A DNA stretch of 64,000 bases from Candidatus Saccharimonadota bacterium (GTDB taxonomy: Bacteria; Patescibacteriota; Saccharimonadia; Saccharimonadales; Saccharimonadaceae). Below the pieces are notes generated by a model. That model had not been told where the DNA came from. It worked only from the letters and a program-made list of their open reading frames with translations, and searched no databases. The DNA is taken from positions 1-64,000 of the forward strand of contig JAFRJK010000008.1 of NCBI GenBank assembly GCA_017432305.1. The letters are read 5' to 3'. Both the position numbers and the translations under genes were made by a program. Of the stretch, positions 1 to 64,000 are shown piece after piece (positions within the stretch are counted from its first letter, which is position 1; the number at the start of each line of letters is the position of its first letter).

Positions 1-81
1 ACTCTTTTTCTATACCACGACGAGTACCGGACGAAGATCTGGGCGCAGTCCTGGATAGAAAAAGAGATTTTCTTGACGTGA
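1..81 (+). CDS. 3' end of an unidentified gene (partial)
   Basis: Frame 1 is open from the window edge and ends with TGA at 79-81. The 26 residues include KIWAQSW followed by a charged end. That is too little to name a family. It lies 5' of the sugar transferase in the same direction, so it could be another surface-glycan gene, but a promoter lies between them. The reading frame is plausible but unproven. Confidence 0.4.
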   Translation, partial: TLFLYHDEYRTKIWAQSWIEKEIFLT

Positions 82-109
82 GCGGTATGGAAGAATAGTT
101 AGGTGTTGG

Positions 110-139
110 TTGGTTTTGTCATACCACTTATGCTATAAT
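110..139 (+). promoter_or_regulatory. Promoter of the sugar-transferase gene
   Basis: A TATAAT at 134-139 is preceded by TGC, giving an extended -10. A weak -35 (TTGGTT, 110-115) lies 18 nt upstream. Transcription would begin near 146. The leader contains a strong AGGAGG at 161-166. Confidence 0.55.
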
Positions 140-201
140 TATATTAGCGACAGTTATGACAGGAGGTACCTACGAAAAGGGAAACAGGCATAGTTTTTAG
201 G

Positions 202-1620
202 GTGGCGTTGATTATAGGGGACATAATCGGGATCGTCACCTCTTTTCTTTATGCCTATTTAATTCGTATCCATATTGATAACCGTCCATATTATTTCGTT
301 GCCAACCCAGGAAAATTCATTCTTGCAATTAGTGCGCTTCTCCCGATTTGGGTTTTAATTCTTTTTACCCTCGGCCTTTATAATCGTAATATTATTATGA
401 ACCGCTCACGTATCCCGGAAGTTTTTCGTCTTGCCGCCGCGAGTATTATTGGAGTGATGTCAATTATCACGGTCGACTTTTTCCTAGATAGCAACCTTTT
501 CCCAGTTCGCCCAATCGCCCTTTATGCAATCTTAACTTGCTTTATTTCGCTAGTTGTAATCCGTACGATTATTAAAAGCATTCGTCGTCTAGTCCTTCGT
601 AAGAAAATCGGTCTTCAAAAAGTTTTAATTGTTGGGAACAATGAGAATACGAAGGAGCTAATCCTAAATATCTTAAATCACCCTGAAGAGGGTTATCGTA
701 TTGTTGGGGTTGTGAGTAAAAAGAGCTTAATCCCGAAGGAATTTCGAAGAAAATATTATTATTCCTCTCTAAAACAAGCTCTTCTTCATACTTACCCGGA
801 TATCATTTTTCAAACTGACGAAAAAAGAATTGAGTATGTCTATAAAAAGTCCGTCGAAAGACATCTCCTCTACTATTTTGTTCCAACGGAATCTAATTTA
901 TCTACTCATATCGGCGAACTTGAGCTAGTAGGGAACACCCCAGTAATTTTAGTGAAAGCCACACCTTTGATTGGTGGCGTAAAAGTCTTAAAACGTTTTA
1001 TAGATGTTTTAATTGGCGGTTTGATAACATTACTCGCTTTAATTCCGATGGCGCTAATTCTAATTATCCAAAAATTAACAAACCCAAGAGCAAAAGCAAT
1101 TTACACCCAAATTCGTCTAACTCGTTATAACGAAAAAATCAAAATCTATAAGTTTCGTTCGATGAAGCCCGAATATTCCGGCTTAAGCCCAGAAGAAGCA
1201 TTTCTAAAGATGCAAAAGCAAAAGCTAATAAAAGATGCGAAAAAATTATCTGAAGAATATCGAAGAAATGGCGACTATCTTAAAGATGATCCAAGAATTA
1301 CGCGTTTTGGTGATTTTCTCCGAAAAACTTCACTCGACGAACTTCCTCAACTTATAAACGTTTTAAAAGGCGATATCTCGCTTGTCGGCCCGCGTGCACT
1401 TGTCCCTGGTGAACTAAAAGATTATGGCGATAGAAGCCTTTTGCTCTCCGTAAAATCTGGGTTAACTGGCCTTGCCCAAGTTTCTGGACGTCGTGACATC
1501 AGCTTTAAAGAACGCCGCGCTCTCGACATCTATTATGTCCAAAACTGGTCCGTCCGTTTCGATTTTCAAATCCTTCTTCGCACAATTAGAGCTGTCTTAA
1601 CAGGGAAAGGCGCGAAATGA
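202..1620 (+). CDS. Undecaprenyl-phosphate glycosyl-1-phosphate transferase (priming sugar transferase)
   Basis: This enzyme moves a sugar-1-phosphate onto the undecaprenyl carrier and so starts a surface-glycan repeat unit at the inner membrane face. Four hydrophobic segments lie in residues 1-122. A Rossmann-like CoA-binding-3 domain follows (about 138-250), then one more membrane helix and the catalytic Bac_transf domain (263-472) with KFRSM, SLDELPQL and GDISLVGPR. The length (472 aa) suits the WcaJ/WbaP-like class. The start is doubtful. GTG at 202 is the first permitted start, but the frame is open to 160. AGGAGG at 161-166 is ideally spaced for the ACG codon at 172, which would add a basic N-terminus typical of the family. 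Its stop overlaps the next start by 4 nt, so the two are co-translated. Confidence 0.9.
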   Translation: MALIIGDIIGIVTSFLYAYLIRIHIDNRPYYFVANPGKFILAISALLPIWVLILFTLGLYNRNIIMNRSRIPEVFRLAAASIIGVMSIITVDFFLDSNLFPVRPIALYAILTCFISLVVIRTIIKSIRRLVLRKKIGLQKVLIVGNNENTKELILNILNHPEEGYRIVGVVSKKSLIPKEFRRKYYYSSLKQALLHTYPDIIFQTDEKRIEYVYKKSVERHLLYYFVPTESNLSTHIGELELVGNTPVILVKATPLIGGVKVLKRFIDVLIGGLITLLALIPMALILIIQKLTNPRAKAIYTQIRLTRYNEKIKIYKFRSMKPEYSGLSPEEAFLKMQKQKLIKDAKKLSEEYRRNGDYLKDDPRITRFGDFLRKTSLDELPQLINVLKGDISLVGPRALVPGELKDYGDRSLLLSVKSGLTGLAQVSGRRDISFKERRALDIYYVQNWSVRFDFQILLRTIRAVLTGKGAK

Positions 1621-4253
1621 AAGTTGCTCTTGTTTGTGATTGGTTGACTGAATCTGGTGGTGCCGAAGAAGTAATAAAAAAGTTTCACGAAATTTATCCT
1701 ACTGCCCCAATCTATACTTCACAATATCGAAAGGGAAGAACGCCTTGGCTAAAAGGTTCTGACGTTAGAACCGGCTACCTAAACTTTTTCCCCGTAAAAT
1801 CTCGTCGTTTTATCGCTCCACTCCGTCAGAAATACTTTAAAAATCTTAATTTAGATGAATATGACCTCGTTATTTCTATTACCGGTTGCGACGCGAAATT
1901 GATAAAAACTAATGGGACTCACCTCTGTTATTGCCACGTCCCAACCCAATATTATTGGGGAAAAAGGGAAGAATATCTAAAAAATCCAGGCTTCGGGCTC
2001 TTAAATCCGCTCGCCCGCGCCATGTATAAAAAATTCTTACCAATTTTAGCGACGGTAGATTTAGAATCCGCAAGAAATCCGGATGAATTTGTTACCATTT
2101 CAAACTTTGCAAAACGGGAAATTAAGACCTATTATAAAAGGGAAGCAAAGGTCGTAAATCCCCCTGTTAATTATGCGCTTTTCTCGCAGTTTGTGGAAAA
2201 CTACAACACGAAAAAAGGGAAAAGTCAAATAAAAATATTACATAATAAAACAATAAAAAAGCAAAAATGTCAAGCGCCTAAATCCGAACAAAAGTTTTAC
2301 ACCGGTCTTAAAAATGTGGAAAACTTAAGTGCATTGACTGAAATCCTAACAAAATATCCGAACGGTTTTTATTTAAATTTTTCTCGTCAAGTAAATTGGA
2401 AAAATCTCGACTTACTTATAAAAACTTGTAAAAAATTAAAATTACCTTTAGTTCTTGTTGGGAATGGTCCAGAAAATAAAAATCTAAAACACCTAGCTAG
2501 TAATTCTCCATTTATAACTTTTGTCGATTTTCTTGGAAAAACCGACCTTGCTTTCTTAGCTAGCCTATCGAAAGCTTTCATTTTTCCATCTGAAGAACCT
2601 TTCGGGATTGCTCCGATTGAGGCAATGAGCGCTGGCTGCCCAGTTATTGCTCTAAAAAAAGGCGGTGCTCTCGACTATATTAAAGAGGGAAAAAATGGCT
2701 TTTTCTTTAAAAAACCAACCATCGATTCCCTTGAAAAAATTCTAAAAAAATTTGAAGCTCGAATAGTTCCCCTTGACCGTAAAAAGGTGAGTAAATCCGT
2801 CGAGAAGTTCTCTTCTGAAAATTTTGACAAAAATTGGGAAAAAATTACGAAAAAGCTCTCTAAAAAGTCCCATAGTTCCCTTGGCCGATCCTCTAAAACC
2901 CCTAAAAATTCATTAAAGTCCTTCCTCTTTTATTCCTTCCCGGCTATCCTTTTCTTCTCTTTCTTTCCAAGCCTAAAACTTGGTGAAACCGATTCGATGT
3001 ATCTTGAACTTTCCCTGCCTTTGATTTGGCTTGCACTTTTCTCACTCATCAGTTTAAAGGACGTTCTAAAATATCTTAAAACGAATTTTAAAACCCCACT
3101 TCTTCTCTTCCCGCTTTTTCTCGCTCTCTCTGTTTTATGGTCTAAAAACCCTCTCCGCGGTTTTCTAACCTTCGGTGTTTCTCTCTGTATTTTTATTTCA
3201 ATTATCTCTTTCATTCTTTTTATAAAAATCTCCAATTTAGAAAAAAATCCTTGGCGTGAAAAACTCCGAAAAATTATTTTTACCTCGACCACACTCATCT
3301 GCTTTTTCTGCATTTTTCAAGCTATTTTTGATGCTCTCGGCGTCGAACGTAATGCGGCTCTTCTCTGTGAAGGCTGTGTTTCGAAAACTTTTGGCTTTCC
3401 GCACGTAAATGGTTTTACAGTTGAACCACAATTTATGGGTAGCCTCCTTCTCGCCCCGATTCTACTCGTCTTTAATTCCCTATTAAAAAATAAAACTAGA
3501 AAAAGTCAAATAAGGCTCGTTACTCTCTTAACCCTCTTCCTCTTTACACTCTTTTTAACTTTTTCTCGTGGCGCAATTTTCGCTCTTTTCTTTATGCTCC
3601 TTACATTAGTTTTTAAAAATCTGAAATCTTTAAAGAACCTTTTAAAAATTGTTGGAATTCCACTCCTTTCTCTCTTTCTTACGCTTAATTTCCAAGGTCT
3701 TCTTGCCGAGCTCGGCCCGACTAATGTGAGTTACCAAACCGCAATAAAAACTTCAATTAATCAACTTTCCCTCGGGAAAATTGATTTTACTACTACCGAT
3801 GCTCTCTCGACCGATTTTCCCGAACCGCCAATAACTCCTCTCGTTGAAGAGCCTCTCTTTTCTGGATACATTGCTGAATCTACAGATCGTCGTCTTGAGC
3901 TTGCAACCTACGCCTTGAAAATCTGGTCGAAAAACCCAACTAATACACTCTTTGGGACTGGTCTCGGCTCAAGCGGGACTGTGATGCTTGAGGACTTTCC
4001 ATCTCAAGGGATAAAAAAAGAAATTGTTCAAAACGAATATCTTGAAGTTCTCCTTGAAACTGGCTTAATTGGTATAATTTTCCTTATTCTCTCGGTAGTG
4101 ACTTTCATAAAACTTGAACATCTAAAATTAAATTTCTATTTCGTTGCCCTCCTGCTCGCTTACGCTGTTTCAATTCTCTTTTTCTCTGGTCTCCCGAACG
4201 CTCTCCATATTTATCTCTTACCTGTTATATGGTATAATTTACTACATGAATAG
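1617..4253 (+). CDS. Fused GT4 glycosyltransferase and O-antigen polymerase/ligase-like membrane protein
   Basis: This is one 878-aa reading frame with two modules. Residues 1-410 are a GT-B fold GT4: GGAEEV near the N-terminus, FVTISNFAK, and the donor-site block PSEEPFGIAPIEAMSAG, followed by GGALDYI. Residues 430-875 are a polytopic membrane domain with FSRGAIFAL and a late loop containing GTGLGSSG and QNEYLEVLLETGLIG, as in Wzy/WaaL proteins. Residues 200-245 look like an extra Lys-rich insertion in the GT domain. The pair would add a sugar and then polymerise or ligate the lipid-linked glycan. These activities are normally separate genes. The fusion is continuous in sequence, with no internal stop. 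It starts by an ATGA overlap with the sugar transferase. Confidence 0.85.
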   Translation: MKVALVCDWLTESGGAEEVIKKFHEIYPTAPIYTSQYRKGRTPWLKGSDVRTGYLNFFPVKSRRFIAPLRQKYFKNLNLDEYDLVISITGCDAKLIKTNGTHLCYCHVPTQYYWGKREEYLKNPGFGLLNPLARAMYKKFLPILATVDLESARNPDEFVTISNFAKREIKTYYKREAKVVNPPVNYALFSQFVENYNTKKGKSQIKILHNKTIKKQKCQAPKSEQKFYTGLKNVENLSALTEILTKYPNGFYLNFSRQVNWKNLDLLIKTCKKLKLPLVLVGNGPENKNLKHLASNSPFITFVDFLGKTDLAFLASLSKAFIFPSEEPFGIAPIEAMSAGCPVIALKKGGALDYIKEGKNGFFFKKPTIDSLEKILKKFEARIVPLDRKKVSKSVEKFSSENFDKNWEKITKKLSKKSHSSLGRSSKTPKNSLKSFLFYSFPAILFFSFFPSLKLGETDSMYLELSLPLIWLALFSLISLKDVLKYLKTNFKTPLLLFPLFLALSVLWSKNPLRGFLTFGVSLCIFISIISFILFIKISNLEKNPWREKLRKIIFTSTTLICFFCIFQAIFDALGVERNAALLCEGCVSKTFGFPHVNGFTVEPQFMGSLLLAPILLVFNSLLKNKTRKSQIRLVTLLTLFLFTLFLTFSRGAIFALFFMLLTLVFKNLKSLKNLLKIVGIPLLSLFLTLNFQGLLAELGPTNVSYQTAIKTSINQLSLGKIDFTTTDALSTDFPEPPITPLVEEPLFSGYIAESTDRRLELATYALKIWSKNPTNTLFGTGLGSSGTVMLEDFPSQGIKKEIVQNEYLEVLLETGLIGIIFLILSVVTFIKLEHLKLNFYFVALLLAYAVSILFFSGLPNALHIYLLPVIWYNLLHE

Positions 4254-5043
4254 AGTTAAAATCGTCTTCCCAGAATACGGAAACGAAGTGGTGAAATCTG
4301 CGCTAAATTTAGCTAAAGAAAAATATGGTGATGGGCTAGAAATTTTAACGGCTGAAAGTGTTGAAGAGGCCTGCGAGAAAGTCCGTGATAATATCGCTGA
4401 CGCAATGGTCGCCGGAATCGATCATACTTCTAGGGAGATTATTCTCTCTTGTCGAGATATTATTGGTGTAAAAAACCCAAAAATTACGAAAATTTTCTCT
4501 GCTAGTTTCGTTTTAGAGAGAAATGATGAAATTTATGTTCTCGGTGATGCTGCAGCTTGTAAAAATCCAGATGAAGATATGCTTTTTGATGTCGTTCTCC
4601 AGACTTATGAAACTGCAAAAACTGTTTTAAACGAACCTCCAAAAATTGCAATGCTTTCTTTCTCGACTCTTGGCTCTGGTGGTGATGATAAATCAATCAG
4701 TAGAATCCGAAATATTGTTAGTCGCATCCATGAAGCCTATCCTGAAATCGCAATCGACGGTGAACTTCAACTTGACGCTGCAATCGATAAAGAAATCGGC
4801 GATAAAAAAGCTCCCGGCTCGACTGTTGCAGGACGCGCAAATGTTCTTATCGTCCCCGACCTAAACTCTGGGAATATCCTCTATAAAGCAATGGAAAGAT
4901 TCGGCGGCTTTACTGCTGCTGGCCCAATTCTTCAAGGTTTTAAGGCCCCAGTTTCCGATCTTAGCCGTGGCAGCACCGTCGAAGATGTTTTATCTGCGAT
5001 CGACATCGAAATAAAGCTAGTTAAAGCGAAAAATAATGCTTAA
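4246..5043 (+). CDS. pta: Phosphate acetyltransferase family protein
   Basis: It converts acetyl-CoA plus phosphate to acetyl phosphate, or the related phosphotransbutyrylase reaction. The C-terminal half carries the family signature: GELQLDAAI, KAPGSTVAGRANVLI, DLNSGNILYK, GPILQG and DLSRG. At 265 aa it is shorter than stand-alone Pta catalytic domains (about 320 aa). The ATG at 4246 is chosen over an upstream frame extension because the protein begins NRVKIVFPE there and a TATAAT (4233-4238) ends 7 nt before it, predicting a leaderless transcript. It overlaps the previous stop. No acetate kinase is in the window. Function is secure at family level; substrate is not. Confidence 0.85.
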   Translation: MNRVKIVFPEYGNEVVKSALNLAKEKYGDGLEILTAESVEEACEKVRDNIADAMVAGIDHTSREIILSCRDIIGVKNPKITKIFSASFVLERNDEIYVLGDAAACKNPDEDMLFDVVLQTYETAKTVLNEPPKIAMLSFSTLGSGGDDKSISRIRNIVSRIHEAYPEIAIDGELQLDAAIDKEIGDKKAPGSTVAGRANVLIVPDLNSGNILYKAMERFGGFTAAGPILQGFKAPVSDLSRGSTVEDVLSAIDIEIKLVKAKNNA

Positions 5044-5614
5044 AAAATATTTTGATAATGGCGTTCTAACTGAAAAAGCCGATAATGTTACCCCGGGCTT
5101 TATTCAAGCTCTTTCCTTTGGCCTAATTCGTTATATGGGAAATAGCCGTGATTCTTCTTCTGGCGCCGAACGCCCGCTTAGTATCTTAATTTCCTACGAC
5201 GGAGAAAAAACGAAAGAAATCTTTAATTATTTTGCAGATGCGCTCGAAACAATCGGTATTGAAGTTGGTGACGCTGGAGTTCTTGAGAAAAAAGGTTTAG
5301 AAATTGCCTTTTTTGATCTTAATTTTGATAGCGGGATTTTTATAAGCAAAGAAAAAGATGAAATAAAAATCGAAATTTTTGAACGTGGCGACGATATTGG
5401 CGGACTCGAAGCGAGTCTCCCCGGAGGTGTTAATTTTAAAGGAAAAGTTAAATCTGTCCCTTATGCCCTCCCAATTCCTCAAATCGCCGTAAACCATATC
5501 GAGCACGCTCTGAATACCGAGACTGGATTTACTGTAATGAAAGCTGAGCTAATTCGCGATATGAGAAAAGAAGCCTTAAATTGTTATGAAAATTATCTAA
5601 ATAAGGTAAAATAG
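5036..5614 (+). CDS. Degenerate phosphohexomutase domain-I-like protein
   Basis: The 192-aa protein overlaps the end of pta by 8 nt. Its layout resembles domain I of phosphoglucomutase/phosphoglucosamine mutase: a VTPGF start, a strand-helix unit (ILISYDGEKTKEIFNYF), an IGIEVGDAG turn, then DSGIFISK where true enzymes have the TASHNP loop with the phosphorylated serine. That loop and the remaining three domains are absent. A mutase activity is therefore unlikely. It may be a binding or regulatory remnant. Homology is inferred from motif order only. Confidence 0.45.
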   Translation: MLKKYFDNGVLTEKADNVTPGFIQALSFGLIRYMGNSRDSSSGAERPLSILISYDGEKTKEIFNYFADALETIGIEVGDAGVLEKKGLEIAFFDLNFDSGIFISKEKDEIKIEIFERGDDIGGLEASLPGGVNFKGKVKSVPYALPIPQIAVNHIEHALNTETGFTVMKAELIRDMRKEALNCYENYLNKVK

Positions 5615-5618
5615 AGTT

Positions 5619-6914
5619 ATGAATATTTATATTTCGGGAATTTCTGGAACCGGGATGGGGCCGCTCGCTTTGATGGCAAAAAATGCTGGCCACACCGTTT
5701 TTGGTTCTGATAAAAATCCTGGCCCGATTTTAAAGGAACTTGAAGCTGAAAATATTGAGTTCAAAATTAGTGACCAAGATGGAAAATTCCTCGAAGAAAA
5801 ATTTGAAAATACTGGCGTTGATTGGTTTGTCTATACTTCTGCACTTCCTGAAAATCATCCTGAATTAGTCTATGCAAAAACCCACGGAATAAAAACTTCA
5901 AAACGTGATGAGTTTATCGATTTTCTCGTTAAAGAATTAAATCTAAAGATGGTTGCTGTCGCTGGAACACATGGAAAAACGACGACAACTTCGATGATAA
6001 TTTGGGCAGGCTTAAAACTTGGACTTCCAATTTCCTACCTTGTCGGGACAACCCTTGGTTTTGCAAAATCCGGAAAATATAACCCTGAAGATAAATTCTT
6101 TATCTACGAGGCTGATGAATATGACCGGAATTTTCTCGCCTTTTCGCCTTGGTTATCGTTAATTACCTTCGTTTCCTATGACCATCCAGATATTTATAAA
6201 ACCGAAGAAGAGTACAAAGACGCTTTTAAAACTTTCGAAACAAAATCTGAAAATGTAATTTTTGGGAATCCATCTGCTGCGCCTGATTCCCTTGGTTATC
6301 TAACTGAAAAAAATATTCCAGCTCGTGTTATTTTAACTAGTGACTCTAGAATAAATCTTTCTGGAAAAGCTCGTCGTGAAGATGCAACGACCGCTCTTAA
6401 TGCAATTTTAAAAATGGCAGAAGAAATAAATTATGACCTGCCAGAAGAAAAAATCGTTGAAATTTTAAATGAGTTCCCAGGTGTTGGAAGAAGATTTGAA
6501 AAACTTGGTGACGGAATCTATACGGATTACGGTCACCATCCTGAAGAGATTATCTCGACGCTCGAAATGGCGCACGAAGAAGCCTCAAAAACTGGAAAAA
6601 AGGGAATCGTTGTGATTTACGAACCACATCAAAACACTCGCCAACACGAAGTAAAAGATGGCTATAAAACTGCCTTTAAAGATGCTGATAAACTTTTTTG
6701 GCTCCCAACTTATTTAACTCGTGAAGATAAAAGCTTAGAAATAATCACTCCAAAAATGTTTATCGACTCTCTTGAAAATAAAGAAATCGGGGAACCAGCC
6801 GAAATGAATCCTGAGCTTGCCGAAAAACTGAAGTCTTTAAAAAATGAAGGTTATCTAATTCTTCTTATGACCGCTGGTCCGGCAGACGAGTGGTTCCGCG
6901 GAATTTGGCAATAA
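5619..6914 (+). CDS. murC: UDP-N-acetylmuramate-alanine ligase family (Mur ligase)
   Basis: It adds L-alanine to UDP-MurNAc in peptidoglycan synthesis (cytosol, ATP-dependent). An N-terminal Rossmann fold opens with YISGISGTGMGPLA. The ATP site is AGTHGKTTTT, the central domain has EADEYDRNF and YDHPD, and the C-terminal domain has TDYGHHPEEI. At 431 aa it is about 30-40 aa shorter than typical MurC, and Mpl is an alternative. A TAAAAT (5607-5612) sits 6 nt before the ATG and overlaps the stop of the previous gene, so the gene may have its own leaderless promoter. Confidence 0.85.
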   Translation: MNIYISGISGTGMGPLALMAKNAGHTVFGSDKNPGPILKELEAENIEFKISDQDGKFLEEKFENTGVDWFVYTSALPENHPELVYAKTHGIKTSKRDEFIDFLVKELNLKMVAVAGTHGKTTTTSMIIWAGLKLGLPISYLVGTTLGFAKSGKYNPEDKFFIYEADEYDRNFLAFSPWLSLITFVSYDHPDIYKTEEEYKDAFKTFETKSENVIFGNPSAAPDSLGYLTEKNIPARVILTSDSRINLSGKARREDATTALNAILKMAEEINYDLPEEKIVEILNEFPGVGRRFEKLGDGIYTDYGHHPEEIISTLEMAHEEASKTGKKGIVVIYEPHQNTRQHEVKDGYKTAFKDADKLFWLPTYLTREDKSLEIITPKMFIDSLENKEIGEPAEMNPELAEKLKSLKNEGYLILLMTAGPADEWFRGIWQ

Positions 6915-6945
6915 GAAAAATCGTAATGTTATAATAGGTGTAATT

Positions 6946-7728
6946 ATGGGTGGAAACTGGAAAGAAAGGATTAAGGGCGAGACAAAAGAAAAACGCACTG
7001 GTTTTTTAAACTTTCTAAAAAGTATCCGTACCTGGCAATTAATTCTAATCCTGATTCCCCTCGGCTTTATTGACGCAACTTTGCTTCGTTTCGACCACCT
7101 CGAAATGAATAAATTAAAAGAAGCGGTCTTAACGGCTGACGCCGCTGGCGAAGACGAAAACGGAAATATTGAAGAAGGCGAAACCCAAAAATCTCAAGAG
7201 GAAATTAATAAAGATATCGAGGCTAAATTAAAAGATTTAAAAACCTTTACCGAATCACACATTATTGTGAACTTTGTTGAGAAAAACGGTACGAGTAATT
7301 TGATTTTTGGTACTGGACCGCTTTATCTAGAGCACCAATATAATCGTCTTGCCGCTGCCGCTCTCGCTAAAGCTCAGGAAATCGCGGCTAGTATATCCGA
7401 CGATAATCCAAATGGCAACGTTTATGGCTATGCAAACGCCGTCTGCCGTCCTCAAGCCATCGCAAACGGTTGGGCCTGGAACTCCGCTCAGTTTATAAAT
7501 TGTATGACCAGCGAAATTGCGAAGTACCCTGTAACTGACTACATAACTGAACAAATCACGGCGAATATTCCCTCTACTGCTCTCTTCCGTTATGATTTTG
7601 CTTCCCCAGCCTTCGCCCCGACGCTTTCTGGTTTTATGCTCCTTGTAACTGTAGCTATAATGGTTATAATTTTCATTCGAATTATCACTTGGCTTATCTT
7701 GAAAATCGCCTTAATCTTTATTAAATAA
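6946..7728 (+). CDS. Two-helix membrane protein of unknown function
   Basis: The 260-aa protein has a basic N-terminus, a membrane helix at about 30-48, a ~170-aa soluble region rich in Glu/Lys then Ala, and a hydrophobic C-terminus (about 222-258) long enough for one or two helices. Three cysteines lie in the soluble region. I recognise no family. A TATAAT (6930-6935) ends 10 nt before the ATG, so the 5' UTR would be only a few nt. It follows murC by 31 nt. Confidence 0.75.
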   Translation: MGGNWKERIKGETKEKRTGFLNFLKSIRTWQLILILIPLGFIDATLLRFDHLEMNKLKEAVLTADAAGEDENGNIEEGETQKSQEEINKDIEAKLKDLKTFTESHIIVNFVEKNGTSNLIFGTGPLYLEHQYNRLAAAALAKAQEIAASISDDNPNGNVYGYANAVCRPQAIANGWAWNSAQFINCMTSEIAKYPVTDYITEQITANIPSTALFRYDFASPAFAPTLSGFMLLVTVAIMVIIFIRIITWLILKIALIFIK

Positions 7729-7751
7729 CCTTATTTTCCCTATAAAACCCC

Positions 7752-7802
7752 TTGACAGATTTTTCTCCCTGTCATAAGATAAAAATATATAAACTAAGGA
7801 GG
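7752..7802 (+). promoter_or_regulatory. Consensus promoter and Shine-Dalgarno of the 68-aa gene
   Basis: TTGACA at 7752-7757, a 17-nt spacer, then TAAGAT at 7775-7780. A strong AAGGAGG at 7796-7802 is 4 nt from the ATG at 7807. This combination suggests high expression and contrasts with the leaderless genes nearby. Confidence 0.65.
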
Positions 7803-7806
7803 CTAA

Positions 7807-8013
7807 ATGGCTTATAGTATTACCAACAGTAAAGGTATTACCTATTACTTACACAAATCAGAAGTTACTCTTCGTGGCGGCAAACCTCAAACGATTTACT
7901 TCTTTACAAAGACTGAAAACAACGCTAAGGGTACTCCTTGCGACCTCCCTGCAGATCGCCAAGTTAACGAAAACCCACGTAACGGTTTCTTAACTCTTTC
8001 GAAGAAAAAATAA
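7807..8013 (+). CDS. Small conserved-type protein (YYLH...RGG...TIYFF)
   Basis: A 68-aa basic protein with the core TYYLHKSEVTLRGGKPQ and TIYFFTK, ending in NPRNGFLTLSKKK. I recall similar short proteins in CPR genomes, but no function is known to me. It is monocistronic: a strong promoter and RBS precede it and an intact hairpin terminator follows at 8026-8048. Both suggest a real, well-expressed gene. Confidence 0.75.
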   Translation: MAYSITNSKGITYYLHKSEVTLRGGKPQTIYFFTKTENNAKGTPCDLPADRQVNENPRNGFLTLSKKK

Positions 8014-8025
8014 TAAGTAAAAAAC

Positions 8026-8048
8026 GAGCCCCTCGAGGGCTCTTTTTT
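8026..8048 (+). terminator. Rho-independent terminator
   Basis: Six-bp stem GAGCCC/GGGCTC with a 5-nt loop and a T6 tail. The left repeat of the first tRNA-adjacent cassette begins 3 nt after the tail. Confidence 0.85.
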
Positions 8049-8050
8049 AT

Positions 8051-8082
8051 TGGTGGGGGCAAATTGGGCAGGCATTAACAAT
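8051..8082. repeat. Left repeat of cassette 1
   Basis: A 32-bp sequence starting TGGTGGGGGCAAATTGGGCA and ending GGCATTAACAAT. It matches 18864-18895 at 30 of 32 positions. Read on the minus strand it ends GCCCCCACCA, resembling a tRNA acceptor end with CCA. The ATTAACA core also recurs in the right-end repeats. Confidence 0.8.
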
Positions 8083-8156
8083 ATATCGAGAAGATATAAA
8101 GAATGGTTGCCGTTATTTAATGATATAATGGTATTGGATATAATTAAGGAAATATC

Positions 8157-9029
8157 ATGAAATCGGATGTTTTTGCATTAGTATGGATAGTGTGTGTAGT
8201 TATTGGTATTGCCTTAATTATTTGGGCAATAATAATGTGCCTTAGAAAATTTTCAAATTGGCGTATTGCTAAAAATAGCAAAAAATATTTTGAGCTAAAC
8301 AAAGAAACTTGTGAAAAGAGCAAAAAGAAAGGCAAAGTAATCCTTGAATCATGTGCTCAATATAGAGATTCTATAAAGTATTTTAACTTAAATAGAATAA
8401 TCAGGTGTTCTAATTCTGTCGTTTCGAACTCTAGCCAAAATTCAACCAAGTATCTATTGAAATATTCCGATATAAACAACAGTGTAGAGGATATGGAAAG
8501 ATTGGAATTTATTTCAAAATTTCTAACCGATTACGCGTCATTCGTAGAAGAAATGAGTAGGGCTAGCGATAAGATAAAAAAGAACCTACCATTGTTTTAC
8601 AAAATTTTTTCCGATAAAAGAAAATTATCATATTTAGTGTGTGGGCTGAATTATGAATTAGCTAACATTAAAGAGCCATTTCTCTATTTCTTATATATTA
8701 GCCCTGGTGGTAGATCGAGAAATGAAAACAAAATAACCATAGATATAAGTACAATCCAGACGTTGGTTCGTGAAGTGAGCAAATCGGTCAGTAAAAAAGG
8801 ACATTCAAAACATCAAAGAAGTATAATGACAAATGATTTAAGGGAAGCGATAAAAAAGCGAGATAATTATACGTGCTGCAAATGCGGAAATAGTGTTTAT
8901 GATGAACCTAATCTTTTATTAGAAGTCGATCATATAATTCCTATATCGAAAGGTGGTAAGACTGAAGCTTCGAATTTGCAAACTTTGTGTTGGCGTTGTA
9001 ATAGATTAAAAAGCGATAAGTCCAATTAG
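8157..9029 (+). CDS. Membrane-anchored HNH endonuclease-like protein (cassette 1 cargo)
   Basis: The 290-aa protein has one N-terminal membrane helix (about 5-28), a ~200-aa helical middle of unknown family, and a C-terminal HNH domain (about 232-287). The domain reads CCKCG, then EVDHIIPISKGG, then N and CWRC, i.e. the DH/N/CxxC layout of HNH nucleases. DNA cleavage is the family activity. A membrane anchor with a nuclease suggests a defence or toxin effector, which is inference. The start ATG has AAGGA upstream. Base composition is more AT-rich than the flanking genes. Confidence 0.75.
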   Translation: MKSDVFALVWIVCVVIGIALIIWAIIMCLRKFSNWRIAKNSKKYFELNKETCEKSKKKGKVILESCAQYRDSIKYFNLNRIIRCSNSVVSNSSQNSTKYLLKYSDINNSVEDMERLEFISKFLTDYASFVEEMSRASDKIKKNLPLFYKIFSDKRKLSYLVCGLNYELANIKEPFLYFLYISPGGRSRNENKITIDISTIQTLVREVSKSVSKKGHSKHQRSIMTNDLREAIKKRDNYTCCKCGNSVYDEPNLLLEVDHIIPISKGGKTEASNLQTLCWRCNRLKSDKSN

Positions 9030-9119
9030 AATCCCTAGATAGTTTTAGCTTGTTCAATTGAGAAATTGTAGTAACCTGATTGTTTAGGGTATTAACAGAC
9101 AATTTTAAAGGGGTAGAAA

Positions 9120-9140
9120 TGTGCTTTCGGGCACATTTTT
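9120..9140 (+). terminator. Terminator of the cassette 1 cargo gene
   Basis: Stem TGTGC/GCACA with a 6-nt loop and T5. It occupies the same position inside the right-end block as the ACTGC/GCAGT hairpin of cassette 2, although the stems differ in sequence. Confidence 0.75.
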
Positions 9141-9204
9141 AATGCAAAATCGGTACAAAATAGCATACTAGAACCTGCAGGGTACTTAACAGAAATTTAC
9201 TACT

Positions 9205-9226
9205 AAAAAATCGGCCAAAATGCCGA
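9205..9226 (-). terminator. Terminator of tRNA-Ile2, inside the shared right repeat
   Basis: On the minus strand, TCGGC/GCCGA with a 6-nt loop is followed by T6. The identical hairpin follows the initiator tRNA at 19835-19856. Confidence 0.75.
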
Positions 9227-9239
9227 GTTATATAAAATC

Positions 9240-9315
9240 TGGTAGGGGCACCTGGGTTCGAACCAGGGACCAAGCAGTTATGAGCCGCCTGCTCTAACCA
9301 CTGAGCTATGCCCCC
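9240..9315 (-). tRNA. tRNA-Ile2 (anticodon CAU, expected to be lysidine-modified)
   Basis: Reverse strand, 76 nt with encoded CCA. The acceptor GGGGGCA pairs with TGCCCCT (G1-U72 wobble). The D arm is AGCTCAGTGGTTAGAGC, the anticodon loop is CTCATAA and the T arm contains GGTTCGAACC. The body resembles bacterial tRNA-Ile2 rather than elongator Met. TilS would be needed to make it read AUA. The anticodon lies at 9280-9282. Confidence 0.85.
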
Positions 9316-9330
9316 AGCGATTACTTCAAA

Positions 9331-9353
9331 ATTATACCATAAAATGGTATAAT
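9331..9353. promoter_or_regulatory. Palindromic divergent promoter between tRNA-Ile2 and ftsB-like gene
   Basis: ATTATACCAT and ATGGTATAAT form a perfect 10-bp inverted repeat with a 3-bp centre. Each arm is an extended -10, one for the tRNA (minus) and one for the downstream gene (plus). The two promoters physically overlap. Confidence 0.65.
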
Positions 9354-9386
9354 AAATAAGCATAAAAGGATTAACTACTCTCTATA

Positions 9387-9839
9387 ATGGTTGAAAAAAG
9401 AAGCAGGAAAGAACGCCTAGAGGCAAGGTTCCGGAGATTGAAAGCAAAGTTTCTCCAAGAAATTTTGGCTCCAGAAAGACTTGTTATTCTTTCTATACCT
9501 GCAATTCTTCTTGTTTGGTTGATTGGATCGATTTCTAGCCTCTCTCGCAACTGGTCTCTCCAACAGGAAATCGCCGAAAAAGAAACTGAACTCGCCTATC
9601 TTGAACTCCAAGTTGATAATTTTGAACTCGAAAACGAATATTATTCTTCCGAGGAATACCAGGAGCTTGCTGCTAGAAAGCTCCAAAATAAGAAATTAAG
9701 TGGCGAAACTTTAGTTTATCTTCCGAAAAATACCGAACGCGCAAAAAGTAGATATCGCGAGAATACGAATGAAGAAAAAGCCATCTTAAATGAAAAATCG
9801 AATCTCGACCAATGGCTAACCTTCCTCTTTGGTGCTTAA
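9387..9839 (+). CDS. FtsB/DivIC-like septum formation initiator
   Basis: The 150-aa protein has a basic N-terminus, one membrane helix (about 32-52) and then a coiled coil (about 55-90) rich in Glu/Leu with ENEYYSSEEYQEL, as in FtsB/DivIC proteins. These bridge FtsQ and FtsL at the division site. A C-terminal tail of about 50 aa is extra. A TATAAT (9348-9353) gives a ~27-nt leader without a clear RBS. Family assignment is based on topology and the coiled-coil pattern. Confidence 0.75.
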   Translation: MVEKRSRKERLEARFRRLKAKFLQEILAPERLVILSIPAILLVWLIGSISSLSRNWSLQQEIAEKETELAYLELQVDNFELENEYYSSEEYQELAARKLQNKKLSGETLVYLPKNTERAKSRYRENTNEEKAILNEKSNLDQWLTFLFGA

Positions 9840-9862
9840 TCAGTTTAGCTTAAGCTTTTTAA

Positions 9863-9891
9863 TTGACTATTTCTTTAAGATAAAATATAAT
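9863..9891 (+). promoter_or_regulatory. Promoter of the prepilin operon
   Basis: TTGACT at 9863-9868, a 17-nt spacer and TATAAT at 9886-9891, ending 10 nt before the ATG at 9902. It is close to consensus and probably drives the run of seven closely spaced genes to 18830. Confidence 0.7.
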
Positions 9892-9901
9892 CATAAGTAG
9901 T

Positions 9902-10669
9902 ATGAATGAAGGTCTAGACAACTCGCGAGACGTCGCGGGAAATAACGCAGCGCATCCTTGGGAAGCTGTTCCGGAGGGTGTTTCCCCTTCAAAAAAGGGT
10001 GGTAAGTTAAAATTAACGCCAAAGATAATCACAATTAGTTCGGCGATTATTATTGTGGTTGCGATCGGGGTATTTTTCCTCGTTCGATTCTTTGTTTCTC
10101 TAGGTTCGAACGACGGAGGTGTAAACGGAACAGTTATTCCGCTTGCTATTGATAATGATGTCACAATCGAATCCTCGACTTCGCCGGAACAAGTTTATGA
10201 GTTAATAACTCAAACTCTCGACAATGTTCTTGCCGACGGAATTTTAGATGGCGAAATTCCTGACACTGCAAAAATGGAAGATAACTTTAATGTCTTTCTC
10301 TTAAAAGTTAGTTCCGACTACGATAAAACGCTTTATAGACTTTACTTCATTTCTAAAATTGCTCTTCTTGGGAATACTGACCGCGCCGCTCACCTTCTCC
10401 AAACTTTTGAAGAAGAAAAGCGCGAACTTGACAAGAATCAGCGCTATATGTACTTAACCGCTTACGCAAACTATTATGCAATACTCGAGGATGAGACAAA
10501 TAAGAGTAAATACATCAATCTCCTAGAATCCGAATTTCCTCCAGAAGATATTTATTATGATATCGACACAGGTGAGATTATTACAGATAGCGAATTAATA
10601 AAGAAAATCAATTTTGACTTTGAAGACCAAAGAACTACTGAAAATAATTCGGAAGGGGAGGGTGAATAA
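9902..10669 (+). CDS. Single-pass membrane protein at the head of the prepilin operon
   Basis: 255 aa with a cytoplasmic ~45-aa N-terminus, one membrane helix (about 46-68) and an outer helical region with repeated hydrophobic/aromatic spacing (YRLYFISKIALLG, YMYLTAYANYYAI) suggestive of a TPR-like fold. The 150-aa protein at 14356 has a similar plan. No family is recognised. Position suggests an assembly or anchoring role for the pilus. Its stop overlaps the next ATG by 1 nt. Confidence 0.7.
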   Translation: MNEGLDNSRDVAGNNAAHPWEAVPEGVSPSKKGGKLKLTPKIITISSAIIIVVAIGVFFLVRFFVSLGSNDGGVNGTVIPLAIDNDVTIESSTSPEQVYELITQTLDNVLADGILDGEIPDTAKMEDNFNVFLLKVSSDYDKTLYRLYFISKIALLGNTDRAAHLLQTFEEEKRELDKNQRYMYLTAYANYYAILEDETNKSKYINLLESEFPPEDIYYDIDTGEIITDSELIKKINFDFEDQRTTENNSEGEGE

Positions 10670-13600
10670 TGAAAAAAATCTCTAGAAAAATCAGTCGAAA
10701 AACCCTCAGAAAGAACCGTTCGAAAATTTTTGCGGTAGTCCTTGTAATTATTTCTCTCGCAATTGGGGTAAAAGTATTTGCTGCTTCGAAAACAAGTGGT
10801 TATTCTGGTGGCGCTGGTTCTGGTGGTAATACAACTGCAAAATGTAAAACCGGAAACTGTAAAAGTGTTAGAAAAAACGGGGCTTATTGGCTTTTAATGC
10901 CGGCATCTTCAGATAACATTAACCCAGCTTCTATTTTCGGGCTTGTTGAGCAAGCTGGGAACATTACCGGTTGTAAAAGTGGTGGTGGTTGGTTCTATGT
11001 TCTCGTAACTCCACTTTCCGGCGGTGGTCTTGCTGGCCCGGTTAGTATCGATAAAGCGCGTACTTCGACGAAAGGTATTCGCGATGGTGCAGCTGCCGGT
11101 CTTTATAAGCCATCCGGTGCTAAATATGTCACTCCATCTGAAGCTCAAGCTGCCTTTGCGAAAAATGCTGATTTCTATGCAACAAAAGGTCAGAGATGGT
11201 CTGGAACTAACCTCGGTTGGTTCTGTGCCGATCCAAAAAACACTGGAACTATTGAGCCTGAAGAAGAGGAACCAGAACAAGATACACCTAGATATGAGCG
11301 TGAGATTAGACAATATGGTGAAACTGTAAGTCGTATTGCAGTTGAAAATATGTCGGTTGACGGCATCTCATCTTCAACTCGTATAAAATGGCGTGCTGGC
11401 TATGACGGACAATATCTTACGTCTAGGCGAAGCCTTTATACTGATTCTGGTCCGGAATTGACTGCTTACGATGCCGAAGTTACAACTTATGCGAAACCAG
11501 GCGATAGCGTTCGCTTCCTTCATGAATTCTATCTTGGGAACCGTGCTGTTCGTGCGGCAACTTCTTCCGATGATCAAGATAAGTGGACCGACTATAAAGA
11601 TTGGGGTTATTTCGATAATGGCGTGTATAAAGGTGCCTATAACTACAAAATCAACCCAAATAAAATTCCAGACCAAAATCTTCACATAAGTGGTATGTTA
11701 AATTATAGCGACGACTCCAGCTATACCTTTAGTAGTGGGTATAATAACATCGGCCTAGTTAATGCCTATGCTAACAACGCTTCAAGCGCTTCAAGTGCGA
11801 GCTACTACAATCCATTTGTATCAATATCGAGCTATTCAATAGTTGCTACTGGTAACCATCTTGGTGTTGGCGTTATCTCGCCAGCAACGAATAACGGAAG
11901 ATATAATTGTAATACTTATTCTGCATCAAACTCGTTCATAACCGGCGGTTTCCAAATTCCTGGGTTTATTGAATCCTCCGGCGACATTTTAACTGGCTCT
12001 TGTCGTTCAGCAGATTTAACTACTGAAAACAACCTCGTCGGAAAGACTTTCGGTCAGAGACACACTGTCGACCAAGTTCGAGCTTGGGAAAAATACTACC
12101 ACTCAACTAGTGGCTCTTGTGGCTGTAATTCCCAGACTTATAGCTACACTAAATATGACTACACGTATTCTTATCCTCACTATAATAATGGTGGTACGAG
12201 TTATTATTATGCCGATAGTCCAACCCTCGACAAGACAGAATCTACACCATATTCTAGCACCGGTAACAATGGTAAAGACGCAAAATTAGTTGGAAACTAT
12301 AGCCATAATTCCTATTATGCTGGTTATGCAAACGGTAATCGTAAAGAATTCCAATGTAAGAACGAACCGACTGGAACATGTAACCCAAAGGTGGTTGCAA
12401 CTTATTACTATGGTAATAAATACAGTTGTACTAAGGTTTATGATGAAACAAACCCAGAAAAAGTCAAAAGTTGTACCGAATATCTCTCATCAGGCGCACA
12501 CTATGGAACCTCGAAAACTGAAAATCAATCAAACAGTTATTCATATACTGATGATTCGTTCACTTTCAAATACCTTACCGAAGTCCAAAAAGATGGCCAA
12601 ATTGAGAAAAAAGCAGTCGTTCGCGTTCCATACAACTTCGAAACTAGCGTCGAATCTAATATTTCTGGCTCAATCCTCTTCCAAGGAAGTAACATTGAAT
12701 CTTCCTTCACCTGGAGCATCGATCCTCGAAACAACACTTTCCTTTCTTCCTTCCCATATGCAACTATCACTCCGGAAAACACTAAAGTCCAATTAATCGA
12801 ATTCCTATTCCAACCTGGTTCGAAGGATGCAAGCGGAAAATCGAACAATGGTTACCAAGACCCATGTGCATTCTTTGGTAATAGAGGCGCTGTTGGTTGC
12901 CAGGTGATTGAAGAGATAAACGGTGCTCAAAACCCACAAGGTCTCTATGGCGGGTGGTCACATTATCGAAGCGCTAACCGTGTTGTTTCAGATAATGAAG
13001 AATACGTCGGCTTTAAGTATTGCGTCGCTATTGGTATTAACTATACTAGCTCCCATAGAAGCTCGAGTAACTCGGAGAGTGACCAAAACGCAGCGATGAG
13101 CCCTTCGACAAACTGGAATATCTCTAGCGCATCTTGCCGTCCAATTGCAAAGAAACCAAACTTCCAAGTTTGGAACGGTTCGATTTATACTCCTGGTGAG
13201 GTTAACACTTCCATTTCGAAAAAAGCTGTTGGCCTAGCAAGAGGGAATTATAATGAAGTTAGTAAATCTATCTTTGGTTCTTGGACCGACTACGCGATTA
13301 TCGCTGGTGGCGATGTCTATGGCATGGCGTCCGGTGCAAGACTTGGCTATAACAACGGTAGCTACAAACTAGATCCAGTCGATCATCCTACCACTTCAAT
13401 GAAGGAAATTAGCCCAGAAACAATCAGTAATAATAGTAACAGTAGTATCGGGAGAAGCGGTATTGATGCTAGCGTCTCAATCTCCAGTACACTTAATCGT
13501 TTGAAGACGCGTTATCGTGATAAAGCTGATAGTTTTGCTAACGAAGAAGGTAGAGTAAATCAGAAAGCGATAAACACCTCGAAAACTGGTATGCAATACG

Positions 13601-14355
13601 TTTCATATTCCACAAGCAAAGTCTACCTATCGTCTATTAGTGTGAACCGCTTCGGCCGTGACTATCCAAATCAAACCACGACAATGACCTCACAAGGCCT
13701 CGTTAAGGGACTTGGTGATGGTAAAAATGACAATACCCTCGTTATCCATATCGACGGTACTTTAGTGATTGATCGAAACATCTGTCTCACAACAAATGGA
13801 AATAACTGCGCAAAAGATTCGACGATGCTTTCGACTTATGGTGATATTAGAACCGACGCGTCAGCGAAATTACCACAAATTCTCATCTTTGCAGACAATA
13901 TTGAAATTACTAGTGATGTTACTCGTATTGATGCATGGTTAATTTCCGACGATGGGACATTAAATACATGTAATGAATTTACAATCAATTCGACAGACGG
14001 AACCCGTGCTTTTAGGCATGGTGGTGGTAACTATGACAACATGCAAACTGCTAACGGTGGAGCTGCTAAATGCTATAAAACACTTGTCGTGAACGGTCCG
14101 ATTTTCACAAGTAAAATTAAACTTTATCGTACTGCTGGTAACTTCCATGCTATCGGTAGTACTGGAAATAGTAATGATGTTCTCTATCGTTCTGTCGGTA
14201 GTACTGGCAATAATAGTGATACTTCTAAAGGCTCTGGCTCTCCGGCTGAAATCTTTAATATGCGTGCAGATGTCTATATCTGGGCTTATAACCAAGCACA
14301 ACGTTATTCCGAAGCAGTCGTAACCTATACACGTGAGCTTGCACCGAGGTACTAA
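10669..14355 (+). CDS. Giant secreted surface protein in the prepilin operon
   Basis: At 1228 aa it is the largest product here. A very basic N-terminus leads into a hydrophobic segment ending VKVFAA (about 20-40), i.e. a signal peptide or anchor. The body is rich in Ser, Asn, Tyr and Gly with scattered Cys pairs (CKTGNCK, CGCN), as expected of an exported adhesin. Near the C-terminus the pattern ILIFADNIEITSD and DAWLI precedes a cysteine-containing block. I see no enzyme motif. Placed among prepilins, it may be a pilus-tip or PilY1-like component, which is inference. An AGGGGAGG-type RBS precedes the ATG. Confidence 0.75.
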   Translation: MKKISRKISRKTLRKNRSKIFAVVLVIISLAIGVKVFAASKTSGYSGGAGSGGNTTAKCKTGNCKSVRKNGAYWLLMPASSDNINPASIFGLVEQAGNITGCKSGGGWFYVLVTPLSGGGLAGPVSIDKARTSTKGIRDGAAAGLYKPSGAKYVTPSEAQAAFAKNADFYATKGQRWSGTNLGWFCADPKNTGTIEPEEEEPEQDTPRYEREIRQYGETVSRIAVENMSVDGISSSTRIKWRAGYDGQYLTSRRSLYTDSGPELTAYDAEVTTYAKPGDSVRFLHEFYLGNRAVRAATSSDDQDKWTDYKDWGYFDNGVYKGAYNYKINPNKIPDQNLHISGMLNYSDDSSYTFSSGYNNIGLVNAYANNASSASSASYYNPFVSISSYSIVATGNHLGVGVISPATNNGRYNCNTYSASNSFITGGFQIPGFIESSGDILTGSCRSADLTTENNLVGKTFGQRHTVDQVRAWEKYYHSTSGSCGCNSQTYSYTKYDYTYSYPHYNNGGTSYYYADSPTLDKTESTPYSSTGNNGKDAKLVGNYSHNSYYAGYANGNRKEFQCKNEPTGTCNPKVVATYYYGNKYSCTKVYDETNPEKVKSCTEYLSSGAHYGTSKTENQSNSYSYTDDSFTFKYLTEVQKDGQIEKKAVVRVPYNFETSVESNISGSILFQGSNIESSFTWSIDPRNNTFLSSFPYATITPENTKVQLIEFLFQPGSKDASGKSNNGYQDPCAFFGNRGAVGCQVIEEINGAQNPQGLYGGWSHYRSANRVVSDNEEYVGFKYCVAIGINYTSSHRSSSNSESDQNAAMSPSTNWNISSASCRPIAKKPNFQVWNGSIYTPGEVNTSISKKAVGLARGNYNEVSKSIFGSWTDYAIIAGGDVYGMASGARLGYNNGSYKLDPVDHPTTSMKEISPETISNNSNSSIGRSGIDASVSISSTLNRLKTRYRDKADSFANEEGRVNQKAINTSKTGMQYVSYSTSKVYLSSISVNRFGRDYPNQTTTMTSQGLVKGLGDGKNDNTLVIHIDGTLVIDRNICLTTNGNNCAKDSTMLSTYGDIRTDASAKLPQILIFADNIEITSDVTRIDAWLISDDGTLNTCNEFTINSTDGTRAFRHGGGNYDNMQTANGGAAKCYKTLVVNGPIFTSKIKLYRTAGNFHAIGSTGNSNDVLYRSVGSTGNNSDTSKGSGSPAEIFNMRADVYIWAYNQAQRYSEAVVTYTRELAPRY

Positions 14356-14808
14356 ATGAAAAAAGGCGAGAAGAAAAGTTTAAAAAAAGAAAACATTAAC
14401 TATAAAAAATTATTCTTTGAGTTAATGATTATTCTTGCTATTCTTTTCGCAACAACATTAATTGTACTTCTCCCGATTCTTGAAAAACACGGTGCTTTAG
14501 AAAAGAATATCTACGGCGAATATGCCGGGCTAATTAAAGAGGTTGACGATTATGACTATTCAAAAGGTCGAAATCGCGAGCTTGAATCTAAAATCGAAGA
14601 AGTTTGGAATAAGGGAACTATTAATAAACGGTTCTATTTCTATGGTCTCGCTCGAGCAGTTTATTTCTGTAATATTGGTTATTATAACACTGCGAACGAA
14701 ACCTTCTCAGAGATAAAATTAGTTGTTCCAGAATCCGAAAATGACGAACTCGAATTCGATCTCGACGCCCGTGCAGTTTTATGTGAAAGGAAACAAAATG
14801 AGAGTTAA
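14356..14808 (+). CDS. Single-pass membrane protein of the prepilin operon
   Basis: 150 aa with a Lys-rich N-terminus, a membrane helix at about 25-48 and a helical C-terminal region. It starts immediately after the stop of the 1228-aa gene. The plan resembles the 255-aa protein at 9902, suggesting related assembly proteins bracketing the giant gene. No known family. Confidence 0.65.
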   Translation: MKKGEKKSLKKENINYKKLFFELMIILAILFATTLIVLLPILEKHGALEKNIYGEYAGLIKEVDDYDYSKGRNRELESKIEEVWNKGTINKRFYFYGLARAVYFCNIGYYNTANETFSEIKLVVPESENDELEFDLDARAVLCERKQNES

Positions 14809-15772
14809 AAAAGGTTTTACTTTCATCGAAGTTACGCTCTTTCTTGCAATTTCCAGCGCAATTTTTGCGATGGTTGTAACTGGTATTTCTAGCTCAATCG
14901 CAAAGCGTCGCTATAATGATGCTGTCAGCGATGTTGTCGAACAAATTCGAAATGCCTACTCTTCGACAATCAACGTCGAAAACATTCGAACTAATAACGA
15001 AGAAAGCAGTTTTTATTGCACAATTTCTTCTGCCTTTACTGGAACCAGCGGCTCGCTAGTTAAAAATTCAATGACAGATAATTATCCTGGGCGTACGCGT
15101 TGTGCAGTTTATGGTCAAGTTATTACTTTTGGCGAAGAAGGGCAAGGTGACAATGCTTTCCGTTACGATATTATCGGTCTAGCTGAAATCGGTGAACGGA
15201 ATGATTGGGCCCCGACCGAAAACGATTCCGTAATCGATAGCCTAGAAAGAGTTTATGCCGATATTGTTACGATTCGTCAAACTAATTCGACTGGTCGAAA
15301 TTGTACGGCTGGTCTTGCCGGGACAAGCTCTTGGTTCAGCCCAGAATGGAAAGCAACAATTGAGAAAACTGAAAGCCGTAATAAGCTTAAAGGGGCTATC
15401 GTTATTGTGCGCTCTCCAATTTCTGGCACAATCCATACTTATTTTTATGCCACAAATGGAAATGTAAATAACCAAAACAACTCGACCTTCGAAGTTCAAA
15501 AATGGCTTGGAAATTATGCGACCGAGCGCCAATGTGAATCTTACGCTAGCCAAAGTAATGGTTTCTTAACCGAAGCAATGCGAAATTCAAAAGTGATTTA
15601 TAAAAACAGTGGCAGCAGTGAAAATGCTAGTTTAGATTTATGTATTGGCTCGGACGACCTCTATGCAGTTGGGAATCAGAGGCGCGCAATTAGGATTCAT
15701 GGTGATGGCTCAAATGAATCGTCGGTAGAACTATTAACGGAAACGGAATCGGCAACAATATGCAAAAAATAA
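14798..15772 (+). CDS. Type IV prepilin-like protein 1
   Basis: 324 aa from the ATG at 14798, chosen because AAAGG precedes it and the protein then starts with a prepilin signal: KKGFTFIEVTLFLAISS. Cleavage is expected after Gly, with Glu at +5. Residues 8-30 form the pilin N-terminal helix. The globular part has several Cys that could form disulfides outside the cell. It overlaps the previous gene by 11 nt and the next by 13 nt, so translation is probably coupled. Confidence 0.85.
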   Translation: MRVKKGFTFIEVTLFLAISSAIFAMVVTGISSSIAKRRYNDAVSDVVEQIRNAYSSTINVENIRTNNEESSFYCTISSAFTGTSGSLVKNSMTDNYPGRTRCAVYGQVITFGEEGQGDNAFRYDIIGLAEIGERNDWAPTENDSVIDSLERVYADIVTIRQTNSTGRNCTAGLAGTSSWFSPEWKATIEKTESRNKLKGAIVIVRSPISGTIHTYFYATNGNVNNQNNSTFEVQKWLGNYATERQCESYASQSNGFLTEAMRNSKVIYKNSGSSENASLDLCIGSDDLYAVGNQRRAIRIHGDGSNESSVELLTETESATICKK

Positions 15773-16590
15773 AGAATCTATTAAAACGTGGCGACACTAT
15801 AATCGAAGTGACTTTTGCAATTAGTGTTTTCTCGCTCATTTCGATCGTTACCATCCAAATCATGGATCGTGACATTGCTACTATCCAGGGTGCGCTCGAA
15901 ACCGAAATGGCTCGAAATGAAATTGACGCCCAGGCTGAGGCTCTCCGCTTTATTCATAACTCGTATCTTTCCGAACGTGAACTTGATAGTGGTAGCATGA
16001 CTTATCGTAACCTTTGGTTAAAACTCTCTCGCGGAACTACTAACGTAATAAGCAGTGATGCCGGCCAAGGCCTTGCAAATCTCCCAACCGATATTTCTCA
16101 ATACACCTCGACTGAGTGTAGTAAATATTATGATAAAAATAATACTGGAACTATCCATAACATTTTCGACGATAACGCTTTTGTGATTAACACTAGAAAA
16201 ATCAATCCGTCTAGAATTAGTGATACTGTTATCCAAGCTTCTAGAACTAGTAGTACTTTTAGAGAAGCTAGTGTCTATCCACGCGTAATTTATACAAGAA
16301 GCGGTTCTGGGTCTAATAGCGCTGATGATATTCTCTCCGAAATTGAACCGAATACTACTTACTATATTAATATCCAACAACAACTTCAAAATGTTTATGA
16401 CAAAGTTTCCAACGCTGAAGGTATTTGGATTATTTCTGCTCGAGACGTTACGAAAGGTGAATCTTCTACCCCAGATTTTTATGACTTCCATATTCGAACT
16501 TGTTGGTTTGCCCCAGGCCACGATCGTCCATCGACCATCGCAACCACTATTCGTCTTTATAACCCAGAAAGAATCGAGGGTCAAAAATGA
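15760..16590 (+). CDS. Type IV prepilin-like protein 2
   Basis: 276 aa. The N-terminus KRGDTIIEVTFAISVFSLIS is a prepilin signal with an unusual Asp after the cleavage Gly and the conserved Glu at +5. A single hydrophobic helix follows, then a ~240-aa pseudopilin-type domain. It probably forms a minor pilin with its neighbours. It is coupled to the next gene by an ATGA overlap. Confidence 0.8.
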   Translation: MQKIKNLLKRGDTIIEVTFAISVFSLISIVTIQIMDRDIATIQGALETEMARNEIDAQAEALRFIHNSYLSERELDSGSMTYRNLWLKLSRGTTNVISSDAGQGLANLPTDISQYTSTECSKYYDKNNTGTIHNIFDDNAFVINTRKINPSRISDTVIQASRTSSTFREASVYPRVIYTRSGSGSNSADDILSEIEPNTTYYINIQQQLQNVYDKVSNAEGIWIISARDVTKGESSTPDFYDFHIRTCWFAPGHDRPSTIATTIRLYNPERIEGQK

Positions 16591-17480
16591 TAAAACATAA
16601 TAAAAAACTAGGCTTTACTCTAATCGAACTTACCTTCGCAATTACTTTCATTTCGATTCTTCTAATCGCAATTGGTTGGTTAACTATTCATATTACTTCG
16701 ACCTATGAAAAAGGTCTCGCAATTAAAGCTGTGAACTCAACCGGGAAAGAACTAGTCGATGACTTCTCTCGTGCAATTGCAGGCTCTCCGGCTATGACTA
16801 TCGACAGCCTTTGTGGCAGTGTCTATTCAAAAACTAATAGAAGAACTGCCTATAATAGTTGTGTTAGCGATAAAGCAAGCAAATTAATTTTCCAACAACG
16901 TTATGGTTCAGTAAAAATTAAAGACGAAGTAAAAATCGTTCCGGTCAATGGTGTCTTTTGTACTGGCCGCTACTCGTATATTTATAACACTGCCTATGCG
17001 TTAAATACTGAAGATTATGTCCCGACTACTCCTGTGAATTACCGTGCCGGATATACAAAAACTACCGGCGGACTTATTACCGGAAGCTATAACCAAAACT
17101 TTAAACTCTTGAAAGTCCCAGATTTCTCTCGTGAACTTTGTAAAAGCAAAATGGAATCAGATCGATATTATTACAGCGACAATGCTTTCTTCTCGGCCAA
17201 CTACGAGGGGACAGAGCTCCTAGATACTTCGGATAACGAACTCGCAATTTATGATTTCCGCGTCTTCCCACCAACAGTTCATAATCTAACAAACGCAGCC
17301 TTTTATTCCGGGACCTTTATCCTTGCGACTTTGAAGGGTAATATCAATATCGAATCGGAGGGGAATTATTGTTCTGATCCGCCAGATAATCTGGATACGG
17401 ATTTCGCATATTGTGCAATAAATAAATTTAATTTCGCTATGAGAGCAGACGGCGAGAGAACGTCGACAGAAAGGAGGTAG
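16587..17480 (+). CDS. Type IV prepilin-like protein 3
   Basis: 297 aa. The signal is LGFTLIELTFAITFISILL, the most canonical of the set, with cleavage before Phe. The body has paired Cys and several Tyr-rich strands. The ATG is inside the previous gene's stop region. It is a probable minor pilin (PilW/GspJ-like by order). Confidence 0.85.
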   Translation: MIKHNKKLGFTLIELTFAITFISILLIAIGWLTIHITSTYEKGLAIKAVNSTGKELVDDFSRAIAGSPAMTIDSLCGSVYSKTNRRTAYNSCVSDKASKLIFQQRYGSVKIKDEVKIVPVNGVFCTGRYSYIYNTAYALNTEDYVPTTPVNYRAGYTKTTGGLITGSYNQNFKLLKVPDFSRELCKSKMESDRYYYSDNAFFSANYEGTELLDTSDNELAIYDFRVFPPTVHNLTNAAFYSGTFILATLKGNINIESEGNYCSDPPDNLDTDFAYCAINKFNFAMRADGERTSTERR

Positions 17481-17483
17481 AAA

Positions 17484-18830
17484 ATGAGAATAGAAAAAGG
17501 AGCAGAAATTTTAAAAACTACAAAACGCGGTGGCGCATCGATTTTCATGGTTGTTTTAACAATCATCATCCTCTCGATTATTACTTTAAGCTTCACTCGC
17601 TTAATTATTTCAGAATCAATTAAAACAACAAACACCGACCTTTCGCAATCGGCTTATGATTCTGCTCTTGCTGGAGTTGAAGATGCAAAACTTGCGCTCT
17701 TAAAATATCACTCTTGCCTCGATCAGGGTTATATCGCTAAATCAAACGGTAATGAATGTGAAAAAATGATTTGGAATATGCAAGAGGGAATGAGAACAAA
17801 TGACTGTTCCGTTATCCAAAAAGCTCTAGGTCGCGAAGTTTCTGAAGATAATTCTGTTATTGTCCAAGAGACTCAAACTTCGAGAGAAGGTGGTAATAAC
17901 GCAAATATGCTTCAGGCCTATACTTGCGTAACAATCAAAGAAGATTTAAACGACTATCGTACAACTTTAAATACAGATAGCCGCCTTCGTATTATCCCGA
18001 TTCGTTCAGATCAAATCGATAGCTTAAATAGAATTGAAATTCAATGGTTCTCTCAAGCTAACGCTGATGCAGCTGGAACTAGATTCTGCGGTAGTGACCT
18101 TTATTCAATTGGGAACTGTAATAGCGGTAATAGGTCGCCATCAGTCCTTTCAGTTCGCTTAATTCAAACCGATAAAGAATTTGCACTTTCTGAACTTTCA
18201 GTTTCGAAGGATTCTAACCAAACTAATACCGGAACACTATTCTTCGTGCCTAGATCTGGTTGGAGCGATAATAATATCAGTGCTTCTGCTTGGGGCGAAT
18301 CAGCTAACAAAGGTGACAATAGACCAATTGACGTTGATTGTAGAAGAGGTGATTGGTGGTGTAAAGTTAGTATAGAACTTCCACAAACCTTTAGGGGAAC
18401 GAATGACCGCAATGACGCAAATACCTATCTTTTAGTTTCTCTCCCATATGGTGTTCCAGAAACAGATGTTTCAATCATGGCTTATGATGGAAATGGCCGT
18501 CATGATTTCTCCGGCGTCCAAGCTCGTATCGATTCAACTGGCCGCGCAAATGATCTTTTCCGCCGTGTTGAAACAAGGCTTGAACTTGTCGATACTTACT
18601 TTGCTTATCCGGAATTCGAAATCACCATGACTGGCGGTAACGGTTTAATTGATAAAACCTTCTGGGTAACTTATGACTGTTGGTATACGTCTGCCGATGA
18701 TATTGATGATAGTGAAGAAATTCTTGATGATGACGATATCCTTAGCGGGACCACTATCAATACTAATAACAGAACAAAAATTACCACTTGCGTTAACAAC
18801 TACGACGACGGTAACAGCTCGAATTTCTAA
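17484..18830 (+). CDS. PilX-like minor pilin-associated protein
   Basis: 448 aa. Residues 12-40 (GGASIFMVVLTIIILSIITL) form a membrane helix without the GFTLIE signal. ESIKTTNTDLSQSAYDSALAGVEDAK follows in two parts, the hallmark arrangement of PilX N-terminal regions. The C-terminal part is long and Asp/Asn rich. A strong AAGGAGG-type RBS lies upstream. It closes the operon; only a damaged terminator-like hairpin follows. Confidence 0.75.
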   Translation: MRIEKGAEILKTTKRGGASIFMVVLTIIILSIITLSFTRLIISESIKTTNTDLSQSAYDSALAGVEDAKLALLKYHSCLDQGYIAKSNGNECEKMIWNMQEGMRTNDCSVIQKALGREVSEDNSVIVQETQTSREGGNNANMLQAYTCVTIKEDLNDYRTTLNTDSRLRIIPIRSDQIDSLNRIEIQWFSQANADAAGTRFCGSDLYSIGNCNSGNRSPSVLSVRLIQTDKEFALSELSVSKDSNQTNTGTLFFVPRSGWSDNNISASAWGESANKGDNRPIDVDCRRGDWWCKVSIELPQTFRGTNDRNDANTYLLVSLPYGVPETDVSIMAYDGNGRHDFSGVQARIDSTGRANDLFRRVETRLELVDTYFAYPEFEITMTGGNGLIDKTFWVTYDCWYTSADDIDDSEEILDDDDILSGTTINTNNRTKITTCVNNYDDGNSSNF

Positions 18831-18833
18831 AAC

Positions 18834-18855
18834 AAAAAACCGCCCGAAGGCGTTC
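18834..18855 (+). terminator. Terminator-like hairpin without T tract at end of prepilin operon
   Basis: An A-run is followed by CGCC-CGAA-GGCG, but the next bases are TTCTAGG instead of a T run. The left repeat of cassette 2 begins 12 nt further on. It looks like a terminator whose tail was lost, possibly when the cassette arrived. Confidence 0.45.
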
Positions 18856-18863
18856 TAGGTTCA

Positions 18864-18895
18864 TGGTGGGGGCGAATTAGGCAGGCATTAACAAT
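18864..18895. repeat. Left repeat of cassette 2
   Basis: A 32-bp copy of 8051-8082 with two differences. It begins TGGTGGGGGCGAATTAGGCA and ends GGCATTAACAAT. Confidence 0.8.
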
Positions 18896-18944
18896 CTACG
18901 AAGAAGAAACGTATTAAAATAAAATATGTTATAATATAAAAAAT

Positions 18945-19676
18945 ATGAGTACTAAAGTATTAGTTACGACAAAAAAAGATTTATCTAGTATTTATTTTGA
19001 AAAACACGATTGGGATATTATTTGGTATGGTTCCAAGCCAGTTTATAATGGCAAATACGACATTGTATATTTTCGAGATCCATTTAATGACGAAGAGGTG
19101 ACTCAAGATTCTATAATGCGAAGTCTTACAGATGTTCGTGGAACACGAAGCATAGATGGGATAAATACTTATGCGCAGATGCTTTCTTTTGAGGATAAGT
19201 ACAAGCAATATCAAACGTATTCTGATTTGATGCCCTTGACCTTTCTGCCAAGCAAATGTGTCTTTGTTAAGGGAAAGTATTTAGCTAAAAAACGCATATC
19301 CCAGCGCTCAAAGGATGTTCTGTTTAATATAAACAATGTGCCGATTAGTGATGATTGGATTTTTCAAGAAATCGTTGACATAGCGGAAGAACTGAGAGTA
19401 TATATATTGTTTGGACATATTATCCAGCAGGCTTCAATTAAATCTAGTAAAATAAATGGTAAGGTAAAAATAATCGGCAAAAGAGACTTAAATACAAGAG
19501 AACTGAGTTTCTGCCAAAAGATATCTGAAAGGTCTAAACTAGATTTTATCGGTGTAGATATAGCTGTTTTGAAGAATGGCGAAATAGTCCTAATTAAAGT
19601 AAATCGCTCGCCACAATTTAAAAAGTATCTTGAATTATATGACGAATCCATATTATCTAGCATTCTAGATATATAA
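18945..19676 (+). CDS. ATP-grasp-like protein (cassette 2 cargo)
   Basis: 243 aa. The C-terminal half resembles RimK-type ATP-grasp enzymes: WIFQEIVDIAEELRVYIL, then DFIGVDIAVLKNGEIVLIKVNRSPQF, split here by function into the Asp strand and the Asn strand. True enzymes usually have Glu two residues before that Asn (xEVNxSP). Here it is Lys (IKVN), so metal binding may be lost. It may be an ATP-dependent ligase or peptide-modifying enzyme, or an inactive relative. A TATAAT (18930-18935) lies 9 nt before the ATG. It is AT-rich compared with the pilus genes. Confidence 0.6.
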   Translation: MSTKVLVTTKKDLSSIYFEKHDWDIIWYGSKPVYNGKYDIVYFRDPFNDEEVTQDSIMRSLTDVRGTRSIDGINTYAQMLSFEDKYKQYQTYSDLMPLTFLPSKCVFVKGKYLAKKRISQRSKDVLFNINNVPISDDWIFQEIVDIAEELRVYILFGHIIQQASIKSSKINGKVKIIGKRDLNTRELSFCQKISERSKLDFIGVDIAVLKNGEIVLIKVNRSPQFKKYLELYDESILSSILDI

Positions 19677-19749
19677 GAACCTTGTTGAATGTAAAGTATA
19701 GTATAAACTAGATGTAAGGGTATTAACAGACATTTTAACAGGGGTAAAG

Positions 19750-19771
19750 ACTGCATTTTGGGCAGTTTTTT
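19750..19771 (+). terminator. Terminator of the cassette 2 cargo gene
   Basis: Stem ACTGC/GCAGT followed by T6, in the same place as the terminator of cassette 1. Confidence 0.75.
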
Positions 19772-19834
19772 GCTGCAAAAATGCTCCAAAATTGCATACT
19801 ATTGCTGCAGGGTACTTAACAGATATTTACTACT

Positions 19835-19856
19835 AAAAAATCGGCCAAAATGCCGA
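19835..19856 (-). terminator. Terminator of the initiator tRNA, inside the shared right repeat
   Basis: Minus-strand stem TCGGC/GCCGA plus T6, identical to 9205-9226. Confidence 0.75.
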
Positions 19857-19869
19857 GTTATATATAATC

Positions 19870-19946
19870 TGGTGGCGGGGGTTGGATTTGAACCAACGAC
19901 CTTTTGGTTATGAGCCAAACGAGCTACCAGGCTGCTCTACCCCGCG
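19870..19946 (-). tRNA. Initiator tRNA-fMet (CAU)
   Basis: Reverse strand, 77 nt with encoded CCA. It begins CGCGGGGTAGAGCAGCCTGG, as bacterial initiator tRNAs do, with anticodon loop CTCATAA and T arm GGTTCAAATCC. Position 1:72 is unpaired (C1 with C72), the initiator hallmark, although E. coli has C-A. The anticodon stem has only two of the usual three G-C pairs (T29-A41 replaces G-C). Confidence 0.9.
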
Positions 19947-19995
19947 ATGTTAATACCAAATCATTTTATCATATAATTCCCATTTTTGTCAAGAA

Positions 19996-20022
19996 AATAC
20001 CCTGCCTGGATGGCAGGGTATT
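19996..20022 (-). terminator. Terminator of the lipoprotein gene
   Basis: An 11-bp stem AATACCCTGCC/GGCAGGGTATT with a 5-nt loop. On the minus strand it is followed by TTTTCTT. Confidence 0.8.
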
Positions 20023-20039
20023 AAAGTACCGAGATGAGA

Positions 20040-20891
20040 TTACCAATTTTCCCAAGAAAAACCAATTAGGCTTGACGGTGGCATTGTGTCAACACCATTT
20101 GATCTGGCGTAGCTAATGACGGCCGGCAACAAACTAACCGCATAGGATGAAACATAAATTCCATCCGTGACTTGGAGACTTTCACCATAAGGTGTGATAT
20201 AGTTTGCATCGTAAGTGCATACGGAACCACCATTGGACTCATATCCGATAACAATTAGGGAATCGGACGTTCCAGCTAAACTGGTACTAACACCTACAAT
20301 AAAATCTCCACCGTTGAATACAAAGAATATTGCCTGCATATCATCAGCAAATCTTGCACGTGCGCCAACCGAACTCGCAAACCCATTATAGTCCCAAGTC
20401 CCACTTGACGGACTGCCGCTAGAACCGTTATCTGCGAGAATATCTCCGTCACTGCTCGATGGCTCATCCATCGCAATGTCCGGTTCTACTGTGGTGGGAT
20501 TTTCCGTCTTTGGGGCTTCGGTCGGTTTTGCCGGTTTTGGCTCAACTACTTGTTGAGTTTCCTTTGTCTTCGGCTCGTCAACTATTTCGTCAGAATCTTC
20601 TGCTGATTCCGCCTTTGCTTCTTCCGTTGGTGCCGCTGTCGGACTCGGAGCAGTTTTTGAAACATCAATAGTCCCAACTCCAGAAACCTTTACGGCTTCG
20701 GTAGCATCACCAGTATCGGTAGCATCACCAGTATCGGTAGTATCACCAGTATTGGTAGTGTCGGCAGTATCGGTAATATCGATCACATTGTTATCGGTAG
20801 TAGTAGTCTTTTTCTCGTCGTCGCCACACCCAGCGAGCGTAATCGCCACTAAACCCATAACTAAAACGATTGAGAATATCCGTCTCTTCAT
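20040..20891 (-). CDS. Lipoprotein with Thr/Asp repeat and unknown C-terminal domain
   Basis: 283 aa from the ATG at 20891, preferred over a GTG three codons earlier because GGAGGT is 7 nt before it. The signal peptide ends in the lipobox LAGC, so the mature protein should be lipid-anchored. Residues 30-60 are DTTDTGDA-type repeats encoded by tandem 18-bp units. A Pro/Glu/Lys linker follows, then a ~110-aa globular domain at the C-terminus ending FSWENW. That domain is not recognised. The linker plus repeats look like a spacer through the cell wall. Confidence 0.75.
   Translation of the reverse strand: MKRRIFSIVLVMGLVAITLAGCGDDEKKTTTTDNNVIDITDTADTTNTGDTTDTGDATDTGDATEAVKVSGVGTIDVSKTAPSPTAAPTEEAKAESAEDSDEIVDEPKTKETQQVVEPKPAKPTEAPKTENPTTVEPDIAMDEPSSSDGDILADNGSSGSPSSGTWDYNGFASSVGARARFADDMQAIFFVFNGGDFIVGVSTSLAGTSDSLIVIGYESNGGSVCTYDANYITPYGESLQVTDGIYVSSYAVSLLPAVISYARSNGVDTMPPSSLIGFSWENW
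20700..20781. repeat. 18-bp tandem repeats inside the lipoprotein gene
   Basis: About 4-5 imperfect copies of a unit like GTAGCATCACCAGTATCG. They encode the Thr-Asp-Gly repeat. Copy number could change by slippage without shifting frame, since 18 is a multiple of 3. Confidence 0.75.
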
Positions 20892-21041
20892 CTTTCTCAC
20901 CTCCTCTGTGCTAGCTAGAAAAGAATCTATCCAAGACTCAATCGAACTCTAATTTGATTATACAATATTTTATTAGTTTTGTCCACTTTGAGGTTTATTG
21001 CCAAATTTGCGCTTATCTCCTTATTTTGTTACAATATGGTT

Positions 21042-22625
21042 ATGTTAAAGAGGTTAAAGGATTGGTTTAAAAACCATAAAACGCTCGTTGCGTTCGTCGT
21101 GACTGGACTTTTCGTTTTAGTTCAAGTTCCGTTTATTTTAAACCATGAAACTTTAAATAGCGAAGCAACCGCCTGGGAACTTTCAAAAGAAATTAATCCC
21201 GGTAATATTTATGATAAAAATTCCGCCGAACCGTACCCGTTTCTTTTTGAAGTCATACTCGCTCCATTTTCCCAAAATAATTTTCCTGTGATAACTATGA
21301 GCATCATCGCTCTAGTTTTTGTCGCGATTGCCGTTTTTCTTTTTGTGAGATTTGCGCCGATGGGCTTTCTGGTTAAATTAATTTTTCTCCTGTCCTCCGC
21401 CTTTTTCTATTTTAACCCGACTATTGCGCGAGGATATTGTCTAATTCCACTATCGATTTGTTTAATTTGCCTTGCTTACGAAAAACGCCACAAAAAACCT
21501 CTTCTTTATGGTCTTTCTCTCGCTTTTCTCGCTCAAACCGATTTTCTAATGTATGGGTTACTTGTGGTTTTATTTGTCGGTTTTATTATTGAAGAAATCC
21601 GTTCGAAAAATAATGCAAAGAAAACTTTTAAGACTCTTTTACTTTTTCTATTTCCAACCCTAATTTCCATCGCTTTAACTATCCCAATAATTATAGGAGC
21701 TTTTTTGAACAACCTAATTTTAAACGGGGGATTATTTAAAAATTCTGAAGTTGCTCTTTCACTTTTCCCGAGTTTTCAACTCGCCTTTTTCGGAGTTAAT
21801 GAAGTTATCGTGAATATTCTTACCATAGTTTTAGCTATAATTATAATCCTCGGTTTTCTTGCCAGGAATTTTAAAGTAACAATTTATAGTATTGTTTCGC
21901 TCGGTTTTTGGTTTTTCATTTTCTCAGTTCTTTATCCGAACTATTCAAATCTTGATCAAAAATCTTCACTCCTCGTCCTAATTCTCCTTGCTATAACTTG
22001 GATTTTTTATAAAGAAAAAGAAGTTAAGAACGAAATTATTTCAAAATTCTTTAATCTTTTTGAAATTGTTAAATTCTTGAAAAAGCATTTAAAATATCCA
22101 GTTGTCGTTCCGATTTGTATTCTCGTTTTTGCGAACATCCCGAACACTTTTGCCGAAGCTTTTAATGATTTAAATGGCGAATTAAATAACGTAAAAGATG
22201 TTTCGAAATTTATCAATAATCTAGAAGGAAAAACTCTAATTATCGAAGGTGACACAATACCTTATAATGATCTCTTTACTCCATCCGTGCGTGCAAATAT
22301 TGAAAATAAAAATGTCTCTTTTTATAATGCACTTCTAAAAAGCTATGACGATTACGGTTATCATCTCTCCTATAATGAAGCTTCAATGAAAGTTTTTGAT
22401 GATGTTGCCGAAAAAGTTGATTCTTCTGAGATTACCGAATTCTTCGAAAACTCCAAAAAAGAATATGACCATATTTATTATTTGACCGGTGTCTATATTC
22501 GAAGTTGTGACGAAAAACTTTACATCGAAGACTATTTAATGGACTACCCAATTATTCGTGATTTTAATAACAAAGAATATCTAAGAAGCCAACTTCGTAC
22601 AGTTCTAGTCTATAAAATCAAATAA
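21042..22625 (+). CDS. Polytopic membrane protein, GT-C glycosyltransferase-like
   Basis: 527 aa from the ATG at 21042. TACAAT (21030-21035) ends 6 nt before it, predicting a leaderless transcript; longer frames start at TTG 20979. About 10 membrane helices fill the first two thirds, and a ~170-aa soluble C-terminus follows. An acidic first loop (HETLNSEATAWE, then YPFLFEVILAPF) resembles PMT_2/ArnT-type lipid-sugar transferases, which use an early acidic residue. Exact substrate is unknown. It is convergent with the FAD oxidoreductase gene, with no intergenic gap. Confidence 0.65.
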   Translation: MLKRLKDWFKNHKTLVAFVVTGLFVLVQVPFILNHETLNSEATAWELSKEINPGNIYDKNSAEPYPFLFEVILAPFSQNNFPVITMSIIALVFVAIAVFLFVRFAPMGFLVKLIFLLSSAFFYFNPTIARGYCLIPLSICLICLAYEKRHKKPLLYGLSLAFLAQTDFLMYGLLVVLFVGFIIEEIRSKNNAKKTFKTLLLFLFPTLISIALTIPIIIGAFLNNLILNGGLFKNSEVALSLFPSFQLAFFGVNEVIVNILTIVLAIIIILGFLARNFKVTIYSIVSLGFWFFIFSVLYPNYSNLDQKSSLLVLILLAITWIFYKEKEVKNEIISKFFNLFEIVKFLKKHLKYPVVVPICILVFANIPNTFAEAFNDLNGELNNVKDVSKFINNLEGKTLIIEGDTIPYNDLFTPSVRANIENKNVSFYNALLKSYDDYGYHLSYNEASMKVFDDVAEKVDSSEITEFFENSKKEYDHIYYLTGVYIRSCDEKLYIEDYLMDYPIIRDFNNKEYLRSQLRTVLVYKIK

Positions 22626-24053
22626 TTATTTTACTGCTCTTCTTGCTGCAACCCTTACTGCTTCGTTCCAAGAAAGCGCAATATGCGGGGTTGACGCAAT
22701 ATCGACTAACTTTAAATCTGCTCGCATTGCGAGTACTAACTCTTGAATAAGAAGGTCAGCATTCGGCGCCACGATTGTTGCACCTAAGATTTTATTTTCA
22801 CGGTTTGAAACAATTTTTACGAACCCGTCTTTATATTCGGAAGTATTCGACGCTGAAACCAAAGCGAGTGGGACGAGCGTTTGTTTATATTTAAGATCTC
22901 TCGAAATACACTCGTCTTCTGTTAATCCGATCGATGCTACTTTCGGGAAGGTATCAGTCATCCTAACAAACCCACGATAGTCAATCACACCTTTTGCCTT
23001 ATTAATAAGGTTTGAAGCTGCAACTGCCGCTTCAAAGCTAGCTTTTTCAGTTGAAGAGATATCAACCACGTCCGATTTTTTCTCTAGGCTTACATCTGCT
23101 ACATCACCCACCGCGAAGATATGTTTCGCACTTGTTTGCATCATCCCATTAGTCTTAATCCCACGATTTGAGAATTGAACTCCAGCATTAGAAAGGCCTA
23201 AATCGACTGCCGGTTCTGAGCCAGTCGCAAGCACAATCGCCTCGACCTTCACGGATTTTTCTTGCCCACCGCGCATAAAGCTGACTTTTGTCACTTCAGT
23301 TTTTCGTCCCGAAGGAAGTGTTTCTTTCCCACCTTTTGCTACTGCCATTACGCGTGAACTTGTCAGGACTCTAATTCCGAGTGCCTTAGAGAATCTTTTT
23401 TCAATCACTTCGCCAGCTTCTGGATCTTCTTTTGGAAGTAATCTTTCTGAAATTTCTGCAATTAAAACTTTTGAGCCCATCTCCGAAAGGTATTCCGCAA
23501 TTTCACAACCAGTCGAACCGCCACCGACAACCATCACAACACGTGGGATTCTACGAAGTCTGAATACATCTTCTGGAAGAAGACAACCTGCCTCCGCCGC
23601 TCCAGTAATTCCTGGGTCAATTGGCGCTGAACCAGTTGCAATAACGACTTTCTTTGCAGTAATATTTTCACTTTCCCCGACCGAGAGTTCGTTTGGTGAG
23701 ATAAATTGCGCGAATCCAGAGATACAAGTTATTCCAGCATCCTCAAATTCTTTTTTCGAGTTTGCACCAGCACGCTTTTGTGCAACTAAATTCCAATTTA
23801 AAGCGGAAGGGTAATTATATTTAAGAGCACTTGAAGAAAGTCCAAGTTTTGATGCTTCAATTGCTCCAAAGAAAGTTTGAGAAAAATGCGATGCTGCAGC
23901 ATAAGGAATATCTCGGCGATTAATGTTCGTTCCACCCCAACTTCCAGCCTCGATTAAAGCGGTTTTAAGTCCAGCGCCAGCCACCATTAAAGCTGCTGTC
24001 CCACCAGCTGCCCCACTTCCGATTACTGCTACGTCATAGTCAAATTTCTTCAT
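22626..24053 (-). CDS. FAD/NAD(P) disulfide-reductase-family protein lacking the redox cysteines
   Basis: 475 aa, full length for the dihydrolipoamide dehydrogenase/mercuric reductase family. It has an FAD site GSGAAGGTAALMVAGAG, an NAD site VVGGGSTGCEIAEYLSEMG, a second FAD motif with FAVGDVADV, and a C-terminal dimerisation domain. Where the family has GGTCxNxGCxPSK, this protein has GGTNINRRDIPY, so both active-site cysteines are gone. The usual C-terminal HP motif is HIALSWNE. It cannot do dithiol chemistry but may still oxidise NAD(P)H with another acceptor. AGGAGG precedes the ATG. It is the last gene of a three-gene minus-strand operon. Confidence 0.85.
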   Translation of the reverse strand: MKKFDYDVAVIGSGAAGGTAALMVAGAGLKTALIEAGSWGGTNINRRDIPYAAASHFSQTFFGAIEASKLGLSSSALKYNYPSALNWNLVAQKRAGANSKKEFEDAGITCISGFAQFISPNELSVGESENITAKKVVIATGSAPIDPGITGAAEAGCLLPEDVFRLRRIPRVVMVVGGGSTGCEIAEYLSEMGSKVLIAEISERLLPKEDPEAGEVIEKRFSKALGIRVLTSSRVMAVAKGGKETLPSGRKTEVTKVSFMRGGQEKSVKVEAIVLATGSEPAVDLGLSNAGVQFSNRGIKTNGMMQTSAKHIFAVGDVADVSLEKKSDVVDISSTEKASFEAAVAASNLINKAKGVIDYRGFVRMTDTFPKVASIGLTEDECISRDLKYKQTLVPLALVSASNTSEYKDGFVKIVSNRENKILGATIVAPNADLLIQELVLAMRADLKLVDIASTPHIALSWNEAVRVAARRAVK

Positions 24054-24062
24054 AAACCTCCT

Positions 24063-24308
24063 TTAAATTACCTTTCCCTTACTCTCAAACAAATATGCTA
24101 AGTCTTTATTATACTTCTCGAGCTCTTTTACTAGCCGCTCGTTTAAATCGTCCTCCGTAATCATCGACCGTTTCTTACTCCAATTCATAATCTTTTCAGT
24201 CACTTTGTCTGCGATTATTTCTGCCGTTCCGGGGTGGATTCCGAGCACTTTCGCTTCACGTTTTATGTCTTCATGTATTTTCTTTTTTGATAACTTCGCA
24301 ACCGACAT
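24063..24308 (-). CDS. Small helical basic protein, unknown function
   Basis: 81 aa, all-helical by composition, with KLSKKKIHEDIKREAKVLG at the start and NKDLAYLFESKGKVI at the end. The ending is loosely reminiscent of an ATP-cone, but the signal is weak. Its ATG abuts the stop of the upstream membrane-protein gene and it is 9 nt from the oxidoreductase, so all three are one operon. Confidence 0.6.
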   Translation of the reverse strand: MSVAKLSKKKIHEDIKREAKVLGIHPGTAEIIADKVTEKIMNWSKKRSMITEDDLNERLVKELEKYNKDLAYLFESKGKVI

Positions 24309-25019
24309 TTATTCTCCAATCAGCCTAAAAGCAATTATGAAAATCGCGAGTGTCATAAAGCCAATCCCGGACATAATTTTTAAAAAATTCTTATTTTTAA
24401 CACGCCATTTTTGGACATCAACAACTGTTCGTCCATGACGGATAAAAAATCTCAGTACAAAAAGTGGCAAAATTGCAATCACGACATACGCTAAGAATGC
24501 GACTATTCTTATAACTTCCGGAAGCGCTAAAATTGCATTCCCAGCCACCACCATTAAAATTGCCGAGAACGGCATCTCCGCAAGTGCGGTCAACATTCCT
24601 AGTGCGAAAGATTCGGTATTACTCTCTGTTAATTTCGCCCGATTTGTAATGTAACGCGAAACTGCCTTTGGTAGCCAAAGTTCAGTCGAACGCCTAGTTT
24701 TATAGTAGAAAAACCAAATTATGATTGCAAGCACAAGCATAATCGAAACTGCGATACCGAGCATTTCCGGCGAAAGAGAACCGCGATTTGTTGTCGAAAT
24801 TAAAAACGCAAACGCCGAAACGATTAAAGCGATTAAAAATCCTGCTCCAAAAATATAATTTGTTACTAAAATTTTCGTCTTTTTCCTAATGTGTTTCCCA
24901 AGGCTTGCATGGTACAAAAGCAACAATGTTCCAAGTCCGAGTTGCAGGGAAGCGTGAACGACTGCAGCCAAAAAAATTGTGCAAATCTGTACATAATTAA
25001 CAGAGATAAACCCGTCCAT
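24309..25019 (-). CDS. Six-helix membrane protein, transporter-like
   Basis: 236 aa with about six hydrophobic helices and a basic loop after helix 3. The overall plan resembles GAP/LysE/DsbD-like small exporters, but no diagnostic motif is seen. On the minus strand TATAAT (25026-25031) ends 6 nt before the ATG, predicting a leaderless mRNA. First gene of the operon with the 81-aa protein and the FAD oxidoreductase, which hints at a membrane redox or export function. Confidence 0.6.
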   Translation of the reverse strand: MDGFISVNYVQICTIFLAAVVHASLQLGLGTLLLLYHASLGKHIRKKTKILVTNYIFGAGFLIALIVSAFAFLISTTNRGSLSPEMLGIAVSIMLVLAIIIWFFYYKTRRSTELWLPKAVSRYITNRAKLTESNTESFALGMLTALAEMPFSAILMVVAGNAILALPEVIRIVAFLAYVVIAILPLFVLRFFIRHGRTVVDVQKWRVKNKNFLKIMSGIGFMTLAIFIIAFRLIGE

Positions 25020-25180
25020 AATTGCATTATAACATACTTAAGCTTATTTTTAAACCGCTCAAGCTTACTCGAAAACGTGAAATTACCCCTGTTATTTTCA
25101 CAAAATAACACGCTTATGCTTGCATCCTGTAAAAATCGGAGTATAGTCCCACAACACAAAAAATTAAACGAGGTAATACC

Positions 25181-26704
25181 ATGACAAATTTTCTAACGAT
25201 TTTATTAAGTTTAATTCTAGATTTTTCGCAAACTTTTTCTACGCTCGCTAGCCCACTGTCGGGTTTCATTAATAATCCTTCGGTTTTTCCCGATATTGGT
25301 ATTAGCGAGAGTCTTTTAAGTCAATCTGGAGACGTGGGAGAAAGCGACGCCGCGGTAGTTGGTCTTCTACTAGATTCGTCTTCTTCCACTACTCCAGAAA
25401 CTAAAAGCACACAGTCTAAAAAATCTTCTAGCTCTACAAAAACCTCGAAAACTTGTCAATCCGGCTATGCGATAAATCCCGAAACTAATCGCTGTAAAAA
25501 GTTAGTAACGACGACCGAATCGACTACAACTATCACGACTAAAACTTGGGATCCAAACACCGGAAAAACCACTACGGCAAAATCTTGCAAGAACGGTTAT
25601 TGGTATAATCGCGGGACCGATCGTTGTAATAAAAAGAAAACTTGTAATATTGGCTATGAATGGCAATCTTCCGATAACTCCTGTAAGAAAATCACTTGTT
25701 CGTTTGGCTTTAAAGTTCAAGACGCTTCGAATGTGTGTAAACGGATTATCTGCGAGCAAGGCTACATCCTTAATCAAACAACCGGAAATTGTGTCATAAA
25801 TCGAAACGGGAAATATGTTGATAATTGTCCTGCTGGTTGGACGGTTGATTTAAGAACTTTAAAGTGTGCAAAAATTGGGACAAAAGGTTCGGATGATCCC
25901 GCCTCGAAACTCTCTAAAGGTACGGCCGTCTATAGCACTTTGAATAGCCTCTCTTCCGTTTCATCAGGGTTAATTAAACTTGCATCCGAACCATCCAGCC
26001 TATCCAATATAACGGACGAATCCGACAATTCCGAAACCCCGTCTTCTGGTTCCGAAAATTCAAAAACTTGTCCCGAGGGAAAATTCTTAAATCCAAAGAC
26101 GAATCGTTGTAAAAATCTCCAAACTGTTTCGGAAACTTCTACTGGAAAAACTATCACAACCTATGATCCTGAAACGGGAGAGGGAACTACCGTAAAAATT
26201 TGTAATAACGGCTATTATTTGAATGAGGATACGAATCGTTGTAATAAAGTTAAGGAAAATTCAACTACCTCAAGTAGCTCCTCTAACTCTAATTCAAAAA
26301 GTAATTCGGGTTCAACTACAAAAACTTGTCCAGAAGGAAAATTTCTAAATCCGAAAACGAACCGTTGCAAAAACCTTCAAACTATCTCTGAGTCTTCGAC
26401 TGGCAAGACCGTGACGACATATGACCCAAAAACTGGCGAAGCCATAACGAAAAAAATTTGTAACGATGGCTACGAGTTGAACCCTGATACAAATCGTTGC
26501 AATAAGAAAAAAGGAAATACTTCCGCCGACTATAAGCTCGATGTCCCGGATTTGGGCTCCGAAAAGAAAACGAATTTTATCGCAATCGGTACAATAATTG
26601 CCATTATTTTTGTTGGGATTTTCTTTACTATCTTTCAATTTCGAAAAGAAATCGCAAGGTTTTTCAAGAAGTCCATGTCGCGCTTTAAAAGGGAAAGGAA
26701 CTAG
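25181..26704 (+). CDS. Surface protein with repeated Cys modules and a C-terminal membrane anchor
   Basis: 507 aa. An N-terminal hydrophobic segment acts as signal peptide. Modules of about 60-70 aa recur at about 91-153, 295-357 and 381-443. Each has KTCPEGKFLNPKTNRCKN-like and CNNGYYLNEDTNRCNK-like parts, i.e. paired Cys-GY-N-TNRC units. Residues 154-230 hold shorter variants. Ser/Thr-rich spacers separate them. A membrane helix at 466-486 and a basic tail (RFKRERN) anchor it. The last two modules are nearly identical, so recent duplication is likely. It is probably an adhesin or stalk; function inferred. Confidence 0.75.
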   Translation: MTNFLTILLSLILDFSQTFSTLASPLSGFINNPSVFPDIGISESLLSQSGDVGESDAAVVGLLLDSSSSTTPETKSTQSKKSSSSTKTSKTCQSGYAINPETNRCKKLVTTTESTTTITTKTWDPNTGKTTTAKSCKNGYWYNRGTDRCNKKKTCNIGYEWQSSDNSCKKITCSFGFKVQDASNVCKRIICEQGYILNQTTGNCVINRNGKYVDNCPAGWTVDLRTLKCAKIGTKGSDDPASKLSKGTAVYSTLNSLSSVSSGLIKLASEPSSLSNITDESDNSETPSSGSENSKTCPEGKFLNPKTNRCKNLQTVSETSTGKTITTYDPETGEGTTVKICNNGYYLNEDTNRCNKVKENSTTSSSSSNSNSKSNSGSTTKTCPEGKFLNPKTNRCKNLQTISESSTGKTVTTYDPKTGEAITKKICNDGYELNPDTNRCNKKKGNTSADYKLDVPDLGSEKKTNFIAIGTIIAIIFVGIFFTIFQFRKEIARFFKKSMSRFKRERN

Positions 26705-26726
26705 AATATGGTAAAATATAAGTAAT

Positions 26727-27341
26727 ATGAAAAAAGCATCTCCTAAGATTAATCTAACCCTAAAAATTATTATCAGTCTTTTTGGCGTCGGCCTCTTTAT
26801 CGCGCATCTTATCGCTCCGGAAGCATGGCCGAAAACCGCAAGCTATTTAGTTACAATTATCCTTCCGTTTATTCCAGATATTGCGAAGCTCTTTGGGATT
26901 AATACTAGCACTCGTCTCCAAATCTCTTTTTCTCTGTTTCTAGGGATTGCGATGGTGGCTGGAATTGATTTTGACCTTTATAAAATTTGGTATATTTTTG
27001 GGAACCCATGCTACGATAAAATCGTCCATACGATTTCCGGTATCTTCACCGCCTTTGTTGCGAAAGAGATTTTAGATCGAAATTACGATGGAATGAGCGT
27101 AAAAGTAACTGGCTCTAAAACGGTCGTAAAACACTATGATTCTCGCTTTACTTTCCTCTTTATTATTTCATTTGTTGCGCTTTGCGCGGCCGGATGGGAA
27201 TGTTTCGAATTCCTCTACGACCAAATCACTGGTGGACACATGCAAACTCTAATTTCGGCTGGCGTAGAAGACACGATGTGGGATATTGTTGGCGCTCTTG
27301 GTGCTGGTATAATTTGTGCGATTCCTTTCTCGAAAAAATAA
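26727..27341 (+). CDS. Membrane protein, DUF2238/YjdF-like
   Basis: 204 aa with about six membrane helices. YDKIVHTISGIFTAF and, later, WECFEFLYDQITGG and EDTMWDIVGALGAG match the pattern of the DUF2238 family, which has conserved His/Asp/Glu in membrane helices and no established function. TGGTAAAAT ends 9 nt before the ATG. It follows the surface protein in the same direction. Confidence 0.65.
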   Translation: MKKASPKINLTLKIIISLFGVGLFIAHLIAPEAWPKTASYLVTIILPFIPDIAKLFGINTSTRLQISFSLFLGIAMVAGIDFDLYKIWYIFGNPCYDKIVHTISGIFTAFVAKEILDRNYDGMSVKVTGSKTVVKHYDSRFTFLFIISFVALCAAGWECFEFLYDQITGGHMQTLISAGVEDTMWDIVGALGAGIICAIPFSKK

Positions 27342-27413
27342 TTAAGATCGATTCTTATTTAAAACGACTATTTTTATCAAAAAATCCTTAATTTTTCTCG
27401 TTCCACCCCTGTT

Positions 27414-27440
27414 TTAGCACTCTTGTATTTAGAGTGCTAA
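27414..27440. promoter_or_regulatory. CIRCE element (HrcA operator) 1
   Basis: TTAGCACTC, 9-nt spacer, GAGTGCTAA: a perfect CIRCE. It lies just upstream of the TATAAT at 27446-27451 for dnaK. HrcA itself is not in the window. Confidence 0.95.
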
Positions 27441-27462
27441 TGGAGTATAATATACTCAAGAA

Positions 27463-27489
27463 TTAGCAGTCCGATTAAATGAGTGCTAA
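27463..27489. promoter_or_regulatory. Second, near-perfect CIRCE element
   Basis: TTAGCAGTC, 9-nt spacer, GAGTGCTAA: one mismatch from CIRCE. It lies between the -10 and the dnaK RBS, so the promoter is bracketed by two operators. Confidence 0.8.
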
Positions 27490-27506
27490 AAAGAAAGGAT
27501 AATAAA

Positions 27507-29405
27507 ATGAGTAAAATTATTGGTATTGACCTTGGTACAACCAACTCCGCTTTTGCCTACATGGTTGCTGGTAAACCAGAAGTAATTACGAACGCTGAAG
27601 GCGATAGGACTACCCCTAGCGTAATCGCTGTCACGAAAAAAGGCGAACGCCTTGTCGGTAAGGTTGCACAACGTCAACGCGTCACGAACCCAAAAAACAC
27701 TATCTATGGTATTAAGCGTCTAATTGGTCGTAAGTTTGATGATAAAGAAGTTAAGCACGACCTCGATATTATGCCATATAAAATCACGAAAAAAGGCAAT
27801 GGTGTCGCTGTTGAGATGGACGGGAAAGAATATACTCCAGAAGAAATTTCCGCAATGGTTCTTTCGAAAATTAAAGCTGACGCTGAAGCTTTCCTTGGCG
27901 AAAAAGTTACCGAAGCTATTATTACTGTTCCTGCATATTTCGATGATTCTCAACGTCAAGCTACAAAAGATGCTGGTAAAATCGCTGGCCTCGAAGTAAA
28001 ACGTATTATTAACGAGCCAACCGCTGCCGCTCTCGCTTATGGCCTTGATAAAAAAGATGAAGAGAAAATTGCCGTCTTCGATCTTGGTGGTGGTACTTTC
28101 GATGTTTCGATTCTTGAAATCGGCGATGGTGTTTTCGAAGTAAAATCAACTAACGGTGACACTCACCTCGGTGGTGAAGACTTCGATAATATTATCGTGA
28201 ACTTCCTTTGCGACGAGTTTAAAAAAGAATCCGGTATTGATATCAAAGGCGATGCCGCAGCAATGCAACGTGTTAAAGATGAAGCTGAAAAGGCAAAGAA
28301 AGAGCTCTCGTCTGCAACTTCTACCGATATTAATCTTCCATTCCTTTCTGCCGATGCTGAAGGTCCGAAACACTTCGAATTCACTCTTACTCGTGCAAAA
28401 ATGGAAGAACTAGTTGCTCCACTCCTTGACCGTCTCGAAGAGCCAGTTAAAAAAGCCCTTAAAGATGCAAAACTTGAAGCAAAAGATATTAACGAAGTCG
28501 TGATGGTTGGTGGTATGACTCGTATGCCAGCTGTTGTCGAAAAAGTTAAAACTATCTTTAATAAAGAGCCAATGCAAGGCGTTAACCCAGATGAAGTTGT
28601 CGCTGTTGGCGCTGCTATCCAAGGTGGCGTTCTTCAAGGCGATGTGAAGGATGTTCTTCTTCTTGATGTTACTCCGCTCACTCTTGGTATCGAAACCATG
28701 GGAGGCGTGCGTACTCCACTTATCGATCGAAACACTACTATCCCAACGTCGAAATCTGAAGTCTTTAGTACCGCTTCTGATAACCAGCCACAAGTCGAAA
28801 TTCATGTCCTCCAAGGTGAACGTGAATTTGCAAACGACAACAAATCTCTCGGTCGCTTTATCCTCGACGGTATTGCACCAGCTCCACGCGGTGTCCCACA
28901 AATCGAAGTTACCTTTAACATTGATGCAAACGGTATTCTTAATGTTACTGCGAAAGATAAAGGCACTGGGAAAGAGCAATCGATCACGATTCAAAACTCT
29001 GGAAATATGAGTAAAGAAGATATCGAAAAGGCTCAAAAAGAGGCTGAGCTCCACGCTGATGAAGATAAGGAAAAACGCGAAGTTATTGATACTCGAAACC
29101 ACCTAGAAAATGCTGTCTATCAAGCTGAAAAAATGCCTGATGAATACAAGGATAAAATCAGCGATGAAGATAAAGAAACCATTAAAAAAGCTGTCGAAGA
29201 AGCAAAAGAAGTCTTAAAGGACGAAAATGCAGATAAGGAAAAACTAGAATCTGCCGCAAAAGAGCTTAACGATAAGATTATGCCAATCGGCGCAAAAATG
29301 TATGAAGCCGTAAAAGATGAAAAAACCGACGAAAAATCGGATGATAAAAAAGATGATAAAAAATCCGATGACGAAGCCGTAGAGGGTGAAGTTGTAGATA
29401 AGTAA
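27507..29405 (+). CDS. dnaK: Molecular chaperone DnaK (Hsp70)
   Basis: 632 aa from the ATG at 27507, which has AAAGGA upstream; a GTG at 27483 lies within the second operator and is not used. The ATPase domain has [34 protein letters not shown] and [10 protein letters not shown]. The substrate domain and a helical lid follow, ending in an Asp/Lys-rich tail. It refolds client proteins with DnaJ and GrpE, neither of which is adjacent. Regulation by HrcA through the two CIRCE sites is expected. Confidence 0.98.
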
Positions 29406-29413
29406 GCTCCAAA

Positions 29414-30067
29414 ATGGGGAATAAAAAAATAAAATCCGAAGAACCTCGCCAAGTCTCGAAAACTGAGACCGAGGTTCTTTTGTCTTTGTTCGAAGAAACT
29501 TTAGAAAAAAATATTCCCGGCGACATCGTCGAGTTTGGCTGTTACAAAGGCGACACGAGCGTCCTTTTCGAGCGTCATCTCGAAAAATTCCGCAAGGAAA
29601 ATCCTGTTAATTTTTCTTCGGACAACCCCGCCGAAACCTCGTCGAAGCTCCTTTGGCTTTATGACTCTTTCGAAGGCCTTCCCGAAAAATCTCCCGAAGA
29701 TTCTTCCTCCGCTGGCGACCAATTTAAGGCCGGCGAACTACTCGTCACGAAGCGCGAAGTAGTCGAAAAATTTAAAAAATCGGGCTTAAAAATCCCGAGG
29801 ATAAGAAAAGGCTTTTTCGAAAATCTAAATCCCGAAACCGACATCCCGAACCAAATTTCTTTTGCCTTTCTCGACGGCGATCTCTATAAAAGTATAAAAA
29901 CGAGCCTAAAACTCGTCGATCTGAGAATAGGTAAAGAGGGAATTATTGTTGTTCATGATTATAATAACCCCGAACTTCCCGGAAGCTCAAAAGCTGTCGA
30001 TGAATATCTAAAAAACCATCCCGAAAGAACTCTCGAAATAAAAGAAACTCTCGCGATTATTCGTTAA
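29414..30067 (+). CDS. TylF/MycF-type methyltransferase-like protein
   Basis: 217 aa. VEFGCYKGDTS is the SAM-site glycine strand, followed by LYDSFEGLP and the late FAFLDGDLYKSIKTSL and VVHDYNNPELPG, as in the TylF (macrocin O-methyltransferase) family found in glycan clusters. Metal-dependent O-methylation of a sugar is the likely activity. It starts 9 nt after the dnaK stop with no obvious RBS, so it may be translated by coupling. Codons such as TCG and CCC are more common than in dnaK. Confidence 0.75.
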   Translation: MGNKKIKSEEPRQVSKTETEVLLSLFEETLEKNIPGDIVEFGCYKGDTSVLFERHLEKFRKENPVNFSSDNPAETSSKLLWLYDSFEGLPEKSPEDSSSAGDQFKAGELLVTKREVVEKFKKSGLKIPRIRKGFFENLNPETDIPNQISFAFLDGDLYKSIKTSLKLVDLRIGKEGIIVVHDYNNPELPGSSKAVDEYLKNHPERTLEIKETLAIIR

Positions 30068-30109
30068 GACCGCATACTTCAGCTATAAATTACGCCACGG
30101 GCTGTAATA

Positions 30110-30141
30110 TTGAAAAAGGTCGCTAAACTGCGAGCGACCTT
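30110..30141. terminator. Bidirectional terminator (shared module)
   Basis: AAAAAGGTCGCT / AGCGACCTTTTT with an 8-nt loop. It serves both the convergent + and - genes. Nearly the same sequence recurs at 38541-38568. Confidence 0.8.
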
Positions 30142-30142
30142 T

Positions 30143-30853
30143 TTAAGAAGATTTTTTCGATTCGACAACTTTCCCGATTTCTTTATCTAAATCGAACTCT
30201 TCTTTTATTTCGTGAGAGGAGGTGTAAACCCAATGGTCTAAATCAATTCTTGATATCCCTCGATAATCCGAAAGATAAATCGCAGCTTCTGATCGTCCAT
30301 ATTTTTCATAAAGCTTAAAAAGTTGCTTCACTAAATGGATCGACCCAGTCGACATAAACATCGTGCTAATGTAAACTTTTGTCGACTTCGAGAGGAGCAT
30401 TACTGCTCCCATAAGAAATGTCATCACCCCGAGGATAATTACATTTCGAACATTTTTCTCGGAGACAAGGACTATTAGAAGGATCGCTCCAGCGAGGAAG
30501 AAAATCACCTCTTCATAAATGGTATAAATCATTTGGAATTTCACGTATCTTTTTATCATTTTCTCCCAAATTTGGAAGATTTCGTTACGTAAAATTTCTA
30601 GATTTCGGCCATTTTCGGTTCTGACTTTCTCCTTTTGGATATTCGTCATAATTGAGATATCCTCGGCGAAAAGCATCGCTCCTTCGACGAAGCACTTCCG
30701 GCGCTCGTCCTCGCAGATCTTCTCAGTTTCTTTCTCGAGTTGTCCGCGAATCTTCGCTCTTGCTTCTTGTACGAGGTCATAAAAGCTCTTCATCTCGTTG
30801 TTTTCGCGAGATTCGTTTTTATTCTCCTGAGAGTTTCTCTTATTTTCATCCAA
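30143..30853 (-). CDS. Membrane protein with cytoplasmic coiled coil, unknown
   Basis: 236 aa. The TTG at 30853 is chosen because AAGGAGG sits 8 nt before it; a GTG eight codons upstream lies on the RBS itself. An acidic-basic helical N-terminal half is followed by two adjacent membrane helices (about 115-155) and a ~75-aa C-terminal soluble domain ending in Lys/Ser. No family recognised. Confidence 0.65.
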   Translation of the reverse strand: MDENKRNSQENKNESRENNEMKSFYDLVQEARAKIRGQLEKETEKICEDERRKCFVEGAMLFAEDISIMTNIQKEKVRTENGRNLEILRNEIFQIWEKMIKRYVKFQMIYTIYEEVIFFLAGAILLIVLVSEKNVRNVIILGVMTFLMGAVMLLSKSTKVYISTMFMSTGSIHLVKQLFKLYEKYGRSEAAIYLSDYRGISRIDLDHWVYTSSHEIKEEFDLDKEIGKVVESKKSS

Positions 30854-30903
30854 AAATATCACCTCCTTAAAGTACACCCCCTTCTTATTATTATATCATA
30901 AAA

Positions 30904-31713
30904 TTAGCAAAAAGTAAAGATGACCAGCGCTATAACCGCGAGTGCTACTCTGTAATATCCGAAGAATCTAAGCGCTCCCTTATTTTCGAGAAACTTAATC
31001 ACGAACGTTAAGGCGATCATCCCGAAGACGAACGCAACGAAATTTGATAAGAAAAGCATCCCAAAGTTCTCGGAAATATACGCCCTCGACGAGCTTGACA
31101 CGACCGATTTAAGACAAACCCCAATCATAATCGGGATCGACGCCATAAATGAATAATTTGCGGAATCTTTTGAATTCATCCCCATAACTCGTCCCGCTAA
31201 AATCGTCGAACCACTTCTCGATACTCCCGGAATTAGCGCAAATGTCTGTATAAGGCCGATTGAAAGCGCCCGGCTATGCGGCAATTTTTCTTCGCTCTCA
31301 ACTTTCGAAAGATGTGGCAATTTCTCGACAAAAATCATTAAAAGACCAACCACCCCCATCGCAATCGCAATCGTGTAAATCGACGAGAAAAACCCATTTT
31401 CCTCAATAAAATTCGAAAGTAGAAACCCGATCGCGCCCGCCGGAATCGATGTAAGAAGAAGATTTATCGCCATATGCCAATTTTTTCGGACAAAAACATC
31501 CCCGATAATCTTCGCAATCCTCTTCCGGTAATAAAACAAAAGCGCGATAAGAGTCCCAAAATTTATTAGTTCCAAAAAGAGATGAAAATCCTCCGCCCTT
31601 GCACCACCGCCGAGCAATCTCTGAACGAGCTCAAGATGCCCAGAACTCGAAACTGGGATAAATTCCGTTAAACCTTGTGTTAAACCTAAAATAATCACTT
31701 CAAAAATATTCAT
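30904..31713 (-). CDS. uppP: Undecaprenyl-diphosphatase UppP
   Basis: It recycles undecaprenyl diphosphate to the monophosphate carrier needed for peptidoglycan and surface glycans. 269 aa, polytopic, with both family motifs: GLTEFIPVSSSGHL near the N-terminus and IPGVSRSGST in the middle. Length is normal. On the minus strand TATAAT (31720-31725) ends 6 nt before the ATG, so a leaderless mRNA is predicted. Confidence 0.95.
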   Translation of the reverse strand: MNIFEVIILGLTQGLTEFIPVSSSGHLELVQRLLGGGARAEDFHLFLELINFGTLIALLFYYRKRIAKIIGDVFVRKNWHMAINLLLTSIPAGAIGFLLSNFIEENGFFSSIYTIAIAMGVVGLLMIFVEKLPHLSKVESEEKLPHSRALSIGLIQTFALIPGVSRSGSTILAGRVMGMNSKDSANYSFMASIPIMIGVCLKSVVSSSSRAYISENFGMLFLSNFVAFVFGMIALTFVIKFLENKGALRFFGYYRVALAVIALVIFTFC

Positions 31714-31826
31714 AATCTAATTATACCAACCTTTTTCACTCTTAACACCCTTTACTTTCTAGAGAAATTGTGTATAATATATGAAAAGAACAATAATAAC
31801 TAACTTTTTGAGTAAGGAAAAAATTA

Positions 31827-32213
31827 ATGCCGATTATTAAATCTGCTAAGAAAGCCGCTCGCCAAGCGGAAAAACGCACAGCTAGAAACGTGCAAATCAA
31901 GAAAACTATTAAGGCAGCTCTTAAAGCTTTCAAAGCGAAACCGACTGCCGAGAATCTTTCTAAAGCACAATCTGAATATGATAAAGCTGCGAAAAAAGGT
32001 CTAATTAAGAAAAATACCGCATCTCGCCGAAAAGCTGCGCTCGCTAAAATCGCAAAAGCGAAAAACGTTAAACCAGCTAAAAAGGCGACGAAGCCAGCTA
32101 CAAAAGCTGCTTCGAAAGCTCCAGCAAAGAAGACTGTCGCTAAAAAATCCGCTCCAGCAAAAAAAGCTGCTCCAAAAAAGACTGCAACTAAAAAAGCTAC
32201 CGCTAAGAAATAA
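31827..32213 (+). CDS. rpsT: Ribosomal protein S20 with a Lys/Ala-rich C-terminal tail
   Basis: Residues 1-83 are a normal S20 (KSAKKAARQAEKR start, three-helix bundle) that binds 16S rRNA. Residues 84-128 are an added tail of alternating Lys, Ala, Pro and Thr (APAKK, PKKTATKK), like histone H1 tails. The tail may bind RNA or DNA. A TATAAT near 31774 and an AAGGA RBS precede it, and a clear terminator follows. Confidence 0.95.
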   Translation: MPIIKSAKKAARQAEKRTARNVQIKKTIKAALKAFKAKPTAENLSKAQSEYDKAAKKGLIKKNTASRRKAALAKIAKAKNVKPAKKATKPATKAASKAPAKKTVAKKSAPAKKAAPKKTATKKATAKK

Positions 32214-32218
32214 AACTA

Positions 32219-32243
32219 AGCCTCCGACTAACGGAGGCTTTTT
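32219..32243 (+). terminator. rpsT terminator
   Basis: Eight-bp stem AGCCTCCG/CGGAGGCT with a 5-nt loop and T5. Confidence 0.9.
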
Positions 32244-32257
32244 CTTGCTCTGTAGTA

Positions 32258-32492
32258 TTTTTGGAGGGGTGGGATTTATTATCGTAGTTTCGGTCAGATT
32301 ATGGGCCGGAATACCACTGCTCATTTCGCTACATTGAGAGGCTTAGGCTATGACGGAGCTATTTATGCTAATGATCTCCATACTATGGTAGATAATAGCC
32401 GTACAGGAGCTATATGGATACCAGGAGATTTAATGAAAGGAGCCGGAGAATTCATCCGTTGCACAACGAATATTAAATCCCCATCCCCGTAA
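32258..32492 (+). pseudogene. Orphan variable-module copy A (lectin-like/FISUMP-type), + strand
   Basis: This open stretch has no start codon at its head, RBS or promoter and begins inside a domain with FWRGGIYY. It then shows GQIMGR, DGAIYAN, TGAIW, GDLMKGAGEF and IRCTT. It aligns end to end, with one gap, with copy B on the opposite strand; about a third of positions are identical and the rest are diverged. The pattern (aromatic start, G-R centre, A-Y-N, final G-F-IRC) matches the C-terminal 'major paralogous' domains that end many CPR prepilin-like surface proteins. I read it as a silent module, not a gene. Confidence 0.5.
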
Positions 32493-32681
32493 GTACCCAG
32501 CGTTAGGTAAAATAGCAGTTGTATGTACTCCGCCTACTATTTGCATGCGTGTATTTAAGTATGCCGCATTTTCATCTGAACTAGCAATAGACGTCCACCA
32601 TCGCCCAATATCGTCTCTACCCCAAATCCGACCTAGCTGTTCTGGAACATAACCCCCACCCCTCCAAAAATCCAACGGAGC
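32430..32681 (-). pseudogene. Orphan variable-module copy B (lectin-like/FISUMP-type), - strand
   Basis: Minus-strand open frame starting LDFWRGGGYV, then LGRIWGRDD, GRWWTSIASSDENAAYLN, NAGYLRGWGF and IRCATDE, with a stop at 32430. GRWWTS and ENAAYL fit the YWSS...NAYYL core of FISUMP-type domains, more closely than copy A. It lacks any upstream secretion region or RBS. Its end overlaps the end of copy A through a shared near-palindrome (CGTTGCACAACG, 32458-32469). The two heads, 32258-32273 and 32655-32670, are exact inverted 16-mers placed symmetrically around that centre. Confidence 0.55.
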
Positions 32682-32718
32682 TTATTTTAATATAGGATTA
32701 CTTTATTTATTAGTGTTC

Positions 32719-32760
32719 TATTGGATTTTTGGAGGAGTTGGTTTTATCTCCGTATCTGTT
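32719..32760 (+). pseudogene. Truncated third module head upstream of mutM
   Basis: The sequence reads LDFWRSWFYLRI in the same frame as the module heads and shares ATTTTTGGAGG with them. Homology fades after about 14 codons, where the mutM promoter (TATAAT, 32760-32765) begins. A head fragment left by recombination is the simplest reading. Confidence 0.4.
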
Positions 32761-32771
32761 ATAATAGACTT

Positions 32772-33656
32772 ATGCCAGAGTTGCCGGAAGTTGAAACAAT
32801 TCGTCGTGGGCTTGAGAGTTTTATTAAAAATGCAAAAATCACAAAGGTAGAAGTTCTTTGTGGCAAATCTTTTATTGGCCCGAAAGAACTCGTCGAAGGC
32901 CAAAAAATCAAGGCTTTTCGCCGAAAAGGGAAAGCGCTCCTTCTCGACCTCGAGAATGGCATTACAATGATGGTCCACCTTCGTATGACCGGTCAACTCA
33001 TTTTCCGAAAAACCGGTTCGAAAAGTACTAACGATTCTTTTGCTGGTGGTCACCCGACCGACTCATTTTTAAACGAACTTCCCGATAACCAAACTCGCGT
33101 GATTTTTGAGCTCGAAAACGGAAAACTCTATTTTAACGACCAACGAAAATTTGGTTTTATTAAAGTCCTTGAAACTCTAGAAGTAGAAAACGACAAATTC
33201 ATCAAATCACTCGCAAAAGAACCTTGGGAAATGAGCGAAAAAGAATTTGAAGAAAACTTAATGCGTCACAAATCTGCACCGATAAAAGCGACAATTTTAG
33301 ACCAAAAAGTCATTGCTGGGCTCGGAAATATTTATGCCGACGAAGCACTTTTTTACGCAAAAATCCATCCAAAACGCAAAACTGGGAGCCTGACGAAAGC
33401 TGAAATTAGAAAGCTCCTCGAAGGGGCTAAGTCTGTGATGGAAGCGAGCATTAACTCTGGTGGTTCGACGATGAAAACTTATGTAAAGGCAGACGGGACA
33501 AAAGGTGATTACTTGAGGCTTTTTGCGAAAGTTTTTCGGCGTGAAGGCGAACCTTGTGAAAAATGTGGAGCTGAAATTATAAAAATTCGTGTTGCTGGAC
33601 GTGGAACTCATATTTGCCCGAACTGCCAAAAACTCGTCGAAAAGGAGCGAAAATGA
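32772..33656 (+). CDS. mutM: Formamidopyrimidine-DNA glycosylase
   Basis: It removes 8-oxoguanine and nicks the DNA. 294 aa from the ATG at 32772; the mature N-terminus PELPEVETIRRGL carries the catalytic Pro and Glu. Other signs are the helix-two-turn-helix with LGNIYADEALF and a C-terminal zinc finger of CEKCG plus CPNCQ. TATAAT (32760-32765) ends 6 nt before the ATG, so the mRNA is predicted leaderless. It is linked to the next gene by an ATGA overlap. Confidence 0.97.
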   Translation: MPELPEVETIRRGLESFIKNAKITKVEVLCGKSFIGPKELVEGQKIKAFRRKGKALLLDLENGITMMVHLRMTGQLIFRKTGSKSTNDSFAGGHPTDSFLNELPDNQTRVIFELENGKLYFNDQRKFGFIKVLETLEVENDKFIKSLAKEPWEMSEKEFEENLMRHKSAPIKATILDQKVIAGLGNIYADEALFYAKIHPKRKTGSLTKAEIRKLLEGAKSVMEASINSGGSTMKTYVKADGTKGDYLRLFAKVFRREGEPCEKCGAEIIKIRVAGRGTHICPNCQKLVEKERK

Positions 33657-34252
33657 TTCATATTTTCTATGGCGAAGACCGCCTAAATGCCGAAAAATCC
33701 GCGAAAAAAATCTTGGGCGAAAATTACGAAGTAGTCGACGCTGAAAATTTAAGTCTAAACGACCTCCCGACACTTTTTCTCGGAACTTCGCTTTTCGATG
33801 CCGACGCTCGAAAAATTTTAATAAAAGGCCTTAGCGAAAAGAAAGAGCTCTTCGACGAACTTGAAAAATATGAAGGAACTCCGCACGAAATCATCGTTCT
33901 AGAAGATAAAATCAACGGGAATTGGACGAGTTTTAAAAATCTAAAGAAATCGAAAAAAGTCGACGTGAAAGAGTTTGAAAAACTTGAAAAAATCGACCGC
34001 TTTCTCGCTTTTAATATCTTTTCTACCGCTCTAATCGACCCGAAAAAAGCTTACACCATGCTTAAAAAAGCCGAAGAAACTGAAGACCCATACATGATGG
34101 TCGGTGCTTGGACGACGAGCGCTCTGAAAACTCGTAAAAAATCCGCAATAAAAGAGCTTTCAAAAATCGACATTCTCCTTAAAACGACGAATTTTTCAAA
34201 CAATCCTTGGCCTGTGCTCGAAACTTACATTTTGCGACTTAAAAATTTATGA
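33653..34252 (+). CDS. holA: DNA polymerase III delta subunit-like (short HolA)
   Basis: 199 aa from the ATG at 33653, which overlaps the mutM stop. The start IHIFYGEDRLNAEKSAKKI and the SLFDADARKILIKGL stretch fit domain I of clamp-loader delta. E. coli HolA has 343 aa, so one domain is shortened or missing. It should load the beta clamp with tau/gamma and delta'. Assignment rests on fold pattern and context, not a catalytic motif. Confidence 0.7.
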   Translation: MIHIFYGEDRLNAEKSAKKILGENYEVVDAENLSLNDLPTLFLGTSLFDADARKILIKGLSEKKELFDELEKYEGTPHEIIVLEDKINGNWTSFKNLKKSKKVDVKEFEKLEKIDRFLAFNIFSTALIDPKKAYTMLKKAEETEDPYMMVGAWTTSALKTRKKSAIKELSKIDILLKTTNFSNNPWPVLETYILRLKNL

Positions 34253-34315
34253 TAAAAGTGTTGCAAAATCTCTTACATTATGCTAATGTATAAAGTGTAA
34301 AGGTCAAAAACAAAA

Positions 34316-36070
34316 ATGCCAAACGAAACAACCGAAAATCCGATTAATAAAACTGTCGAAAAAGTCGCAGAAAAGGTAAAATCCTGCGAAAATATTTTGG
34401 TTGCTTTAAGTAAGGATCCGAGTGTTGATGAAATTTCTGCCGCGATTGGCCTCACGATGATTTTAAACAAAATTGGGAAGCACGTTACGGCAATTTATTC
34501 TGGCGAAACCCCAAATGCTCTTGAATTCTTAAAACCAGACGAAACTTTCGAAAAAAATACAAACTCCCTCCAAGATTTTATTATTGCCCTAAATAAAGAT
34601 AAAGCCGACCATCTTCGCTATAAGATTGAAGGTGACTTTGTAAAAGTCTATATCACCCCATATAAAACTACTATTACCGATAAGGATCTCGAATTTTCAC
34701 AAGGCGACTTTAACGTCGATTTAGTCGTCGCAATTGATGTCGAGTCCGGCGAAGCAATCGACGCTGCTCTTTCGGAATATGGTCGCATCATGCACGATGC
34801 AACCGCGATTAATATTACAACGAATGCTGCTGGCCGTTTTGCTGAGCTCGAGTGGAGCGATCCATCGATGTCGTCCGTTTGTGAAATGATTGCAATTTTA
34901 GCGGAAAGATTAGGCCTCGAGGAATTCGACCAAGCCACCGCAACCGCTCTACTTACCGGTATTGTTGCTTCAACTGACCGCTTTAGCAATGCTCGCACTA
35001 CCTCTGAAACGATGGCACTTTCTTCAAAACTTATGCAAGCTGGTGCAGACCAACAACTTATTTCAAGCAACATTATGCAACCAGAGCCAGAACCGACTCC
35101 TGCTCCAGCACCGACACCTAAACCTGTTGTTCCAACCACTCCAGTAGCATCTACCACACCTAAGCCTATCGCCCCGGCTCCGAAACCAGCTACCGTAGCT
35201 CCAACTGTTCCGGCGCAACCAACTCCAGCTTCAAAGCCAGTAGCCCCGGCTCCGAAACCGGTCGCCGCAACGCCAAAACCAGCAACCCCGGCAGCTCCGG
35301 CGCAACCAACTCTAGCCCAAAATCCGCTTATCCCGGCTCCAACTTTGCCGACTCCGCAACCACAACCAGCTCCAACCTCAACCTCGACCGCTCCGATTCC
35401 GAATCCGGTCCTTGTTGGCACTCCATCTTCAACCCCTAAAAAACCAGCTCCGTCACTTGAACCAGCTGGCGCCGAAGGTCTTGAGGCTCCATCTACTCCG
35501 ATTAAAACTGAGCCAATCCAAAAAGCACCTTCTCCAGTCACTTCCGACACTATGCGCCTTCCTGGCCAATCTAGCCAAGATGATATCCAAGCTACAATGA
35601 ACGCGATTCTAAACCCACCTTCTCCAGTTTCTGCAGCTGAAGATAAAACCGAAAAAATGCCAGAGATTATCTCTTCTCAAGGTAACGTGATGGCTCAAAA
35701 CGTCGCTGAACCAGTTCCGGAAGAGCCAGATTACGGCTCGATGATTGATCAAGTTCTCTCTGAGGCAAATCGTCCGCTCGCAAATCCAGCCCTAGCCGCC
35801 GCTCCGGAAGTTCCATCTCAGGTCCCTGAAGCTTCGACCATTCCAAGCGTTCAATATCCTAGTGCTGCTACTACTCCGGCACCTGTTCCATCTACTCCAG
35901 CTCCTAACCCAACCACTCCCCCAACAGTCCCACCAATTCCAGCCCCAGCCCATTCCACCCCGGTACCACAACCAATCGAAGTCCCAAATTCTGATGTAAA
36001 CATCGAACTTCCACCTCCTCCAGCCCCAAATATTGATACAAATTCGTTCCAAATACCAAAAGCGGAATAA
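34316..36070 (+). CDS. DHH-family-like protein with a long Pro/Ala/Thr-rich tail
   Basis: 584 aa. Residues 20-255 follow the order of DHH phosphoesterases (NrnA/RecJ-like): VALSKDPSVDEISAAIGL at the first Asp motif, DLVVAIDV at the third, and IMHDATAINITTN where the DHH triad should be. The DHH itself is not intact, so nuclease activity is doubtful. Residues 256-584 are low-complexity Pro-Ala-Thr repeats (TPAPAPTPKP type) mixed with acidic stretches, ending in PPPPAP. Such a tail suggests an interaction or scaffold role. No membrane segment is seen. Confidence 0.65.
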   Translation: MPNETTENPINKTVEKVAEKVKSCENILVALSKDPSVDEISAAIGLTMILNKIGKHVTAIYSGETPNALEFLKPDETFEKNTNSLQDFIIALNKDKADHLRYKIEGDFVKVYITPYKTTITDKDLEFSQGDFNVDLVVAIDVESGEAIDAALSEYGRIMHDATAINITTNAAGRFAELEWSDPSMSSVCEMIAILAERLGLEEFDQATATALLTGIVASTDRFSNARTTSETMALSSKLMQAGADQQLISSNIMQPEPEPTPAPAPTPKPVVPTTPVASTTPKPIAPAPKPATVAPTVPAQPTPASKPVAPAPKPVAATPKPATPAAPAQPTLAQNPLIPAPTLPTPQPQPAPTSTSTAPIPNPVLVGTPSSTPKKPAPSLEPAGAEGLEAPSTPIKTEPIQKAPSPVTSDTMRLPGQSSQDDIQATMNAILNPPSPVSAAEDKTEKMPEIISSQGNVMAQNVAEPVPEEPDYGSMIDQVLSEANRPLANPALAAAPEVPSQVPEASTIPSVQYPSAATTPAPVPSTPAPNPTTPPTVPPIPAPAHSTPVPQPIEVPNSDVNIELPPPPAPNIDTNSFQIPKAE

Positions 36071-36115
36071 AAAAGTCCTCCGAAATGATATAATATAGAA
36101 AACGGAGGATTTTTC

Positions 36116-36895
36116 ATGAAAAAAACTAAGAAATGTGAGAATTACAAATGCGAAAAATGTAAGTGCGAAAATTGCGCTACTTCTGAACGTGTTTCAATTC
36201 CAAAAATCGGCTTTAAAATTATTATTACGGTCGCACTTGGCCTAGTAATTATTTTTGTTACAGCCCTAGAAATTTGTCGCGCGCTAGCATCTCTTAGCGC
36301 TATCCCAGCTCTCCCAGCTCCGGAACTTTCCGAAGGTATGCGTGGCGAACTTGGAATTGATAAAAACATCAACGAAAAAACTATTGATAATTATCTCGGT
36401 CGCTCCGACTCAGTCTATCGTGATATGCGTATGCTAAAGGACGAAGCAAATTACGAAAAAATTGACGGCGATTCTTATATTTCTGGAATCGTGAAAGGCT
36501 TCGAAGTCGTCTCTCTCCCATATCTAATGACTCCTGAAAATCTCCCAGAGGAAGTTGGAAAATCTTATTCTGGCGAAACGCTCTTTAACTGCAATAAAGT
36601 GACCGAAACTTGCCAACCAAACTATAAAGAATCAATGGCAATCCTCGAGGATCTCTTCCCGAAAAATAAAAATATCTTCCTTATGTGTGGTGGTGGCGGT
36701 TATGCTGGAATGACGAAAAAACTTCTCGTTGGTCTTGGTTGGGATGAAAATAAAATCTATAATGTCGGTGGCTATTGGTACTACGAGGGGAACAATAAAA
36801 TCGACATAAAAATGACAATCAGCGGTGCCGACACTTACGCTTTCTGGCGCTTAAATTATCATACAATTGATTTTAAAACTCTTCACGAGGTCTAA
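36116..36895 (+). CDS. Membrane-anchored rhodanese-like protein with Cys-rich N-terminus
   Basis: 259 aa. The first 22 residues contain five Cys in a KCENYKCEKCKCENC pattern, a possible metal site on the cytoplasmic side. A membrane helix spans about 33-57. The C-terminal part has a rhodanese-like active loop: IFLMCGGGGYAGMTKKL, then YNVGGYWYYEG, matching the Cys-loop and GG-W end of rhodaneses. Sulfur transfer or Cys-based redox is likely. A TATAAT near 36088 and CGGAGG RBS precede it. It ends one base before a thioredoxin-like gene. Confidence 0.65.
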   Translation: MKKTKKCENYKCEKCKCENCATSERVSIPKIGFKIIITVALGLVIIFVTALEICRALASLSAIPALPAPELSEGMRGELGIDKNINEKTIDNYLGRSDSVYRDMRMLKDEANYEKIDGDSYISGIVKGFEVVSLPYLMTPENLPEEVGKSYSGETLFNCNKVTETCQPNYKESMAILEDLFPKNKNIFLMCGGGGYAGMTKKLLVGLGWDENKIYNVGGYWYYEGNNKIDIKMTISGADTYAFWRLNYHTIDFKTLHEV

Positions 36896-37420
36896 ATGAC
36901 CAAGAAAAAACCATTCATCTTCGGGATAGTCGCTCTAGTTTTTCTTGTGGCACTTGGTTTTACGCTTTGGAAAATTTTTGATAGAAACTCTAATGAAAAA
37001 CCTCTAAATCCTCCCGAAGTTGTCACGACTTTAGATCGTGAATATGTCGGAACCGATGGAAAGCAAATTGAAATCGCGAAAGAAACCGAAGATGTAAACG
37101 GCTTCCTAAACAACTTAATCGAAAATAAAAAATCCTTCGTCATTTATGTTTCACTTCCGATTTGTGAGGGTAGTACCGCGGAATTTAAGTCTTACGTCCA
37201 CGATTTTCAAAAAGAAAATTCCTTGAGTTTTTATTACTTGACTTCGGACTATGCAAAAGAAACGATGATTTTTAATACGGTAAAATATTTCCCATCCGTT
37301 ATTATTGTAAAAGAAGGAGAAATCGTAAAATATCTTCGCTACGACTCAGATGAGGATGCCGAATATTATAAAAGCTACGACGGATTTTCGAAGTGGTTTA
37401 AAAATAATGTAGAATATTAA
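36896..37420 (+). CDS. Membrane-anchored thioredoxin-fold-like protein
   Basis: 174 aa with an N-terminal membrane helix (about 6-25). The soluble part has SFVIYVSLPICEGSTAEF, positioned like a thioredoxin active strand but with one Cys rather than CxxC, and FPSVIIVKEGEIV, the cis-Pro strand. It starts directly after the rhodanese-like gene, so the two are probably partners in an envelope thiol or sulfur process. The reaction is inferred. Confidence 0.6.
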   Translation: MTKKKPFIFGIVALVFLVALGFTLWKIFDRNSNEKPLNPPEVVTTLDREYVGTDGKQIEIAKETEDVNGFLNNLIENKKSFVIYVSLPICEGSTAEFKSYVHDFQKENSLSFYYLTSDYAKETMIFNTVKYFPSVIIVKEGEIVKYLRYDSDEDAEYYKSYDGFSKWFKNNVEY

Positions 37421-37421
37421 A

Positions 37422-38075
37422 ATGGAAGAAATAATTTTAATCGATAAGCCGGAGGGTATGTCGAGTTTCGGCGTGGTTGCGCGCGTTCGCAGAAAACTAC
37501 GTGACCGCGAAGGTAAAAAAGTTAAGGTCGGGCACACCGGCACGCTTGACCCTTTTGCGACGGGGCTTTTAATTCTCTTAGCTGGACGTGCAACGAAGAA
37601 ATCGGACGAATTTTTGAAAAAAGACAAAGAATATGAAGCAACGGTTCTTCTTGGAAAAACTTCCGCGACTGGAGATATCGAAGGTGAAATCACAAAAACC
37701 TCAGATAAAGTCCCAACACTCGACGAAATTAAAATCGTCCTTGAAAAACTAACCGGCGAAATCGACCAAAAAGTCCCAGCTTTCTCTGCTGTGAAAATAA
37801 ATGGAAAGCGCGCATACCAGCTCGCAAGGGAAGGGAAAGAAGTCGAAACTCCAACTCGAAAAGTTACGGTCTATAAAATTGAAATCCTCGACTATACTTA
37901 CCCAGAGCTAAAAATTAAAACTCACGTTTCAAGTGGTACTTATATCCGCACTCTCGGCGAAGATATCGGAAAATTACTCGGAACCGGCGCCTATCTCACC
38001 ACTCTTCGCCGAACAAAAATCGCCGACTATTCCGTCGACGACGCAATCCCGCTCGACGAATATATGAATAAATGA
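37422..38075 (+). CDS. truB: tRNA pseudouridine-55 synthase TruB (short form)
   Basis: It makes pseudouridine 55 in the T loop of tRNAs. 217 aa: IDKPEGMSS, then GHTGTLDPFATG with catalytic Asp43, KEYEATVLLGKTSATGD and SSGTYIRTLGEDIG. The C-terminal PUA region of E. coli TruB (314 aa) is missing. A TAGAAT (37410-37415) ends 6 nt before the ATG inside the end of the upstream gene, so a separate leaderless mRNA is possible. Confidence 0.95.
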   Translation: MEEIILIDKPEGMSSFGVVARVRRKLRDREGKKVKVGHTGTLDPFATGLLILLAGRATKKSDEFLKKDKEYEATVLLGKTSATGDIEGEITKTSDKVPTLDEIKIVLEKLTGEIDQKVPAFSAVKINGKRAYQLAREGKEVETPTRKVTVYKIEILDYTYPELKIKTHVSSGTYIRTLGEDIGKLLGTGAYLTTLRRTKIADYSVDDAIPLDEYMNK

Positions 38076-38159
38076 TCTCACTCCGAACTCTCACGCTCGG
38101 AATCGCTCAAGGTTATCCTACTCTTGATTTTTCCACAACTCAGTGGTATAATCGGGTAC

Positions 38160-38426
38160 ATGATTACAAAAGAGAACAAAGAGAAAGCTATTTCAAAGCT
38201 CGCGCGTTCTAAAAAAGACGTCGGTTCTCCTGAGGTTCAGATTTCGATCCTTACCGAAAGGATTAAGGAAGTAACTGAGCACGTTAAGGAAAACAAGCAC
38301 GATTTTATGGCTCGTCGCGGACTTATGCAAATGGTCGGACGTCGCAAAAAGCTCTTAAAGTATCTCGAAAAAACTGATTTCGAAACTTATAAGAAAACTG
38401 TTGCAAAGCTCGGTCTTCGAAAATAG
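38160..38426 (+). CDS. rpsO: Ribosomal protein S15
   Basis: 88 aa, standard length, from the ATG at 38160. GSPEVQISILTERI and GRRKKLLKYL are the S15 signature. The promoter is TTGATT (38124-38129), 17 nt, TATAAT (38147-38152), which ends 7 nt before the ATG. The transcript should therefore lack a leader, which rules out the leader-based autoregulation known for E. coli rpsO. Confidence 0.96.
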   Translation: MITKENKEKAISKLARSKKDVGSPEVQISILTERIKEVTEHVKENKHDFMARRGLMQMVGRRKKLLKYLEKTDFETYKKTVAKLGLRK

Positions 38427-38486
38427 AATCTCGGATTATAATCACCAACTCGGCTTTAAGGTAATCTAAAACTTGGTTGGCAGAAG

Positions 38487-38515
38487 AAAATCCTCGGTCT
38501 TAACCCGAGGATTTT
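38487..38515 (+). terminator. rpsO terminator
   Basis: Eleven-bp stem AAAATCCTCGG/CCGAGGATTTT, 6-nt loop, T-rich tail. Confidence 0.9.
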
Positions 38516-38540
38516 TGACTCGCTAAATTTTAGCATTGAA

Positions 38541-38568
38541 AAAGGCCGCTAAACTGCGAGCGACCTTT
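38541..38568 (-). terminator. Terminator of the 252-aa gene (copy of the shared module)
   Basis: AGGCCGCT/AGCGACCT with one C-A mismatch. It shares about 33 bp with 30110-30141. Confidence 0.6.
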
Positions 38569-38638
38569 CCCTAGGATGAAAAACTTTGGATCCTCTCCGC
38601 AATTTGCACTAAGTGCTCAAACCACAAAGAGGTTTATC

Positions 38639-39397
38639 TTAAATCCTGTCGTAAGACAGTTTTAAGACCTTAGGGTCTAACTGCGGCGTGAAACCTGCCG
38701 CTCTCTTATTCTCATTCATAACCTGAATGTAGCATAAGAGTTTCTGTCTGAAAATCGATACTGCTGTTTCCGTGGTAATTGTGGCAATATCATTTGTCGG
38801 GACCTTCATTTCCCGAACCATCTTCTTCAACTTGCTACCTTTACTCAGTTTCTCGAGCTGTTCTTTGTACGCCTTTTTATATTTGTCTTTCAAAATATAA
38901 CGCATGCGTACTTTCTCGGCATCGTTCTGGACTTTAACAATGTCCTCCTCGACGCCTTCTCTGAGAGTCAGCTCCTGATAAACCGAAGGCTGTTGACCCT
39001 TCTTAAGGTCTTCTTCATCAAGCTCCGTTTCATTAAAATCGTCGTATATCATCGACGTCATGAAACGAAACCTAATCCCAGGAATCTTAACGGTGGAAAG
39101 CTCCCCATTTTTCCTCTCTACCGTTACGGGATTACCGTTCTTGTCAACTTTCTCGTCCTTGAACTTATTAACAGTCAGGACGATATCGACATTCTCCGTC
39201 AGCCGAACCTGTTTTCTGATCGGAAGCCATAATCCATTAATTATGTTAGCTTCAAGCTCCAGATCTTTAAGGTTAAAGTTTCTAACCTCAAGGTTGATCG
39301 GTAACGGACCAGCAACTAAAATTCTCCCTTCCTGAGAGTCTGTCCCCTTAGAGACCTTCGTTTTGGCCTTATTGGCCACAGAATTTGATGAACTCAT
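38639..39397 (-). CDS. Protein of unknown function
   Basis: 252 aa, soluble, Lys/Glu rich, no Cys motif and no membrane segment. It has a low-complexity first 20 residues, a beta-rich middle (GRILVAGPLPINLEVRNF) and a basic helical C-terminal third. I recognise no family. AAAGGA lies before the ATG. A promoter (TTGACT and TGGTAAAAT on the minus strand near 39530-39560) gives a leader of about 130 nt with several hairpins. Confidence 0.65.
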   Translation of the reverse strand: MSSSNSVANKAKTKVSKGTDSQEGRILVAGPLPINLEVRNFNLKDLELEANIINGLWLPIRKQVRLTENVDIVLTVNKFKDEKVDKNGNPVTVERKNGELSTVKIPGIRFRFMTSMIYDDFNETELDEEDLKKGQQPSVYQELTLREGVEEDIVKVQNDAEKVRMRYILKDKYKKAYKEQLEKLSKGSKLKKMVREMKVPTNDIATITTETAVSIFRQKLLCYIQVMNENKRAAGFTPQLDPKVLKLSYDRI

Positions 39398-39735
39398 AGA
39401 CTTTCATCCTTTCGTGAAATGTGCTACGGGCTGGTAAGCCCTATCTTTGCAACCTCCCAATTGTAGTGTGCATTACAACTGAGACAAGGGTCAAGAACCA
39501 CCAAGACCCCCATATATCTATTTTACCACAAATCGTCAAAAAAGTCAATATAAGCATAAGCACACCCCTGTTTTTTTGAAAAAAATCGCCCCTTCATCTA
39601 GAAAAATCCTCAAAAATATGCTAGAATAGAAGTATCATTTAAGTGGGAAGACGGCGGATACCTAATGCCGACGAGCTTGAAAAAGAGCTTTTCGACCTTA
39701 AATATCTGGTGTTTTCCCAAGAAAGGTAATTTTTC
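39398..39735. promoter_or_regulatory. Divergent intergenic region with two structured leaders
   Basis: There is no gene in these 338 bp. Toward the minus strand, the leader of the 252-aa gene folds GGGTC/GACCC, TTGTA/TACAA and GGGCT/AGCCC hairpins. Toward the plus strand, an extended -10 (TGCTAGAAT, 39620-39627 region) starts a ~100-nt pnp leader. TGGGAA (39644-39649) can pair with TTCCCA (39714-39719) and close a domain holding CGGC/GCCG and AGCTT-type hairpins. The closing helix ends just before the AAAGG RBS, so folding could control access to it. Confidence 0.5.
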
Positions 39736-41934
39736 ATGGAAATAATTAATCCAACTGGGAAAAAGACTCTCTCGGTTTCCACTGATTTTTGTGGTAAAAA
39801 ATTGACTTTAGAGGTAAACCGCGTTGGTTTTCGAACGACTTCCTCGGTCCTCGTTACTTACGGCGACACAACCGTCCTCGGTTCAGTCGTTGTCTCTGAT
39901 AAACCGGTAGTCCAAGATTTCTTCCCGCTCTCTATCGATTATGAAGAGAAATTCTACGCAGCTGGGAAAATTTCTGGCTCTAAATTCATCAAACGTGAAG
40001 GAAAACCTGCTGATGAAGCGATTTTAATCGGTCGTCTTATCGATCGCCCGATTCGTCCGCTCTTCCCGAAGGGCTATCGCCAAGAGGTCCAAGTCGTCGC
40101 GACTGTCCTCTCGATGGATCCGACTTTCCGTCCTGACGTCATCGGTATGCTTGCTGCATCGAGCGCCCTTCTTAACGCTGGCGTTCCGTTCGACGGCCCG
40201 GTCGCAGGCCTTCGTATTGGTCGAATTAACGGCGAATTTAAGGCTTTCTTATCTCCTGAAGAACGCGAAGCTTCCGATCTCGACCTCGTTGTCGCCGTCA
40301 AAGATGAAAAAGTTGTGATGGTCGAAGCTGGTGCAAACGAAGTCCCAGAAGATGTAATAATCGACGCAATGCGTTGGGCTGTTGAAAATGCGCAACCTGC
40401 CCTTAAATTACAAAGAGAACTTCGCGAAAAAATTGGCGTGGAAGAAAAAGAATATAAACTCATCCTCCCGGATCCTGAAATCCAAAAAACCGTCGATGAG
40501 TGGACTCTCGAAAAGTTTAAAGGTTCTGACGGCAAACAGGGAACGAAGATTCGTGGAAACGTTCTTGAACGGAAGAAAATTTGTGATGAATTAATGGCTG
40601 AAATGGATGCCGAATTTGCGTTAAAGCTCGGCGAAGGCGAAACTGACGAAGAAAAAATCGCGGATTACGAAGCTCGTCTTAAAGCTGAATATGATGCAGC
40701 CTTCGAACTTGCCGTTCACCACGAAGTCCGTCGTGCAATTATCGAAGATGGCGTCCGTCCGGACGGTCGTAAAACTACTGAAGTTAGAACTCTAAGCTCC
40801 CAAACTGGAATTCTTCCTCGCGTTCACGGTTCGAGCCTTTTTACTCGTGGCTTAACCCAAGCTATGAATATCGTAACGCTCGCTCCACTTTCCTTTGCAC
40901 AAATTGTCGACACAATGGAAGTTACTGATGGTGAACGCCGCTATATGCACCACTATAATGCACCTGGCTACACCGTTGGTGAATGTTCTCGTTTAGGTTC
41001 TCCTGGACGTCGTGAAGTCGGTCACGGTTACCTTGCTGAACGTGCACTTCTTCCAGTTCTCCCATCGAAAGAAGATTTCCCATACGCAATTCGTTCCGTC
41101 ACCGAAATCATGTCTCAAAATGGCTCGACTTCGATGGCTGCAACTTGTTCATCTTGTATGGCTCTTATGGATGCCGGCGTTCCTTTGAAACGCCCAGTTT
41201 CTGGTGTTGCAATGGGGCTCATGGTCGACGTTCCAGCCGGAACTAACATTACTGAAAAGGATATCGATAAGGCATATGTCCTTACTGACCTTATGGACGC
41301 AGAAGATTTCGCTGGCGATATGGACTTTAAAGTTACCGGTACAACCGAAGGTATCACCGCTCTCCAAATGGATATGAAGGTCCACGGTCTCCCAGTCGAC
41401 ATCCTCGAAAAGGCGATTAAACAGTCCCACGATGGCCGTATGTTCATCTTAAATCATATGCTTTCTGTTATTCCTGCTCCGAAAGAAAGTATTTCTGAAT
41501 ATGCTCCACGCATCGAGAAATTACAAGTAAAACCGGATAAAATCGGCGCAATCATCGGAAAAGGTGGTGAAATGATTAATAAAATCACGACCGAAACCGG
41601 CGCAACTGTCGATATTGATGACGACGGACTCGTGACGATTAGCAGCTCGAACAACGAATCGATCGAAAAAGCCCTTAACTGGATTAAAGGCCTCGTCGAA
41701 GAACCGGAAGTCGGAAAAGTTTATACCGGTACAGTCGTTTCGATTAAAGAATTTGGTGCGTTTGTGAACATTCTCCCTGGAGTCGACGGGATGCTCCACA
41801 TTTCCCAGATTTCAGACAAACGTCTCGACAAGGTTGAAGATGCTCTTAAAGTCGGCCAAGAAGTGAAAGTTCGCCTCGAAGCGATCGATGATAAAGGCCG
41901 CTTAAGCCTCTCGATGCGCCACATCGATAAATAA
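39736..41934 (+). CDS. pnp: Polyribonucleotide nucleotidyltransferase (PNPase)
   Basis: 3'-5' phosphorolytic RNA decay. 732 aa with two RNase PH-like domains (about 10-230 and 330-560; GERRYMHHYNAPGYTVGE and SDILGDEDH-type region replaced by VLTDLMDAEDFAGDMDF), a KH domain with IGAIIGKGGEMINKI (about 595-655) and an S1 domain (660-730). Length is normal. It is preceded by a structured leader, consistent with autoregulation as in E. coli, although that is inferred. Confidence 0.97.
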   Translation: MEIINPTGKKTLSVSTDFCGKKLTLEVNRVGFRTTSSVLVTYGDTTVLGSVVVSDKPVVQDFFPLSIDYEEKFYAAGKISGSKFIKREGKPADEAILIGRLIDRPIRPLFPKGYRQEVQVVATVLSMDPTFRPDVIGMLAASSALLNAGVPFDGPVAGLRIGRINGEFKAFLSPEEREASDLDLVVAVKDEKVVMVEAGANEVPEDVIIDAMRWAVENAQPALKLQRELREKIGVEEKEYKLILPDPEIQKTVDEWTLEKFKGSDGKQGTKIRGNVLERKKICDELMAEMDAEFALKLGEGETDEEKIADYEARLKAEYDAAFELAVHHEVRRAIIEDGVRPDGRKTTEVRTLSSQTGILPRVHGSSLFTRGLTQAMNIVTLAPLSFAQIVDTMEVTDGERRYMHHYNAPGYTVGECSRLGSPGRREVGHGYLAERALLPVLPSKEDFPYAIRSVTEIMSQNGSTSMAATCSSCMALMDAGVPLKRPVSGVAMGLMVDVPAGTNITEKDIDKAYVLTDLMDAEDFAGDMDFKVTGTTEGITALQMDMKVHGLPVDILEKAIKQSHDGRMFILNHMLSVIPAPKESISEYAPRIEKLQVKPDKIGAIIGKGGEMINKITTETGATVDIDDDGLVTISSSNNESIEKALNWIKGLVEEPEVGKVYTGTVVSIKEFGAFVNILPGVDGMLHISQISDKRLDKVEDALKVGQEVKVRLEAIDDKGRLSLSMRHIDK

Positions 41935-42008
41935 TAGGGAAAGACCCCTTGTCAGATAAGTAAAAGTATGTTAAAATAGGATAAGTTTAAATAATAAAGG
42001 TTAATATA

Positions 42009-42515
42009 ATGAGTTTTTCTATCTTAAAGAAAATTGGCGATGCCCAGAAAAAGAACGCTGTTGTTGACGTTCGTTCTGGTGACACAGTCAAGGTTACCCA
42101 AAAGATTAAGGAAGGCAATAAGTTCCGTTCACAGGTTTTCGAAGGTGTCGTTATTCGTACTGACCGAAAAGATTCCCACACGGCTCGTATTACCGTCCGT
42201 AAAATCGCTTCCGGTGTTGGTGTTGAGAAATCTTTCTTAATTCACAGCCCGTTAGTCGAAAAAATTGAAGTTACAAAACGCGCTAAAGTTCGCCGTAAGA
42301 ACCTTACTTACCTCCGCGAACGCTCTGGTAAATCTGCACGTCTCTCGAATAAAGATTTCGACCGCCTCGCGGTTAACACTCTTCCTGAAGAAGAAGTCGC
42401 CGAAGCAGTTGAGGAAACCGCAGAGGTTGAAGCACCGAAGGAAGAAGCTCCAGCTGAGGTTAAAGAAGAACCAAAAGCTGAAGAAAAACCAGCTGAAGAC
42501 AAAAAAGAAGCTTAA
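42009..42515 (+). CDS. rplS: Ribosomal protein L19 with an acidic C-terminal tail
   Basis: Residues 1-118 are L19 (SGDTVKVTQKIKEG, FEGVVIR, then KVRRKNLTYLRERSGKSARL). Residues 119-168 are an added Glu/Ala/Pro/Lys tail (EEAPAEVKEEPKAEEK), opposite in charge to the tail on S20. AAAGG precedes the ATG and a strong terminator follows. Confidence 0.96.
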   Translation: MSFSILKKIGDAQKKNAVVDVRSGDTVKVTQKIKEGNKFRSQVFEGVVIRTDRKDSHTARITVRKIASGVGVEKSFLIHSPLVEKIEVTKRAKVRRKNLTYLRERSGKSARLSNKDFDRLAVNTLPEEEVAEAVEETAEVEAPKEEAPAEVKEEPKAEEKPAEDKKEA

Positions 42516-42525
42516 ACTTTAAAAG

Positions 42526-42547
42526 AGCCCCGCGAGGGCTCTTTTTG
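42526..42547 (+). terminator. rplS terminator
   Basis: GAGCCC/GGGCTC with 5-nt loop and T5. The stem is the same as the one at 8026-8048. Confidence 0.9.
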
Positions 42548-42594
42548 TGCCTAAAATACCCACTTTACATATTCACAAAAACAGGGTATTTCTA

Positions 42595-42623
42595 TTGCCT
42601 TTTTCTCTGTTTTATGCTATAAT
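42595..42623 (+). promoter_or_regulatory. Promoter of the polysaccharide operon
   Basis: TTGCCT (42595-42600), 17 nt, TATAAT (42618-42623) with the extended element TGC before it. A TAAGG lies in the leader, some 12 nt before the GTG start. Confidence 0.65.
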
Positions 42624-42652
42624 ATAAGAATAAATTAAGGTTTTTTGTTGAA

Positions 42653-44739
42653 GTGAAAACAGGGGAGAAAAAGAAGGTTTTATTTGTTGCTACGGTCGAT
42701 TCCCATATCGAACTGTTTCATTTGCCATACCTTAAAATGTTTAAAGATAAAAATTACGAAGTTCATGTTGCAACAAACACCGATAAACCAATAAAATATT
42801 GTGATTCTAAGATAAAACTTCCGATAAGACGCAGCCCGTTAGGCTTTCTAATTTAAAGGCGATTCGAGAGCTAAAAAAGATTATAAACGCCGAAAAGTAC
42901 GATATTGTTCACTGCCATACCCCGATGGGTGGGGTGGTGGCACGTCTTGCTGCGAAAAAAGCGAGAAAAGCTGGAACTCGCGTGATTTATACCGCGCACG
43001 GTTTTCATTTTTATAAAGGTGCACCGTTAAAAAATTGGCTCCTTTTCTACCCAGTCGAAAAGCATCTCGCAAAATATACCGACACTCTCATCACGATTAA
43101 TGATGAAGATTTTGAGCGCGCAAAGAAAAAGTTTGAAAAACGCTGCCATGATATCGAATACGTCCCAGGTGTCGGCGTTGACGAAAAGAAATTCAATAAA
43201 AAACTCACAAAAAAACAATATGCTGCTCTTCGAAAATCTTTGAAACTAAAAGATGATGATTTCGTGATGATTAGTGTTGGACGTCTTGATACAAATAAAA
43301 ACCAAGGACTTCTAATTAGAGTTACTAGTAAATTAGTAAAAGAAGATAAAAGATATCACCTTCTTCTTGTTGGTCCGGACGAAAATAGCGGTAGATTCCA
43401 AAAACTCGTGAAAAAATACAAACTTGAAAAGAACGTGCATTTTCTCGGAACGCGCAGTGATATTCCAGAGCTTTTGCATATTTCGGATGTCGCAGTTTCT
43501 GCTAGTAAACGCGAAGGTCTCCCGGTTAATCTTATTGAATCGGTATACGCCGGCTTAAGAATCGTCGCTACGGATTGTCGCGGGAATAGAGATATCGTTA
43601 AAAGTTCTAAAGGTTTCCTGATTTCTAAAGGTGACGAAGAAGACTTTAAAAATAAAATTATTGATACGAGGTGGGGTATTGATCCATATCGAAAAATCTC
43701 ACGCAGTGCTTTAAAATATAGTTTTAACGAAGTGAAAGAAAAAAATTATAAAATATATAATTTACATAAACCATTAGTTAGTATAGTCATTCCGGTATAC
43801 AATGTTGAAAAATATATAGACGAATGTTTAGAGTCGATAATTTCTCAAACTTATAACAATTTAGAAATCATCATTGTAAATGATGGGTCAAAGGACAAAT
43901 CATTATCTTATATCAAAAAATATAAGGATAAAAGGATAAAGCTTATTAGCCAAAGGAACAATGGGCTTAGCTCAGCGAGAAATACTGGTACCAAACACGC
44001 TAGCGGTAAATATATTTTATATGTTGATTCCGACGATTTCCTTACATCGCCGATAGCTGTAGAAAGAATGGTAGAGACAATATCTAGAAGTGATTCCGAT
44101 ATATTATTCTTCAGGTATAATTACTATTTTAACAATAATAATTATAAGCCAAGTAAAAAAAATGTTACTAAAGAGTTTCAAGACATTAGGAACGAATATA
44201 AGAATATGGTTAAGAGGGATACGCTCAATATTAGTGCATGGAGCAAAATGATTAGATTAGACCTAATAAAAAATAACCATATTAATTTCGAAGAAGGCTT
44301 GTTGTCTGAAGACATAGATTTTAGTCTAAAACTTTATGATAGAGCTTCAAAAATTGTCGCTACAAATGACATCTTTTATAACTACAGACAGAAAAGAAGG
44401 GGGTCTATTTCTAGTAGTATTAAACATAAAAATATCAGCAGTTTGATAAAAATTATTGACAAATGGATGTCTATAGAATACTCGGATACTGATTACCGCA
44501 ATATTTATTATAACTACCTTGCTTACCAGTATGTGATTTTGCTTGCTATTAGTAATGACAATAATACTACCAACAAACAAAAACAATGGATTAACGATAA
44601 CCTGCATCTGCTTAATTACGATCTAAATTTCAAAGTAAAGTTAGCTAAAATATCTGTCAAATTTTTCGGAGCCAATTCAGGGATCAAAATCCTTAAGAGC
44701 TACAATATATTGAAGAATAGAGGAGTGATAAAAATATGA
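42653..44739 (+). pseudogene. Chimeric GT4-GT2 glycosyltransferase gene with a frameshift
   Basis: The GTG at 42653 starts a GT4 N-terminus (KKKVLFVATVDSHIELF) that stops at 42856. The same protein continues in another frame (LSNLKAIRELKKII, then DIVHCHTPMGGVVARLA) and runs to 44739. One base missing in CCGTTAGG at about 42840-42843 explains it; TTAAGG would restore the frame. The GT4 part ends near 43730. A GT2 domain follows (SIVIPVYNVEKYIDECLE, IVNDGSKD, YVDSDDF). Base and codon use switch to AT-rich at that join. With the frame intact it would be a two-domain enzyme. A sequencing error is possible. Confidence 0.75.
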
Positions 44740-45725
44740 AAAAAGTATCAGTAATCATTCCTACATATCGTGGTGAAAAATATCTTTATAGGTCATTGAA
44801 AACTGTTTTGTCACAGAACTATAAAAATATAGAAATTATTGTAGTTGATGATAATGGAATTAATACAATTTCCCAGAAAAAAACTCAGGAAATAGTCTCT
44901 GGCTTTCATGATGATCGGATTATATATATAACACATAAAAAAAATAGTAACGGTGCAGCTTCACGCAACACTGGGATCAGGGCAGCCAAGGGTGATTTTG
45001 TATGTTTTCACGACGATGACGATTTAATGTTGCCGAATCGCATTGTTAAATGTGTAAAAGCGTTAGATAATAAAAAACAATATGACGGTGTATTTATGGA
45101 TGTGGCCATTTGCAATAGTAAACTAACACCCAACTACATAGTCAAAGTAAGAAAAGCAGGTAATTGCTGGAAAGACATTTTGCTAAATGCAATGTTTATT
45201 GGAAGCGGGAGTAATATATTCTTAACTAAAAAATCTGTTGATGAAACTGGACTATTCGACGAAAAATTCATTAGGCATCAAGATTTGGAATATATGATTA
45301 GATTTTATGAAAAATTTACGACTACATACATAGGAGAAATTGGCATAATAAAATCGGAAAATGATATTTGTAATGTGCCTAGCTACCCAAAATATAAAGA
45401 AAACGAAGAATATTACATAACGAAGTTTGAGAATGAAATTAATGCCTTATCAAAAAATGAAAGAAAAATATTTTATTCCAAAATGCAATACTTTTTATTA
45501 AAGACGGAGTTGTTGTACTATAAATTGACATTCAGCAATATTAAAAGAGCGTTAAGGCTATCTCCGAAGGATTTTCTCATAGTCATTATGACAAAGATGA
45601 GAATAGCAAACACTTTCATAGTTAAGAGAGCTAACGAAATAATTAAGAGTTTTAGATCATTAAGTGTACCATTGCCAGTAGATGCCAAGCTTTTTATTAA
45701 GGAGATAAAAAATGATAAAGATTAG
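44736..45725 (+). CDS. GT2 family glycosyltransferase
   Basis: 329 aa. VSVIIPTYRGEKYLYRSLKT opens the GT-A domain, with IIVVDDNG, GAASRNTGIRAAKG and a CFHDDDD metal site (DXD-type). It would add one sugar to the lipid-linked repeat unit at the inner membrane face. ATGA overlap with the preceding gene. Part of the AT-rich block. Confidence 0.85.
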   Translation: MKKVSVIIPTYRGEKYLYRSLKTVLSQNYKNIEIIVVDDNGINTISQKKTQEIVSGFHDDRIIYITHKKNSNGAASRNTGIRAAKGDFVCFHDDDDLMLPNRIVKCVKALDNKKQYDGVFMDVAICNSKLTPNYIVKVRKAGNCWKDILLNAMFIGSGSNIFLTKKSVDETGLFDEKFIRHQDLEYMIRFYEKFTTTYIGEIGIIKSENDICNVPSYPKYKENEEYYITKFENEINALSKNERKIFYSKMQYFLLKTELLYYKLTFSNIKRALRLSPKDFLIVIMTKMRIANTFIVKRANEIIKSFRSLSVPLPVDAKLFIKEIKNDKD

Positions 45726-46911
45726 TTCTATATTAAATCCCAAAAAGCTTAATGACGTCATTATCTCATTAACCCTTATGACACCAGCTATTCTAGTATT
45801 TTTTAGAAGTGCTTTCTTGGTGGAGTCTAATATAGCATCATCGTTCATTGCGGTAGCACTAATGGTTCTTCTATTATTATACTGCTTTTCGCGACCAAAA
45901 AATAGAATAAAAGCTTCTAGCATATTTCTTGCAGTTAGTTTATTTTTGGTATTGGCTGCTTCACTATTTTTCTACACTGGAGTAGATTATTCGTTAGCTC
46001 AATTTGGCTTCTATATTCTCGTCCCTCTGTTGGTCTCACAACAAGAATTTAATATTCAGAATGTCCTTAAGAATATAATGGTTTTGTCGATTCCTCTATT
46101 CTTTGCAACAGATAGTATGTTGGAGCTCGAAAATGTAGGTTTGAACCAAGCAGATATGTATAGCACATATAGCTTTATTCCATCCATAATTGCTACCTTC
46201 ATATATATAATATATTACAGAAAGAAATTAGATAAGTTTACAATACTAGGTTGCCTGTTAAATATATATTATTGTGTCAGAGTTGCCCTTACGGCCACTA
46301 GGGGATTTTGGCTAGTTGTTGCAGTTTTTATCTTTTTTGTCATATTACTATATATAAAACAAAAAGCTAATAAAAAGACATACCTACTAGTTGCTATACT
46401 ACTATTTTCTGTTCTGACGACCATAATGTTGAACGCTAGTAGCATTATAAGCGCAGTTTCAAATATTATTGGGGATAACGCAGGCGGACAGGCAGGTATC
46501 TTTATCAAAACCAAACATCTTTCAGAGTCAAGTGATATATTAAATGGTAGGGCTGAATTATGGAGCCAGTCTATAGAATGGATAAGTAAGAACCCGATAT
46601 TTGGTAACGGTTTTGGATCTACTGCGAGGTTATATGGCAATGAACTATATTTATATCCCCACAATTTATTCCTACAACTTATGCAAGATTGCGGCCTTAT
46701 TATTGCAACATACCCAATGTTTATTATTATCTATGCAATAGTTAGCTTGACTAAAAAAGGTAAACAGACTGAAGCACAAAACATAACTGTTCTATTTTTA
46801 GTTTCAATTACTATACCGATACTGTTTTTCTCAAATGATATATGGAAAAACTCAGCCTTATGGCTATTGATAGGATACGGGATATATTTGAGGGGGTCAA
46901 AAAATGAGTAA
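45712..46911 (+). CDS. O-antigen polymerase/ligase-like membrane protein (Wzy)
   Basis: 399 aa with about ten membrane helices. A large loop holds KHLSESSDILNGRAELW, NPIFGNGFGS and YPHNLFLQLMQDCGLI, the Wzy_C pattern (N-G-R, GxG, H-N). It polymerises repeat units on the outer side. Start overlaps the previous gene by 14 nt. A separate Wzy function also exists in the fusion at 1617, so two polymerising systems may coexist. Confidence 0.8.
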   Translation: MIKISSILNPKKLNDVIISLTLMTPAILVFFRSAFLVESNIASSFIAVALMVLLLLYCFSRPKNRIKASSIFLAVSLFLVLAASLFFYTGVDYSLAQFGFYILVPLLVSQQEFNIQNVLKNIMVLSIPLFFATDSMLELENVGLNQADMYSTYSFIPSIIATFIYIIYYRKKLDKFTILGCLLNIYYCVRVALTATRGFWLVVAVFIFFVILLYIKQKANKKTYLLVAILLFSVLTTIMLNASSIISAVSNIIGDNAGGQAGIFIKTKHLSESSDILNGRAELWSQSIEWISKNPIFGNGFGSTARLYGNELYLYPHNLFLQLMQDCGLIIATYPMFIIIYAIVSLTKKGKQTEAQNITVLFLVSITIPILFFSNDIWKNSALWLLIGYGIYLRGSKNE

Positions 46912-48352
46912 CGTGCGCAAGAATTTCATTTATAATATATTATTTCAGATCATATCAGTCGTTATTCCAATTATTCTAGCACCATTTTTGTCTAGAACTT
47001 TGGGGCCTGACGGTATGGGGACGTATTCATTTACGTACTCTATCGCTTACTATTTCATGCTTTTTACTATGTTGGGCGTAAATAATTATGGGAGTCGGAC
47101 AATTGCTAAGGTTAAAAAAAATGAAGATAAATTGAGCAAGACTTTTTTTGAAATACATTCAATCCAGATTTTTCTCGGCTCCGTAATGTTTCTCCTATTT
47201 TTAGGCCTTTTAATGTTTTGTGACCAACAATATAGGAATATATTAGCTGTGCAATCAATTTTTATTATATCGGCAGCATTTGACATAAACTGGTTTTTCT
47301 ACGGGATGGAAGATTTTAAGACGATAACTATCCGAAGTTTGGTCTTAAAAATCATTAGTTGTGTGTCTATATTTTTATTAGTAAGAAACGCAAATGATAT
47401 TTGGATATATACATTTATAATGGCGATTACGGCGTTAGCTAGTCAAGTAGTATTATGGCCTTTTCTAGCTAAATATGTTAAAAGAACTAGAATTTGTTTT
47501 TCTGATATAAGCAAGCATATTAAGCCATTAGTTATTTTATTTGTGCCAGTCGTTGCAATTAGCTTGTACAAAATCATGGATAAAGTCATGATTGGTTTCA
47601 TGTCAGATATAAACGAAGTAGGGTTATATGAATATGCTGAAAAAATAAACAGTATTCCGTTAACAATAATAACGGCATTAGGTACCGTAATGTTGCCAAG
47701 AGTGACCAGCGTATCAGAAGATACAAAAAAAGTAAAAAATTATATTAATGAATCAATTAAGTTTGTGCTATTTATCACAATTCCAATTATATTTTTCTTC
47801 ATTATATCTATGTCTACCATTATACCAATCTATCTCGGGCCAGGTTATGATAAAACTATTGTAATTTCTATATTGCTGAGTATTACTTTGCCAATTATAT
47901 CTTTTGCTAATGTCATTAGGATGCAATATCTTATACCAATGGGAAAAGATAAAATATATGTATGGTCGGTTGTGCTAGGGGCATTGCTAAATCTCATAGT
48001 AAATTTGATGTTAATACCAGTAGTAGGGAGTTATGGAGCGTGCATTGGAACTATTGTTGCGGAAATAGCAGTTATGCTTTTCCAGACTATATGTGTATGG
48101 AAAGAAATAAGTTTGAAAGATAGTTTACATGTATGGCTAGAGACGCTAGCTAAATCATTTATAGCATATGTAGTAGCTATGTTGGTAAGCATTTTTGTAA
48201 ATACGTCCGATCTTGGATGGTGCTCTATGCAAATAATTCTATATTGGGTGATTTATGGGTTATTAAATATAAAATATATAAATTGCAGGTTATACATACC
48301 ACTAAAGAATATATTCTTTCAGAACGCACTATTGACAAAAACTAAAAAATAA
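46904..48352 (+). CDS. Oligosaccharide flippase (Wzx-like)
   Basis: 482 aa with 12-14 membrane helices. [20 protein letters not shown] and, later, [12 protein letters not shown] are typical of the PST/MOP flippase family. It moves the lipid-linked repeat unit across the membrane for polymerisation by the adjacent Wzy. Overlaps the previous gene by 8 nt. It is the last gene of the AT-rich block; composition returns to the local norm in the next gene. Confidence 0.9.
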
Positions 48353-48387
48353 GATATAATAATAGAAATATCTCTGATAGAGTTAAT

Positions 48388-49572
48388 ATGAAAATCGCAA
48401 TTGCGGGTACAGGTTATGTTGGGTTGTCACTTGCTACACTCCTCAGCCAAAATAATGAGGTCGTAGCTCTCGATATTGTCCCGGAAAAAGTTCGGATGTT
48501 AAACGAGCTTATTTCGCCAATCCAAGATGAATATATTGAAAAATACTTTCTCGAAGCGAAAAACGGCGAAAGAAATCTAAACCTCCGTGCGACTCTCGAT
48601 TATAAAGATGCGTTCGAAAACGCTGACTTTGTCGTCATTTCGACTCCAACAAATTACGACGAAAAACAAAACTTCTTCGACACATCTTCCGTTGAAGATA
48701 TCATAAAGAAAGTTATCAGCATGAACGATCCATCAATCACAATGGTTGTAAAATCGACCATTCCAGTTGGCTTTATTGAAGGCGTTCGTAAGAAATATAA
48801 CATCGAAAATATTTTCTTCTCTCCTGAATTTCTTCGCGAAGGAAAAGCGCTTTATGATAACCTTTATCCATCTCGTATTATTATTGGATCTGAATCTGAA
48901 AAAGCAAAACAATTTGCAGAACTTTTGAAAAATGCTTCCTTAAGAGAAGATGCGTCAGTTTTATTTATGGACAGTACCGAGGCTGAAGCTGTGAAACTTT
49001 TTGCAAACACTTATCTTGCACTTCGCGTTGCTTACTTTAATGAGCTTGACACTTACGCCACTTCAAAAGGCCTTGATACAAAAAGCATTATTGAGGGCGT
49101 ATCGCTCGATCCTCGAATCGGCACTCACTACAATAATCCATCGTTCGGCTATGGTGGTTATTGTCTTCCAAAAGACACGAAACAGCTACTCGCGAATTAC
49201 TCGAACGTCCCGCAAAACTTAATTGAAGCAATCGTAAAATCTAACGACACTCGAAAAGAATTTATCGCGAACGACATTTTATCGAAAAACCCGAACGTTG
49301 TTGGAATTTACAGATTAACTATGAAATCCGGCTCGGACAATTTCCGCTCTTCTGCAATCCAAGATATTATTCGCTTAATTAAAGCGGAAGGGAAAGAAGT
49401 TGTAATTTATGAGCCAGCTTTAAACGAACCAGAATTTAACGGTTGCCCAGTCATTAACGACATTGACGAATTTAAAACTACCAGCTCGCTTATTCTCGCG
49501 AATCGTTTTTCATCCGACCTCTTCGACGTCTCCGAAAAAATCTACACTCGCGATTTGTTCTCGAGGGATTAG
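48388..49572 (+). CDS. ugd: UDP-glucose/UDP-sugar 6-dehydrogenase
   Basis: It oxidises a UDP-sugar to the uronic acid with 2 NAD+. 394 aa with GTGYVGLS (residues 7-14) for NAD, the middle [12 protein letters not shown], and [11 protein letters not shown] with catalytic Cys259. Length is normal. A TATAAT near 48354 gives its own ~28-nt leader. Codon use is like the core genome, unlike its upstream neighbours, so this gene may be resident. Confidence 0.92.
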
Positions 49573-49590
49573 TAATAGAATGGATAAGAA

Positions 49591-50304
49591 ATGAAAAAAT
49601 ATCTTAAAATGGTTAGAGGCTCTAAAAGTTACATCAACTATCTAAAAAAGATTGGTTGCACTATTGGTGATGATGTCATAATTTATAGACCTTTGTCGAG
49701 TGTGGTTATAGATGAGACCAGACCGTGGCTAATTGAAATTGGCAACCATGTTAGAATTACTAGTGGTGTAACAATCCTTACACACGACTATAGTTGGAGC
49801 GTGTTAAAAGTATTGAACGGTGAAATCCTAGGGGCTGCAAAAAAAGTCAAAATAGGGGACAACGTGTTTATTGGCGTAAAAAGTACTATAATGGGCGGAG
49901 TCAGTATCGGGAATAATGTCGTAATTGGGGCGAATTCACTAGTAACGAAAGATATACCAGATAATGTAGTAGTGGCAGGCAATCCAGCTCGAGTGATTTA
50001 TTCTATAGAAGAATATAGGAAGAAACGGCTAAGTAAGCAGCTCGAAGAAGCTATAGAACTGACAATAGAGTTTTATAAGAAATATAATAAGTGGCCAAAT
50101 AAAGAAAAATTGCGTGAGTTTATTTGGTTATTTGAAGATAGGGATTCCGATATAACTAAAGACCCAGTTTTTCTAGAAATAGGAAGTTTAGGCAATAATT
50201 TTGATAAAACAAAAGAAGAATTTTACAAATCAAATGGAAAATTCAAAAATTTTGATGCATTTATCAATCACTGTAAGAAAGTCTATAGAAGAAATGACAA
50301 CTAA
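49591..50304 (+). CDS. Hexapeptide-repeat acyltransferase
   Basis: 237 aa. The left-handed beta-helix repeats are clear: VTILTHDYSWS with the catalytic-type His, then IGDNVFIGVKSTIMGGVSIG, NNVVIGANSLVTKDIPDN and VVAGNPARVI, as in CatB/WcaF-type O-acetyltransferases. It probably acetylates a sugar of the glycan. An extra ~85-aa helical C-terminus is unusual. AT-rich compared with ugd. Confidence 0.85.
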   Translation: MKKYLKMVRGSKSYINYLKKIGCTIGDDVIIYRPLSSVVIDETRPWLIEIGNHVRITSGVTILTHDYSWSVLKVLNGEILGAAKKVKIGDNVFIGVKSTIMGGVSIGNNVVIGANSLVTKDIPDNVVVAGNPARVIYSIEEYRKKRLSKQLEEAIELTIEFYKKYNKWPNKEKLREFIWLFEDRDSDITKDPVFLEIGSLGNNFDKTKEEFYKSNGKFKNFDAFINHCKKVYRRNDN

Positions 50305-50884
50305 ATCTAAAATCATTACCACTATATTATTTATCGCGAGTATTATTGGCACTGGCGCTATTACTGTAGTGCAAAACGACAACATTGAATCGAAAAATTC
50401 AGCTTACACTGGACAAGAGAATAAAAAGATTAGTAATTTTTCCGAACTTGTAGGCTTGGAGCTTAAATTAGAAACAGAAACTAAAGAGATTGAAATTCCA
50501 TTTTCTACTGAAACTGTAGAGGATAACACGGTAGCTAAAGGTACTTCGTATATAAAAAGCGAAGGACAAAATGGAACCAGAACCGAAACTTATGAAGTTC
50601 TATATATTAATGGCGAAGAAAAAGGGCGAAAGCGCATTTTATCAAAAACTACAAAAGAGCCAATAAAACGAGTTGTAGTAGAAGGTACATATGTAAAACC
50701 GAAGACTTCAGCTAGTAATTGTCCGAATGGTACATACAAAAATTCTGCAGGGAATACGGTATGCCGTCCAGCATCAACAAACACTGGCGGTGCAACCGCA
50801 ATCTGTCGCGACGGCACTTACAGCTACAGCCAATCTCGAAGAGGAACCTGCTCGCACCATGGCGGTGTTAAGAAGTGGTTATAG
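50294..50884 (+). CDS. Secreted G5-domain plus DUF3761 protein
   Basis: 196 aa from the ATG at 50294; the frame extends upstream into the acyltransferase but the signal-like helix begins here. A hydrophobic N-terminus (about 6-24) is followed by a G5 domain (about 60-135: IEIPFSTETVED, GTRTETYEV, VVVEGTY), which binds N-acetylsugars or metals in wall proteins. The C-terminus has CRDGTYSYSQSRRGTCSHHG, the DUF3761 core. It overlaps the acyltransferase by 11 nt. It could interact with the glycan made by this operon. Confidence 0.8.
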   Translation: MTTKSKIITTILFIASIIGTGAITVVQNDNIESKNSAYTGQENKKISNFSELVGLELKLETETKEIEIPFSTETVEDNTVAKGTSYIKSEGQNGTRTETYEVLYINGEEKGRKRILSKTTKEPIKRVVVEGTYVKPKTSASNCPNGTYKNSAGNTVCRPASTNTGGATAICRDGTYSYSQSRRGTCSHHGGVKKWL

Positions 50885-50909
50885 CTAGCCAGCGTTCATT
50901 ATAAAACAG

Positions 50910-51641
50910 TCACTTAGAATAACAAACTGATTCATATTCGCCAAAATTATGGATCACTTCAAATTCTAATGTATTACTGGTGTCTTTAATATACTTAAGC
51001 CACGGCTTTAATTTACATTTTAACTGGACTCCAAAGATGTCTGTAGCAATGAAAGTTATTGTCAGTCTGTAAGTATTATTTTGTTGAAATATTTTCTGAT
51101 TGAAATTATTTTTATTAATTTTAAAGCGAAAATATTCAAAATCTGAAGAATTGTTACTAGATTCTCTATCCATCTTTTCGTCGGTATGTTCGCCCGTTGA
51201 TTCATTATTTGTTAGGCTAATAATTTCTAGCCCAAAATTTTCATCGACTCTTCCGTTATTACTGATATGCTCCACTGCTACGTCTCCAACAATTTTAAGA
51301 TTTTTAATGATGGTGTTTTTAGGCTCGTAGACTTTTAATTTTAGTGTAGGGCCACCATCACATAATTCAATTCTCTGGTATTCTCTAATGAAGATAAGTT
51401 TAAAAAATTTATCAGAAATTATTCTGTTTTCTTCTATTTTATTTTGTCTGTAAGCAATCAATAATGTGAGGCTGATAGTAGCAATACCTAAAATAAAATC
51501 AATAATATCACTTAGCCAACGAATATTGTTAATTGTTAACCCTATGTGTGAGAAAAAGTTAAAATAATCAAACATAGCAAAAACAACGCTACTTAATGCT
51601 AAAAGACAAATTAATAAAATTACAACAATATTCTTTCTCAT
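50910..51641 (-). CDS. Two-helix membrane protein with a beta-rich outer or inner domain, unknown
   Basis: 243 aa. Two membrane helices (about 5-25 and 42-62) are followed by a ~175-aa mixed domain rich in Asn, Ile and Glu. No family recognised. AT-rich composition and its place between the glycan operon and the XRE-ImmA pair suggest an accessory gene. It is convergent with the G5 gene, 25 nt apart. Confidence 0.6.
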   Translation of the reverse strand: MRKNIVVILLICLLALSSVVFAMFDYFNFFSHIGLTINNIRWLSDIIDFILGIATISLTLLIAYRQNKIEENRIISDKFFKLIFIREYQRIELCDGGPTLKLKVYEPKNTIIKNLKIVGDVAVEHISNNGRVDENFGLEIISLTNNESTGEHTDEKMDRESSNNSSDFEYFRFKINKNNFNQKIFQQNNTYRLTITFIATDIFGVQLKCKLKPWLKYIKDTSNTLEFEVIHNFGEYESVCYSK

Positions 51642-51710
51642 AAATGCTGTCCTAATCTATATTCTTCTTTTTAATTATAACAATGGTCTAAATAAGAGAC
51701 AATATACTGT

Positions 51711-51756
51711 TGCATTTTCCATACAACTGATGTATAATAAATACAACAACTAAGGA
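51711..51756 (+). promoter_or_regulatory. Promoter and possible operator of the XRE-ImmA pair
   Basis: TTGCAT near 51711 and TATAAT near 51733. The heptamer ATACAAC occurs twice (before and after the -10) and GTTG/CAAC arms surround the -35, so an XRE operator is plausible. A GGAAGGA RBS follows. Confidence 0.5.
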
Positions 51757-51766
51757 AGGACTAAAA

Positions 51767-52138
51767 ATGACATTTGGAGAAATGTTTAAAAATAGGAGAA
51801 TTTCTCTAGGATATACCGTCAGGAAATTCGCACAAGCTAAAGGATATGACATTGGCTATATTTCTCGTCTTGAGAACGGGCTAATTGCGCCTCCGGCGGA
51901 TTCCGAAAAAGTTAAAGCACTAGGAAAGGCCTTGGAATATAAGGAAGGCTCGGATGAGTGGAATAATTATCTCGACCTTGTAGCGATTGCGAGAAACGAA
52001 ATCCCGGAAGATCTGCGCAAAAACGAGATGGCGATAAAAATGCTCCCAGCGTTCTATAAAAGCTTACGTGAAAAGAATATAGACAAAGAGGAAGCCGAAA
52101 GGATGATAGATTTCCTAGAGAACTCCAGGAAGGAATAA
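51767..52138 (+). CDS. XRE-family transcriptional regulator
   Basis: 123 aa. The helix-turn-helix covers about 5-62 (FKNRRISLGYTVRKFAQAKG, then YISRLENG). The remainder is helical and acidic. It is followed 3 nt later by an ImmA-like peptidase, the classic regulator/antirepressor pair of mobile elements and stress modules. It probably represses its own promoter. Confidence 0.85.
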   Translation: MTFGEMFKNRRISLGYTVRKFAQAKGYDIGYISRLENGLIAPPADSEKVKALGKALEYKEGSDEWNNYLDLVAIARNEIPEDLRKNEMAIKMLPAFYKSLREKNIDKEEAERMIDFLENSRKE

Positions 52139-52141
52139 AAT

Positions 52142-52759
52142 ATGACTGACGACTTAGGTGCAGAGGCCCAAGTTCCGTATAAAAGCTATTCGGAAATTGA
52201 ATGGGATGTAGATACAGCTTTTAAGGAATTTTGGGAAAATGGATTTCCGATAGATGTAGATGAAATATGCGACGAAATAGGGATCGGAATAATTTATATC
52301 CCGAATTTAAAACGACAATTCGGAATTGATTCTTATACTACGAGCGATTTTAAGACGATTGTTGTTGACGAAAATATATTAGAAAACGAAAATCAATATA
52401 GGCTTTCTATTGCACACGAGCTAGGGCACATGGTTTTGCATAAAGAATATTATCCATCGAATATCCATGATTTGGAAACGTATTTAAAATATGCCAATGG
52501 ATATGTCAGTGGACCAGCCGAAAGCCAGGCGGAGATTTTTGCAATGATTTTGTTAGTTCCAAGTTTTGAATTAAAAGCGCAATTTGTTAAATATTTTGGC
52601 GAGGACATCGGTTCTAAAATCGAAGAACTTAATATTCCGAAAACGGCAGAAATATTTAATAATATATCCAACTATTTTGGTGTGTCGAACAGTCTCCTTA
52701 GGAAAAGAATAGAGTACGCATTTCCGGACATTATATCAATGATAAAAAATAAGGAATAA
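52142..52759 (+). CDS. ImmA/IrrE-family metallopeptidase
   Basis: 205 aa. LSIAHELGHMVLH holds the HExxH zinc site, and AESQAEIFAMILLVP supplies the third ligand, as in the COG2856 family. It would cleave the adjacent XRE regulator. 3-nt spacing from that gene implies co-translation. No phage or ICE genes adjoin it, so it may be a stand-alone switch. Confidence 0.85.
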   Translation: MTDDLGAEAQVPYKSYSEIEWDVDTAFKEFWENGFPIDVDEICDEIGIGIIYIPNLKRQFGIDSYTTSDFKTIVVDENILENENQYRLSIAHELGHMVLHKEYYPSNIHDLETYLKYANGYVSGPAESQAEIFAMILLVPSFELKAQFVKYFGEDIGSKIEELNIPKTAEIFNNISNYFGVSNSLLRKRIEYAFPDIISMIKNKE

Positions 52760-52760
52760 A

Positions 52761-52874
52761 ATTGGTACACATACATCTATTTATCGTTCTAGAAGCTATG
52801 GCGGATATCGGAATAAAAAGAAGACGAAACTTTCGACGATATCTATGAAGAATACACCGTAGATATTGGATAGT
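52761..52874 (+). pseudogene. Possible frameshifted small third gene of the XRE-ImmA operon
   Basis: After the peptidase stop, one frame reads YRSRSYGGYRNKK and, with a one-base shift, continues EDETFDDIYEEYTVDIG before a stop. Codon bias in both parts looks coding. It may be a decayed small protein. Evidence is weak. Confidence 0.3.
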
Positions 52875-54515
52875 CTAAATCACCCTCCCAATCTCTTCTA
52901 ACGTCGTCTCCCCCCGAAGTGCTGCAAGCACGCCTTTTTGCTCGAGTGTAATCATTCCGATTTCTTTCGCAGCTTTCTCGATTGCCATCGTATCAACATC
53001 TTCAACATCTCCGCGAATAAATTTCTGAATTTCTTCCGTGACCGAAAGTTGCTCCATAATAACAACGCGCCCTTTGTACCCGAATGGATCTTCTTCGCCA
53101 CCCGGCACTGCGCGGTATAATTTATAATCTTCCGGATTCCACTCGAACCCAAGCTCTTTTGAAACCACATCGGAAGATAATCCTTCCAAAACGCGCGCGA
53201 CATATTTTTTCTCCGCCTCGTCTGGCGCGTAGGCCTCTTTCGACTCAGACAATTTTCGAACAAGTCTCTGTGCAATCACCATGCGAATCGAAGTCGAGAA
53301 AATTGGGTTTGTTCCAATTAAATCAATCATCCTTGAAAACGCTGCCGCAGTTGTATTGGCATGGAATGACGAAAGAACTAGATGTCCAGTAACCGAAGCT
53401 TGAATCGCGGTTTTCGCCGTATCAGCATCACGAATCTCCCCGACCATCACTACGTCCGGATCAAGACGAAGAACGCTTCTAAGTCCGTCCGCGAACGACC
53501 CGCCTTCTGTCGTGTTAATCGGGATTTGCGAAATTCCCGTAATTCCATATTCAATCGGGTCCTCGAGTGTAATAATTTTTCTTTCCGTCGTATTAAGCGC
53601 ATTAATCATCGAATAAAGCGTCGTCGATTTACCAGAACCCGTCGGGCCAACCATAAGAACTAGCCCACGTGGATGCGAAACGACCTCTTTAATTTTCTCA
53701 AGTTCCTCGCCAGTTAAACCAAGCAAATCGAGATTAAGAAGCGTTTCATCGAAATTAAATAAACGAAGCACTGCGTCCTGGCCATACATCGTCGGGATTG
53801 TCTCAACACGAATATTCAAAAGATGTGAAGACTCACCCGAGAAAACATCTTTTTGCATGTGACCAGATTGCGGAGTTGTTGCAGCGGTCGAAATTCCGGC
53901 ACGACTTGATAGCTCGCCCATGAAAATTCGATAACGGTCTTTTTCAATGTTTGCGACCGGGTGTAGAATTCCGTCAACACGCATTCTAATTCGAATTGAA
54001 TCACGCAAATTCTCAATATGAATATCGGAAGCCCCAAGCTTATCCGCTTGATCGAGCAAGAAATCGAAAACTTTATCCGTCCCGACGGAGTTTAGTGTCT
54101 GTGAGACTTGAGCTAGCGTTTCTGAATCGCCTTCGCCCGCAATTTTAATATCGTCGTAGTGGACTTCTTTTGGCGGATCGTAACGCAACATAAAAACGTT
54201 AAACCCAGAAAGGGAAATAAGGAAGAAATCAGCTTTTTCACCAGTACTCGTGTATTGATTAGAAATTTTCTCGATAAATGAACGTGGAGTTTGGCTCGTT
54301 ACCATAAATTGGAAATGGTCATCACCGCCGCCTTTTTGAAGAGGGACGATGTAGTTTTCATGCATCTCATTTATGCCAAGCAAATCCGGAACAAGTGGAA
54401 TATTATTTTCAAACGACCTCGTATCAAGATACGGAAGACCAAGAATTTTTGCGCGGCTCGCAGTCGCGTTTTCTTCATTTTCGCGTCGTTTTTGCTGTAT
54501 CTCTTCTTCGTTCAT
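52875..54515 (-). CDS. pilB: Type IV pilus assembly ATPase PilB/GspE-like
   Basis: It powers pilus extension. 546 aa from the ATG at 54515 (a longer frame overlaps the promoter). An N-terminal GspE-N-like part is followed by the ATPase: VGPTGSGKSTTLYSMINAL (Walker A), ITLEDPIEYG (Asp box), LRLDPDVVMVGEIRD (Walker B) and TGHLVLSSFHAN (His box). The tetracysteine zinc site of typical PilB/GspE is absent. Its prepilin partners are at 14.8-18.8 kb. A minus-strand TATAAT (54540-54545) gives an ~18-nt leader. Confidence 0.93.
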   Translation of the reverse strand: MNEEEIQQKRRENEENATASRAKILGLPYLDTRSFENNIPLVPDLLGINEMHENYIVPLQKGGGDDHFQFMVTSQTPRSFIEKISNQYTSTGEKADFFLISLSGFNVFMLRYDPPKEVHYDDIKIAGEGDSETLAQVSQTLNSVGTDKVFDFLLDQADKLGASDIHIENLRDSIRIRMRVDGILHPVANIEKDRYRIFMGELSSRAGISTAATTPQSGHMQKDVFSGESSHLLNIRVETIPTMYGQDAVLRLFNFDETLLNLDLLGLTGEELEKIKEVVSHPRGLVLMVGPTGSGKSTTLYSMINALNTTERKIITLEDPIEYGITGISQIPINTTEGGSFADGLRSVLRLDPDVVMVGEIRDADTAKTAIQASVTGHLVLSSFHANTTAAAFSRMIDLIGTNPIFSTSIRMVIAQRLVRKLSESKEAYAPDEAEKKYVARVLEGLSSDVVSKELGFEWNPEDYKLYRAVPGGEEDPFGYKGRVVIMEQLSVTEEIQKFIRGDVEDVDTMAIEKAAKEIGMITLEQKGVLAALRGETTLEEIGRVI

Positions 54516-54539
54516 TTTCCCACTCGAATTACTCTTAAA

Positions 54540-54584
54540 ATTATACCATAAGCAGTTAATTTTTGCCATAAAATCAACTATAAT
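54540..54584. promoter_or_regulatory. Divergent -10 elements for pilB and rnhB
   Basis: ATTATA at 54540-54545 is a minus-strand TATAAT for pilB. TATAAT at 54579-54584 serves rnhB and ends 6 nt before its ATG. Both are close, with 33 bp between them. Confidence 0.65.
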
Positions 54585-54590
54585 TTTAAT

Positions 54591-55589
54591 ATGGAAAGAG
54601 TGATTCTCGGGATTGATGAAGTTGGACGCGGGCCTTACGCTGGGCCGCTCGTGATTGGCGCTTGTATCTTACCGCTTAATCGCAAAAATTTTTCCTGGAT
54701 TTCTGAACTAAACGACTCGAAAAAATTATCAGAAAAAAAGCGTGAAGAACTCTATAAAAAAATAAAATCCGAGGCTCCCGCTTCTGCAACTGGATGGGTT
54801 AGTTCAAAGGAACTCGACGAAATCGGGATGAGTGAAGCCTTGCGTCTTGCAACTCGTCGCGCCGTCGAAAAAATTAGGGAACAAAAAGCCCCATTTTCTG
54901 AAATCGTGATTGATGGTATCTCGAATTTTCTCATTGATACTACTTTAGAAAAATATGTTACGACAATGAAAAAAGCTGATTTCTTCGTTAAAGAAGTTTC
55001 CGCCGCTTCAATCGTCGCGAAAGTCGAACGAGATAATTATATGAAAGATTTAGCAAAAAAATATCCGGGGTATGGGTTTGAGAATCACGTCGGCTATGGC
55101 ACGGCTTTACATCAAAAAGCGATGGAAGAATTAGGTCTAACTCCAGAACATCGCAGAAGTTTCGCTCCCGTCGCAAAAATTGCTAAGCTAGAAAAAACCA
55201 GCTCGCCCGCATCTAGAAAAAGCGCCACCGCCCGAACGCCGAAAAAGAACACCACAAAAATCGGAAATCTTGGCGAAGAAAAAATTGTAAAACTGCTTGA
55301 AAAACTCGGCCATAAAATCGTCTCCCGAAATTATAAAACAAAACTTTATGAAATTGATATTATCTCGGAAAAAGACAAAATAGTTTATTTTACGGAAGTA
55401 AAAGCTCGCAAAAATTCCGACTTCGGCTCGCCGAAAGAATTTATTGATAAGAAAAAACTCGAGAAAATGAGACTTGGCGCAACCGATTTTATGAAGAATA
55501 AAAAAGAGGATTTTAAGCTTGCAATCGGAACAGTTGAGGGGAAGAATAAAGGCGGAAAAATCGATTGGTTTATTCTTGAAGAGTTATAA
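54591..55589 (+). CDS. rnhB: RNase HII fused to a YraN/UPF0102 endonuclease-like domain
   Basis: 332 aa. Residues 1-198 are RNase HII: GIDEVGRGPYAGPLVIGA, VIDGISN, KVERDNYM and YPGYGFENHVGYGT, the DEDD nuclease set. A Ser/Lys/Thr linker (about 200-222) leads to a YraN domain: GNLGEEKIVKLLEK, NYKTKLYEIDIIS and YFTEVKARKNS (PD-ExK-type Asp and E-x-K). In many genomes rnhB and yraN are neighbours; here they are one frame. RNA-primer and ribonucleotide removal plus an unknown nuclease role. Leaderless promoter predicted. Confidence 0.93.
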   Translation: MERVILGIDEVGRGPYAGPLVIGACILPLNRKNFSWISELNDSKKLSEKKREELYKKIKSEAPASATGWVSSKELDEIGMSEALRLATRRAVEKIREQKAPFSEIVIDGISNFLIDTTLEKYVTTMKKADFFVKEVSAASIVAKVERDNYMKDLAKKYPGYGFENHVGYGTALHQKAMEELGLTPEHRRSFAPVAKIAKLEKTSSPASRKSATARTPKKNTTKIGNLGEEKIVKLLEKLGHKIVSRNYKTKLYEIDIISEKDKIVYFTEVKARKNSDFGSPKEFIDKKKLEKMRLGATDFMKNKKEDFKLAIGTVEGKNKGGKIDWFILEEL

Positions 55590-55607
55590 TTATAAAAAGG
55601 AGGAAAA

Positions 55608-56084
55608 ATGAAAACTTTAGTAATCTACTATTCAGCCCAAAACCACACAAGAACCATCGCCGAAAAAATCGCAAAAAATCTCGGTGCCGATCTTTACGAA
55701 ATCACGCCAGAAATTCCATATTCAGAGGAAGACCTCGATTGGATGAGCCCGAACGCACGTTGCTTGAAAGAACATGACGACGAATCGCTCCGCGATATAA
55801 AACTCGTTAACACCGAAATTGAAAACTGGGATGGATATGAGCGCGTAATAATTTGTTATCCGATTTGGTGGGGAATTGCTGCCTGGGCGGTTAACTCGTT
55901 CATTAAGACGAAAAATTTCGGAAATAAAATTGTTATCCCAGTTGCTGTTTCACATTCTTCACCACTCGACGAGAGTGGAAAGCTTCTCGAAAAAGATGCA
56001 GGGAGTGGGGAATGGAAAGAAGGAATTCGTTTTTACCAGGATGCTTCTGATGATGAAATAAAAACCTGGACCGACTCACTCTAA
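55608..56084 (+). CDS. Flavodoxin
   Basis: 158 aa, flavodoxin_4-type. YYSAQNHTRTIAEKIAKNLG forms the FMN phosphate loop, and ICYPIWWGIAAWAVNSF is the second FMN contact. It carries electrons with FMN. GGAGG lies 6 nt before the ATG, 18 nt after the rnhB fusion gene. Confidence 0.9.
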   Translation: MKTLVIYYSAQNHTRTIAEKIAKNLGADLYEITPEIPYSEEDLDWMSPNARCLKEHDDESLRDIKLVNTEIENWDGYERVIICYPIWWGIAAWAVNSFIKTKNFGNKIVIPVAVSHSSPLDESGKLLEKDAGSGEWKEGIRFYQDASDDEIKTWTDSL

Positions 56085-56124
56085 ACTAAAAAACTCTCTC
56101 AGAAAAACCGGAGAACAAAATATG

Positions 56125-56155
56125 AAAAAGGCTGCGAAACTTCCGCAGCCTTAAT
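56125..56155. terminator. Bidirectional terminator between flavodoxin and the 219-aa gene
   Basis: AAGGCTGCG / CGCAGCCTT stem with a short loop, flanked by A-rich and T-rich sequence. Confidence 0.75.
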
Positions 56156-56157
56156 TG

Positions 56158-56817
56158 TTAGTTGATTATTACCCACTCATATTCGTGGGCCACCACCGAG
56201 CTAAATAAATGCTCGTGGTTGTAATAGGTTGAAATCTTAACATGGTTCGGAAGATCTTCGTCGATTCCTTCGAACCAAACTACAAGTCCGAACTCGCCTT
56301 TTTTTGGATTAACACCAACATAGTGATGTCCTGATAAAAGTTGTCTTGTCGTCGCCATATAACCGGCTTCAGACAGAAACTGTTTCCATCTTTTTGCGTC
56401 GAGTCGTTCCGCCGTCCTCTTCTGCGGCCATCTTCCAGTTTCCTCGAAAATCTTCCAAGCGACATAAGAAGTTGCATACTTAATTACGCAACCGCTCTGG
56501 TCCGATATTAAATTATACGTCTTCGGATTATCACTTTCCGGCCAGTCGGCGAAACGGTTATCACAATATGGATAGGGGTAAGTATTTACCCCGTGATACC
56601 CAGATTTATACTGTGCAATCGTTTGTCTTCCGGTTGTCCCCATCCACCAATCTTCAGCGGCCTTCCGATAAAGCTTTCGATAGTGTCTCCTTGAAACCTG
56701 GTGGATTTTATTTCCAATCAACCTACTAAAAAGGCTATTTGGATGTTTGCTACTATTCCATGCTGGGCATGACATTTTCGCCCAGTAATTTATTGTATCT
56801 ATTGTCACAACTGCCAT
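56158..56817 (-). CDS. Protein of unknown function, Trp/Tyr/His rich
   Basis: 219 aa from the ATG at 56817, which has AAGGAGGG 7 nt upstream; nine extra codons upstream include the RBS. There is no signal peptide and no known motif. Features include AEDWWMGTTGRQ, a His/Tyr-rich middle, and HEYEWVIIN at the end. Promoter TTGACT-17-TATAAT on the minus strand (56952-56957, 56929-56934) gives a ~105-nt leader, long for this genome. Confidence 0.6.
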   Translation of the reverse strand: MAVVTIDTINYWAKMSCPAWNSSKHPNSLFSRLIGNKIHQVSRRHYRKLYRKAAEDWWMGTTGRQTIAQYKSGYHGVNTYPYPYCDNRFADWPESDNPKTYNLISDQSGCVIKYATSYVAWKIFEETGRWPQKRTAERLDAKRWKQFLSEAGYMATTRQLLSGHHYVGVNPKKGEFGLVVWFEGIDEDLPNHVKISTYYNHEHLFSSVVAHEYEWVIIN

Positions 56818-57064
56818 AATTATCCCTCCTTTATAAAACGACAAATTCCAACAATAATCTCTAAAATACTAGTCCATTAAAATCTCAACCAACCCAAAAT
56901 CTTAAGGTCCTTTCAACCAACTATTCTTATTATAGCATAAAAAGTATAAAAAGTCAATCAGACCGCGCTCCAGAGTTCGAAAACTTAAAGATTCTACCTA
57001 TAGTTTGTGGTCTTTTTGGAGCTAAAACATTAAAATTAAGTTACAATAAACTAAAGGAGCCGAA

Positions 57065-57667
57065 ATGGATCTAAGAAAAATTGGAAAATTTATTGCTAGC
57101 AGTCGAGCTGAAAAAGGCTATACTCAAGAAACGCTTGCGGAGGCTTTAGACCTCTCGAATCGTTCGATTTCGAAATGGGAACGTGGGGTTTGCCTTCCTG
57201 ACTCAGCTCATATGATCAGACTTTGCGAACTTCTAAACATTTCGATTAATGATCTATTTAACGGCGAAAGGATCAATATGAAAGATTCTAAAGAAATTTC
57301 CGAAAGACAACTTCTTGAACTTGCAAAATTAAAGGAAGAAAAGGATAGGCAACTACTTAAATTAGAGTGGGTTGTCGGTTACGTCTCGACGGTCTCTTTC
57401 CTCGTCTCAATGTTTGTCGTCGCTTACGTCGAAATGGATACTTGGGTAAGAGTCCTACTCATTGCAACTGGCAGCGTTTCGTTCATAGTCGGAGGCCATC
57501 ACGCTCTTAAAATCGAACAAACCGCCGGCTATTATAAATGTGAAAAATGCGGGAACAAATACATCCCGAAATATAAGAGTGTCTTTCTCGCTAAACACAT
57601 GGGTCGAACTCGAAAAATGACCTGTCCAAAATGCGGTGAAAAATCCTGGCAGAAAAAAGTCCTCTAA
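57065..57667 (+). CDS. XRE-family regulator with membrane helices and a zinc ribbon
   Basis: 200 aa. The N-terminal HTH is canonical (YTQETLAEALDLSNRSISKW, then ERG). A short coiled linker leads to two membrane helices (about 100-148). The C-terminus has CEKCGNKY and CPKCGEKSW, a zinc ribbon. DNA-binding with a membrane sensor is likely. AAAGGAG lies upstream of the ATG. Alone in its operon. Confidence 0.8.
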   Translation: MDLRKIGKFIASSRAEKGYTQETLAEALDLSNRSISKWERGVCLPDSAHMIRLCELLNISINDLFNGERINMKDSKEISERQLLELAKLKEEKDRQLLKLEWVVGYVSTVSFLVSMFVVAYVEMDTWVRVLLIATGSVSFIVGGHHALKIEQTAGYYKCEKCGNKYIPKYKSVFLAKHMGRTRKMTCPKCGEKSWQKKVL

Positions 57668-57726
57668 ACCATAAATCTTAAACCACCTACCTATAAGCTT
57701 TTATATTATAAAACTTATTCTCTAAA

Positions 57727-57933
57727 ATGTGGTATAATAACAGATATGAATTTGAAGATAGGAATCTTGAATTTTTAAACCAACATACGACCACATATAT
57801 ACCGTTCTCAACTAAGCTAAAATTACCAAAACCAGACCACGGAAAGCGCGGGTTTTCTGATTCGTATATAAATAAGGTAAGAAAAAGAATCTACGGAAAA
57901 GATGTAGATTTAGTTTCTGGCGAAAATAAATAA
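57727..57933 (+). CDS. Doubtful 68-aa ORF beside the RM system
   Basis: The frame opens at an ATG that lies upstream of its own TATAAT (57733-57738). A start at 57746, correctly spaced for a leaderless mRNA, is in another frame and stops after 10 codons. The frame reads GFSDSYINKVRKRIYGKDVD at the end, which looks coding. It may be a frameshifted gene or not a gene. Confidence 0.3.
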   Translation: MWYNNRYEFEDRNLEFLNQHTTTYIPFSTKLKLPKPDHGKRGFSDSYINKVRKRIYGKDVDLVSGENK

Positions 57934-58191
57934 TTAAAAAAGAACGGTTGTTTTTGTCCACAGATGTTTTTTCATCTCGCCAGATTCAATCATTTTTTCT
58001 TTTAAAAAATTCATATAATCTAGTCGTTCAACTTCGTCTTCAATGTCAAACTTATCTAAAACTCTAAAATGATAAGAATTATCAGAGCCTAAATACTTCA
58101 TAATTGTCACGGATTTAGTCGTATTGGTGATTCGGGTCGGCTTTTTAACGAAGAACTGTTGGAGAAGCTGTTCTGCCTTTGGGTCTTTCAT
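57934..58191 (-). CDS. Small protein of unknown function next to the methyltransferase
   Basis: 85 aa. Ends KKHLWTKTTVLF and has a charged middle with FDIEDEVERLDYMNFL. TATAAT (58198-58203, minus strand) ends 6 nt before the ATG, so it has a leaderless promoter of its own. It could be a control or accessory protein of the RM system; no motif proves this. Confidence 0.5.
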   Translation of the reverse strand: MKDPKAEQLLQQFFVKKPTRITNTTKSVTIMKYLGSDNSYHFRVLDKFDIEDEVERLDYMNFLKEKMIESGEMKKHLWTKTTVLF

Positions 58192-58235
58192 ATAAAGATT
58201 ATATGAACTTTCTAGAGAAAATCCAGATTTTTTCC

Positions 58236-59222
58236 TTAAATTAATCGTCCATCCATATTCGGACTGGCAATTTCTATTTCACCCTCATACTTAATTTGCT
58301 CCAAATATGGTTTTAACGCGTTAGCTAACGCACGAATAACCGGAACCGCAACTGCATTACCAAACTGATGATATGCTTGGCAATCACTTACTACTATCTT
58401 AAAATCTTCAGGATAACCTTGCAACCTAGCAGCCTCTCTAGGGGTTAATTTTCTAGGGTTTTTTCCTTTTTGTTCAATTAAAATCTCTGAGCCATCTTTG
58501 TGGTATCTAGCCGAAATAGTGCTAGTATATTCCGATTCGTCATTAAATAAGCAATAACCAAACCCATTTCCTTTTGCCTGATGTTCTTTCTTTCTCCTTT
58601 GGTGCCCAGCCCATAATTTATCAGAAATTGTATATTTATCTGGCACATCTTTTTCTAAAATATCGCCTAATCTAGTCTTCGGTTTAGGCGGTTCTGGAAA
58701 TTTAAAGAAAGCGTCCTTGCCAAATTTATCACGACGAAGAGAAATCATATAAAAACGCTCCCTGTTTTGCGGAACACCAAAATCTTTTGCATTTAAAACT
58801 TGGGCACTTAAATTGTAACCAAGTTCGTCAAGAATACCAGCAATAGTTTTAAAAGTATTGCCCTTATCATGATTTTTAAACCCTTTAACATTTTCCAAGA
58901 AGAGAATCTCTGGCTTCTTCTCTTTGATAATTCTCGCAATTTCAAAAAACATTGTTCCACGAGTGTCTTCAAAACCTTTTTTAAGCCCAGCGTTTGAGAA
59001 TGGCTGACAAGGAAAACCGCCTAAAATAAGATTACATTTTGGCACTTTTTTCTCATCTATTTTGCAAATATCGCCAAACGGTTTTTCGCCAAAATTAGCC
59101 TCATAAGTCTGCTGCGCAAATTTATCCCACTCCGAAGACATAACACAAGTACCGCCAAGTTCATCGAACGGCAACCTTATACCTCCGGTTCCTGCGAATA
59201 AATCAACAAACGCAAACTTCAT
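58236..59222 (-). CDS. DNA (cytosine-5) methyltransferase (type II RM)
   Basis: 328 aa. All main motifs are present: FVDLFAGTGGIRLPF (I), GGFPCQPFSNAG (IV, catalytic Cys), LFLENVKGF (VI), and late LTPREAARLQGYPEDF and YHQFGNAVAVPV (IX-X). It methylates C5 of cytosine at the site of the neighbouring enzyme. A minus-strand TAAAAT ends 6 nt before the ATG. It lies 53 bp downstream of the endonuclease gene. Confidence 0.95.
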   Translation of the reverse strand: MKFAFVDLFAGTGGIRLPFDELGGTCVMSSEWDKFAQQTYEANFGEKPFGDICKIDEKKVPKCNLILGGFPCQPFSNAGLKKGFEDTRGTMFFEIARIIKEKKPEILFLENVKGFKNHDKGNTFKTIAGILDELGYNLSAQVLNAKDFGVPQNRERFYMISLRRDKFGKDAFFKFPEPPKPKTRLGDILEKDVPDKYTISDKLWAGHQRRKKEHQAKGNGFGYCLFNDESEYTSTISARYHKDGSEILIEQKGKNPRKLTPREAARLQGYPEDFKIVVSDCQAYHQFGNAVAVPVIRALANALKPYLEQIKYEGEIEIASPNMDGRLI

Positions 59223-59275
59223 TTCTTTATTTTATCATTTTTTGAATAAAAAATAAAGATATGTAAGATGTTAGA

Positions 59276-60037
59276 TTAGTTCGGATACCGTTCTTGAATA
59301 AGTGACTCCCAGTATGCGTTATCTGCTCTCCACTGCATATATGGTCTTGTATTTGGTTCAATTTCATCATGATACATACCGGAATCTAGATAAATCTTCC
59401 CAGATTTAACATCCTCTAGCCATTGTTCAAAAGTAAAAGGCTTTCCAAATGCTATTTGATAATAAACACCGTCTGAATTGAGAAAACACTTGAACCAGCC
59501 CTTTTGATTAAATTTCGATTCAACTTTTTTCTTCATAGACTCACGGGTCCAAGCCATCAAGACATTTTCCCCAAAGCGAAACGGCAAAGGAACTATTTTG
59601 TCCTTGTCTGCTCGCATATCATGTTTATAATCATAGATTACTTCTATGTCGTCGATAGGCGATATCCTTAATGTTTGCCCATACTCGTTCCATTTACCAT
59701 ATTTCGGTACAGGTTTTCCTGACCATGACCAGCGATTTGGCTCTGGACTTTTATGTCCAAAAGTCTTCACGAAATCACCGCGTTCTATAGTGCCATCGCT
59801 CCAAATTTTAACATTAGGCGACCAATCGCCAAAAGAAGTTTTAGAAGATGTGTCATTTTTCATTTCATATCCAAGCAAATCTGGTGCATTATCGCCATTA
59901 TGGGCAATCCCCATTTGCGTTTCCAACCAGTGACCATATTTGCCGTCATGCGTTGAAGTTGCAGCAGAAATATCAGGAGATTTTCCGTAAACATTTTGCA
60001 TAAATCTTTTGATAATTTCCTGCTTCGCTTCATCCAT
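59276..60037 (-). CDS. Type II restriction endonuclease (PD-(D/E)XK, LlaMI-like)
   Basis: 253 aa. KYGHWLETQMGIAHNGDNAP precedes DLLGYEMKND, which together give the E...PD...ExK site of PD-(D/E)XK enzymes. The GKYGHWLE-type opening is what I recall from LlaMI/ScrFI-related enzymes (CCNGG class), but that site is not proven. It pairs with the C5 methyltransferase. A GGTAAAAT lies 9 nt before the ATG. Confidence 0.75.
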   Translation of the reverse strand: MDEAKQEIIKRFMQNVYGKSPDISAATSTHDGKYGHWLETQMGIAHNGDNAPDLLGYEMKNDTSSKTSFGDWSPNVKIWSDGTIERGDFVKTFGHKSPEPNRWSWSGKPVPKYGKWNEYGQTLRISPIDDIEVIYDYKHDMRADKDKIVPLPFRFGENVLMAWTRESMKKKVESKFNQKGWFKCFLNSDGVYYQIAFGKPFTFEQWLEDVKSGKIYLDSGMYHDEIEPNTRPYMQWRADNAYWESLIQERYPN

Positions 60038-60073
60038 AGTAGGTAAATTTTACCACAATTACAGAGTAAATGC

Positions 60074-60152
60074 AAACGCTTGAGCTATTTTTCTCTCTTA
60101 TAAAAACTACATAAACAATAATCTTATCAATTGCTATCGTAAAACGCTTGAG
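60074..60152. repeat. Direct repeat in the divergent RM promoter region
   Basis: AAACGCTTGAG occurs at 60074-60084 and 60142-60152, about 68 bp apart, between the endonuclease gene and the divergent + gene. It could be an operator. No control protein is identified. Confidence 0.4.
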
Positions 60153-60216
60153 AGCTATGGGAGATTAAGGGAGATAACAGATTTTCAACAGAGGTAGAAT
60201 GTGGTACAATATGTAT

Positions 60217-61056
60217 ATGGGTTCAAGTCATTTTCCAGAAGGTACTTACATTACTGATGAAATTATCACCAATGAATTAAAGAAGAAAGAAGATTATTGG
60301 AAGGTGCATTTTACTGGAAAAGAAAAAATCCAGTTAATGATTGATAAAATCTGGGAAAAATACTCGGAACTAATTGACGAAGATGAGTTTGAACTCTGTT
60401 CAGCCGAATTGCATTTAGCTTTTACGCCAGAAGACCAAGAAAAAGTGTTGAAAGTACTTCAAGATAAACGAAAAAGTATAAAATTTGAAGTTGAAGATAA
60501 GCCAGTAACAGTCGACACTCTAGATTCTCTTGATTCAGTAGGTGAGTGCCTTACTTTTTACCTAGAAGAATTACACCTCGAAGAGTTTCATCCATATTGG
60601 AATGTGACGAGCAGAAGTGTTGATTATGCCAGCAGGTGTAAATTTTTCAAAATAAAAGTGGTCTCAGGCGATAGTTTTAGGGAAAAATCGGCAGAACAGA
60701 AAAAAGTATTATATAGCATCAACTACAATGAAATGTCTGGCGAGCTCTCCGTCAACGACATAATTATTAAAAAGTTTCAGATAGGCAGACAAATTGAGAG
60801 TAATGTTGAATACATTTTTAACCGTAGCGACGGTTCAATAATAAAATTCAATGAACTTCCGTATCAAGGCAAGAATGTGCATGACATGATTAACCAATTC
60901 GGATTCAATAATACTACTGAGCTCAAAAAGGCATTTTTTGAGATAAATGGCGACGATATCACTTTTCATAAAACCATAACAACAAACGACATCACAAAAA
61001 GAGGACTAAACGAAGAAAAATTAGAGCAAGGACTACGAATTTTAAAAAGTAAATAG
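60217..61056 (+). CDS. Protein of unknown function divergent from the RM system
   Basis: 279 aa from the ATG at 60217; TACAAT (60205-60210) ends 6 nt before it. An upstream ATG at 60199 lies before the -10. The protein is soluble and acidic with alternating helices and strands. No motif known to me. Its place beside an RM system makes a defence-related role possible, but that is only context. Confidence 0.55.
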   Translation: MGSSHFPEGTYITDEIITNELKKKEDYWKVHFTGKEKIQLMIDKIWEKYSELIDEDEFELCSAELHLAFTPEDQEKVLKVLQDKRKSIKFEVEDKPVTVDTLDSLDSVGECLTFYLEELHLEEFHPYWNVTSRSVDYASRCKFFKIKVVSGDSFREKSAEQKKVLYSINYNEMSGELSVNDIIIKKFQIGRQIESNVEYIFNRSDGSIIKFNELPYQGKNVHDMINQFGFNNTTELKKAFFEINGDDITFHKTITTNDITKRGLNEEKLEQGLRILKSK

Positions 61057-61087
61057 ATATGAAAAAGTCGTACTAACTACATAAAAG

Positions 61088-61112
61088 CTACGCCGAAAAG
61101 CGTAGTTTTTTT
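61088..61112 (+). terminator. Terminator after the 279-aa gene
   Basis: CTACGC/GCGTAG with 6-nt loop and T7. Confidence 0.9.
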
Positions 61113-61341
61113 GTTGCCTGATAAGCTGGTCTTAGCTTCGAGCGACCATAACGGCTCCGCACGAAGAGTACCTTAAAAATTTGGAAAGCGGTTGCGGGCA
61201 TCTCCACGTATTCTAAGCTCACAACCGCAAAATGTACCTCCACAAATCTTGTTTGAGAGCTGGCGCCTCCATAAATAATGCCGGCTCTCTTTTCAAGAAT
61301 TATATATACCAACTAATTTTTAATCAACTAAAGAGGAAGAA
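61113..61341 (+). ncRNA. Gene-free, hairpin-rich region before the integrated element (candidate structured RNA or leader)
   Basis: Several nested inverted repeats fill the 229 bp: AAGCT/AGCTT, CTTCG/CGAAG (61136-61140, 61162-61166), GCGGTTG/CAACCGC (61188-61194, 61222-61228), and a final strong GAGAGC-GGC/GCC-GCTCTC with T4 (61255-61293) like a terminator. No promoter is obvious. It may be a small RNA, an attenuator for the RepA-like gene, or the element boundary. Confidence 0.35.
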
Positions 61342-62319
61342 ATGGAAAAATTACAGATTCAATCACTTTCGAGCCTCTTATTAAAGCAGTTTCCTGCTAG
61401 CAAGTGGCTAGTCGAAAATCTTGTGCCAGAGAGCGGGCTAATACTAATGTCAGCCGCACCGGCAAGTTTTAAGACTTGGCTTGCTTTGGAAATTAGTCTA
61501 TGCGTAGCAGACGGAGAGTCATTATTTGGTATTTTTCGCACTAATCAAGGAAATGTTTTGATTTGCGATGAAGAAAGTGGCGACCGAATGCTACAAGACA
61601 GGTTTAAGAAGCTCGGAGCAAAAATTGCTGAAAATCCGTGGGAAGAAAAGCAGATTTATTACCTATCTCGTATCGGCAGACAAGTGGATGACGGTTATAT
61701 TAAAGAACTGTTAGATGAATGCAAAAAGCACGACATCAAACTGATTATCTTTGATTCTTTAGTCCGCTTTCATACCGCTAGAGAAAACGATTCGGTAGAA
61801 ATGGCAAAAGTCCTAAATTTGTTTAAATCTTTAAACGATAACGGTATTGCAACACTAATTTTGCACCATAACAGAAAGTCAAATGGTGGTGCACGAGGTG
61901 GGGGAGAAATGGTTCGAGGTTCAAGTGATATCTTGGCTTCATGCGATGTTCACTTATCGGTTAATCGTAGAAATCGGAAGATTATTATTTCGCAAACTAA
62001 AAACCGCTATATGGAAGAAATTAAACCATTTGCGGTAGAGCTGAAAGTTTTGAACGATAATTTGAGTAAATTCGAATTTGTAGGCGAAGAAAGCGACAAG
62101 GATAATCAGATGGCAGAATTAAAAGATGTCGTACTTCAAGAAATCACGGAAAACCCCGGAATTAACAAGAGCCAGCTAATTGGCTCTGTTTCGGAAAACT
62201 ATGACGGTTTTTCGAATAATCGTATCGGTATCGCTGTTAGCGAGCTGATTAACGAAAATAAAGTCCGAACCGAACAGGGGCTAAAAAACTCGATTCGGCT
62301 TTTTATCAACGAAGAATAA
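61342..62319 (+). CDS. RepA/AAA_25-like ATPase of a mobile element
   Basis: 325 aa. It has a RecA-like core with Walker A MSAAPASFKTWLALE (the usual Gly replaced), then CDEESGDRMLQDRF, Walker B IKLIIFDSLVRFH and ILHHNRKSNGG. This matches the hexameric helicase/RepA fold used by plasmids and integrated elements. The C-terminal ~70 aa (NPGINKSQLIGSV) look like a winged helix. GAGGAAG precedes the ATG. It starts a + strand operon ending in the recombinase. Confidence 0.8.
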   Translation: MEKLQIQSLSSLLLKQFPASKWLVENLVPESGLILMSAAPASFKTWLALEISLCVADGESLFGIFRTNQGNVLICDEESGDRMLQDRFKKLGAKIAENPWEEKQIYYLSRIGRQVDDGYIKELLDECKKHDIKLIIFDSLVRFHTARENDSVEMAKVLNLFKSLNDNGIATLILHHNRKSNGGARGGGEMVRGSSDILASCDVHLSVNRRNRKIIISQTKNRYMEEIKPFAVELKVLNDNLSKFEFVGEESDKDNQMAELKDVVLQEITENPGINKSQLIGSVSENYDGFSNNRIGIAVSELINENKVRTEQGLKNSIRLFINEE

Positions 62320-62384
62320 ATTATTAGTTGTTTAAAATTTATATCTTATAGGTTGTAAGTTTTAAACAGCAGAAAGGAAATAAA

Positions 62385-62744
62385 ATGGCTATCGTTATTA
62401 TAAACGACGGTGACAAGCCGAAAGATGAAGTTTTCGGTGAAAGTCCGCTTTGCGAACAATTATTATTTAATCGAGAACACGAACAAGCGAATCGTGAAAA
62501 ACGGCTCGACGAGATTATTAAAGAGGCAAGAAAACTTGTCGTTAAGTATCTTTGTGCGGTTAAGACTGAAAACGAAGATTATATTAGCGATTTTCTAGAT
62601 TCGGACCTTTTGAATTTAATCGTCCGTAAAGGCATGCATAATTCACGAGCTAACAGTATCGTCGATGTCGCAGGTTTTCTGCTTCACACAATCAGCGATG
62701 AACTCAATTGCTGTTCAGCAAATGAGACGGTGGTAGCGGAGTAA
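62385..62744 (+). CDS. Small orphan protein of the mobile element
   Basis: 119 aa, helical, acidic (PKDEVFGESPLCEQLL at the start). AGAAAGGAA precedes the ATG. No known motif. Confidence 0.6.
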   Translation: MAIVIINDGDKPKDEVFGESPLCEQLLFNREHEQANREKRLDEIIKEARKLVVKYLCAVKTENEDYISDFLDSDLLNLIVRKGMHNSRANSIVDVAGFLLHTISDELNCCSANETVVAE

Positions 62745-62754
62745 AGATGAAGAA

Positions 62755-62868
62755 ATGGCAAAATCTAAAACCACCCTAGATAAGGTCGAGTATATTTGCG
62801 TAGATGATAACTCTATTATTGATGATATACTCGACGGTCTTTTGGAACTAATTATTAAAGATATTTAA
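62755..62868 (+). CDS. 37-aa small protein of the mobile element
   Basis: ATG at 62755, frame MAKSKTTLDKVEYICV followed by an acidic helix DDILDGLLELIIKDI. It fills the gap between two element genes and has sensible codons. GGAG lies nearby. Short, so confidence is limited. Confidence 0.45.
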   Translation: MAKSKTTLDKVEYICVDDNSIIDDILDGLLELIIKDI

Positions 62869-62881
62869 TGGAGAATCAGTG

Positions 62882-63241
62882 ATGAGCGAATTCAGTGCAG
62901 CGACAAAAATGCGTAAAAAAATCTTTACCATGGAAGACTACGAACATCTATTTAAGGAAGATAAGAGTCCAGCGTTAGCAAGACAAGAAGAAAACGAAGA
63001 AATTTTGAGTGATTTAATGGATTTTTTAATGAAAAGAGCTATTTATCGCCTTGGCTATCTAACTGCCGATAGCAAATTAGATTATTATGAAGACGGCTTC
63101 AACGAAGAAGAAATCTGGTTAGGCGATTATTTTACAACAGGAACAGAAGCGAAATTATTCGTGGAACTTTTAATGTCTTGTTTATATAATGTCAGAGAAG
63201 TTATAAGAGTCCGTAAAAATGAAAACAGCGCAAAATCCTAA
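62882..63241 (+). CDS. Small acidic orphan protein of the mobile element
   Basis: 119 aa from the ATG at 62882 (a GTG one codon earlier is possible). Rich in Glu/Asp/Tyr and helical. It overlaps the start of the recombinase gene by 23 nt. No family recognised. Its place just before a recombinase suggests an accessory role. Confidence 0.6.
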   Translation: MSEFSAATKMRKKIFTMEDYEHLFKEDKSPALARQEENEEILSDLMDFLMKRAIYRLGYLTADSKLDYYEDGFNEEEIWLGDYFTTGTEAKLFVELLMSCLYNVREVIRVRKNENSAKS

Positions 63242-64000
63242 ACCAATCATAGCTGCAGCTTATATGCGTGTTTCCACGGCGAAACAGGAAGAAGAGCGGA
63301 CTATCGATGACCAGTGGTTAGAGATTTGCGAGAGAATCGAGCGAGATAACGCTTCAATATCAGAAGAGCATATTTACAAAGATAACGGTTATACAGGAAG
63401 TTTGCTTGCTCGTCCGGCTCTAGATAGATTAAGAACGGACGCAAAAGACGGATTGTTTAATCAGTTATATATTTATGATAGAAGTCGCTTATCTCGCAAC
63501 TTCTTACATCAAGAGATAGTGCTAGATGAATTACGACAGTTAGGTATTACAGTTATCGAACTGCACGGAGTATCTGGCACTACTCCAGAAGAAGTAGTAG
63601 TCGGCTCAGTCCTAGGCGTATTTGCTCAATATGAGCGTGAGAAGATTAAAGAACGTATGCGTCTAGGCAAAAAGCGTGTAATTCAAGAGAATAAAGAATT
63701 ATTAGGTTATAATCCGTGCTACGGTTACGACTTGCACAGAACTATTAAGGGAGCTGGTGGTCGTAGAGCATATTTTACGATAAATAAAGAAGAAGCAAAA
63801 GTCGTTAAATATATGTTTGAAATGGCAGCAAAAGGCTTCTCCATTTATAAAATTCGTTTAGCGCTAAAAGAAGAAGGTATTAAACCTCCTAAATCTAAAT
63901 CAGGAGTTTGGGGCAATACAACAGTTAGCAGAATCTTGCGTAATACTACTTACATTGGGGAACACTACTATAACAAAAGTGAAGCGATAGAAGCAAAAAA
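63219..64000 (+). CDS. Large serine recombinase (3'-truncated by window edge)
   Basis: 260 codons are visible from the ATG at 63219. AAAYMRVSTAKQ gives the catalytic Ser19, then LYIYDRSRLSRN and GVFAQYEREKIKERM complete the resolvase domain. A recombinase domain follows (GYNPCYGYD, RILRNTTYIGEHY). Site-specific integration/excision of this element is expected. The start overlaps the upstream small gene. The zinc-ribbon and coiled-coil end lie beyond the window. Confidence 0.93.
   Translation, partial: MKTAQNPKPIIAAAYMRVSTAKQEEERTIDDQWLEICERIERDNASISEEHIYKDNGYTGSLLARPALDRLRTDAKDGLFNQLYIYDRSRLSRNFLHQEIVLDELRQLGITVIELHGVSGTTPEEVVVGSVLGVFAQYEREKIKERMRLGKKRVIQENKELLGYNPCYGYDLHRTIKGAGGRRAYFTINKEEAKVVKYMFEMAAKGFSIYKIRLALKEEGIKPPKSKSGVWGNTTVSRILRNTTYIGEHYYNKSEAIEAK

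Follow-up and report, generated by a model that had tools for sequence, protein, structure and literature searches.

Silent variable-region cassettes, very probably derived from a diversity-generating retroelement, dispersed through a Saccharimonadota genome

Diversity-generating retroelements (DGRs) are thought to overwrite their target, so that earlier solutions are lost. In the shufflon of R64 pilV, alternative C-terminal coding segments lie in opposition, meet tail-to-tail and are flanked by a short conserved head in inverted copies. Patescibacteria commonly carry DGRs (PMC8144416). For DGR homing, a hairpin or cruciform immediately downstream of the variable repeat is required (PMC3240598). 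The silent cassettes of Borrelia vls form contiguous arrays and are ~90% identical to vlsE (PMC11499132). In the literature covered, which was partial, we found no description of dispersed silent variable-region (VR) cassettes or of a DGR joined with silent-cassette variation.

The locus described here lies in a window consisting of the whole 64,000-nucleotide stretch that was analysed (positions 1-64000 of contig C7) of a focal genome (G000) of 747,863 bases in 8 contigs. Between rpsT, which encodes ribosomal protein S20 (31827-32213, + strand), and a mutM-like DNA glycosylase gene (32772-33656, + strand), and after the rpsT terminator, two putatively silent VR cassettes meet tail-to-tail. 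Copy A (32259-32462, + strand) runs from an invariant head, TTTTGGAGGGGTGGG, which encodes FWRGG, to an IRC tail and has no start codon; copy B (32463-32669) occupies the opposite strand. Both frames are open, copy A reading FWRGGIYYRS...IRCTTN and copy B LDFWRGGGYVP...IRCATD. An earlier note on this DNA had described the 16-bp heads as exact inverted repeats, and the head TTTTTGGAGGGGTGGG at 32258-32273 is indeed exactly repeated in inverse orientation at 32655-32670, within 33-nt arms that are 85% complementary. It had also placed at the centre a near-palindrome encoding IRC on both strands, which is found at the junction of the two tails (ATCCGTTGC / ACAACGAAT, 32454-32471). The exact symmetry that it claimed is off by one codon: copy A is shorter than copy B from head to IRC (204 nt vs 207 nt), so that the midpoint of the heads lies at 32464 and that of the palindrome at 32462.5. 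Its statement that the copies lack starts agrees with the finding that neither head has an ATG or a ribosome site, the TTG of the Leu codon being a possible start for the frame of copy B.

The 5' part of the copy A head is a degenerate 12-bp sequence (GCTCTGTAGTAT, 32247-32258, + strand) with an in-frame stop, a TAG immediately upstream of the copy. It is the counterpart of GCTCCGTTGGAT, which forms the 5' part of the copy B head (32670-32681, - strand) and equals the 12 bp that precede the VR of the expressed gene discussed below; with the invariant head included, copy B and that gene are identical over 27 bp in all. Beyond copy B lie a head-to-head spacer (32682-32714) and, just before the mutM promoter region, what is left of a third, truncated cassette, its decayed head TTTTGGAGGAGTTGG (32727-32741, + strand). 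Copy B and a cassette on another contig (C3:8470-8715) are preceded by the same 60 bp (100% identity), while their interiors are only 42% identical. In the relatives G034 and G027 the rpsT-mutM gene order is kept without cassettes between the two genes.

The focal genome contains ~108 such start-less cassettes in ~27 clusters, a number obtained from a search with copy B (107 matches) by adding a few profile extras and subtracting the template and the expressed copy. The exact 16-bp head occurs 103 times in the focal genome (52 forward, 51 reverse) and 0 times in the 173 other genomes of the genus, and a reversed control pattern gave 0 matches, so the head cannot be ascribed to chance. Searching a wider genome collection for the 16-mer was uninformative, the matches falling in unrelated organisms, and a 21-mer had no match in viral contigs. 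All of the clusters are intergenic, each sitting between predicted genes as judged by ORF length only. Among neighbouring cassettes, 38 pairs stand head-to-head, mostly separated by 35-55 bp, 32 stand tail-to-tail and usually overlap, and 4 are in tandem; 70 of the 74 pairs are thus inverted (p = 1e-16), and 60 of 100 tails in the genome take part in palindromic tail-to-tail junctions. As far as can be read from their sequences, the cassettes are silent and promoterless, and as spare copies of one domain they take up ~3% of a 0.75-Mb genome. The cassettes themselves had no match in Pfam, a profile search of the PDB returned nothing below E = 0.5, and the predicted structure of copy B folded alone was uninformative (pLDDT 37).

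Several focal contigs begin or finish within cassettes, which identifies these as points where the assembly breaks, and because contigs break at VRs the expression site had to be assembled from two contig ends, those of C8 and C5, which overlap by 72 bp. The end of C8 carries the start of the gene through ...GAPLDFWRGG..., and the beginning of C5 carries the remainder, ending in IRCVARQ-stop. The resulting gene encodes 564 aa, with a hydrophobic TM-like N-terminus, a FISUMP domain (TIGR02145 above cut-off, residues 412-561) and the cassette module as its C-terminus; its start, ribosome site and length indicate that it is probably expressed, and its product is a membrane-anchored surface protein. 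On C5 the VR end of this gene is followed by an accessory ORF, a reverse transcriptase gene (C5:1279-2406; PF00078 above cut-off, YVDD motif) and, on the other strand, an AAC-rich, non-coding template repeat (TR; C5:2843-3045). The reverse transcriptase is the only RVT_1 (PF00078) match in the focal genome. The expressed VR differs from the TR at 20 positions, 17 of which are TR adenines, and an inverted repeat, GCGCCAGTAGTGGCGC, can be read directly after the VR. Judged by its organisation and by the TR/VR context, the locus appears to be a complete DGR. It resembles the DGRs of the Bordetella phage BPP-1 type and those of patescibacteria (PMC8144416) in the reverse transcriptase, the TR with AAC codons, the adenine-specific differences, the accessory ORF, the C-terminal VR of a surface protein and the common sequence with an inverted repeat after the VR. 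Contigs C6 and C8 end in the same 141 bp (C6:36058-36198, C8:10716-10856), a sequence that covers the start of the expressed VR together with 57 bp upstream of it; this suggests that the current VR variant occurs at a second site, or else reflects the assembly graph.

A comparison of the dispersed cassettes with the TR separates two of them from the others. For cassette C7:66324, a near-pure adenine derivative, the mismatch with the TR is 37% at adenines and 6% at other bases; for C7:66767 the values are 56% and 12%, and in both of these cassettes the TR-like interior stands behind an ordinary cassette head. The remaining focal cassettes mismatch at ~60% of adenines and ~49% of other bases, so that recent copying from the present template does not account for most of them; the figure at other bases also rules out that every focal cassette derives from it directly. 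The columns that correspond to AAC/AAT (AAY) codons of the TR are nevertheless the most variable ones among 100 old cassettes (mean entropy 3.65 vs 2.62, p = 4e-6), and from this variability, together with the situation in relatives, we infer a DGR origin for most of the focal cassettes. The start of the cassettes has the sequence of the target gene (LD, TTTT), unlike that of the template (EV, GTTT).

A related reverse transcriptase is present in 94 of the 174 genomes of the genus. The nearest relatives by this protein, G027 and G119, have a VR and a TR and no library of the focal cassette family, and other congeneric species carry libraries of their own kind. When dispersed cassettes were compared with the TR of their own genome, adenines were mismatched at 50% in G011, 42% in G022, 45% in G089 and 39% in G096, and other bases at 3-7%, 8-12%, 6-10% and 17-23%, respectively (p < 1e-68 for each genome; odds ratios 2.5-19). 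The dispersed cassettes of these four genomes, and C7:66324 of the focal genome, are accordingly DGR products. G089 has two cassette pairs that agree completely over a unit of ~200 bp although their surroundings are unrelated, and further cassettes are near-identical or mosaic. The unit extends from (CCTCTC)AACTTTC to GGTACGGGAGGGGTGA, reaching the stop codon beyond the end of template homology, and its edges come from the target gene and are absent from the TR; the unit of G022 likewise includes ~30 bp of upstream sequence not in the template. It follows from these edges that the cassettes copy the variable unit of the target gene, not raw template cDNA. The expressed VR of G089 has an exact run of 55 bp, with 6 mutated adenine sites, in common with cassettes at two loci and differs from those cassettes 5' of the run, which stops at a contig end and so may be longer.

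Several features of the relatives stand apart from this comparison. At its two edges the G089 unit has 7-bp inverted repeats (CCTCTCA / TGAGAGG), not seen in G000 or G022, which are possibly the terminal repeats of a mobile unit or a coincidence. In G096 there are long direct tandem arrays of ~10-20 VR-like cassettes in one orientation (C19:13284-18743 and C51:323-3671), and some cassettes have a long target gene as their tail-to-tail partner (C41, C23, C5). Inversion next to the target genes on C41 and C23 was considered and rejected, the tail-to-tail partners having no homologous heads in common, and the long direct arrays of G096, with the mixed orders of G022 and G089, dispose of tail-to-tail order as a family-wide rule. 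G030 has at least 11 dispersed cassettes and no detected DGR reverse transcriptase, and is possibly a library that lost its writer. Many domain matches in G132 and G098 fall inside long open frames, which suggests DGRs with many expressed targets.

The expressed gene ending in the same domain, the further silent copies (~106 more) and the reverse transcriptase with a template repeat, for which the earlier note had proposed searching, are thus all present in the genome. Of the two origins that it offered, products of a DGR are borne out by the adenine-specific differences in the four relatives and in the focal expressed VR. For silent donor cassettes, the copies exist as described, and donation itself is only suggested, by the mutated 55-bp segment in one relative.

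The focal cassettes are ancient yet constrained. Their synonymous positions are saturated, yet only 2 of their 6,411 codons are stops, where shuffling of codon positions within columns predicts 157, and five head codons are nearly invariant at the nucleotide level across 100 cassettes. In G022 and G089, whose cassettes are for the most part young, with mismatches at non-adenines mostly of 0-15%, N/S at adenine-free codons is 0.08-0.41, and it is 0.08-0.16 in the old cassettes. Part of this coding constraint could stem from selection on the expressed gene before copying. The edges and the contents of the cassettes have had different histories: the 60-bp upstream flanks are at least 90% identical in 56 cassette pairs, 12 of them at 100%, and the interiors of the same pairs are 30-50% identical, the same as in unrelated pairs, so that interiors must have been replaced or diversified between fixed edges. 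Long segments are held in common, with the remainder unlike, by C3:8470 and C5:62317, C1:77748 and C3:29348, and C2:66152 and C7:88306; no pair of identical cassettes was found in the focal genome. Five unlinked cassettes (C1:104523, C3:9294, C4:33058, C5:61861 and C7:108145) agree almost completely over the 60 bp upstream, where there is a terminator-like inverted repeat (AAAAAGTAAGTAAACTTACTTTTT), and have unrelated interiors.

These properties bear on what the cassettes are for. It is unlikely that they are accidental copies of DGR variable regions, comparable to retro-pseudogenes, without function and intact only because they are recent. The missing start codons, the decay of the truncated third head in the window and the youth of most G022 and G089 cassettes would all be expected of such by-products, but saturated synonymous positions next to so few stops in the focal genome, the low N/S of the old cassettes in the two relatives, the near invariance of the heads and the turnover of interiors behind identical flanks argue against recent and functionless copies. 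The geometry of the pairs brings to mind the R64 pilV shufflon, which likewise has opposed C-terminal coding segments meeting tail-to-tail and inverted copies of a short head. The pairs could then be units of a site-specific recombinase that acts on the heads, units that are inverted or exchanged and so switch the expressed C-terminus; the excess of inverted neighbours, the invariant head, the uncoupling of flanks from interiors, which conservative shuffling would produce, and the 27-bp head that the expressed gene has in common with copy B all fit. We nonetheless hold this to be distinctly unlikely: the expression site shows no invertible arrangement, the expressed VR being followed by the accessory ORF with no inverted partner or segment; the cassettes are dispersed over the whole genome, unlike the segments of the shufflon, so that inversions would be huge; and cassettes in G022, G089 and G096 do not follow the alternating order.

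A further proposal would make the cassettes additional DGR targets, rewritten in place by virtue of an IRC/IMH-like tail and a palindrome, with the tail-to-tail junction serving as the hairpin. The structure required for DGR homing (PMC3240598) gives this some appeal, as do the perfect stems of at least 6 bp in 57% of tails (6% in shuffles) and the TR-like interiors behind ordinary heads in C7:66324 and C7:66767. It is very improbable, however, given that only 9 of 40 unpaired tails have a stem of at least 6 bp and that most focal interiors are unlike the present TR. The scarcity of palindromes in unpaired tails also means that the junction hairpin is not a general rule, and a hairpin after every tail is ruled out.

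That the two modules of the window are silent VR cassettes derived from a DGR we regard as close to certain; that such cassettes also act as an archive and as donors exchanging with the expressed gene, the explanation taken as a whole, appears probable, with real room for doubt. In the proposed mechanism, the DGR reverse transcriptase would copy the AAC-rich TR with mutations at adenines, and the mutated copy would be written into the expressed VR. Units of VR sequence, ~200 bp long and with sharp edges (the invariant head and the IRC tail, both from the target gene) would be copied into intergenic spaces, where they would be kept in frame and swap content between fixed flanks. From there, recombination at the identical heads and tails would most likely bring them back into the expressed gene, and the library would thereby serve as a heritable archive of binding-domain variants. 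The data establish the library itself, the DGR by its organisation, the adenine bias, the constraint on coding, the turnover of interiors and, in one relative, copying from locus to locus. The archive or donor function, the direction of exchange and the mode of dispersal are what we infer here, and the copying of a silent cassette into an expressed gene is suggested by the 55-bp run in G089. Several observations count against this explanation: the focal expressed VR looks as if written directly from the TR, with no cassette segment visible in it; most focal cassettes are far from the present TR even at non-adenines; identical pairs are absent from the focal genome; and neither the heads, at 15-27 bp, nor the tails are long by the standards of RecA or ordinary homologous recombination. 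Candidates for the moving process are conversion at heads and tails, uptake of related DNA, DGR rewriting of silent copies and a recombinase acting on the heads. A complete cycle of writing, archiving and reading, in which the reverse transcriptase makes variants, successful ones are archived as silent cassettes and recombination returns old ones, is tentative, and we would put it a little short of an even chance.

Compared with the described systems, the locus would combine features of two. Ordinary DGRs have one or a few VRs, each in an expressed gene, and here there are ~108 silent intergenic copies. With Borrelia vls and Neisseria pilS it has in common one expression site and many promoterless, in-frame variable-domain cassettes with conserved ends, diversity held in silent copies, and mosaic sharing. 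It differs from both in that new variants appear to come from a mutagenic reverse transcriptase and in that gene conversion is only surmised here, and from vls in that the focal cassettes are dispersed and far more divergent, vs the contiguous vls arrays. We describe it as a putative DGR that is novel in having a dispersed silent library, one that may work like silent-cassette variation, and do not claim gene conversion.

A genome-wide, in-frame library of past VRs would give DGRs a memory, and it would join two fields that have been separate, those of DGRs and of silent-cassette antigenic variation. The cassettes account for assembly breaks at VRs, which would hide the phenomenon from routine annotation. 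Separate libraries also occur in several congeneric species, which opens the idea to a test by comparison of populations. If true, the cycle of writing, archiving and reading would provide a very small bacterium with a heritable memory of its recognition specificities.
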